From positions 1 to 28,858 of IMG/VR virus record IMGVR_UViG_3300046543_000037: a DNA stretch of 28,858 bases; one strand, given 5' to 3'. The notes beneath the pieces were generated by a model that saw nothing but the letters and a program-made list of their open reading frames with translations, searched no databases and had not been told where the DNA came from. Both the position numbers and the translations under genes were made by a program. The DNA comes from a virus. This document shows positions 1 through 28,858 of the stretch, piece by piece; positions within the stretch are counted from its first letter, which is position 1; the number at the start of each line of letters is the position of its first letter.

Positions 1-570
1 CTTTGGTGGAGCGGCGGCAGATACCCCAGCCAGTGCAGCTATCTGGTTGGATTTATCGGAAGAACCTGCCGACGAACCAAGCCAGTACCCGGTCACTTGA
101 GCGAATGCTTGAGATAGAACGCCAACTAAGATCAGGAACGCCTGACCAGAAGTCTGATTGAAATCGATCTTGATCCCCATCAGGAAGAACACGCAGGCGA
201 TGAAGCCCATTGTCACCAAGATGGAGATGACCGCTGGCCCCCATGAGATGGAAGAGTTGGCCTGAACAAGAGCGACGTTGGTAGCTCTGGCGTCAGCAAC
301 ATCAGCCAGATCGGCTTTGTGCTTCTCCACCTCCGCCTGCATCTTGGCTTCGGCTTCGGTAAGCTTGGCCTGAATAACGGCTGGATCACCGGTTGTGATG
401 GCGGTGTTAACGGCTTCCGGAGTAGCCGGGACGCCGAGGGCACTGGCAAGAACTTGCCCAGCCACCTTTCCCAAGATGGCTCCGCCCGGAAAAGGGATAA
501 GGCCGCCGAGAAGGGAGCCTATTGTTGGCGCTGCTCCCGCGACCAGTGGTACAAGCGCTGACCAGTCCAT
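1..570 (-). CDS. Holin-like membrane protein, GTA_holin_3TM type (3' end cut by window edge)
   Basis: The reading frame starts with ATG at 570 and stays open to base 1, giving 190 residues without a stop, so the C-terminus is missing. Upstream is a G-rich stretch (GGGGGAT) about 8 bases before the ATG. A Gly/Ala-rich hydrophobic N-terminus (about residues 5-45) is followed by a charged helix (about 65-100) and two clear transmembrane segments (about 110-133 and 143-165). The second ends in GYWLGSSAGSSDKS, which resembles the aromatic-x-GSS-x-GS signature after the last membrane helix of the GTA_holin_3TM family. That family is thought to open the inner membrane so that a muralytic enzyme can act. 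Its place directly after the lysozyme and a one-TM protein fits a lysis cassette. Membrane topology and position are clear; the family name is recalled from memory. Confidence 0.72.
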   Translation of the reverse strand, partial: MDWSALVPLVAGAAPTIGSLLGGLIPFPGGAILGKVAGQVLASALGVPATPEAVNTAITTGDPAVIQAKLTEAEAKMQAEVEKHKADLADVADARATNVALVQANSSISWGPAVISILVTMGFIACVFFLMGIKIDFNQTSGQAFLILVGVLSQAFAQVTGYWLGSSAGSSDKSNQIAALAGVSAAAPPK

Positions 571-603
571 AAGTTATCCCCCGTATCCACGATATTCACA
601 AAT

Positions 604-759
604 CTATTTACCGGTCAGGTCGTGAATTCGTCCCTTCAGGTACTCCACTTCCGAGTCAACGCTGGTGTAGATCATCTTCACGCGGTCCTTGGATATCCAG
701 CAAAGCAGATAGCCGATGGCCACCAGAAACCCATCAAACAGCCACCACCATATACTCAT
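604..759 (-). CDS. Small one-TM lysis-cassette protein (51 aa)
   Basis: ATG at 759 overlaps the lysozyme stop in an ATGA junction and the frame ends with TAG at 604-606, giving 51 residues. It starts MSIWWWLFDGF, with one hydrophobic segment (about residues 3-22) rich in Trp and Leu. Then comes a basic stop-transfer turn (SKDR) and a charged, helical C-terminus ending HDLTGK. Coupling to the lysozyme start-stop and the adjacent holin argue for a lysis role, such as an accessory holin, antiholin or inner-membrane spanin. No lipobox gene or nested second frame typical of an outer spanin is evident nearby. The function is inferred from position and topology only, and I do not recognise the sequence family. 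Confidence 0.7.
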   Translation of the reverse strand: MSIWWWLFDGFLVAIGYLLCWISKDRVKMIYTSVDSEVEYLKGRIHDLTGK

Positions 760-1538
760 GAAGATTTACCTCTGAATAAGTTGGCAATCGCCTTGAAGAA
801 ATTGCCAATGGCATTCTGCTGGAATTCTACCCCGGCGACAACTGGGGGTGGTTTTGGCGTGGGATATATAGTTCCAGCTACTGGGACATCTGTTCTTCCG
901 GACCAGTTTTGCCGCACCGCAACAACGTTATCATAGAACACGTTGCAATCAGGGTGGCCCGGCACTCCATGAGCAACGTTGGGGGTGACACCACTTCCAT
1001 CAGCGGCATATTGCCAAACATCCCAAGCTGCCCAAGAGGCCTGTGGGACGGGCTGTGAGTTTGCGCTCGATGAATATCTAGGTATCCAGAGCGGGTGCTT
1101 GCCGAGAAACTCATTATGGGTATCCCCCATGGCTTCTTTTGCTGTGTTGCCGCTGTAAAGCGTTACCAGTCGATTTGTCTTGCTATCCACCAAGCTGAGG
1201 AACTCCTGAACCTGACTCAGGCTCATCTGCTTCTCGCCGTAGTCCTCCCAATCCAGCGCTAGGCGCGTATTGAAGTTGGGCTTGGCAACGGACAGAAATC
1301 TATCAACCTGTTCAGATACCGTATTGTTGGTTCCAAAGTGATAGGCCATCCAGAGATAGCCGCGCTGTGTGGCCTCGGTTCTGGCTGTATCGTAATACTG
1401 ATCTGTCATGTAATCGCCCTCGCTGGCCTTCCAGCCAACGGCAATCAGGTCGGTATTCTGCTTCAGTTCATCCCAATTGATCGGCCAGTTATGATGGCTG
1501 AGGTCCAGAAACTGGAGCTTTGGGACGACGAATTTCAT
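756..1538 (-). CDS. Endolysin: GH25 family lysozyme (muramidase) with amphipathic C-terminal tail
   Basis: This 260-aa protein is predicted to cleave the MurNAc-GlcNAc bond of peptidoglycan. Features of the GH25 barrel are visible: FLDLSHHN at residues 10-17 (Asp12), a KASEG strand near 38-42, AYHFG near 65-69, the catalytic-type D-W-E at 96-98, and the C-terminal D-x-N near 197-199 after WQYAADG. A Pro-rich linker (TPKPPPVV, about 227-234) leads to a 20-residue amphipathic, cationic segment. There is no signal peptide, so export would need the neighbouring holin. I chose ATG at 1538 because it forms a TGATG junction with the stop of the collar gene. A GTG at 1541 immediately before it would add one residue. 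Confidence 0.92.
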   Translation of the reverse strand: MKFVVPKLQFLDLSHHNWPINWDELKQNTDLIAVGWKASEGDYMTDQYYDTARTEATQRGYLWMAYHFGTNNTVSEQVDRFLSVAKPNFNTRLALDWEDYGEKQMSLSQVQEFLSLVDSKTNRLVTLYSGNTAKEAMGDTHNEFLGKHPLWIPRYSSSANSQPVPQASWAAWDVWQYAADGSGVTPNVAHGVPGHPDCNVFYDNVVAVRQNWSGRTDVPVAGTIYPTPKPPPVVAGVEFQQNAIGNFFKAIANLFRGKSS

Positions 1539-2725
1539 CACGCTGCCCTGATCATGGTGATGCCGCCAACGTAAGTGGGCTGCATATTGAGGGACGCGCC
1601 TGCACCAAACGAGCTTGATGTAAAGCTGAAGGTATGGGTGTGGTCCACGCTGTTAATTGAAGTGGTGCCGGAATAAGTATGGGTGTGGTTGGCGCTGATG
1701 CCGCTGGTGGTGCCACTATAGGTGTGGGTGTGGTTTTGATTTTGCGTGCCGGTGGTCCCGGAATAGGTGTGGCTGTGATCGTTGCTGGTGCCTGCGGTAT
1801 TGGTAGTGTTGCCATATCCGAAAGCGGCAAAGGCGAAGCCAGCGTTGGCGATAACTCCAGTGTTGCTGAAACCCAAGGCGTGGCTGTGGTCTGCGCTTTG
1901 TCCACTGGTGGTACCGGAATAGTTAAAATTAAAGCCCTGTTGCTCGACAGAGGTGGTCCCGCTGTAGGTGTGGGTGTGGTCGGCGCTGACGAAGCCGGTG
2001 GTGCCGCTGTAAGTGTGCGTATGGTTGGCGCTGATGCCTGACGTGGTACCGCTACCGGTATGGGTATGAGCCTGAACCTGTTGATCACCACCACCGAGAT
2101 AAAGCGTATCGCCATTGAAGACAGTAACGCGACTGGTGCCAAGATTGGACATCATACGGACGCGGCCACGCGCATCGGGAAGCGTGGTCGATCCAAGCAG
2201 GCTGCTTAGCTGCGGGTAAGTTGCCGAACTAAAGGTGGTGCCGTTGCAAAGCAGGAACGGTGGCTTGGTGCAAAGCGACACCCAAGTCGGGAGGGTTGAG
2301 CCAGCGTAATCCACATAGGTGCCAACCCGCTCCAAATTCCGATAGAGGATACTGGTTCCGTCATAGAGAATATCATTGACGCCGGGTGGTGCCCCAATCC
2401 CGAACGAAGAGCCGGGGGTGAGTATCTGGACACCAAAGCTGGAAGGCGAATTCAGTATCTGGTTATCAATCGACCATCCCTTGATGATGCCAGATAGTAT
2501 CACCTGAACATTGTTGTTGATGGTGCCGGTGAACCTTACGACGCTCTGCTGGCCCTGAGAGGACAACAGCGTAACGCTATTGCTGGATAGCGCGATGGTG
2601 GTGACGCCACCGAACATGCTGTCAATGAGGTTGAAGTTGCCGTTGACCGGCAAATCCCAAGTGCCAACGTCCGAGCCACGAATGGGGATCGCGAGTGACG
2701 TGTTGACTGTGGTCGGATCAACCAT
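1538..2725 (-). CDS. Tail-collar type fibre protein with His-x-His repeats
   Basis: This 395-aa protein is likely a distal tail fibre or adhesin. The N-terminal part (1-140), starting with IPIRGSDVGTWDLPVNGNFN, resembles virion-attachment regions of phage fibres. A collar domain (about 141-190) carries the typical PPFLLCNGTTFSSATYPQL and TTLPDARGR segments. From residue 220 to 364 there are eight His-x-His motifs, mostly inside HTHTYSGTT units 15 residues apart. The C-terminus (NMQPTYVGGITMIR) is the usual closing motif of this class. In T4 gp12-like fibres such histidine pairs bind metal along a trimer axis, so the same is inferred here. The start overlaps the stop of the 581-aa gene by 8 bp. 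It ends at the lysozyme start, and fibre-then-lysis is a common order. Confidence 0.88.
   Translation of the reverse strand: MVDPTTVNTSLAIPIRGSDVGTWDLPVNGNFNLIDSMFGGVTTIALSSNSVTLLSSQGQQSVVRFTGTINNNVQVILSGIIKGWSIDNQILNSPSSFGVQILTPGSSFGIGAPPGVNDILYDGTSILYRNLERVGTYVDYAGSTLPTWVSLCTKPPFLLCNGTTFSSATYPQLSSLLGSTTLPDARGRVRMMSNLGTSRVTVFNGDTLYLGGGDQQVQAHTHTGSGTTSGISANHTHTYSGTTGFVSADHTHTYSGTTSVEQQGFNFNYSGTTSGQSADHSHALGFSNTGVIANAGFAFAAFGYGNTTNTAGTSNDHSHTYSGTTGTQNQNHTHTYSGTTSGISANHTHTYSGTTSINSVDHTHTFSFTSSSFGAGASLNMQPTYVGGITMIRAA
1634..2068. repeat. 45-bp tandem repeats encoding HTHTYSGTT units in the collar fibre
   Basis: In-frame degenerate tandem repeats place His-x-His pairs at residues 220, 235, 250, 280, 317, 332, 347 and 362 of the collar protein. 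Spacing is 15 residues (45 bp), apart from one 30- and one 37-residue gap. At residue 265, where the period predicts a pair, the sequence is FNFNYSGTT instead of HTHTYSGTT. Confidence 0.9.
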
Positions 2726-4463
2726 TCTGGCCTCTCTTGGTGGCTCTCAGGGCACGGTCAATCGCGCCGCCTCTGGCTTGACCCTGAAGAGGGCCAAGGT
2801 TTTCCCCAGTATAGGGCCTGCCAAGCTGATTGAGAATTCGGGCGTTTGGACGGTTGAAGACCGCGCCCAGCGGCTTGGCAACTCGACCAGCATAATACGC
2901 AGCCTCACCGGCCAGTCTCGGTGTGCTTGTCAGATAGGTGATACCTGCGGCCTTCAAAGCTCCAGCCATCAAGGCTGGATTTCCAGTGAAAAGACCGATC
3001 ATGGCAGTCCCTAACTCGACGCCCTTCTCGGTCGCCACCTTGGATATGCCCCTCGGCATCTTGGATGATAATGCCTGTCCAGAAAGCTGATAGGGCAGAT
3101 TTGGGGCACCGTTTTGCTGGAGGTATTCCATCAAGGTCTTGCGATATCCGTAATTGGTGCTGGCATTATTACGGGTGACAGATTGCAGCTTTCGCAGCGC
3201 GGTATCGACCACCAGCTTCCGTTCATTGGCCGGTAGCGAGAATGCTTTCTGTATCTGTGTAATAAGCCCTTTGGCCTCGCCATAGTTCTCCATCACCTCA
3301 GCGTATCTCGGCGCTTGGTTCTTGATGGCATCCAAGACAGCGCTGTAATAATGTCCCGCAACTACACCGGCATCGCTTCCGAAATCGCCATGTTTCTTCT
3401 GATAAAGGCCAATTGCTTGTTTCAGTCCATCCAGACCCTTAACGGTATGAAACTCAGGAGGAAGCTCAATAAATCTTTGTACCAAGGCCCCAAGATCGTG
3501 CTTGGCCCGCAGGCCATCCTCGCTGTAATTCCAAGTCATGTTGATGGGGCCGCGATTAGCTTTTACGGTACTGACATCCGCCGCTTCCTGAATGCCTTGA
3601 GCTATTCTACGGAAACTGGATGCTTTGATAGGTTGGTCCAGACCAGCTTGCGCCATCCCTTGAGCGTAGGTGCTGTTTTTGTCAGCAACGATGTTGTGCA
3701 TCGCGTTCATGGCGTCCTGCACCGGCTCCGCCATATCGGCTTTGCCACGAAGGTTCTCACGGAAGGCTGTGGCGGCCTCGCCACCGGTAACACCGGCTTC
3801 ATGTGCGGCGGCCAGTGCCTCGGGGCCAGCACCGGTTCTCTCACCAACTAGATGTTTGGCCAGAGCGCTCGTTCCTTGAACCGCACCCGCAATAGGTTTC
3901 GCAACAATGTTGAGTGGATCGATCTTGCTGCCAACCGCTGCCACCCCCTCACCCACCTTGCCAGCAATACCGGGGAGCTTGGCCCCGAGTGAACCACCTC
4001 CCGTCATCACTGCTGAGATATCCATCAAGGCTTGCGCGGGGTGTTCAGCCAAGGTTCTCTTGAAATTATCAACGCTACCGTAGTTATCCATCACCATCTT
4101 GTTCATGGCATCGGCGTATTGCTCGTAACCCTGACCGGAAGGCAAACCAACCTGCTTGCCAGCCTTCTCCATATAGCCAAGACCGACCTTGCCGAGATTT
4201 TCTGCCGTATCAATCGGGTGCCTTACCGCTTGGTACATATTACCAAGAACGTGGCCAGCGTCAGGAATAAAATTCTTCGCCGCCTGTCCGGGGATTTCAG
4301 ACCAAGCGGGTGCGGGTCCTTGATCTGGCTTCTCATCAAGTGGCTTGGCACCATCCTTGAACATATCACTGAATGGCGTGCTTGTTGGTCCAGCGGCCTG
4401 CGGCGGAGTTTCCGCCATTGGCTTCTGTTGGAACATATCGCTGAACGGGGTGTCATCGCTCAT
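2718..4463 (-). CDS. Putative internal virion / DNA-ejection protein (581 aa)
   Basis: The N-terminus is disordered and carries TPFSDMF twice (about residues 5-11 and 29-35), about 24 residues apart. The rest is Ala/Gly-rich and helical. Glycine-rich stretches (ISAVMTGGGSLGAKLPG, about 150-166) and a hydrophobic block near the C-terminus (about 490-520, including GTAMIGLFTGNPALMAGAL) could interact with membrane. It ends QARGGAIDRAL plus a basic tail. No enzyme motif is visible. Position after the giant Gln-rich protein and before the fibre and lysis genes, with large helical composition, matches the internal or ejection proteins of short-tailed phages, but this is inferred from context. The start overlaps the upstream stop by 4 bp (ATGA). 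An alternative is a scaffold or tail-assembly protein. Confidence 0.6.
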   Translation of the reverse strand: MSDDTPFSDMFQQKPMAETPPQAAGPTSTPFSDMFKDGAKPLDEKPDQGPAPAWSEIPGQAAKNFIPDAGHVLGNMYQAVRHPIDTAENLGKVGLGYMEKAGKQVGLPSGQGYEQYADAMNKMVMDNYGSVDNFKRTLAEHPAQALMDISAVMTGGGSLGAKLPGIAGKVGEGVAAVGSKIDPLNIVAKPIAGAVQGTSALAKHLVGERTGAGPEALAAAHEAGVTGGEAATAFRENLRGKADMAEPVQDAMNAMHNIVADKNSTYAQGMAQAGLDQPIKASSFRRIAQGIQEAADVSTVKANRGPINMTWNYSEDGLRAKHDLGALVQRFIELPPEFHTVKGLDGLKQAIGLYQKKHGDFGSDAGVVAGHYYSAVLDAIKNQAPRYAEVMENYGEAKGLITQIQKAFSLPANERKLVVDTALRKLQSVTRNNASTNYGYRKTLMEYLQQNGAPNLPYQLSGQALSSKMPRGISKVATEKGVELGTAMIGLFTGNPALMAGALKAAGITYLTSTPRLAGEAAYYAGRVAKPLGAVFNRPNARILNQLGRPYTGENLGPLQGQARGGAIDRALRATKRGQNG

Positions 4464-7400
4464 GGCGTCATGTCGTTCTTTAGGAAGAAAGAAGCTGTCC
4501 CGTGATAAATCGTGTTGAACTTCTTCACAACATCAGGATTGCTGGCGTTGGCGCGTAGGAATTTGACGGCATCGTTTAGTGCGGCTTGGGTTCTGAATGG
4601 TTCCGGTGCTGAATTGACGCCAGCCTGCGCGACATATTTGTCTGTCGGATTTTGAAGATTGAACTGGGTATCAGCCCCTGCCGCTGATCGCCAGCGCTTG
4701 GTGTAGTCGGTGACAAACCGAGAGTAATCCTTCTGGCGCTGGATGGAGGCATCCATAGTCGCCAGAATGTAGCGACGGCCTTCCGGGGTATTGTTGATAC
4801 CGGGGTTGGCTTCGATGGATTGGTTGACGACTTGGGCTGCTTCACGGGCACCAAGCAGACGGGCTTGGGCCTGACCAAGGCGGGTTGTGATTTTCTGAGC
4901 TTCTTCTGCCGAACCAATTAGCCTTGGATCAATCGGCTCAAGACCAAGAGGAGCAAGAACTCCGTTAATGGTCTTGGCGATGGCAAACCTCTGCTGAGCA
5001 TAAGCGCCTGTCTTTAGAAGGCCGCCAGCTTCCTTCTCCAGAGCATCAAGCTGGGTGAATGCTTGCTTGAGATGGCCCAACTGAAGTTCAGCGTCTGCCG
5101 TAGCGCGGCCTTTTTGGGCGGCGTCAACCATAGCCTCGCGGGTAATCTGAACCTGCTCCGGGCTTAGGTTGCCGGTCTTTGGATTGAAGATAGCGCCGGG
5201 GCCAGTAGTTGGGTCCACGGACGGAGGATTGTATGAGAAGCCCTTGATAGGGGCGGCTCCGGGCGCGGGTTGGCCGCCAGCACCGACAGGGGGCGTGGCT
5301 GCTGTCGCTTGAGGTGGGGCCGATACACCGGGAGGGCCTTGACCCGGGAGTGCCGGTACAGGTGTTTCGCCTTGTTTGGTCCAGAAGCCCTTACCGGTGG
5401 TGGGTTCATAGACCATCTGCCATTTGTCTTGCTCAAGTTTCTGCTTGGCGATATCGGCAGTCACGGTCTGGGCAGGAGTAAGCTGGGTATATTCCCGCAA
5501 GTGTTTGTCTGCCTGTATGGCAAGCTGCTTGGCGCGTTGATTAACTTCTTCCTCTCCCATGGAGGCTTTGCGCTGGGCGTTGAGGTTTTCGACGCCTGCG
5601 GTAAGTCCCTTACCAATATTGACTCCAGCATAGGGCGACGTTCCGCTCATCATGCCAGCGCCAGCGGCGATCAAGGCCATCCATGGGCTTTTTGCAAAAT
5701 TACGGGAAACATCGTGCGTATGATCCAAGTCCCCATAGGGCATCTCATATTTAGCGCCCTGCATTTCCTGCTTGTTCTTCTCAGCAAGATCAGCCGCAAT
5801 CGGTGAGATTGCTCTCAAGCCAGTAGGCTCTGGTGCTGGAGTTTCCATCTTTCCAGACACGGGGACCGGTACTCTTCGCGGCAGGCTCTCATCTCTGACG
5901 ATTGGATCACTCAAAGCGCGAGGCGCATCCGGCGGCGGTTGCCGATAGGGGTTTTGTGGACTACCGGAGGGATAGTGGGCCTGCGCCATATCGAGCGGCA
6001 TTCGCCCCATGGCCGAAGATGGCGCGAAGGCATTGTTGAAATCTGGCTTCGGAGGTAGCTCGGACCTGAGTTTCAGAAGCTCCAAACCTCGCATTCTTTC
6101 GGCATCAGTAGGATCACCAGCGCCAAAGTCACTGTCACCACCCTCTGCAAATCTTTGGTAAGGGCTGGCAGCATTTACCGGGCCGCCGAGTGAGAAAAAA
6201 GGAATAATTTTAGCAGCCGCAGTGCCAAGGCTGGCAATGTCGCCCAAGAGAGAAGACTGTTGCCCACTGGAAGAGCCTTGCTGCATATTCATAGGCGTCA
6301 TATTCAATTGGCGTTGTTGCGCTAGTTGAACAAAGTCTGCCTTTGGTGCCTGAGCAGCCGTCTCCCCGTAGCGTGCCGCTTGTATTGGTTCTCCACGCAA
6401 ATCCAGAACCGCGACCGTAGGATATCTGGGATTTTCCGAAGAGTTTTTGACGATGGGAACAACCGGGTCCGAGTACATCCAGTCTTTTTCAGAGTCGGTG
6501 CCGCTATCCGTATCGCCGCCCTTTGCAAACCGGGAACGCATATGGGGACGCAATTTCCGATAGATTTTGCCGCTGTCTCCAATGCGGCCACCTCTCTTTT
6601 CGTCGCCGCCGCCACCGTCGCCACCAAGCCCACCGTCGCCACCAAGCCCACCAAGACCGTCACCACCAACGTCGCCGCCAATGTCTCCAACCGAGACACC
6701 GCCAATGTCTCCTTCTGGACCAGTGGCGACACCGGGATCACCAACGTCGCTGATGCCACTGATGCTAAAGCCGTCCGGGCTAACGCCGCTGACCGATACG
6801 CCAGTGTCTGAGGTGACGCCTGTAGGATCGCCAAAGGCCGCCGTCTGCCCCATCTGAGCGTCGGCTTGATCGGAGGTCTGATTGCCGGTGAGGCCGGTCA
6901 CGCCGAAGCCGGGTGCGAGGCCCGAAACGGCGGCTAATCCTGCCAGTCCGGGCGCATCTGTCGTAGCAAAGCCTTGCAGGCCTTGGTTCAGGCCCTGCGC
7001 CATCGAGTCCATCGCCGCCTGCTGCTGGGCACTTATTGACGACTGCTGCGCCGCCTGTGCCTGTGCAGCCGCAGTCGCGGCGTCCGTCTGCCCATTCAAG
7101 CCCGGTACACCAGTGGCGTTGACTCCGAAGCCTGCAATCGATCCGGGCTGGCCTACCGTGGCGGTGCCGAAGCCATTGGAAGTCCCCATATTTGCGCCGA
7201 AACCCGGACCCGGCCCCGGACCCGGCCCAAAGCCGGGGCCAGACATCGAGGCGGGAGCACCGGGAGTCCCGAAACCGTTGTCTGTACCCGTGGTATCCGT
7301 GTTACCCAAAGTGGCTGGCCCCATCGTCAGACCGGCTGACGGTGGCGCGGCCACACTCAATCCAAGTTCACCGGTCGGTGCGGGTCCAAAGGACATATTG

Positions 7401-9340
7401 CCTTCGTTGGTATTAACGCCAGTGATCCCACTGATAGATGGCGGCGCGTTGACCGACTGCGAGGTAGTGGTGGTATTCGGTCCCGGTACTCCCGTTGGAC
7501 TCATGAAACCTTCCTGCACGGCCTGCTGATTGGCTGCCGCCAGTGCCGCCGCATCTTCTGCCGGTGTAGGATCGGCCTTATCAAGACCGAGTTGCGAGTC
7601 CAACTCAGGATCGTTGGGCGGTACAGCCATGTTCGGCGGGACGCTGATGTTTGGCGTCACCGTAGGATTGTTAATGGCGTTATCGATTGCCTGAACGGGG
7701 TCCAGAGCGGGTTCTGGGTTATTAAGGTCTTGACTGGTAACAGGGGCGACGTTGCCAGCGGGCGGGGCTACCCCGGATGCAGGAGCATTACCGGCCAGTC
7801 CACCAATACCGGACATTCCGTCACCGGGCTGGCCGCCACCGGGAGTTTGGCCGCCAAGGTTGCCCATTCCGCTGCCAAGTGGTTGCCCGGCGGGCGCTCC
7901 GCTTGTTGCAGGTGGACCAGCGGCGGGAGGGCTAGCGGCAGGGGGAATATTACTCTGACCACCCTGAAGAGGGGGTAAGACAAATGGAGAGTATGGGTTG
8001 TCTGGCAGGCCATACCGTGGATTTGAGGAAATATAAGCAAGGCGCGATGCGGCGTCCGGGAAGATTATGGGAGGGGCAGGATTCCTCATCCAGTCGGGTA
8101 TAGTGCTCCCGCCTGAGGCATATCCGATACGGCCACCACGGGCACTATTGGTGACACCGCTACCGAACCCGCCGCCACCCAGATCACCAAGATTGACAGT
8201 TCCGCCACTGCTTCCATTGAAAGCACCAGCGCTATTGAGAGCGCCGACGACACCGGCACCAGCCGTTCCAAGACCCGCTATTTGGCTAGCGAAGGATGGC
8301 GCGGCTGGCGTGCTTGTGCCGTTTCCGAAAGATTGCATGATGCCATTTAGAGAGCCAACATTGTTGGTTGTCCCGGCGCTGGTAGTGTTACCAGCCGAGG
8401 CAGTATTGCTCTGACCGGCGGTGAAACCATTGGTGGCTCCGGTGCCTTGTTGCTGGGTAGCCGTGGTGCCACCCAAGGCACCTGCAAGACCACCGGTTAT
8501 CCCCGACAGGTATTGGGCTTGCTGGTAAGGCAGCGCTAGCTGGGCAAGCTGGTTCTGGTAAGGCGCATTCAGTTGCGCCTGCTGGAGTTGCTGCTGAAGG
8601 CTACCCTGTCCCAGAAGGGCCTGTGTGCCCTGCATGGCGGCGTTCTGAGCCGCGCCACCAAGATTGCCGACACCATAAGCCGCCGCCTGCTGACGCTGGG
8701 CGTCCTGCTGGGCGGCACTCAGGGCGCTGCCGTAGATACCCGCCATGGTCTGGCCAGTGGCCAGATTTTGCTGCCGGGCGAGTTCACCCTGCGCCACTCC
8801 GATACGGTCGCCACCGACACCACCGGCCTGCTGCTGGAGCCTGCCGGTAACATCGTTCATCTGCTGGCCTTGGCTCTCCTGAAGGTTAGCCATGACGTTG
8901 GCCGCATAGGGGTTCAGATATTGGGATATCTGCTGGCCTGAAATCGGGGCGGCGCTCTGGTTATAGAGGTTCTGGGCTTGGTTATAATAAGGCTGGGCAA
9001 TGCCTTGCTGTTGCTGGGTTTGCTGGAAAGCCTGTAATTGGTCAGGCGTAAACCCGGCCACCGGAGCCACCGGCAGGTTAAATGGAGTAGACGCGGCCTG
9101 TTGGGCCTGAGTAAGCGCTTGGCCTGCGGCACCCTGTATCAGGGGATTAGCGCTATAGGCGCTGGTACCCTGCTGTTGCTGGGCCGTATTCTGGCCCTGT
9201 TGCTGATACTGGTTTGACGCGCTCTGCTGGTCTTGCGTGCTTCCGGTAAAGCTGGCCTGCTGCTGGGCACTGTTGACTGCCTGTAGCTGGTTCTGCGCTT
9301 GGGTGGTTGTCGATGTGCCTTTGGAACCCTTGCTGCCCGT
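4460..9340 (-). CDS. Giant Gln/Gly-rich virion protein, putative internal/ejection protein (about 1626 aa; non-AUG start)
   Basis: The first conventional start is GTG at 9070 (1536 aa). The same frame stays open to a TGA at 9380-9382, and the extra 90 codons have the same Gln/Ser/Ala composition as what follows. A GGGAGG Shine-Dalgarno at 9346-9351 lies 5 bases before an ACG at 9338-9340 encoding (M)GSKGSKGTSTTTQAQ, so I place the start there. Numbered from it, residues 1-300 are Gln-rich and about 300-900 are low-complexity Gly/Pro/Ala, including GPGPGPG. Segments such as RGGRIGYASGGS (near 401), RFAKGGD and RFAEGGD follow. After about residue 1200 comes a helical region that includes ALIAAGAGMMSGTSPYAG, a motif I recall from large internal proteins of podoviruses. 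No enzyme domain is visible. The role in DNA delivery is inferred. Confidence 0.75.
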   Translation of the reverse strand, partial: TGSKGSKGTSTTTQAQNQLQAVNSAQQQASFTGSTQDQQSASNQYQQQGQNTAQQQQGTSAYSANPLIQGAAGQALTQAQQAASTPFNLPVAPVAGFTPDQLQAFQQTQQQQGIAQPYYNQAQNLYNQSAAPISGQQISQYLNPYAANVMANLQESQGQQMNDVTGRLQQQAGGVGGDRIGVAQGELARQQNLATGQTMAGIYGSALSAAQQDAQRQQAAAYGVGNLGGAAQNAAMQGTQALLGQGSLQQQLQQAQLNAPYQNQLAQLALPYQQAQYLSGITGGLAGALGGTTATQQQGTGATNGFTAGQSNTASAGNTTSAGTTNNVGSLNGIMQSFGNGTSTPAAPSFASQIAGLGTAGAGVVGALNSAGAFNGSSGGTVNLGDLGGGGFGSGVTNSARGGRIGYASGGSTIPDWMRNPAPPIIFPDAASRLAYISSNPRYGLPDNPYSPFVLPPLQGGQSNIPPAASPPAAGPPATSGAPAGQPLGSGMGNLGGQTPGGGQPGDGMSGIGGLAGNAPASGVAPPAGNVAPVTSQDLNNPEPALDPVQAIDNAINNPTVTPNISVPPNMAVPPNDPELDSQLGLDKADPTPAEDAAALAAANQQAVQEGFMSPTGVPGPNTTTTSQSVNAPPSISGITGVNTNEGNMSFGPAPTGELGLSVAAPPSAGLTMGPATLGNTDTTGTDNGFGTPGAPASMSGPGFGPGPGPGPGFGANMGTSNGFGTATVGQPGSIAGFGVNATGVPGLNGQTDAATAAAQAQAAQQSSISAQQQAAMDSMAQGLNQGLQGFATTDAPGLAGLAAVSGLAPGFGVTGLTGNQTSDQADAQMGQTAAFGDPTGVTSDTGVSVSGVSPDGFSISGISDVGDPGVATGPEGDIGGVSVGDIGGDVGGDGLGGLGGDGGLGGDGGGGDEKRGGRIGDSGKIYRKLRPHMRSRFAKGGDTDSGTDSEKDWMYSDPVVPIVKNSSENPRYPTVAVLDLRGEPIQAARYGETAAQAPKADFVQLAQQRQLNMTPMNMQQGSSSGQQSSLLGDIASLGTAAAKIIPFFSLGGPVNAASPYQRFAEGGDSDFGAGDPTDAERMRGLELLKLRSELPPKPDFNNAFAPSSAMGRMPLDMAQAHYPSGSPQNPYRQPPPDAPRALSDPIVRDESLPRRVPVPVSGKMETPAPEPTGLRAISPIAADLAEKNKQEMQGAKYEMPYGDLDHTHDVSRNFAKSPWMALIAAGAGMMSGTSPYAGVNIGKGLTAGVENLNAQRKASMGEEEVNQRAKQLAIQADKHLREYTQLTPAQTVTADIAKQKLEQDKWQMVYEPTTGKGFWTKQGETPVPALPGQGPPGVSAPPQATAATPPVGAGGQPAPGAAPIKGFSYNPPSVDPTTGPGAIFNPKTGNLSPEQVQITREAMVDAAQKGRATADAELQLGHLKQAFTQLDALEKEAGGLLKTGAYAQQRFAIAKTINGVLAPLGLEPIDPRLIGSAEEAQKITTRLGQAQARLLGAREAAQVVNQSIEANPGINNTPEGRRYILATMDASIQRQKDYSRFVTDYTKRWRSAAGADTQFNLQNPTDKYVAQAGVNSAPEPFRTQAALNDAVKFLRANASNPDVVKKFNTIYHGTASFFLKNDMTP
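6612..6647. repeat. Two perfect 18-bp tandem copies inside the giant protein gene
   Basis: Two identical 18-bp units (plus strand ccaccgtcgccaccaagc) lie back to back at 6612-6629 and 6630-6647, followed by a shortened copy. On the coding strand they give a GLGGDG-type Gly/Asp repeat. A similar 12-bp pair (cccggacccggc) at 7203-7226 encodes a Gly-Pro run. Confidence 0.85.
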
Positions 9341-9345
9341 AATAG

Positions 9346-9351
9346 CCTCCC
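9346..9351 (-). promoter_or_regulatory. Shine-Dalgarno site that decides the start of the giant gene
   Basis: The minus strand reads GGGAGG, five bases (CTATT) before an in-frame ACG and two before an in-frame ATT. A second G-rich run, GGGAGGG, lies at 9355-9361. No ATG, GTG or TTG is in frame between the upstream stop at 9380-9382 and GTG 9070. Confidence 0.55.
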
Positions 9352-9388
9352 AAACCCTCCCGGGGTTCAGATATAGTCCTCACCGACA

Positions 9389-9417
9389 GTTATACCTTTG
9401 TGTCCTCATTGCGGCAA
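9389..9417 (-). promoter_or_regulatory. Sigma-70-type promoter for the giant protein, fibre and lysis genes
   Basis: On the minus strand, TTGCCG (-35, 9412-9417) and TATAAC (-10, 9389-9394) are separated by exactly 17 bases. They match consensus at 4 of 6 and 5 of 6 positions. The site lies in the only long minus-strand gap of the left half (9341-9520). The predicted transcription start near 9382 gives a leader of about 40 bases before the ACG start at 9340. Confidence 0.55.
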
Positions 9418-9429
9418 GTTGGAGGGAAT

Positions 9430-9543
9430 ATGAGCGGATCAGGCCCATTTTGGCTATTTATGGCCGCAGTTGCCTTCGCCCTTGGATGGTTTTTCCTTGG
9501 CGGCTACTTGGCCGGGAAGTCTAGTAATTCCCCACCGCAATGA
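9430..9543 (+). CDS. Antisense single-TM miniprotein (37 aa)
   Basis: This is the only convincing plus-strand gene in the window. ATG at 9430 follows a strong GGAGGG ribosome site (9421-9426), and the frame ends with TGA at 9541-9543. The product starts MSGSGPFWLFMAAVAF and is one hydrophobic segment rich in Phe, Trp, Gly and Ala (about residues 6-28), with a short polar tail (AGKSSNSPPQ). It overlaps the last 23 bp of the convergent 235-aa gene and begins 13 bases beyond the minus-strand -35 box. No good plus-strand promoter is visible; TTCAGA/TATACC near 9366-9396 is only a weak candidate. A role at the host membrane, as a moron-type gene, is speculative. It could also be a chance frame, though ribosome site plus membrane helix makes that less likely. 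Confidence 0.5.
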   Translation: MSGSGPFWLFMAAVAFALGWFFLGGYLAGKSSNSPPQ

Positions 9544-10228
9544 AGGTGGTGGCATCAGGGGGTGGGGGTGGAGGTGGGGCTGGTTGGAATGCAGTTATCA
9601 TCGCCACCCAAGGACGAACATTAAGAATACCCGGATTGTAGCCAATTGCGGTTGTTGTTGCCCTCACAAGATTTCCACCAGCGATAGCGTTGGCGTTACC
9701 AACAGTAACAAGTAAGGCTGGGGGAGCGGCATAGGGACCATCCGTAGCTTGGGTAAAGGAATCCCCGCCACCGGCAGCCCAAGCAAGGGCCGCTACCACT
9801 AACTCGCCAGTAGTAAGGAATGCGTTACTGGTTACGGACGGAAATGCACTATTACCAGTGGTCGTGTTTTCCGATGCGGAATCTCTTGGATTGGAGGTAG
9901 TTTGAATTCCGGTGGCATAAAGCGCTGACATTGATGCAAAGACGCCAGATGTAGCCTTGGTATAAGTAAGAGTACCACCACTTAAACCAACAGAATTGAA
10001 GGCAAAAAGAGTTTGCACTGATCCGTTAGTGGTGGAGTTATTTGGAAATGATGCGCCTATAACGCCATATCCATTATTGCCATCCGCGATGAACCCAAAA
10101 GAACCGCTAGTGGTTTTCTCAAAAACAAGCACAAAGATGAGCGATTTTGCTGGGATGGTCACGGTCAGGGACATACTAGCGCTTGCGGTATCGCTTACGG
10201 TCCCAAGATCAGTAACAACGATTGCCAT
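9521..10228 (-). CDS. Beta-rich virion-type protein, paralogue of the 237-aa protein at 21026 (235 aa)
   Basis: The product is Thr/Ser/Gly-rich and beta-strand-like from end to end, with no membrane segment or enzyme motif. It aligns over almost its full length with the protein encoded at 21026-21739. Both begin MAI-V-D-GT, share TKATSGVF and YATGI near the middle, then GELVV and a matching end (W--AIT-FQP against W--SIQGFKP). Unlike its paralogue, this copy ends with a Pro run (APPPPPPPDATTF) and a short extra tail. The start shares one base with the acetyltransferase stop (TAATG). The composition suggests an exposed structural or receptor-contacting protein, but I cannot name the family. 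Confidence 0.75.
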   Translation of the reverse strand: MAIVVTDLGTVSDTASASMSLTVTIPAKSLIFVLVFEKTTSGSFGFIADGNNGYGVIGASFPNNSTTNGSVQTLFAFNSVGLSGGTLTYTKATSGVFASMSALYATGIQTTSNPRDSASENTTTGNSAFPSVTSNAFLTTGELVVAALAWAAGGGDSFTQATDGPYAAPPALLVTVGNANAIAGGNLVRATTTAIGYNPGILNVRPWVAMITAFQPAPPPPPPPDATTFIAVGNY

Positions 10229-10764
10229 TAGGCCACCCTTTTCAGTTTCTCGCCCATGACGCTTTCGGGCTTTGAGAGTTCAGCATCATCCTTGGGATAA
10301 AGATAGAAGGCCCCTATGCGCGGGAGCATCCGGTCATAGAGCCTGATCTTGGCCGCTGTCCGTTCCTTGGAGATGATCCCGGTCAGAAGCGGTATCTTGA
10401 GTTGGTCGGCCAGAGCCTTCATCCATGCCAGACAGGTGATGGCATGACGTGACTTGCGGCATTCCGGATCGACGTAAACAAGTAGCTCTTCAAGGTGGAA
10501 GTCGTTTGAGTACCAAAACTGGGCGATCAGCACGAAGACCACCGCCTCAAGCCTGCCGGGAGGGCCTATGACACCAATCTGGGCACGGACACCGGTATCA
10601 GCGGGGTGGATACGCTCCGGATGCAGTGCCCGATCCATGAATTCCGTCACCTTGGACGGGCTTAACTGGAATAGCCCATTCTCCCGGTGGACCTGTAGGA
10701 ACAGACGCCATATCTCCGGGGCGTCGTGCGGAAGGGCTTTTCTAATGACGGATGGAGCGGTCAT
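10228..10764 (-). CDS. GNAT-family N-acetyltransferase (178 aa)
   Basis: The protein starts with IRKALPHDAPEIWRLF, the common first strand and helix of a GNAT fold. The central beta-strand region (EAVVFVLIAQFWYSNDF, then LEELLVYVDP) is followed by RKSRHAITCLAWMKALAD. This is the motif A position where the acetyl-CoA pyrophosphate loop (R/Q-x-x-G-x-G/A) sits. The glycine of that loop is replaced here, so the match is loose. KERTAAKIRLYDRMLPRIG resembles the last helix of the fold. The length is usual for the family. The substrate is unknown. Such genes occur among phage structural genes and may modify a host or virion protein, which is inference. It overlaps the 76-aa gene by one base and the 235-aa gene by one base. 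Confidence 0.8.
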   Translation of the reverse strand: MTAPSVIRKALPHDAPEIWRLFLQVHRENGLFQLSPSKVTEFMDRALHPERIHPADTGVRAQIGVIGPPGRLEAVVFVLIAQFWYSNDFHLEELLVYVDPECRKSRHAITCLAWMKALADQLKIPLLTGIISKERTAAKIRLYDRMLPRIGAFYLYPKDDAELSKPESVMGEKLKRVA

Positions 10765-10994
10765 TAGGCCAGCTTTGCATACATATCCAGAGAAGTTGCC
10801 ATCATCTTCGTCTCTGCGGCGAGGATTTCATCCGCCGACTTACCGACCATCAAGTGGGAAGCGTCGGGGATAGTTATACAGAACGGCGTATCACCCTCCG
10901 CTTTCTGCAAAGCCACATGATCCTTGGCTGACTCCATGATAATAATTCCCGGGATTTTCTCTTGCGCGAGAGCAACAACTTGTTCGTAGGTCAT
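10764..10994 (-). CDS. Small hypothetical phage protein (76 aa)
   Basis: ATG at 10994 overlaps the stop of the Cys4 miniprotein gene (ATGA), and the stop shares one base with the acetyltransferase start. The product begins MTYEQVVALAQEKIPG and has an alternating helix/strand pattern with a C-terminal helix (ADEILAAETKMMATSLDMYA). No cysteine pair, membrane segment or known motif stands out. Translational coupling on both sides makes it a real gene. I cannot assign a function. Confidence 0.75.
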   Translation of the reverse strand: MTYEQVVALAQEKIPGIIIMESAKDHVALQKAEGDTPFCITIPDASHLMVGKSADEILAAETKMMATSLDMYAKLA

Positions 10995-11182
10995 TTTCTA
11001 CCTGCCTTCCTTTTGAATTCACCGCACTGTCGTTCTGTCTTGCCAACAATCGGATAGACACTACCCTTTTCGGTAGGGGTTGGCGGGTATCTGAAGCAAT
11101 TACCCACTTCTGTTGCCTCTCCTTTGCCGTTCTTTCCTTCACCGAGATGAACGTAGTGGTCGCACTGGCCGCATGTGTTCAT
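10991..11182 (-). CDS. Cys4 zinc-binding-type miniprotein (63 aa)
   Basis: Four cysteines (residues 4, 7, 29 and 53) are arranged C-x2-C-x21-C-x23-C in a protein that starts MNTCGQCDHYVHLGEG and ends with a basic tail (KRKAGRK). The pattern fits a small metal-binding knuckle. Similar Cys-rich small proteins with a Pro-rich middle are common in phage late regions, as far as I recall. The start overlaps the stop of the 616-aa gene by four bases (ATGA) and the stop overlaps the next start the same way. The role is unknown. Confidence 0.75.
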   Translation of the reverse strand: MNTCGQCDHYVHLGEGKNGKGEATEVGNCFRYPPTPTEKGSVYPIVGKTERQCGEFKRKAGRK

Positions 11183-13029
11183 GAAGAAGACCCTTTAGGT
11201 GGTTTAAGCCCCTTCAGCGTGGATATGTGCTTGGCACGAACCTGCTTGACGAAGCTGTCCAGAATGGAATGCCCCAAATCCATATCACCGTTACCCAGAT
11301 TGGCAACTGTCTCTGGGTGGACCATGTACTCTCCGCCAGCCGCAATGATCGGTGTTGCCGCCCCAGTTTCGCCACCTTCAGCGAAACCGCGCTTGTTTGG
11401 CTTCATCATGGAGGTGTGGCGGGCACCAAGACGTGGCCCCTTGGACCTCATCATGCTCATGCCGTAAGGCCCTCTGTTGAACATCTTGTCCAAGATGGCC
11501 CCGCCAGCCGTGGTGTTACCCTGTCCGATAGCGCTGGGGATATCTGCCGGGATGACGTAGCTCCCGCTCGGCACATCGAGGTTTAATTTGTCAGTACGTC
11601 CCGGCACTGACGATTTGATCAGACCTTGCTTGGCAAGTCCGAATGCCGATGCCCGCTCCGGATTGAAGTTACCCACGCTACCTCCTGCTGCAAACCCAGA
11701 ATATCTTACGTCCTGTAAGGCGCGGGGGATAGCCTCAGTATCTGCTGGGTGCGACAGATAACGGTGAGATTCTTTTCTTCGGAGCATGGTGTTAAATGCC
11801 TGATTTTCTCCAGCGGAATGGAGATATGCAGCTATCTTGGCGATTTCCTCAGTGCTGGGAGGACTGCCTCTTTCTGCAAAGGTCTTCTTTAGGCTCGGGT
11901 CTGCCTTCGCAAGAGCTTCCATTTGGTAAGTGGGAATTTTGTATCCCGGGAAATGCTCTCTAGCCACAGTGGCTGGATCAACATCGATTGGATTTTCCCC
12001 CGTTGGCCATCCCTCTCGGTGAGAAATGGCGTGCTGCATTTCGTGACCAACATCAGTGGCTGATGGTTTGGGTGTTCCAACCCCAATCCTGATGTTGGGA
12101 TGCTCTGCAACATCCATGTATGCCTTGGCACCATGCACCTGAGCTATAGGGTCCATCTCTACCGGAGGTACATCATAGATTTTATGGAAGTCACCAGCGG
12201 GGTGATCATACCGATACTTATCAGTGCCCTTGATCGGAACCATTCTGGCTCCGATATCGGATATTTCCTTTGCTGGCTTGCCATCCGCTGTGAATGACCA
12301 GCCGCTACGGGCGAAAACGTCCCGGTCGTTGAAGTCCCCCTTCTTGGCCCGTGCCTCCAAGGTCTTTTGTGCCCATAGATCACGATCTTCTTGGACGCTG
12401 TTGCGATAGGGATCACGCATCCAAGCAGGCATCGCCTTGACTTCTTTTTCTAATTCCTTGCCGACCACGGGATGGACCAAGGCACTCTCGGCTGCGACAT
12501 TCCCAGTTTCCTTGGCAGCATTACGCAAAGCTGTCGAGCCGTAGGGGCCGACAAAGACGCCAGCCGTGCTGGGTACTGGCCTGCCACCAGCCAGTCCAGC
12601 CACTCCCTGTACGACAAGATCACCAGCGCCTTGGATGGATTGCGGTGTCGTGAGGTGCCCATCTTCGCCTTGGCCGACATCTCGGGAGCCTTCCACCATG
12701 TTCTTAATAATGTGGTACGGGACTTTGACCACGCCCTCGGCAGCATTTCCAATGCCTTGGTACACAGGTGAGGGATTTTCAGCGTCTTCAGCCGGGCTAC
12801 CGGTGCCAAAGGCCATGCCACCCTCGGCATATTTATCCCTTGCCTTTCTGGCAATCCGCAGGGCGCTGGCTTTCTTGTCGTGGCCAGCGCCATATTTCTT
12901 GCCAGCGTCAGCCGCGTGGAATTCCTTGGCCACCTTAAGCGGGATTTTGGCCACAGAACCTTCGTCCGGGTGCCAGCCATGGGCTATGGCACTCATGACC
13001 TTGGCCTGCTTGACGCTATGTGACGGCAT
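11179..13029 (-). CDS. Composite virion protein with HExxH metallopeptidase-like (polyvalent-type) domain (616 aa)
   Basis: Several parts are visible. Residues 1-50 carry an AHGWHPD...IPLKVAKEFHAAD segment that I recall as a small stand-alone phage protein. KYAEGG follows at 67-71. Residues about 215-420 look like the metallopeptidase-like domain of large polyvalent proteins: SGWSFTADGKPAKEI (242-256), HEMQH at 329-333 (HExxH zinc site), and AGENQA at 406-411, whose Glu408 could be the third ligand. GFAAGG (445-450) and GFAEGG (548-553) flank a repeated C-terminal module (SGSYVIPADIPSAIG and GGEYMVHPETVANLG). It may be a packaged protease or maturation factor, but only the motif is seen. It overlaps the next gene by ATGA. 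Confidence 0.72.
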   Translation of the reverse strand: MPSHSVKQAKVMSAIAHGWHPDEGSVAKIPLKVAKEFHAADAGKKYGAGHDKKASALRIARKARDKYAEGGMAFGTGSPAEDAENPSPVYQGIGNAAEGVVKVPYHIIKNMVEGSRDVGQGEDGHLTTPQSIQGAGDLVVQGVAGLAGGRPVPSTAGVFVGPYGSTALRNAAKETGNVAAESALVHPVVGKELEKEVKAMPAWMRDPYRNSVQEDRDLWAQKTLEARAKKGDFNDRDVFARSGWSFTADGKPAKEISDIGARMVPIKGTDKYRYDHPAGDFHKIYDVPPVEMDPIAQVHGAKAYMDVAEHPNIRIGVGTPKPSATDVGHEMQHAISHREGWPTGENPIDVDPATVAREHFPGYKIPTYQMEALAKADPSLKKTFAERGSPPSTEEIAKIAAYLHSAGENQAFNTMLRRKESHRYLSHPADTEAIPRALQDVRYSGFAAGGSVGNFNPERASAFGLAKQGLIKSSVPGRTDKLNLDVPSGSYVIPADIPSAIGQGNTTAGGAILDKMFNRGPYGMSMMRSKGPRLGARHTSMMKPNKRGFAEGGETGAATPIIAAGGEYMVHPETVANLGNGDMDLGHSILDSFVKQVRAKHISTLKGLKPPKGSSS

Positions 13030-13038
13030 GGTCGTCTC

Positions 13039-13260
13039 CTAGTAGAGAGCCATTTTGGCGCTAAAGCCGGAAGAAGTAGTCACCGTAATAAAGCCCTTGG
13101 TCTGACTTGATGTAAAGGTGATGGCCCCGACAGAGGATGGAGCCGTGGTGCTTACAGCCGTCGCCCCCGGAAAGACCCGGCCAATGGTTATGTTGAGGGC
13201 ATTCATGGCCGTTACGCCGTTTTGCAGCGCGGTCAGAAGATCAGAAAGCGAAGCCGACAT
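13039..13260 (-). CDS. Small conserved-type phage structural protein (73 aa)
   Basis: ATG at 13260 shares one base with the stop of the nozzle gene (TAATG). The product starts with a helix (LSDLLTALQNGVTAMNAL), then turns to beta strands rich in Ser/Thr/Val (ITFTSSQTKGFITVTTSSG). I recall small proteins beginning LSDLLT-NGV next to nozzle-type genes in short-tailed phages, but no function is known to me. A minor tail or cap component is a guess from position. Confidence 0.7.
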   Translation of the reverse strand: MSASLSDLLTALQNGVTAMNALNITIGRVFPGATAVSTTAPSSVGAITFTSSQTKGFITVTTSSGFSAKMALY

Positions 13261-15296
13261 TACCGTCTCCCATCCGGGGCGTAGCGATATCGAACGCGGC
13301 CAATACGCCAGAAGCTGTTTGCGTCCAAACCCTCTACCTTCATGGCCATGAACCTACCACGAATACGGGTATTGATGTATTCGGTCCCGGCCACGAATGG
13401 GAATGGCCCATAAATGCGAGGCGAGTCACCGGTATAATCGGTGGCAAAGAAGGTAATGGACAGGGCGGCGCTGGCACTGGCCCCGCCGTAGTCCATGAAG
13501 GTCATGTCTGGCAAAATCCAGTCCACGATAGCCATCTCGTTGCCTTCAGCGATGGTCCAGTAGCCACTCTGGAACGAGCTATCCATATTCACCGCGCCAG
13601 CATTGTAACCAACCTCATGCTGGTAAATCATTGCGGCCTGTATATCGCTTCCAATTGGATTACCGAGAACCGTAGCGTCAATCCAAGCGGAGCGGCCCAG
13701 AGAGCCGCAATCCCATTCACCTTCAATGATGTTGTACTTCACATAAAGGCTGTTCTCGGTGTTGCCGCCGGTCCCGGACTCCGGGAAGAACCAGACGATT
13801 TCATTGAACAGACTGTTTACGGCGCAACGAACCTTGCGAAGATTGGAGGTATCAATGCTCTGGAAGACGAAATTCCAGACCGGGCACGGCAATGGGGTAA
13901 CGCCATTGGCATTAAGCACAAAGAAGTTGTTCGGCCCCATCCAGTAAACATTACCGTTCAGATTTCCCATCGCATGCATGCCGACAAGGCCGCAGCCTGA
14001 ACCAACACGGCTAAAGCCAAATACCAGCGGCTGACCGATGAATTGCATCGTATAGCAGTCGATATCGGTCCAGAGAATGCCTTGCTGAGCGGTTTGAATG
14101 CCACCTTTAATGATTGATCCGGTTGGGAGTTGGAATGAACCGGCAGAATTCTGCGAAGTTGGTGTCCACTGGTTGAAATTAAGCGAGTCCGACCATTTGA
14201 CGAGAAGAGGGTTTTGGGTCCAGCCAAAACCATCCAGTGCCGGGGTTGATGCCCACGCCACAAGGATTTGCTGCGGTTGAGAGATGAAGATGCCGCCGTT
14301 TACAAGCGGAGCATTGGGGATAATACCGGCGTTTTGGAAACCGCCCTGTGGCGGCCAAGTAAAGATCGGTCCATTGAACGGACATGCAACGAGGATTTCT
14401 CCCCAGTTTGCCATCGTCCAATCCGTCGCCGTGATATCTGGAGCCGTGCCAACAGGAGCAGCCACACCAGTACCGTAGCCACCAAGCCCGTATCCACCAA
14501 GTCCATAACCCAAGAAGGACGGCGGCCCGATCTGGTAGTAATAAGTGATCCGGGCTTGGTTGTTGTTCATCGTCGCCGTTGCGTTGGCGCTGGACTGCAC
14601 CGTCGCTCCGATATTGAACGTAGTGGAATCAGTCAGTGAGGTGACGCTGTATGGACCAGAGATAGTCAGACCACCAACGGTGGTGGGGGCTAGAAAATTG
14701 GTAGCCGATCCAATCACCAGATTGTTGTTTGGTAGCGTGACGCCAACGCTACCGCTATTTGCGACGGTAGTAAGTATGGGCAGAATGCCACTGGATGTAG
14801 TTGTGGTGCTGGCGGCTACGCTGGACAGGATCGTATAGCTGCTGGAAGTCAGCGCCGAATTAACCGGATAGGTGCCGTTCAGAACAATGCCGCCGACATT
14901 GACCGGTGTTTGCAGAACGATAGTGGTGAAGACGGAAGCGCTGGTATTGGCATCAACTATGGTGACAAGATTACTGCCGGAACTAACGCTGAAAACAGCC
15001 CCATTGGTGGTGGCAGACTCGGGCGTAATGTCTGTGTTGGCTCCGGAAACCAGAACGCTGAGTGTCTGCGTGGCCCCGATGCCCAGATATTTGTTACCGC
15101 TGACGGCCTGCCATCCCCAAAGCTCTCTGATGGTAGAGCCGATGGAGACTGGGTAATAACTGGTCCAACCGCCGTACTTCTGGATCATGCCTTGTTGATA
15201 TCTGACAAGCTGGGACTGCGAGACTCCCGCCTCGTTCTGCGATGGCGTCATCATCGTATTGACGCCGGGCTTCAGGGTAACTGATGTCATTGCCAT
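13260..15296 (-). CDS. Tail nozzle / packaged-DNA stabilization protein, P22 gp10-like or T7 gp12-like role (678 aa)
   Basis: The protein opens with LKPGVNTMMTPSQNEAGVSQ, followed by LVRYQQGMIQKYGGW. This is a signature of large beta-rich nozzle or DNA-stabilization proteins of short-tailed phages. Most of it is beta-strand with Gly/Tyr repeats (GLGGYGLGGYGTG, about 265-280). It also has recurrent W-rich blades such as NGNVYWMGPNNFFVLN, consistent with a propeller. The C-terminus (FWRIGRVRYRYAPDGRR) is strand-like and basic. Such proteins close the tail and bind fibres. It follows the adaptor genes directly, as expected. A second ATG three codons in is an alternative start. The size and N-terminal motif support the call; the exact family is not verified. 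Confidence 0.78.
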   Translation of the reverse strand: MAMTSVTLKPGVNTMMTPSQNEAGVSQSQLVRYQQGMIQKYGGWTSYYPVSIGSTIRELWGWQAVSGNKYLGIGATQTLSVLVSGANTDITPESATTNGAVFSVSSGSNLVTIVDANTSASVFTTIVLQTPVNVGGIVLNGTYPVNSALTSSSYTILSSVAASTTTTSSGILPILTTVANSGSVGVTLPNNNLVIGSATNFLAPTTVGGLTISGPYSVTSLTDSTTFNIGATVQSSANATATMNNNQARITYYYQIGPPSFLGYGLGGYGLGGYGTGVAAPVGTAPDITATDWTMANWGEILVACPFNGPIFTWPPQGGFQNAGIIPNAPLVNGGIFISQPQQILVAWASTPALDGFGWTQNPLLVKWSDSLNFNQWTPTSQNSAGSFQLPTGSIIKGGIQTAQQGILWTDIDCYTMQFIGQPLVFGFSRVGSGCGLVGMHAMGNLNGNVYWMGPNNFFVLNANGVTPLPCPVWNFVFQSIDTSNLRKVRCAVNSLFNEIVWFFPESGTGGNTENSLYVKYNIIEGEWDCGSLGRSAWIDATVLGNPIGSDIQAAMIYQHEVGYNAGAVNMDSSFQSGYWTIAEGNEMAIVDWILPDMTFMDYGGASASAALSITFFATDYTGDSPRIYGPFPFVAGTEYINTRIRGRFMAMKVEGLDANSFWRIGRVRYRYAPDGRR

Positions 15297-15302
15297 CGTT
15301 GA

Positions 15303-16019
15303 TTACACCCGCTGTGGCGTAGCGATGGGGTTGGGTATCTGGGACTGCCAGCCCTGAGAACCATACTTCTTGCGCTGTTCCTCCATGCCTGCGGATGCAA
15401 ACAACAGGTCATACTGCTTGGACCAAGACACTGCCATCCCGGGGTCGTCAGCCTGAGAGCCGAAGTTACGCATGTAACCGGAGACGAAGACCATCGATGC
15501 GGCGATGAACAGATCAGGCAGGGTCTGCGTCAGGAACGTACTGGAATTACCCGAAGACAGGGGTGTTGGACGTTGGGTGCCGATCACCTCAACATTGTAT
15601 GCCTGATCTGGCACCGGTCCAAGAATGGCTCTTGTGGCGGTTGCCGGGGCAAAGTATTTCGGCACGCCGATAGAGGTGGCGTTGCTGGGATATACGATAT
15701 CTATGAATTCCTTGGATGCTACTGCCAGCGGCACCCGTACCGCATTGGAGGAAGTGGCACCCAGTGGGGTGAAGACATTGATCTGATCGATCACCAAGAA
15801 GGTGCCCTGAGCAGTCGGATAAGAAAATACGCGGGAATTGGCGGTGACATTGGTGCTTATGTCGGTGATGTAGGTCGCCAGAAAATCACCCTCGCGATAA
15901 ATGCGCTGCTCGGCGTAGTCGATCATGCCCGGGAGCATGGTCTGGAAATTAGCGTCATTGGATGAAATCACCGTCAGATTGGCGATCTGGCTGACATAGG
16001 TGGTGTAGTTGATGCTCAT
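15303..16019 (-). CDS. Head-tail adaptor protein, SU10-adaptor-like (238 aa)
   Basis: The key segment is MIDYAEQRIYREGDFLATYI (about residues 31-50), followed by FSYPTAQGTFLVIDQINVFTP. This helix-then-strand pattern is one I recall from adaptor proteins of short-tailed phages that sit under the portal. The C-terminal half has the helices expected to bind the portal (LPDLFIAASMVFVSGYMRNFG), then a long helix that includes WSKQYDLLFASAGMEEQRKKYG. Its start follows the stop of the 236-aa gene directly (TGAATG). It lies between a zinc-ribbon protein and the nozzle gene. Confidence 0.75.
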   Translation of the reverse strand: MSINYTTYVSQIANLTVISSNDANFQTMLPGMIDYAEQRIYREGDFLATYITDISTNVTANSRVFSYPTAQGTFLVIDQINVFTPLGATSSNAVRVPLAVASKEFIDIVYPSNATSIGVPKYFAPATATRAILGPVPDQAYNVEVIGTQRPTPLSSGNSSTFLTQTLPDLFIAASMVFVSGYMRNFGSQADDPGMAVSWSKQYDLLFASAGMEEQRKKYGSQGWQSQIPNPIATPQRV

Positions 16020-16730
16020 TCAGGCCACCTTGTAGATTTGCAGTTGCGCCACCGAGACGGAGGAAATCCCGTCTCCGGTCAGCACAAACTGATGAAAAAG
16101 GTACCCGGTAGTCGGGGTGATCGTCACATCGATAATCTCGCCAATGGTGCCAACCGTTACTCCAGTGGCCAGATCGGTAAATCCGGCAGGCATATTGGAG
16201 CCTTGGAAAGACCAAGCGACGGCACCCGCAGCGGCCAACTGGGCGTCATTCGGAGCATTGACGATGAAGCGGGTTACGGTCGGGCCTGTGGTTGGATTAT
16301 TCGGGTCCAACCCGTTCCAATTCTTGCCAATCGTATTGTTCAATCCCGCCAGAGAGTTGTAAGTCACCGCGCTCAAAAAGAACGGCTTGTTGGTATTGGC
16401 ATCAAAGGCTGCGGCTAAGCCTGCTCCGCCAGTCATAGTCCCCCGATTGGTACCAATCGAAGCGATGGGGTTGTTGGCTGCGTTATAATTCTCTGGCCTC
16501 GGGTTCACAATTGGCGTCGGGTCGGCAGGCAGAACAATGACTCGGTTCTGCTCCTGAAGGTCATCCATGCACTTGTCGCACACCAGCATGTTGGTGTTGG
16601 AGGTTCTGGCCCCAGCCCATTCGTACTGCCAGTCCAGATCGCTCTTGTTGTAAAGGAAGCCGCAACGGTCGCAGATGCCCCACGCTCGGGGCTTTCTCCT
16701 ATCGGCTCTGGCATTACCGTGTGGGCGCAT
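16020..16730 (-). CDS. Neck-region protein: zinc ribbon plus C-terminal beta domain (236 aa)
   Basis: The N-terminus is basic and carries ICDRCGFLYNKSDLDW, then VCDKCMDDLQEQNR. Cysteines at 20, 23, 51 and 54 form a clear four-Cys zinc ribbon around a WQYEWAG core. A Pro-rich segment (LPADPTPIVNPRPENY) leads to a beta-rich C-terminal domain (about 130-236) that could be a jelly-roll. I recall proteins with this CDRCG ribbon in the neck cassette of alphaproteobacterial phages, without a proven function. The gene is sandwiched between two adaptor-like genes (3 bp after one, directly before the other), so a structural neck role is likely. Confidence 0.75.
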   Translation of the reverse strand: MRPHGNARADRRKPRAWGICDRCGFLYNKSDLDWQYEWAGARTSNTNMLVCDKCMDDLQEQNRVIVLPADPTPIVNPRPENYNAANNPIASIGTNRGTMTGGAGLAAAFDANTNKPFFLSAVTYNSLAGLNNTIGKNWNGLDPNNPTTGPTVTRFIVNAPNDAQLAAAGAVAWSFQGSNMPAGFTDLATGVTVGTIGEIIDVTITPTTGYLFHQFVLTGDGISSVSVAQLQIYKVA

Positions 16731-16733
16731 TGA

Positions 16734-17423
16734 TCACCTGAAGTAGAAGCTAAGACCGGGAGAAAACATCACGTTGACGTTTTCGACGTTTTGGGCCGCC
16801 GCATTGGTCCACGCCTCGTCGGCGTCAGCCTTGCGCTGAGCTTCCATCTGAGGTGCATAGATACGAGCCAGACGATAAGCCAAGCCAGTGACGAAAGCGT
16901 CCAGCCAAAGATACGGAACCTCAACGTTCTGTCCATTGACGTAATCCGCATCCTGTATTTGACGGACGCGGTAGTAATAGAGCGTATAAGGCCCGTTACC
17001 GTCCGGGGTTGGCCAAAGGGTGATGGTGGGTGAAATCAGCCGGTCAAACCAGAACACGGTCGGGAAGGCTTGTGTGGCCTTGTTCGGATAGGTCGCATAT
17101 TCGGAGCGGCTGATCGGATACATCGAGCGGTCGGTGGTCGGATTGCCGTACCGGATGAACACGTCCAAGATCATCACCGTCTCGGCTGGCACCGTGTAGG
17201 AGGGGGCACCTTGCAGAAGGGGAAGAGCCTGTTGGTCAACTGTCCATAAATTGGGTTGGAGATTGCTCATCTTGGCAAGAAGCAGGTTGGCTTCGATCCG
17301 GGCGTCATCCAGATGCGTCTGTAAAATCTCCGTCCTTCTTACGCCGATCCGGGAGAAGGCATTCAGGACCGACTCGCCAAGGCTTGGTGCAAAGTTATAG
17401 GTGCCGGAAGTGACTTGGGTCAT
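16734..17423 (-). CDS. Tail accessory / head-completion protein, P22 gp4-like (229 aa)
   Basis: The N-terminal half is helical (ESVLNAFSRIGVRR, then DDARIEANLLLAKMSNLQ). Next comes a strand pair (LPLLQGAPSYTVPAETVMIL) and TITLWPTPDGNGPYTLYYY. The C-terminus is a long helix (LDAFVTGLAYRLARIYAP, then QRKADADEAW). This helix/strand/helix layout is that of tail accessory or DNA-stabilization adaptors of P22-like phages. Its start overlaps the stop of the 93-aa gene (ATGA). It is the first of two adaptor-like genes in the cassette. Confidence 0.72.
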   Translation of the reverse strand: MTQVTSGTYNFAPSLGESVLNAFSRIGVRRTEILQTHLDDARIEANLLLAKMSNLQPNLWTVDQQALPLLQGAPSYTVPAETVMILDVFIRYGNPTTDRSMYPISRSEYATYPNKATQAFPTVFWFDRLISPTITLWPTPDGNGPYTLYYYRVRQIQDADYVNGQNVEVPYLWLDAFVTGLAYRLARIYAPQMEAQRKADADEAWTNAAAQNVENVNVMFSPGLSFYFR

Positions 17424-17701
17424 GGGGTTATAATCCTTAGATCACCTTGGGCCTGAGAGACGGTCGAGCCAGAAGCCGTGATATTCCAAGGGGCTGGCCC
17501 CAAATCTGACAAACAGGAGGACCAAGTGGCCGTAAAGAAGCTGTTCTGCTGCGTCATCGAGATGGAGGTGGACGCCGTGGTCAGCCCCAGCGGATAGGTG
17601 ATGTTCAGGAACGCGCCGCCCGGCACCGTCAGGTTTCCGTTGATGTCTAGGAACTCGGCAACGAACTGAGCGGTATTGCCTTGTTTGACGTTTGTGGTCA
17701 T
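17420..17701 (-). CDS. Small Ig-like / beta-sandwich structural protein (93 aa)
   Basis: The protein is beta-rich throughout: it begins MTTNVKQGNTAQFVAEFLD, and strands such as NSFFTATWSSCLSD and WNITASGSTVSQAQGDLRI alternate. The pattern of one compact sandwich is like small Ig-type domains attached to phage virions, though I do not recognise the exact family. There is a GGGACGG run just before the ATG. It lies 8 bp after the 1036-aa fibre-like gene and overlaps the next gene by ATGA. Confidence 0.7.
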   Translation of the reverse strand: MTTNVKQGNTAQFVAEFLDINGNLTVPGGAFLNITYPLGLTTASTSISMTQQNSFFTATWSSCLSDLGPAPWNITASGSTVSQAQGDLRIITP

Positions 17702-17709
17702 TGCCGTCC

Positions 17710-20700
17710 CTATGACACGATGATGGCCACCCTAGCCCTGACCGCCGCTACCGGGGTTCCGGTAGCCGGGATCGTCTGAGGCGTCACAATTGAGGCGAGT
17801 ATACTAGGTTCTGGCGCGTTTCCAATAACGGTCAGATTTCCCCGATATTTGGGGTCTTTTGTGATGATATCGACGTAAGCCCGGACAGGTGGGCTGAAGG
17901 CGTAGAGCACGGCAGACATAACGTCCCGGCGCTCATAGGCCGACATGGTGGCCAGATAGCTGAAGTTGATGGTGGCCGGGTTCCAAGCCTGATACTGGCC
18001 CTCCCAGACCTTGGGTTTGTTCCACCTCGGATTGGACAGGTTGCCGTACCAGCCATAGGACGGGATGATTGGAGGCGTGGAAGTGAATATGAACGGCTGG
18101 AAGAACGGGTTACGGCGCTTGGGCGGCGTCGGCTCCCGCCATGGGGCATACCATGCAAAAGAGGGGGTTATCGGGAATGGCGGCTGGACCTGAGTTGACG
18201 GAGATGCTGTTCGTACCCTGCGGGTCGGGTCAGCCAGCGGGCTGAACCAATCCATCCGGACAACGACCGCAATGAACGGATATCTGACACCAAGGCCGGG
18301 GCTTCTTGGCCCTCTCGGTATTTGGTCGGGATAATAGCTGGCTACATAGTTGACTGGGGCGGGTATTGGGAACGGCCCAAAGCTGAAATACGGCTCCAGC
18401 GCCGTCCTTATGCCAATGCGTCGGGTCGGGTCGGTATAGCTGGCAAACCAACTGAATGGCGCGACCGGAAGCGGAGCAAAGCTAAAGGAGGGTTGCAGCG
18501 CAACTCTAGGCCCTTTTGGCAATGTCGGTTCAGACAAACGACTAAACCAACTCATCCGCGCTGAGCTTGCTACGAATTGATATCTAATGCGGCTGGCAGC
18601 GCCAATATCTGGCTTAAGGCGCGTAGGGTCTGAAAGATTTTCGTACCAGCCGAAAGTGACGACTACCGGCTCTACAAACAGCGACCAAGACTGCTGTTCA
18701 TATCTGGTAGCTGTGGCCGTCCTGCGTATTAAATCAGGCCAAGGCGTCAACCAAGAATAAGTGACATTATCCGGGAATAGTGCCCAAGATGGCTGCTCAT
18801 AGCGCGTAGCCGTAGCGATACGCCTGACCGGCTCAGCAAACGACTTAAACCACTTATCTACAGTGCTGACTTCGCCGGGGAGGGACCAAGAGGGTTGCTC
18901 ATACCGAGTAGGTGGCACCCTTCGGATAAGATCGAGCCACGGCGTAATCCAGCCATACGTCACATTGTCCGGGAATAATGACCAAGAAGGCTGTTCGTGG
19001 CGAGTGGCTGTAGCTACACGTCTGGATGGATCAGACAGATTTCCAAACCATCCAAACGAAACAATCGGGTCGGTATCGATTATGATTTGTTCATAGCGGG
19101 TAGGCGTAGCGATACGACGAACCGGATCACGGAACTGAGCAAACCATTTGTCTGCGGTTATTATTTCGCCGGATGGAGCAACAAAGAACTGATAGGACTG
19201 TCCAGCAACAGATGACTTGGGTCTTGATGGATCGGAAAGATTGCCGAACCAACCAAAAGAGACAACAGGGTCGGTGTCTATCGATAGCTGCTCTGATCGA
19301 GTGGCTGTAGCAACGCGCCTGACTGGATCATTGAACTGCTTGTACCATTTGTCGGCAGTAGTGACTTCACCAGATGGTGCGACAAAGAACTGGAAGGTCT
19401 GGTTGGCCGCAGCAAGCGTCTTTGGACGCACCGGTTCATTGAGCGGCTCATACCAACCGATATGAGGGACGACAGCAATGAAGGGATAACGAACCTTGCC
19501 GGGAGCGCCGATATCAGGCTTTACCCGGACTGGTTCAGATAATGGTCTGAGCCAACTATCAGGGAATATAGGTGTAGGCGGCGGTACCACTGGACCGATA
19601 AATCCAGAAGCAATCAGTGCAACCGTGATGCCTTTTCTTCTGACTGGATCAGAATACGGCTGATGCCAGCGGCTTTCTGTTACCTGCTCCTTCTGGGTAA
19701 GACCGAACGGTTCGGCAAAGAAGTCTTTCTGTCTCTCTGCGCGTTGACCGGGTTTGATACGGACTGGCTCGGAAAGAGCTTCGTACCAAGGGATGAATGG
19801 AGCCAGAGCGATAAATGGATATCGGACCTTAAGACCAACAATGTTCTTTGGTGGAAGAATACGATCAAGTTGCTGGAAGCCAAAGAATGTTGCGGGAGGA
19901 AAGTCCGTGATGATAATCAGGCCATCGCCGCCAATTCCTTTGGCGCTAGTGCCAACGGTGCCACGGATTGAGCCGACGCCGCCGCCACCACCACCAAAAC
20001 TTCCTCCACTGCCACCTTTATTGGCCGCGACTACGTTACCTGAGTTTGATCCAGAGGCACCACCACCACCACCAAGCCCGTGAGTACCATCAAAGTCTGT
20101 GCCGCTGCCGCCATTGCCGCCTGTGGTGGCCACTGCTGTAGATACAGTATTACTGCCGCCACCACCCGAATTACCCGTGCCATTGCCGCCGGGATTACCG
20201 GCGCTACCACCTGTACCAGAACTACCAGTACCGCCAGCTTGGCCCGGTGCATTACCGGTAGTGCCATTATTAGCGCCGCCGCCGCCACCACCGAATGTAG
20301 AAGTTGCTGTAAAGCCGTTACCACCCGCTCCATTGGGGCCACCGGCACCACCGCCGCCGCCACCACCGCCAACGGCACCGGATTGGGCGTTCCCACCATT
20401 ACCACCAGCGGAGCCAATCGGATTGGTGTAGGTTATGGCAGGGGTGCCGAACTGACCAAGGGTGGATGCCCCACCCGTAGCACCGCTAAAGCTAGTCGTA
20501 TCGGCACCATTATGAACAGCATAGCTGTTGGTAATGGTGGTGCCTTCCCAGAACGTGGTGGGATCACTGCCGGTCCCGGGGCCGCCGATAGCAAATGGTA
20601 TCGTCGTTGTGCCGGGAGTAATTGTGCCTGACGAATAGAGAAGTTTTATATACGCGCCGCCGCCACCACCGCCGACGCCCCTACTACTGGTGCCCTGCAC

Positions 20701-20820
20701 TGCTGGGATGCCAGTATTGCCCCCGTTACCAACCATCTCGACGGTATGGCCAGCAACAGTGAAATTAGCCGGGACAGCCCACGGTGAGGAGGTTGCCTTG
20801 AGAAGGAAGACTTGCGTCAT
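17710..20820 (-). CDS. Large putative fibre: Gly-rich N-terminal region plus Trp/Pro/Arg repeats (1036 aa)
   Basis: Three parts can be seen. Residues 1-45 are a strand-rich start (VFLLKATSSPWAVPANFTVA). Residues about 45-300 are a glycine-rich domain with runs of 6 to 8 Gly, of the type found in phage tail fibres, ending with an IITDFPP strand. Residues 345-935 hold about 18 degenerate repeats of the form W-[FY]-x2-[LF]-[SN]-[DE]-P-x-R-x-[KV]. They are separated by 20-45 residues of hydrophobic strand such as VRYPFIAVVP or YQFFVAPSGE. The last 100 residues (YERRDVMSAVLYAF and after) are a separate domain. There is no enzyme motif or signal peptide. It may be a fibre, head fibre or spike. The start overlaps the upstream stop (ATGA). 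Confidence 0.72.
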   Translation of the reverse strand: MTQVFLLKATSSPWAVPANFTVAGHTVEMVGNGGNTGIPAVQGTSSRGVGGGGGGAYIKLLYSSGTITPGTTTIPFAIGGPGTGSDPTTFWEGTTITNSYAVHNGADTTSFSGATGGASTLGQFGTPAITYTNPIGSAGGNGGNAQSGAVGGGGGGGGAGGPNGAGGNGFTATSTFGGGGGGANNGTTGNAPGQAGGTGSSGTGGSAGNPGGNGTGNSGGGGSNTVSTAVATTGGNGGSGTDFDGTHGLGGGGGASGSNSGNVVAANKGGSGGSFGGGGGGVGSIRGTVGTSAKGIGGDGLIIITDFPPATFFGFQQLDRILPPKNIVGLKVRYPFIALAPFIPWYEALSEPVRIKPGQRAERQKDFFAEPFGLTQKEQVTESRWHQPYSDPVRRKGITVALIASGFIGPVVPPPTPIFPDSWLRPLSEPVRVKPDIGAPGKVRYPFIAVVPHIGWYEPLNEPVRPKTLAAANQTFQFFVAPSGEVTTADKWYKQFNDPVRRVATATRSEQLSIDTDPVVSFGWFGNLSDPSRPKSSVAGQSYQFFVAPSGEIITADKWFAQFRDPVRRIATPTRYEQIIIDTDPIVSFGWFGNLSDPSRRVATATRHEQPSWSLFPDNVTYGWITPWLDLIRRVPPTRYEQPSWSLPGEVSTVDKWFKSFAEPVRRIATATRYEQPSWALFPDNVTYSWLTPWPDLIRRTATATRYEQQSWSLFVEPVVVTFGWYENLSDPTRLKPDIGAASRIRYQFVASSARMSWFSRLSEPTLPKGPRVALQPSFSFAPLPVAPFSWFASYTDPTRRIGIRTALEPYFSFGPFPIPAPVNYVASYYPDQIPRGPRSPGLGVRYPFIAVVVRMDWFSPLADPTRRVRTASPSTQVQPPFPITPSFAWYAPWREPTPPKRRNPFFQPFIFTSTPPIIPSYGWYGNLSNPRWNKPKVWEGQYQAWNPATINFSYLATMSAYERRDVMSAVLYAFSPPVRAYVDIITKDPKYRGNLTVIGNAPEPSILASIVTPQTIPATGTPVAAVRARVAIIVS
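18016..19788. repeat. Region encoding about 18 degenerate W--LSDP-R repeats
   Basis: Examples in order of translation are WYEALSEPVRIK, WLRPLSEPVRVK, WYEPLNEPVRPK, WFGNLSDPSRPK, WFAQFRDPVRRI, WFKSFAEPVRRI, WYENLSDPTRLK, WFSPLADPTRRV and WYGNLSNPRWNK. Repeats are irregularly spaced. One unit (YVASYYPDQIPR) has lost the Trp. Two larger modules, 19008-19199 and 19202-19400, are nearly identical in protein but differ at many third codon positions. Confidence 0.9.
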
Positions 20821-21026
20821 TGTTGTGACGCCACATATTTCTGAACCCGGGATATCATCGGCTCGATATCATTCCAAGGAACAGGCTCTTGAACCCAAAG
20901 ATCAGGGACAATGAATAATTTTTCTCCCGGTCCTACATGATGGCCTAACAGCCATGGCTGGGTAACGACGACTCGCAGGCCGCCACCTCTATCAATAATC
21001 CCGGCCACTGCGCTTTTCTCTGACAT
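20817..21026 (-). CDS. Small hypothetical protein (69 aa)
   Basis: ATG at 21026 forms a TGATG junction with the stop of the 237-aa gene; a GTG at 21029 would add one residue. The product begins MSEKSAVAGIIDRGGGLRVV and has hydrophobic strands (VVVTQPWLLG, KLFIVPDLWVQEPVPW) and a short C-terminal helix (PMISRVQKYVASQQ). I do not recognise it. It sits between the 237-aa paralogue and the fibre gene and overlaps the latter's start (ATGA). This suggests it is co-produced with the fibre, perhaps as an assembly aid, which is speculation. Confidence 0.68.
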   Translation of the reverse strand: MSEKSAVAGIIDRGGGLRVVVTQPWLLGHHVGPGEKLFIVPDLWVQEPVPWNDIEPMISRVQKYVASQQ

Positions 21027-21739
21027 CACGCCACTGTTGCATACAGGTCTACGTCATCAGGGATGCCGGGGGGATCAGAACCCGGCTTGAAACCTTGAAT
21101 GCTTATAGCCCATGCCCTGCTGTTATTCAGGGTGGGTGCGAAGGTCGGAGCCACCGTGATCGGACGGATGATATATCCGCCACCGATACCAGCCGCCGCT
21201 CCGGTGTTTATAAGAGAGTCGAATGGGGTAATGTAGCCATTTGCAGTATCTTGAATGTAGGTATCACCAGCCCCAGCTACCCATGCCAAGAAACCAACGA
21301 CAAGCTCTCCACTGACGGATAATGGAGACACGCTTGTGATGGATGGTGTAGTGCTAGTGCCGGTAGTGCCGTTAGCGGCGTTGGAATCAAGAGGATCGGA
21401 TGTACGAAGTATTCCAGTCGCGTAGAATGCCGTCAGCGCGGTGAAAACACCGGATGTTGCCTTGGTATAGGTGATATTACCGTTATTAATGGCGGAAGCA
21501 TTGAAAGCATATTGGCTTACAAAGGTACCACCGGATGTGCCAGCGGAGGTGGTTGATACATCAGCGCCGAAATAACTGTTTGATGCAGTATCTGTAAAGT
21601 TGCCAAAGCTACCGTTTGTGTTCTTCTCAAACGCCGCAATGAATATAAGTGCCCCGGCAGGAATGGTAACACCGGTAATAGTAACCGTGGCTCCAGCCGT
21701 CCCAGAGGCTGTTCCGATATCTATGACGCGGATGGCCAT
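21026..21739 (-). CDS. Beta-rich virion-type protein, paralogue of the protein at 9521 (237 aa)
   Basis: This protein is Thr/Ser/Gly-rich and made of beta strands, without a membrane helix or enzyme motif. It starts MAIRVIDIGTASGTAGATV and shares TKATSGVF, YATGI, a GELVV strand and a W-x-I-x-FKP end with the protein encoded at 9521-10228, in the same order and at nearly the same length. It lacks the polyproline tail of that copy. It begins 6 bp after the stop of the zinc protein gene. Each copy lies shortly before a very large gene (fibre here, giant protein there). I cannot name the family. Confidence 0.75.
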   Translation of the reverse strand: MAIRVIDIGTASGTAGATVTITGVTIPAGALIFIAAFEKNTNGSFGNFTDTASNSYFGADVSTTSAGTSGGTFVSQYAFNASAINNGNITYTKATSGVFTALTAFYATGILRTSDPLDSNAANGTTGTSTTPSITSVSPLSVSGELVVGFLAWVAGAGDTYIQDTANGYITPFDSLINTGAAAGIGGGYIIRPITVAPTFAPTLNNSRAWAISIQGFKPGSDPPGIPDDVDLYATVA

Positions 21740-21745
21740 GTCGCC

Positions 21746-22000
21746 TCACATTTGGATGCGGCGACGGTACTCTTTTTCCGACCGCTCCAGCTTCTTCTCA
21801 AACGGGTCGCAGGAGCCTTTATCGACGCATTCAGGACAGATCATCTTCATGCAAAGCCTGCACATCCCACCAAGTTCGGTGGGATCGCACTTAGGCTTGA
21901 CCATAATGACCCGGTTGCAGTGGAAGCAGGTAAAGGAGTCGGCTTCCTGCCGGATGCCGCCCGGGTCGAAGGAAAAGGCGTAGCCGCCCGGGTTCCTCAT
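21746..22000 (-). CDS. Eight-Cys zinc-binding protein (84 aa)
   Basis: Cysteines at residues 25, 28, 38, 47, 50, 55, 58 and 64 form FTCFHC, GMCRLC and MICPEC pairs plus two singles. This fits two zinc sites in a treble-clef or double-ribbon arrangement. The C-terminus is a charged helix (DPFEKKLERSEKEYRRR). ATG at 22000 (MRNPGGYAFSFDPG) is chosen because it lies just after the stop of the 162-aa gene. A longer frame from 22114 would lie mostly inside that gene. An AGGAG lies 15 bases before the ATG, rather far. I recall similar zinc proteins in phage structural cassettes; the function is unknown. Confidence 0.72.
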   Translation of the reverse strand: MRNPGGYAFSFDPGGIRQEADSFTCFHCNRVIMVKPKCDPTELGGMCRLCMKMICPECVDKGSCDPFEKKLERSEKEYRRRIQM

Positions 22001-22007
22001 GCTTCTC

Positions 22008-22496
22008 TTATTGCTCCTGAAACAGGATCGTTCCAGTTGCCGTGCCGGTGTAGGCGGCTGAGCGACAACGAAGCTGGAAGCCAGTGGACGAAGTGGCGGG
22101 AGCCACCAGTTCACTGCCCGGAGCGGCTACCCATCGATAGGATGCACGTTGGTTGACACCAATGTAGAAGACGTTGGAACCGGTGGTGATGGTGCCGAAG
22201 GTCGAACTGTTGACGGTCGTCACCAACAGCGAGGCGGCGTCGGCGGAGTCGAGCGCGGTGGGGGTAAGGACGGTGGTGGTGGATGCAGCCGTGACGCGGC
22301 TGATATCCCACTCCACGAAGTTATCGGCAGGCGTTCCGTTGGTGCCGATCAGCACGTCATAAATCTTGGAGCGCTTGATGTTCGGCGCGGTACCGGAGCT
22401 TGTGATGCCGATCAGGGCACCGGTATAGGCCGCTGCGGTAGGCTGCTGGGTACCGCCGCCCGAGGTGGAACCGTTGGTGATTGCAAAGTTTGCCAT
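22008..22496 (-). CDS. Conserved-type phage structural protein (162 aa)
   Basis: The protein begins MANFAITNGSTSGGGTQQPT. Its core reads SKIYDVLIGTNGTPADNFVEW, then NQRASYRWVAAPGSELVAPA, and it ends in LFQEQ. The whole is beta-rich. I recall this pattern (a YD-GT-GTPADN strand, then an NQRA-RWVAAPG segment) from conserved phage head or neck proteins of unknown exact role. The ribosome site is weak, only a GGGG run about nine bases before the ATG, and the stop of the preceding NUMOD gene lies 3 bp upstream. Confidence 0.72.
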   Translation of the reverse strand: MANFAITNGSTSGGGTQQPTAAAYTGALIGITSSGTAPNIKRSKIYDVLIGTNGTPADNFVEWDISRVTAASTTTVLTPTALDSADAASLLVTTVNSSTFGTITTGSNVFYIGVNQRASYRWVAAPGSELVAPATSSTGFQLRCRSAAYTGTATGTILFQEQ

Positions 22497-22499
22497 GGT

Positions 22500-22841
22500 C
22501 TAAAAACCCCTGTTTTCCCGCTTCTGACGCGATTTAGCCACAATATCCGAACCTCCGGAATTATCAACTGACCAGACCAGATAGCTGAATCTTAGTCCGT
22601 TAATGTGCCCGGGATTGGTCTTGCGGCGGAGGGCTGAGCGAAGTTGGTCGCGGGTCAGATTGTTGGCCTTGGCGGCGTGGGAGACGCTTTCGTAAACGAT
22701 ACCTTTGCAGATGACCGGCTTGCCGCGTCTGGGACTGGCTTTGCGTTGACGCTTCTTCTTGGAGTGTTCCCGCTTGGCCCAGTAGACCGCGCGGGAAACA
22801 CTCATTTTTACCCGTGTCTCATTGCTATGTTTGAACGCCAC
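22500..22841 (-). CDS. NUMOD3/NUMOD1-type DNA-binding protein without nuclease domain (113 aa)
   Basis: The N-terminus contains KHSNETRVKMSVSRAVYWAK, closely like the NUMOD3 pattern (kHSeETk-KMS). The middle, GKPVICKGIVYESVSHAAKA, then NNLTRDQLRSALRRKTNPG, resembles NUMOD1/IENR1 with its helix-turn-helix, in which S-x-x-x-AA is the hallmark. These modules normally bind DNA in homing endonucleases next to a GIY-YIG or HNH catalytic domain. I see no GIY-YIG or HNH/His-Cys motif here; the basic stretch (SKKKRQRKASPRRGK) joins the two modules. It may be a degraded homing endonuclease or a repressor-like binder. It overlaps the preceding gene by 17 bp, which is unusual in this window. Confidence 0.68.
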   Translation of the reverse strand: MAFKHSNETRVKMSVSRAVYWAKREHSKKKRQRKASPRRGKPVICKGIVYESVSHAAKANNLTRDQLRSALRRKTNPGHINGLRFSYLVWSVDNSGGSDIVAKSRQKRENRGF

Positions 22842-23709
22842 CGAAGATGGACCTCATGTAGTCCATGTCCTCCAAGGCACCCTTCAGGAAGGGGACAGCG
22901 CCATTAAGCTGGGCCAGTTGCTGTTCGGCTTGTTGAATTCTTCCCTTAAGCTCCTGCTCCCGGACGTACAGCTTTCTGCCAAACGGCGTGGAGTCGGCAT
23001 ACCCGTATAGCGGCGGCGGTTGCGCCAGATCACTCTCATACGGGACATTGACGACAATCCCCCTCTTTGCGGCTTCCTGCATGAAATAGTGGCCGCCAGA
23101 GCGTTGCTGGATGTATTCGTCCTTGGACGCCATATCGATGCCAAACAGGGCTATTTCCTTGGCTCCAGCCTTGATGGCCATCGCCAGCATGTATGCAAAA
23201 CTGGAGGTGAAGAAGTATCTGCCAAACTCATTGAGAAGGTCTTGGATCGGCAACGGCGTGGCATTCGGGACCAGTCTTTGATCCTGCATGTAGATCGGGA
23301 AGGTCTGTTTCTTCAGCCACTCCACGTATGGCCTGCCGTAGCTCTCGCATTCCGGCCAGAGCAGGTTGCTGTGGATTTCAAACCAGACATCAACACGGGG
23401 TAATTGGTCCATATTACCGGGGGAACAGGCCCAAATTTGCCAATCCGGGTCATTAAATGGGGCCAACAGGCGAGATGACGGCGCGGTGCCGATAAGTGCA
23501 ATCTTCAGCGGTTTTGGTGCGGCTTCTGGCGACGGTTGCACGGTTGCGTGTAATATAGAGGGGGTGTTAGTCGATGCTTGCATCCCTGAGATTGGTGTAA
23601 AGTTGATTGGTTCATAAGCAGAAGACTTACCATTGGTTTTCTTCTTGAGGCCCTTGGCCTTGAGAATTTCGGTCCCGGTGGGTGTCAGCTTGGCGGTTTC
23701 CACTCTCAT
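22825..23709 (-). CDS. Rossmann-fold, DUF115/sialyltransferase-like protein (294 aa)
   Basis: After a disordered, basic N-terminus (1-65) comes LKIALIGTAPSSRLLAPF (68-85), a strand plus glycine loop. DWQIWACSPGN and RVDVWFEIHSNLLWPE follow. Further conserved-looking blocks are FFTSSFAYMLAMAIKAGAKE, then ALFGIDMASKDEYIQQR and GHYFMQEAAKRGIVVNVPYE. This order resembles the Rossmann-like phage proteins related to DUF115 and Cst-type glycosyltransferases. The C-terminus (about 245-290) is a coiled coil followed by SIFGGVQT. A nucleotide-sugar or virion role is inferred; no catalytic residue is assigned. The start overlaps the upstream stop by ATGA. Confidence 0.65.
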   Translation of the reverse strand: MRVETAKLTPTGTEILKAKGLKKKTNGKSSAYEPINFTPISGMQASTNTPSILHATVQPSPEAAPKPLKIALIGTAPSSRLLAPFNDPDWQIWACSPGNMDQLPRVDVWFEIHSNLLWPECESYGRPYVEWLKKQTFPIYMQDQRLVPNATPLPIQDLLNEFGRYFFTSSFAYMLAMAIKAGAKEIALFGIDMASKDEYIQQRSGGHYFMQEAAKRGIVVNVPYESDLAQPPPLYGYADSTPFGRKLYVREQELKGRIQQAEQQLAQLNGAVPFLKGALEDMDYMRSIFGGVQT

Positions 23710-24095
23710 ACTCCCGTTATCGTGGCGGATTGGAGCGTGATGCTCTGGCCACTTAATATCAGGACCGAGGGAATAAGGATATCGTATGCCGTAGAAACAC
23801 CAACAGTCAGGCCAGAAACCACCACAGTTCCGCCGGAATCTTCGATATCAGCAAGGGCCAATGGATTGGTGGGGGTGGTGGTGAACAGCGTCGGGGCCGT
23901 CTGAGGCATGCCTATGAAGGTCAAGATGCCACCGCTAACCGTGCCAGATGGCTTGGCAAGTGGGATCAGGCAGACCGTATCGGTTGAGGTGGTTGGTAGT
24001 AATCTCAGCATGCCAAAGCTGGAGCCAGCATCGATATTGGCCACCACATCAAGCAGCTGGGCATTGATAGTCGGGATGTTATAGTTGACAGACAT
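23706..24095 (-). CDS. Small beta-rich structural-type protein (129 aa)
   Basis: The product starts MSVNYNIPTINAQLLDVVAN and is beta-rich, with hydrophobic strands (GMLRLLPTTSTDTVCLIPL, GGTVVVSGLTVGVSTAYDIL) and no membrane helix or catalytic motif. It probably belongs to the capsid/neck group of small virion proteins, judged by position and composition. The stop overlaps the next start (ATGA) and the gene begins 8 bp after the 113-aa gene. I do not recognise the family. Confidence 0.7.
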   Translation of the reverse strand: MSVNYNIPTINAQLLDVVANIDAGSSFGMLRLLPTTSTDTVCLIPLAKPSGTVSGGILTFIGMPQTAPTLFTTTPTNPLALADIEDSGGTVVVSGLTVGVSTAYDILIPSVLILSGQSITLQSATITGV

Positions 24096-24103
24096 CCACC
24101 AAC

Positions 24104-24445
24104 TTACCCCCCTGAGATGAGGGTGGCTACCACGGTGCCGGTGCTGGTACCGGCTGTTACGTTAATCCGGATGCCATTAACCGGGAGGGTAAAGGAACCA
24201 AACACGTTCCCGGTCTGCGCCGAGGAAAACGATGATGCAAACCATACCGCACCTGTTGCCGTGATCGTTGACCCGGGGCCTATGTTGGTGAAGGTCTGCT
24301 CGATGCTGTAGGTGTTGCCAGTGCTGACGACGCCAATGCCAATGTTCATTGGAGCGGTCATGTTCATGTAATCAGGGACAAAGACATCAAAACCTGTCGT
24401 GGAGGACAGGCCAGTCACCGTGATTACCTTTGGCATCGAGGGCAT
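24104..24445 (-). CDS. Small beta-rich structural-type protein (113 aa)
   Basis: The protein begins MPSMPKVITVTGLSSTTGFD and is made of Thr/Ser/Gly-rich strands (IEQTFTNIGPGSTITATGAV, GSFTLPVNGIRINVTAG), ending ATLISGG. Such composition is typical of minor capsid-surface proteins. The start lies 6 bp after the stop of the 57-aa gene and has only a weak ribosome site (GAAGTGAG). No specific family is recognised. Confidence 0.7.
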   Translation of the reverse strand: MPSMPKVITVTGLSSTTGFDVFVPDYMNMTAPMNIGIGVVSTGNTYSIEQTFTNIGPGSTITATGAVWFASSFSSAQTGNVFGSFTLPVNGIRINVTAGTSTGTVVATLISGG

Positions 24446-24451
24446 GGCGTC

Positions 24452-24625
24452 TCACTTCTTGTGCATTTTGCCCAGAGTGAGAGCCAATCTGGCGCGTTGA
24501 CCGACTTTGCCGGAAGCGTGTTTCTTCAGTTCAGCGAATTCGTGGACAGGCTTCCCGGCAGCCTTGGCTTCCTTGGTGAAGCTACCGGGATGCTTGATGG
24601 CACCCTTGATCCAGTTCTTTGACAC
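24452..24625 (-). CDS. Basic miniprotein (57 aa), GTG start
   Basis: GTG at 24625 follows directly after the TAG stop of the 87-aa gene, and the frame ends with TGA at 24452-24454. The sequence starts MSKNWIKGAIKHPGSFTKEA and includes HEFAELKKHASGK and RARLALTLGKMHKK. It is Lys-rich and helical. I recall small phage proteins with the W-I-x-GAIK-HPG start and RARLA-TL-KM end as a recurrent family in capsid cassettes of alphaproteobacterial phages. The function is unknown; DNA or scaffold contact is possible because of the charge. The gene is easily missed because it is short and starts with GTG. Confidence 0.72.
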   Translation of the reverse strand: MSKNWIKGAIKHPGSFTKEAKAAGKPVHEFAELKKHASGKVGQRARLALTLGKMHKK

Positions 24626-24889
24626 CTAGGCGTCCCCGTTGGTCCTTACATACGCCGAAGAGAAGGGTGAGCCGCCAGTACGGCCACCACGGGCAAACTT
24701 GTCCATCCGCTTCTTGGACTTCTCGCCCATCACCTTGCCGCCACACTTGAAGGTGTCCTTTCTGGACTTGGCTTCCTTCATGACGTTCTCTTTGCCGCCG
24801 CTGTAATCGACGCCGCCACCCGCCGTCTCGGTGACACCGGTCTTGAAGCCAGCGGAACTATGTTTCCCGCCCTTGTGACGATTGGCCAT
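24626..24889 (-). CDS. Lys/Gly-rich small protein with ARGG motif (87 aa)
   Basis: The start ATG (24889) follows AAGGAA by seven bases, and this site lies right after the stop of the 112-aa gene. The protein begins MANRHKGGKHSSAGFKTG, has KCGGKVMGEKSKKRMDKF and then ARGGRTGGSPFSSAYV, and is very basic. I recall small phage proteins ending RTG--SPFSSA as a common type in such cassettes. There is no hydrophobic core, so it is likely disordered or DNA/protein binding. The ARGG element echoes motifs in larger proteins of this window. The stop codon abuts the GTG of the next gene. Confidence 0.75.
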   Translation of the reverse strand: MANRHKGGKHSSAGFKTGVTETAGGGVDYSGGKENVMKEAKSRKDTFKCGGKVMGEKSKKRMDKFARGGRTGGSPFSSAYVRTNGDA

Positions 24890-24903
24890 AATAACGTTCC
24901 TTA

Positions 24904-25242
24904 TTAACCGGTAACGGATTGCAGGCTCTTCAGCGTGATGCCGCTGCCGGAAATGGCATTGCTGGAAGAGAGGCGAAGGCCACCGAGCGGCGACAGCACG
25001 GTGTAGATGGTGTTGGCGTCCACGCCCGGAGAAGTCGAGACGACGATGGCTGAACTGAGGTTGGCCCAAGAGATGGTCGGCGCTGGCGTAAAGGTCGGGT
25101 CGTCCAGTGTGAACTGAACGAAGACACCAGCCCCCGAAGAGCCGTTCCCCGTGACCTGAAGTGTCGTGGTCTTCAGAACCGGGTTCAGGATAATCACTGG
25201 CGAGACGCCCAGTGAGGAAATGGTGGTGGATTGCGCGGCCAT
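24904..25242 (-). CDS. Small beta-rich capsid-cassette protein (112 aa)
   Basis: The product starts MAAQSTTISSLGVSPVIILN and is beta-rich (TLQVTGNGSSGAGVFVQFTL, DANTIYTVLSPLGGLRLSSS), ending LKSLQSVTG. A GAAGGA ribosome site precedes the ATG at good spacing. Position two genes after the capsid suggests a minor capsid or decoration component. I recall similar conserved hypothetical proteins in phages but no proven role. Confidence 0.72.
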   Translation of the reverse strand: MAAQSTTISSLGVSPVIILNPVLKTTTLQVTGNGSSGAGVFVQFTLDDPTFTPAPTISWANLSSAIVVSTSPGVDANTIYTVLSPLGGLRLSSSNAISGSGITLKSLQSVTG

Positions 25243-25258
25243 AAATCAGGTTCCTTCT

Positions 25259-25393
25259 TTAGGTATCGACTTGAACAATCCACTCGATGACGTTGGTAAT
25301 CTCCGCCGCCGCCGATGCGGCCCTGCTGATAAGCGGTTTGATGGCCCCGAAAGTCCCCAACCTTATCACGCCAGCGTTGAATACCAAGATCAT
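25259..25393 (-). CDS. Miniprotein directly after the capsid gene (44 aa)
   Basis: A strong AAGGAG ribosome site lies inside TAAGGAG at 25400-25406, where TAA is the capsid stop, six to seven bases before ATG 25393. The protein begins MILVFNAGVIRLGTFGAIKP and ends EITNVIEWIVQVDT. It is hydrophobic and mostly strand/helix, without a charged cluster or a clean membrane helix. The same frame extends upstream inside the capsid gene without this ribosome site, so the ATG here is preferred. The function is unknown. The excellent ribosome site and position suggest high expression with the capsid. Confidence 0.68.
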   Translation of the reverse strand: MILVFNAGVIRLGTFGAIKPLISRAASAAAEITNVIEWIVQVDT

Positions 25394-25403
25394 TAGCGGC
25401 TCC

Positions 25404-26318
25404 TTAAGAGAGCGGGAACGTCCCGTAGGTCGAGCGCCAGTCGTAGTAGCCGAAGCTGTAACGCTGGTATCCCTTGACCAACAGGTTGTCGGTGGTGAAT
25501 TCAACCTGCATGTCCATCTCGAATGGAATGCGGTTCATGTAGATCAGGCCGTCAACGTTGGTCATCATGAACCAAGCAAACGCACTGGTCAGGTAGTCGT
25601 TGATGACGTAGCTCTCCTTGAGAGAATCGTTCATGCCAAGGATGGCGTTCACGTCATTGGTGGCTGTACCGGGGCGAAGCTCGCTGCGGAACAGACGGAT
25701 CGCTACCGGCTCAAGCTGGGTCGGGATCACGATCTTCTTGCCACGGGCGTAAATCTTCAGCCCGGCATTGTCCTTCCACGTCGAGCGGATGGCAATCGCC
25801 GCGTTGAGCATGGAGGTTTCGTTGAGGTCCACGTCCACGGAGGGCCGGTTGGCAATCGTGGTGCCATCGATGGGATGGGCCGGGTCGTAAAGCGCCTTGC
25901 CGTCACCACCCACGTTGGCGTTGAACACGTTGCCGGTGTTCAGCACGTTGGCGGCGTAGATTTCTTCCGTCTGCTGGAACGAAGCCATAAGGCCATCGTT
26001 GGAAGGCCCAAACTCGGCCTTGTACAGATTGTCATCGATTGCCTTTCTGGTAATCGCATAACCAAGGCCGATTTCGTTGTGCTCTTGGTTATAGACAAAC
26101 CGCTCACCAGCCGAATTGTCGAAGGCGGTGACACCACCCTCCTGCTTAAGCTGGGCAAGACCGAGGTAGCGCATGGAAGCCCGTCGCTCCAGCGCCATCT
26201 TGGAGTCGGTGGTCTTGAAGATTTTCGGCCACTGACGTTCGATCTGGTCGTATTTGCCAGAAATGCCCCAAAGGCCCGGGAGCAACAGGTCACGAATTTG
26301 AGCGAGTGCGACGGGCAT
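25404..26318 (-). CDS. Major capsid protein (304 aa)
   Basis: The protein forms the head shell. It starts MPVALAQIRDLLLPGLWGIS. The middle has FGPSNDGLMASFQQTEEIYA and ALYDPAHPIDGTTIANRP. The C-terminal half has KKIVIPTQLEPVAIRLFRSE and a strand (YMNRIPFEMDMQVEFTTDNL) typical of HK97-fold P-domain/A-domain sequences, ending YDWRSTYGTFPLS. I base the call on the pattern of Mu gpT-like and related capsids, on length and on place between a capsid-associated protein and small structural genes. An AAGGAG ribosome site inside TAAGGAG (26326-26332, sharing the upstream stop) precedes the ATG. The exact capsid family is not verified. Confidence 0.85.
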   Translation of the reverse strand: MPVALAQIRDLLLPGLWGISGKYDQIERQWPKIFKTTDSKMALERRASMRYLGLAQLKQEGGVTAFDNSAGERFVYNQEHNEIGLGYAITRKAIDDNLYKAEFGPSNDGLMASFQQTEEIYAANVLNTGNVFNANVGGDGKALYDPAHPIDGTTIANRPSVDVDLNETSMLNAAIAIRSTWKDNAGLKIYARGKKIVIPTQLEPVAIRLFRSELRPGTATNDVNAILGMNDSLKESYVINDYLTSAFAWFMMTNVDGLIYMNRIPFEMDMQVEFTTDNLLVKGYQRYSFGYYDWRSTYGTFPLS

Positions 26319-26329
26319 TAGATTACTCC

Positions 26330-26947
26330 TTAGATGCCGGTGGTGTTGTTGCGGTCGAAGTTATTGGGAGCCACAACAACGATGTTACCGGCTGAGGTAT
26401 TGTCAGTACCGTTGACGCCGGGAGGTGCCCAGTTTGAATAAAGATCGTAGAGACGCCACGGCAGGGTAGCTGTGGTGGCGAAGGAGGTGGATGCCAGCGT
26501 CATGCCGGAAATGCCGGTCGTGGTGTTGGCGGCACCGAAGGTACCGGACGACACGCCAAAGTTCAGGTTGACCATGGAAGAGGTGACGGTGCCGGAAGTC
26601 GAGCACTGCACGATGTAGAGCATGTCCGGATCGGTGCAGACCCACGCCTGCGCGTCAGCGGTGCCTGAGGTGGTGGCAACCGAACCCGGGAAGAACGGGG
26701 ACCAAACCTTGCGGTTGACGGTCGGGCTGAAGAATTCGCAGCCAAAGAAGACACCACGGACCTGAGACAGGCCAGACGAAAGCACGGTGACGTAGGGACC
26801 AGTGGTGGAGGTCGCTACAACGTCGCCGGTACCGATGACGTTGGTGTCGCTTGATGCAATGGTAAGGGTATCGAAGCCCGCAGTCGGGGCACCGCCATCA
26901 AGGCGGCGGAACTGACGAAAACCGAAGGGGGCGAGGGTATTGGCCAT
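26330..26947 (-). CDS. Capsid-associated / decoration-type protein (205 aa)
   Basis: The protein begins MANTLAPFGFRQFRRLDGGA, a start I recall from structural proteins located immediately before the major capsid gene in many phages. Thr/Ser-rich beta strands follow (VVATSTTGPYVTVLSSG, GMTLASTSFATTATLPW) and it ends NFDRNNTTGI. It is likely a decoration or capsid-stabilizing protein, inferred from order and composition. The ATG follows AGGAG by six bases and is the first gene after the strong promoter at 27049-27077. It shares the TAA of its stop with the capsid ribosome site. Confidence 0.78.
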   Translation of the reverse strand: MANTLAPFGFRQFRRLDGGAPTAGFDTLTIASSDTNVIGTGDVVATSTTGPYVTVLSSGLSQVRGVFFGCEFFSPTVNRKVWSPFFPGSVATTSGTADAQAWVCTDPDMLYIVQCSTSGTVTSSMVNLNFGVSSGTFGAANTTTGISGMTLASTSFATTATLPWRLYDLYSNWAPPGVNGTDNTSAGNIVVVAPNNFDRNNTTGI

Positions 26948-27022
26948 GGATAGCTCCTGTGTCGTTCCCTAGACCTATTTCTAAGGGATCAACGGAAGCC
27001 ACCACGGCGTGTGATGGGAAGA

Positions 27023-27037
27023 AGGACAGCGCGTCCT
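27023..27037 (-). promoter_or_regulatory. Short stem-loop at the predicted 5' end of the capsid mRNA
   Basis: AGGAC and GTCCT arms of 5 bp flank a 5-base loop. It would lie about 5-20 bases from the predicted transcription start near 27042. No T-run follows, so it is not a classical terminator. Its function, if any, is inferred. Confidence 0.3.
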
Positions 27038-27048
27038 GAATAACGGTA

Positions 27049-27077
27049 TTTATATGTCAGAAATAAGGGTGGGTCAA
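27049..27077 (-). promoter_or_regulatory. Strong sigma-70-type promoter driving the capsid operon
   Basis: On the minus strand, TTGACC (-35, 27072-27077) and TATAAA (-10, 27049-27054) are each 5 of 6 matches to consensus and are separated by exactly 17 bases. The -35 begins two bases after the stop codon of the small gene at 27079. The 131-bp gap 26948-27078 is the largest non-coding interval between the right edge and the capsid genes. Confidence 0.72.
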
Positions 27078-27078
27078 A

Positions 27079-27273
27079 CTAGCGGCTATCTTGTGCCAAT
27101 AAACGGGCAAATCTACGGGCAAGCTGGCCATCAGAAAGATGACCAATTGCCTCCCTGATCGTATTGGCATCCTCGCGCTTGGCTCCGTCCAAGAGCCATT
27201 TGCGGATATTATGATGCTGGATATGCCCCAGCAGGTTCTCGTAACTAGCCTTCCGGGACATCGATACGCTCAT
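27079..27273 (-). CDS. Small helical protein (64 aa)
   Basis: I chose ATG at 27273 (MSVSMSRKASYENLLGHIQH), which overlaps the 189-aa gene by 29 bp; another ATG at 27261 is possible. A longer frame from 27354 would overlap that gene by 110 bp and has no reason to be preferred. The product is helical and basic, with NIRKWLLDGAKREDANTIRE and HLSDGQLARRFARLLAQ. It resembles a small helix-turn-helix-like bundle but has no confirmed fold. Weak AGAAAAG lies near the ribosome position. It is the last gene before the capsid promoter. Confidence 0.6.
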   Translation of the reverse strand: MSVSMSRKASYENLLGHIQHHNIRKWLLDGAKREDANTIREAIGHLSDGQLARRFARLLAQDSR

Positions 27274-27814
27274 AGCTTTTCTGGACGTAGGTGGCCTTCC
27301 GGGCAGATTGGTGTCCGGTATCGGCAAGGTTGGACCTGACAGCATCGCCACCACGAAGCTGTTGCTCCTTGGCTTGGACCTGTTGACGGGCCTTACCGAA
27401 CTCGCGGGCCTCTGTCTGCCTGCAAAGCTCTTCCGGCTTCTCCATCAGGATCAGGCCGTCATATTCGATTTCGCCTTCAAACCCCTTCGGGGTGAAAAGA
27501 CCGGGATGGCGGGATGCCGGGACCGGCTCCCAGCCCGTGGCTTGGTATCGGCCATATCGGCGGGTTTGCTGCTGGCCGAAGACAGAAAGCGTCTTCCAGT
27601 TATAGCGCATGCCGTCCGGGATAATATCCGGGGGGATATGGAGCATATCACTCTCTTCCTCCAAGGCGGCCTGACGGTCGTAATCGATCTTCACGGCCTT
27701 CTTTTTGGTACTTGTAACTACTTGGACCTTCTGTGGCTTTGCAGCAATCTCATCGTTGTCCTCAGCTATAACGTTAAGCTTAGGCTTATTCTTGGTCCCC
27801 GGGGGGCGTCCCAT
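27245..27814 (-). CDS. Conserved-type phage protein with AT-hook-like start (189 aa)
   Basis: The protein opens with MGRPPGTKNKPKLN, a G-R-P-like basic segment similar to AT-hook peptides, then a Lys-rich region (KKKAVKIDYDRQAALEEE). The core reads HIPPDIIPDGMRYNWKTLSV, then GWEPVPASRHPGLFTPKG and EYDGLILMEKPEELCRQ. I recall this IPPDIIPDGM...W...GW-PVP--RHP block from conserved phage proteins located just before the capsid genes, without known function. The C-terminus is charged and helical. The ribosome site is AAGGAG inside TAAGGAG at 27821-27827, sharing the stop of the upstream scaffold-like gene. Confidence 0.72.
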   Translation of the reverse strand: MGRPPGTKNKPKLNVIAEDNDEIAAKPQKVQVVTSTKKKAVKIDYDRQAALEEESDMLHIPPDIIPDGMRYNWKTLSVFGQQQTRRYGRYQATGWEPVPASRHPGLFTPKGFEGEIEYDGLILMEKPEELCRQTEAREFGKARQQVQAKEQQLRGGDAVRSNLADTGHQSARKATYVQKSYERIDVPEG

Positions 27815-27824
27815 GGATATCTCC

Positions 27825-28858
27825 TTAGTTAATGAGGCCCTGAGCCTTCATTTCATTCATCTTTTGAAGGTTCTTGGCATAGGTGATTTCGTCCACCCCT
27901 GAATCTCTTGCAGCTTCGCGTTGTGCAGGAGTAAGCGTAATTCGCGTGGAAGATTGCCGTCCGGTAGAAGGGTTGGTCGCACTTCGGGATGGCGGAGCCG
28001 CGACATGGCCAGCCGGTTTGCTGTCATTTTCGTCCATGTCTTCATCCTCGGTTTGCTCTGGTTCCCTGTAGCCAAGCTCAGTCTCCAAATAGTTGAAATA
28101 CTTGGTAGTCCCGGGCTGTAACCCCTTTTTCTCCGCCCTCACATGAGCGGCCTGCACCAAGATGTTTTGCTGATTGTTAGTCAGGGCATCAGGGTGTCCT
28201 TTAAGCCACGCTCTCTGGCTTGGCAGCAAGTTGGGTATCGAATCTATATACTGATCCACCGTTTGCTGCTGCTGAGGCGCTTGCTGCTGGCGGGGAGCCG
28301 CCTTGGCTCTCTCGGCGGCGGCGGTCTTGGCCCGCTCGATGGCCATCTTGCCATCTTCAAGCTGGGATAGACGGCTTTCAGCACGCGCAAGGCGACGACT
28401 TGCCTCTCCTACCGCTTTTGAGTCGGTAGCCTCGGTAGCAATCGAGATATCACGTTGAGCAGCTTCGGCCTCAGACTCGGCGGCACCGATTGCATTAAGG
28501 ATAGCGTCATATTCAGCGTCTTCCGCGCGGATTTTGTGTTGGTAAGTCTCATATTCCCGCTGGTGGGAACGCTGCTCCGCTGCTTGACGGGCTTGGACTT
28601 CTTGGTTGAAGCGGGCTTGCTGTTCGACATTGGCTTTCCGTAAATCCTCAAGTTGCTGCTTAAGGTCCAGCGTAGCCTCGTCTTCGGTCGTGACCGGCTT
28701 GGTCTGGGCTTCCGGTTTGGCCTGTTGCTGGACCGGCTCTTCCCGCTCCTCCTTTGGAAGGATTACGGTACCTTCCGGCTCCCACGACACGGTGACGGGC
28801 TGGTCCTGCGGCACCGCCGCAATCTCTTCCTTGGTACGAAGTGGACGGGTGCGGGGCA
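27825..28858 (-). CDS. Putative scaffolding / capsid-assembly protein (N-terminus cut by window edge)
   Basis: A GTG start at 28814 would give 329 residues, but the frame stays open to the edge with plausible protein sequence (RPLRTKEEIAAVPQDQ), so the true start is probably outside. Residues about 30-190 (from the GTG) are a long Gln/Glu/Ala-rich coiled coil. A more compact part follows (DQYIDSIPNLLPSQRAWLKG). The end is acidic (EQTEDEDMDENDS), then a Ser/Pro linker and a C-terminal helix (LTPAQREAARDSGVDEITYA, then KNLQKMNEMKAQGLIN). Such helix-plus-acidic sequences before the capsid gene fit scaffold proteins, which is inference from composition and order. Confidence 0.6.
   Translation of the reverse strand, partial: PRTRPLRTKEEIAAVPQDQPVTVSWEPEGTVILPKEEREEPVQQQAKPEAQTKPVTTEDEATLDLKQQLEDLRKANVEQQARFNQEVQARQAAEQRSHQREYETYQHKIRAEDAEYDAILNAIGAAESEAEAAQRDISIATEATDSKAVGEASRRLARAESRLSQLEDGKMAIERAKTAAAERAKAAPRQQQAPQQQQTVDQYIDSIPNLLPSQRAWLKGHPDALTNNQQNILVQAAHVRAEKKGLQPGTTKYFNYLETELGYREPEQTEDEDMDENDSKPAGHVAAPPSRSATNPSTGRQSSTRITLTPAQREAARDSGVDEITYAKNLQKMNEMKAQGLIN

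Follow-up and report, generated by a model that had tools for sequence, protein, structure and literature searches.

An open reading frame in the analysed stretch of viral DNA (the window, a viral record of 28,858 bases) encodes a protein in which a Gly-rich domain is followed by an array of 18 Trp-Pro-Arg (WPR) units, and more than 60 related WPR ORFs, with 1 to 21 units each, were found in uncultivated viral contigs. On sequence grounds, WPR is a repeat family that had not been described and is distributed among uncultivated phages. The array itself, its modularity, a tail common to neighbouring proteins, the occurrence of fused and split forms, the turnover in copy number and one fusion with the C-terminus of a hub protein at a loop were read directly from the sequence. 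With somewhat less than even confidence, the array may be a multivalent Trp docking strand by which receptor-binding modules are attached interchangeably to the tail or neck. Phage host range is set by receptor-binding proteins; for the exchange of unrelated adhesins between tails, a family with fused forms, split forms and a docking-like tail provides a testable joint. WPR could also serve as a sequence marker for receptor-binding genes within the mostly 'unknown' gene content of viral metagenomes.

The units of the window protein start at W345, 385, 423, 456, 492, 524, 559, 591, 624, 657, 690, 725, 758, 791, ~825 (Trp lost), 858, 890 and 924, and Gly accounts for 34% of residues 1-300. The original prediction of about 18 Trp-Pro-Arg repeats after a Gly-rich domain was therefore reproduced, including the one repeat without Trp (VNYVASYYPDQIPRGPR, near residue 825) and the irregular spacing, as the distance from Trp to Trp is 32 to 40 aa except for a 67-aa gap spanning the lost Trp. 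A unit HMM detected 17 to 18 units in this protein, and a strict motif (W[FYHLI]x2[LFYW]x[DE]Px[RLK]) occurred 13 times in the array compared to 0 in 2000 shuffles of the same region. Since Trp is present in 17 of the 18 units, several tryptophans are found on one chain, as in the SU10-type dock loop. The second half of the unit is also conserved, with Q-Q followed by aromatic and aliphatic residues, and the E and D of the C-terminal motif were invariant in 23 sequences. Comparison with the loci L002 and L003 suggests that residues 301-344 may represent a degenerate unit at the position where relatives place a gene boundary and the tail of the upstream protein.

Table. Positions in the window of the WPR gene, its parts and the neighbouring genes
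Feature	Position	Strand	Remarks
Whole ORF: Gly-rich domain, 18 WPR units, C-terminal domain	17710..20820	-	1036 aa
Gly-rich adhesin-like domain, residues 1-300	19921..20820	-	a gene of its own, located upstream, in L002 and further relatives; fused in L106, L127, L099
Junction, residues 301-344 (FFGFQQLDRILPPKNIVGLKVRYPFIALAPFIP)	19789..19920	-	putative degenerate unit
WPR array, residues 345-938	18007..19788	-	18 units, 32-40 aa each, one without Trp
Conserved C-terminal region, residues 946-1036	17713..17985	-	family motif LxATExxDxxxxxxYxxPVxAxVxIxE
93-aa protein, cluster c7	17420..17701	-	next gene downstream of WPR in many relatives
SU10-type adaptor 1	16734..17423	-	PF24175, E 3.7e-12
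SU10-type adaptor 2	15303..16019	-	PF24175, E 1.1e-14
Nozzle/stabilisation-type tail protein	13260..15296	-	phrog_3287, E 1.6e-60; phage homologues annotated 'stabilization protein'
Adhesin-like upstream neighbour	21026..21739	-	46% identity with window 9521-10228; also related to the tailed gene that immediately precedes WPR in L003
162-aa protein, cluster c0	22008..22496	-	co-occurs with WPR in 25 loci, some of which have another capsid type
Major capsid protein	25404..26318	-	phrog_371, E 2.1e-11; 66% identity to MW202675.1

The WPR repeat had no match in Pfam, PHROGs, NCBIfam or PDB sequences, in agreement with the earlier statement that no named domain was known for it. The family was also not found in 50,697 phage records, nor in any cultured phage, nor in plasmids queried with a WPR relative, and the unit HMM detected no WPR in the stretches fetched from the cultured or annotated relatives phiM5, HTVC023P, DSL-LC04, QDWS535 and MW202675.1. 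By comparison, scans of uncultivated contigs with the window protein and its relatives as queries, followed by an iterated unit HMM, identified 43 ORFs with 441 units in a first set and 35 matches, a few of them redundant or spurious, in a second set; the unit alignments A1 and A4 varied too much to be used in pattern scans. A search of 85k genomes for a host gave three matches, of which L053 is a genuine WPR locus on a contig assigned, perhaps by wrong binning, to a Patescibacteria MAG. The Thiobacillus and Proteobacteria MAG matches (L054/L055) were rejected, as they represent a membrane protein with WHQPWSEP by chance, and no WPR was found in 399 sampled genomes of one phylum.

The unit consensus, WFQPLSEPVRRKPGLAAALQQFFA plus approximately 11 variable residues, gives a unit length of about 33 residues. 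Over more than 430 units, W was found in all units covering the position, Pro8 in 98%, Arg in 89% and Gln in 83%. Many members begin with FQYQxKTEPV or ILYPxxxxPV, followed by a conserved first unit (TESRWHQPWSEPVR..IAxALIASG), and many end in LxATExxD...PVxAxVxIxE. This degree of conservation is difficult to reconcile with a non-structural or largely neutral repeat protein, such as a lysis or host-interaction factor, that expands by slippage and recombination. Such a protein would be in line with the low complexity, the lack of a fold and the recent tandem DNA duplications of two-unit blocks (~71% identity over 181 nt and ~73% over 147 nt), but the constraint on W, P and R, the terminal motifs shared by distant phages and the fixed place in a structural cluster make it very improbable. 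Among phages with adaptors that are 75-85% identical, the number of units varies from 4 to 20, a turnover compatible with either a flexible multivalent linker or a variable-length fibre shaft. A WPR subgroup (L096, L118, L123, L126, L129 and L131) has another C-terminus (..SPWxLSxR/Q), perhaps reflecting another attachment type.

The domain that precedes the array is exchangeable. In L002 the Gly-rich and WPR parts are encoded by two overlapping genes and in the window the same parts are fused, while in most relatives a Gly-rich or other adhesin-like domain (LamG and others) is a separate gene directly upstream of the WPR gene. Fusions of an adhesin-like domain to the array were found in the window, L099, L106 and L127 (Gly-rich) and in L122 and L132 (beta-type), with further direct fusions in L108, L111 and L138. 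The LamG/concanavalin-like lectin domain PF13385, identified in the upstream gene of L011 and, below cut-off, in L020, L053 and L016, is one such exchangeable tailed module beside WPR genes but is absent from the window protein. The window protein resembles Gly_rich_2 (PF21722) in its N-terminal domain layout; however, its Gly-rich part is joined to a WPR array and the protein did not reach this profile at E<=1, or its curated cut-off, whereas among the relatives L106 matched above the cut-off (E 1.8e-6) and L127 weakly. BLAST of the Gly-rich domain of the window against other Gly-rich genes returned only itself, a problem of composition.

Most upstream proteins, although unrelated in their bodies, end in a common C-terminal tail (..R..[IV]x[GA]Y), which was found in 18 of 27 adjacent genes compared to 10 of 562 others (Fisher 6e-21, for a regular expression picked after data inspection and loci that are partly non-independent); in later, held-out loci the preset pattern was present in 3 of 5. 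Near-identical tails end different bodies in L002 (YWEAQPRKIVAVSYG) and L003 (WWEPQPRKIVAVSYG), the latter from a phage whose capsid protein is 97% identical to that of the window. An origin of the tail from start/stop overlap or a Shine-Dalgarno sequence was ruled out, since its codons vary between loci and it also occurs in genes that are not adjacent. In several loci, the tail appears recognisable as a truncated WPR unit. The protein encoded at L147:8608-8925 ends in a clear WPR half-unit (AFTWLGMTPLSEPIRLNPEMVGY), and by-eye comparison places the L025 tail (FDWFKSFEIRPSRTIIRGY) beside the corresponding sequences of the fused L106 (VSWFSPLSTPVRVKTG) and L127 (ASWFMPFSEPVRQKRG). This homology was clear only in L147, L023, L003/L002, L016, L025 and L132; over all loci, the homology between tail and unit was weak (p ~0.005-0.014), and a general homology of tails to unit 1 was rejected on this weak signal.

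The order of genes is conserved as capsid, c9-c8-c5-c0, adhesin-like gene(s), WPR, c7, adaptor, c3, adaptor and nozzle, which in most cases places the WPR gene between the head genes and the pair of SU10-type adaptors. The reported location between capsid and neck genes thus holds for the window, with the capsid gene on one side and an SU10-type adaptor on the other. In Sinorhizobium phage phiM5, several capsid-to-nozzle gene products are annotated as detected in the particle proteome; based on synteny with this phage, a virion role of the WPR protein is therefore likely. In addition, c0 and WPR were both found in a second lineage with capsid family phrog_1357. The presence of c0 with WPR in loci of more than one capsid type, along with the position of the WPR gene downstream of the capsid gene and the suitability of multivalent short motifs for a repeating lattice, could indicate that the array coats the head, each unit binding one capsid subunit or c0 as a tape-like cement or head decoration. 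This is improbable, though, as close relatives differ between 4 and 20 units, the genes usually found beside WPR are adhesin-like and the array of G001, described below, is fused to a hub protein and not to a capsid protein. The c0 protein has no family match and could be a decoration or anchor protein. Also among the head genes, a conserved 294-aa gene of cluster c5 (window 22825-23709, motif KIALIGTAPSSR..LAPFNDPDWQIWACSPG) has an enzyme-like look and no PHROG match. The adhesin-like neighbour and its paralogue at 9521-10228, which ends in FIAVGNY, belong to an undescribed beta-type domain family that recurs in relatives as an exchangeable upstream module.

The link to the tail hub comes from one contig, G001 (L147), which represents a different phage type from the window. 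Its gp10/hub gene is split; the first part ends in TWVYDISTQLWHQRESWGTPWV (phrog_578 positions 69-326), and the remainder (phrog_578 from 331 onwards, with an fn3 insert) forms the C-terminus of a 956-aa protein with a Gly-rich domain and 10 WPR units. A second ORF encodes 2 WPR units and fn3, followed by another C-terminal hub copy. The hub is unbroken at the loop where G001 has the split in Rhodoferax phage P26218, DSL-LC05 and a Vibrio phage. Over L147:4419-13988, c0, adhesin-like and WPR genes lie between the split hub parts, and two ORFs carry C-terminal hub pieces.

In SU10, W839, W847 and W857 of the short-tail-fibre dock loop of nozzle gp17 have been shown to clamp three chains of the trimeric fibre (PMC9509320). 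The dock loop region lies between WNYEFDTWSFR and VTIVGSFLKGFYQVDVGALDYFYD, and the G001 split site seems to correspond to this loop by motif and register, a correspondence that is not statistically significant alone. The gp10 HMM did not match the SU10 nozzle significantly, and hhalign of the window nozzle family against SU10 gave only E 0.011, in the same register. The dock loop (PMC9509320) and WPR are alike in being Trp-rich segments tied to a tail hub, which in SU10 anchors receptor-binding fibres, and in G001 the WPR array is found at the corresponding loop, as judged by motif. By contrast, the dock loop consists of three Trp spaced 8-10 residues apart in one loop of the nozzle/hub protein, whereas WPR tryptophans are 32-40 residues apart in arrays of 3-21 units usually encoded by a separate gene, with no significant sequence similarity between the two. 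This is also the case in the window, where the nozzle has no triple-Trp loop at that place; an array within the hub protein was found only in G001. Similarly, the P22 gp10-type packaged-DNA stabilisation/head closure protein (phrog_578) has its C-terminal part fused to WPR arrays in G001, while in the window phage the nozzle-type protein (phrog_3287) is separate and lacks a Trp dock loop. A head fibre or neck spike had initially been proposed for the window protein. Its fibre-module-like character and its place in a structural gene cluster agree with this proposal, but relatives link the family to the tail hub or adaptor and to an adhesin-like cassette. In one phage, the array and the gp10/hub C-terminus are part of a single protein. 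A role at the tail, in docking or as a fibre, is considered more likely than a head fibre.

Taking into consideration the exchangeable modules and the hub fusion, the WPR array would serve as a docking strand, long and for the most part extended, in the virion of a short-tailed phage. Each unit would act as a hydrophobic clamp centred on Trp (W-[FYH]-x-P-[LW]-S-[DE]-P-x-R, then QQ), and adhesin-like, putatively receptor-binding modules would be connected by the array with the tail or neck. For the Gly-rich module of the window this connection would be covalent, while in most relatives a separate exchangeable protein, with a tail like a truncated WPR unit, would form the same joint non-covalently.

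Two AlphaFold2 jobs (alignment-based monomer runs with shallow alignments) did not yield a confident structure, with a pLDDT of 53.5 and pTM of 0.15 for five WPR units, a pLDDT of 49.6 and pTM of 0.20 for the last three units and the C-terminus, and no strands in either. Low pLDDT may be due to the poor alignments, and monomer runs are blind to an obligate trimer; lack of a predicted fold is nevertheless as expected for an extended strand. The hydrophobic strands said to separate the repeats were thus not recovered, and the suggested stacked beta-solenoid found no support, the runs arguing against its simple monomeric form but leaving room for a trimeric fold. Pfam IPU_b_solenoid matched the window protein with E 0.55 over 9 residues only.

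Alternatively, the array itself could be the trimeric shaft of a long repeat-based fibre or spike of variable length, with the Gly-rich or LamG domain as its receptor-binding end. The adhesin-like domain fused at one end, the conserved C-terminal domain at the other and the variable number of units, as in fibre shafts, are consistent with such an architecture. Furthermore, in the closest annotated genome, MW202675.1 (Caudoviricetes sp. ct7L0027), a tail fibre gene is located between the two adaptors; this fibre is like the window WPR protein in sitting in the adaptor region and unlike it in that no WPR units were found in the stretches read. A fibre shaft is still rather unlikely, since no beta structure was predicted, albeit by monomer runs, the array has 14% Pro and irregular unit lengths, and a shaft would not be expected to have its units recur, truncated, in the tails of adhesin-like proteins encoded separately.

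With regard to the docking strand, its joint could be a standard plug, although this is somewhat doubtful. Gene boundaries would fall inside a WPR unit, with adhesins ending in the first half (W..P..R..[IV]xGY-COOH) and arrays starting with the second half, so that adhesins could swap freely by fusion or docking across many uncultivated short-tailed phages. Among annotated relatives, MW202675.1 (L057:1-642) encodes an ATGxVG-repeat protein ending in WNGFWWQTYPVRVWNGSAWVQKPLRHW, another Trp..Pro-Val-Arg tail, and Pelagibacter phage HTVC023P (L061) encodes, at 21242-26938, four consecutive Gly-rich proteins with the near-identical C-terminus GGSG[IV]V[IV]IRYKFQ.

Follow-up and report, generated by a model that had tools for sequence, protein, structure and literature searches.

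The gene on the minus strand at positions 22500–22841 of the window, by which we mean the whole 28,858-nucleotide stretch of viral DNA analysed here, probably descends from a homing endonuclease, lacks the nuclease and has been kept by selection as a DNA-binding protein acting near its insertion site. The protein shows homology to homing endonucleases and has no recognisable nuclease domain. The gene occupies one junction, which is empty in most of the relatives seen; residues 1–91 are under selection, and the tail of the gene aligns with the spacers of two empty sites. In the usual view, homing endonucleases degenerate once fixed. If our reading is true, one could trace here how a selfish element became a resident DNA-binding protein, selected in three phages and with a downstream promoter apparently captured on the way. 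The case is testable because empty sites are available for comparison.

Reading frame and domain content

The frame of 113 codons is a real gene, and its translation start is uncertain, being either the GTG at 22841 or an in-frame ATG at codon 13. A chance ORF at 22500–22841 was ruled out by selection and homology, and the frame chosen on the minus strand is the one that displays both homology and constraint. The preliminary description of this DNA saw here a NUMOD-type DNA-binding gene without a nuclease domain, containing NUMOD3-like and NUMOD1-like modules. By name these modules are not recovered: neither of the two Pfam models, NUMOD3 (PF07460) and NUMOD1 (PF07453), finds a match at E ≤ 10, be it in the window or in the 11 related records searched with it. 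The same part of the endonucleases is nevertheless detected by other profiles, clearly by phrog_314 and weakly by PF20987, and the proposed ancestry is borne out, although the module names are not formally confirmed.

In PHROGs, hmmscan matches residues 4–75 to positions 286–377 of the 574 in phrog_314 (homing endonuclease; E 1.9e-7), a stretch that covers only the DNA-binding part of homing endonucleases. The match recurs in all three carriers of the gene (the window and two viral contigs, L002 and L004) and in none of the 12 other records searched. Judged by sequence, the window protein is homologous to the DNA-binding regions of homing endonucleases, beyond chance. Weaker PHROGs matches are led by phrog_28368 (E 0.0015), a family of 65 positions and unknown function. 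Among Pfam domains the nearest is I-TevI_DNA-bd (PF20987), matched over residues 36–65 at 18.4 bits (E 0.002) against a cut-off of 27 bits; the other two carriers reach 16.1 and 19.9 bits, so that the apparent likeness to this domain is weak and below the cut-off of the model in all three. Pfam DUF7552 gives a weaker match (E 0.16), and at E ≤ 1 the protein matches nothing in NCBIfam or in a profile search of solved structures.

The endonuclease-derived part comprises residues 1–91 (22569–22841, minus strand), as delimited by phrog_314, the sub-threshold PF20987 match, alignment to GIY-YIG proteins and dN/dS. It would consist of a NUMOD3-like start (about residues 4–16), a basic linker, and an I-TevI-like beta-hairpin and helix-turn-helix (about residues 36–75). 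Its secondary structure comes solely from a low-confidence model, the AlphaFold model of the protein being poor (mean pLDDT 47, pTM 0.33), and the NUMOD3-like N-terminus is visible only through alignment to GIY-YIG proteins that match NUMOD3.

The reported absence of a GIY-YIG or HNH catalytic motif is upheld by profile searches. None of 15 records, the 28.9-kb window record included, has a GIY-YIG match at E ≤ 0.1, and HNH_3 has none at this threshold in the window record or in the two other carrier records. HNH models other than HNH_3 were covered through Pfam scans of single proteins, and the scan of the window protein gave no nuclease match. A divergent nuclease motif in the gene was sought with Pfam, PHROGs and NCBIfam profiles and was not found.

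Relatives with and without a nuclease

A tblastn search of phage records gave weak matches in 30 records; among the matches listed, the best 20 of the 30, none reached 80% query coverage. Five matched proteins were looked at, those of phages Psa21 (gp37), SPbetaL3, MA01, RHph_Y60 (EVB53_085) and FLC8 (gp128). A GIY-YIG domain stands at the N-terminus of the first three, with DNA-binding modules behind it. The window protein aligns with the C-terminal half of two of them, gp37 of the Pseudomonas phage Psa21 (PSA21_37; 35% identity) and WIT27195.1 of the Bacillus phage SPbetaL3 (34%), and differs from both in lacking the N-terminal GIY-YIG. NUMOD3 scores over its cut-off in the SPbetaL3 protein and just under it in the Psa21 protein.

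The other two proteins are of the same nuclease-less kind as the window protein. EVB53_085 of the Rhizobium phage RHph_Y60 (229 aa) and gp128 of the Burkholderia phage FLC8 (170 aa) have matches to NUMOD- or I-TevI-type DNA-binding domains and no Pfam nuclease domain at E ≤ 1; gp128 also matches, below the cut-off, the group I intron endonuclease model of NCBIfam over its C-terminal part. Both are longer than the window protein and have other neighbours. Nuclease-less proteins of this kind therefore occur in other phages, and that of the window is not unique in kind. Among the titles and openings of abstracts listed in literature searches, none describes the retention by a phage of a NUMOD protein that lacks the nuclease; full texts may differ. 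As a separate observation, EVB53_085 (L062:1357–2046) is annotated as a putative HNH endonuclease, but in Pfam its matches are of NUMOD-like and helix-turn-helix type and, at E ≤ 1, include no HNH domain.

The insertion site

The gene lies between two genes on the same strand. To its left is the upstream neighbour (22825–23709, 294 aa), which is conserved in relatives and for which neither Pfam nor PHROGs gives a family over cut-off; to its right is the downstream gene (22008–22496, 162 aa, beginning MANFAITNGS). A search with the neighbour led to 33 distinct loci, of which 23 (L002 and L004–L025, near-duplicates counted) have at least 57% identity; L003 shows the contig of L004 a second time. 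Gene order was compared with relatives that lack the gene: in 17 of the 23 loci, near-duplicates included, the downstream gene stands directly behind the neighbour and the window gene is absent. Two, L002 and L004, carry the window gene at the same place. At L013 an HNH_3 gene follows the neighbour straight away and is itself followed by a different gene, at L010 another gene and then an HNH_3 gene stand behind the neighbour, and L016 and L017 lack the downstream gene. The remaining 10 loci (31–44% identity) have different genes behind the neighbour, as read from the printed frames.

Searches of viral contigs with the window gene itself returned the same two carriers and one further, distant match (37% identity) in a contig of 305,260 bases; no intact close relative was found among these contigs. 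No relative of the window gene was confirmed in a scan of genome contigs, and none was seen at E ≤ 1 in a scan of plasmids. The carriers number three; two are short fragments, with lengths of 4.3 and 12.7 kb, and the third is the 28.9-kb window record.

The HNH_3 gene of L013 (L013:6713–7228) lies exactly at the junction used by the window gene, and that of L010 (L010:7593–8102) one gene further on. Homing endonucleases may have landed more than once at the junction between neighbour and downstream gene. The presence of an HNH_3 gene at this junction also bears on the idea that the window protein occupies the homing site and so shields the phage from the intact, related endonuclease of a competitor. 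A DNA-recognition half kept without its cutting half, and located at the expected site, would suit such a role. Insertion alone, however, normally destroys the homing site, and the viral contigs hold no intact close relative against which a shield would act, only the contig with the match at 37% identity; we regard shielding as improbable.

The overlap of 17 bp between the gene and its upstream neighbour, noted in the preliminary description, is borne out by the ORF coordinates and is confined, among the three carriers, to the window. In L002 the gene starts right behind the stop of the neighbour and in L004 it starts 10 bases behind the stop, as read from the sequences and their alignment. 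At this junction the window is shorter in the alignment by 29 bases than L002 and by 39 than L004, and with these bases missing the frame of the window gene opens into the neighbour. Most simply, the overlap would be the product of a local deletion in the lineage of the window.

Selection on the gene

Over the whole gene dN/dS is 0.19 for the window and L002, 0.22 for the window and L004, and 0.14 for L002 and L004. For residues 1–91 the values fall, in the same order, to 0.13, 0.17 and 0.10, with bootstrap intervals of 0.06–0.26, 0.07–0.33 and 0.04–0.21 (497, 498 and 500 usable of 500 replicates). Fisher tests on synonymous against non-synonymous differences, using rounded counts, gave p 8e-10 for the window and L002 and p 3e-6 for L002 and L004. 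The flanking genes are more constrained in the same pairs, with dN/dS of 0.04–0.11 for the neighbour and 0.06–0.10 for the downstream gene. Purifying selection acts on residues 1–91 in the three carriers and speaks against a relic in decay. The preliminary description had offered a relic of a homing endonuclease inserted in the cassette as one explanation. Descent and insertion agree with the phrog_314 match, the GIY-YIG relatives, the empty sites and the HNH_3 gene of L013, whereas the notion of a decaying gene is not supported, each of the three carrier pairs showing purifying selection.

The gene has also diverged in step with its surroundings. Its dS is 0.83–0.86 in comparisons with the window and 0.25 between L002 and L004; that of the flanks is 0.70–1.06 and 0.25–0.42, of the same order, as expected if gene and flanks have been inherited together. 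These similar rates give no indication of recent movement, and they weigh against a homing system split in two, in which the DNA-binding protein would guide a nuclease encoded elsewhere in the same or a co-infecting phage to the empty site. The relatives are indeed rich in HNH_3, which exceeds its cut-off 13 times in five of 15 records, with two of these matches in one frame. The carriers may all be fragments, and as two of them are short and the window extends over 28.9 kb, a partner nuclease could lie elsewhere, out of view. All three carrier records, however, are free of HNH_3 and GIY-YIG matches, and a split system is given a low probability here.

The 3' end and the promoter-like element

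The tail of the gene, residues 92–113 and the stop codon (22500–22568, minus strand), aligns with the spacers, promoter-like in sequence, of the empty sites L005 (62 bases) and L006 (61 bases), and in all six comparisons of these spacers with the 3' ends of the three carriers none of 2000 dinucleotide shuffles aligned as well. The spacers of L007 and L025 show no alignment with the carriers beyond chance (157–181 and 343–433 of 2000 shuffles as good, respectively); those of L005, L006 and L007 are alike mutually (0 of 2000 shuffles as good in all three pairs). For L002 and L004 the alignment begins with TTGTTT on the spacer side and TTGATA on the carrier side, and extends through TATTAT, 16–17 bases on; for the window it begins further in.

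A consensus scan found a promoter-like pair, TTGATA-16-TATTGT (22540–22567, minus strand), inside the 3' end of the gene and pointing at the next gene, its presumed target. The pair scores 9 of 12 and is one of two sites in 2.5 kb, where 1.1 were expected. L004 has TTGATA-16-TATTAT at the same place with a score of 10 of 12, among four sites found and 1.5 expected, chance alone yielding 1.1–1.7 such sites per 2.5 kb. The scan covered the window, L004 and L005; in L002 the same pair letters are read from the alignment, and the spacer pair of L005, with only three of six matches in its first hexamer, is not among the sites reported. It looks, from these motifs, as if the last codons of the gene run through the start signal, a putative promoter, of the next gene. 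The 20-base motif around the second hexamer occurs as a single copy in the window, by which a repeated phage promoter or operator was ruled out; with this one copy beside the promoter, the window shows no separate operator. The 14-base core of the motif was found in 17 of 79 loci, which represent five distinct records (the window, L002, L004, L005 and L006) with one copy each, and the pattern of the L005 and L006 spacers occurs exactly in those two viral contigs only.

The spacers of L005 and L006 could alternatively be tails left behind by deletion of the gene, rather than sites that precede its insertion. Insertion is preferred because more distant relatives also lack the gene.

In the tail dN/dS is 0.59 and 0.67 against the window and undefined between L002 and L004, with 16 codons compared, and its amino acids appear less constrained than residues 1–91, a weaker conclusion given the 16 codons. 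Matches to the protein fade over the same stretch: that of phrog_314 stops at residue 75 of the window protein, and tblastn matches H1–H15 end by residue 91, with two hits to tRNA genes, H16 and H17 (E 5 and 8), reaching residue 96. In a six-frame search, the phrog_314 match extends to window-equivalent residues of about 95 in L002 and 98 in L004, so that the border at codon 92 is approximate.

This contrast between the two parts tells against a plain-relic account of the gene, namely a dead homing-endonuclease fragment kept solely for the promoter of the downstream gene in its 3' end. The missing nuclease half and the embedded promoter-like element speak for such an account, and a review of T4 (PMC2988022) has embedded promoters favouring the retention of endonuclease genes. 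Constraint, however, is found in residues 1–91 (0.10–0.17) and less in the promoter-bearing tail. In a neutral simulation, 179, 67 and 25 of 2000 copies kept an open frame at distances of 0.25, 0.43 and 0.86; the 25 copies at 0.86 are to be set against a frame that is open in three of three carriers. A dead fragment is already disfavoured and is rather unlikely, if a little less so than the shielding and split-homing readings.

Possible function

In the reading that we prefer, descent from a homing endonuclease followed by retention as a DNA-binding protein, the ancestor would have been a free-standing homing endonuclease whose C-terminus bound DNA through a region of I-TevI type, like that of the GIY-YIG proteins of phages. 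It would have entered the spacer that separates two conserved phage genes, immediately upstream of the putative promoter of the downstream gene. The nuclease domain would have been lost before the split of the three known carriers, or was perhaps never there, and the remaining DNA-binding protein would have been retained by selection. The protein is predicted to bind DNA at or near the insertion spacer, where the DNA-binding part of a homing endonuclease would bind, and its binding may adjust how its own operon or the downstream gene is transcribed, in the way that I-TevI acts on its own promoter. An embedded promoter alone would also render a clean deletion of the gene costly.

Two precedents from phage T4 are described in passages of the same review. 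The coding regions of free-standing endonucleases (seg and mob) can embed promoters of downstream genes, which favours retention, and binding of I-TevI represses its own late promoter (PMC2988022). The window gene fits both in outline because it has a promoter-like element at its end and a selected DNA-binding half. Like the seg and mob genes (e.g. segG), it sits between conserved phage genes and appears to embed a downstream promoter; unlike them, as they are given in the table of the review, where they are GIY-YIG or HNH endonucleases, it has no recognisable nuclease domain (PMC2988022). I-TevI, a GIY-YIG enzyme with a DNA-binding tail that is also an autorepressor, has the same kind of DNA-binding region, to judge from the weak PF20987 matches, and its autorepression is, in the account of the review (PMC2988022), a precedent for a DNA-binding part that acts without cutting. 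I-TevI joins both functions in one protein, whereas the window protein has no GIY-YIG match, and an intron location was not seen.

Recruitment of a DNA binder for regulation, which the preliminary description had put forward next to packaging, is a possible function by analogy and the one we prefer; no observation made here suggests a part in packaging. A more specific proposal is that the DNA-binding half has been domesticated as a local transcription regulator that recognises the invaded, promoter-bearing spacer and controls the downstream gene of its own genome and possibly also that of rivals in which the site is empty. This version is tentative and on balance doubtful.

Other genes in the window

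The minus-strand frame at 21746–22114 encodes a small cysteine-rich protein with CxxC pairs (MRNPGGYAFSFDPGG...), which has no family over cut-off and of which look-alikes stand directly behind the downstream gene in several relatives; its listed GTG start is probably too far upstream. The frame at 17710–20820 (minus strand) encodes 1036 aa in which, by eye, a glycine-rich N-terminal region is followed by many degenerate W...LSDPxR/W...EPVR repeats. The gene at 25404–26318 (minus strand) is likely to encode the major head protein, with a phrog_371 match at E 2.1e-11 and a match to Mu-like gpT over the cut-off.
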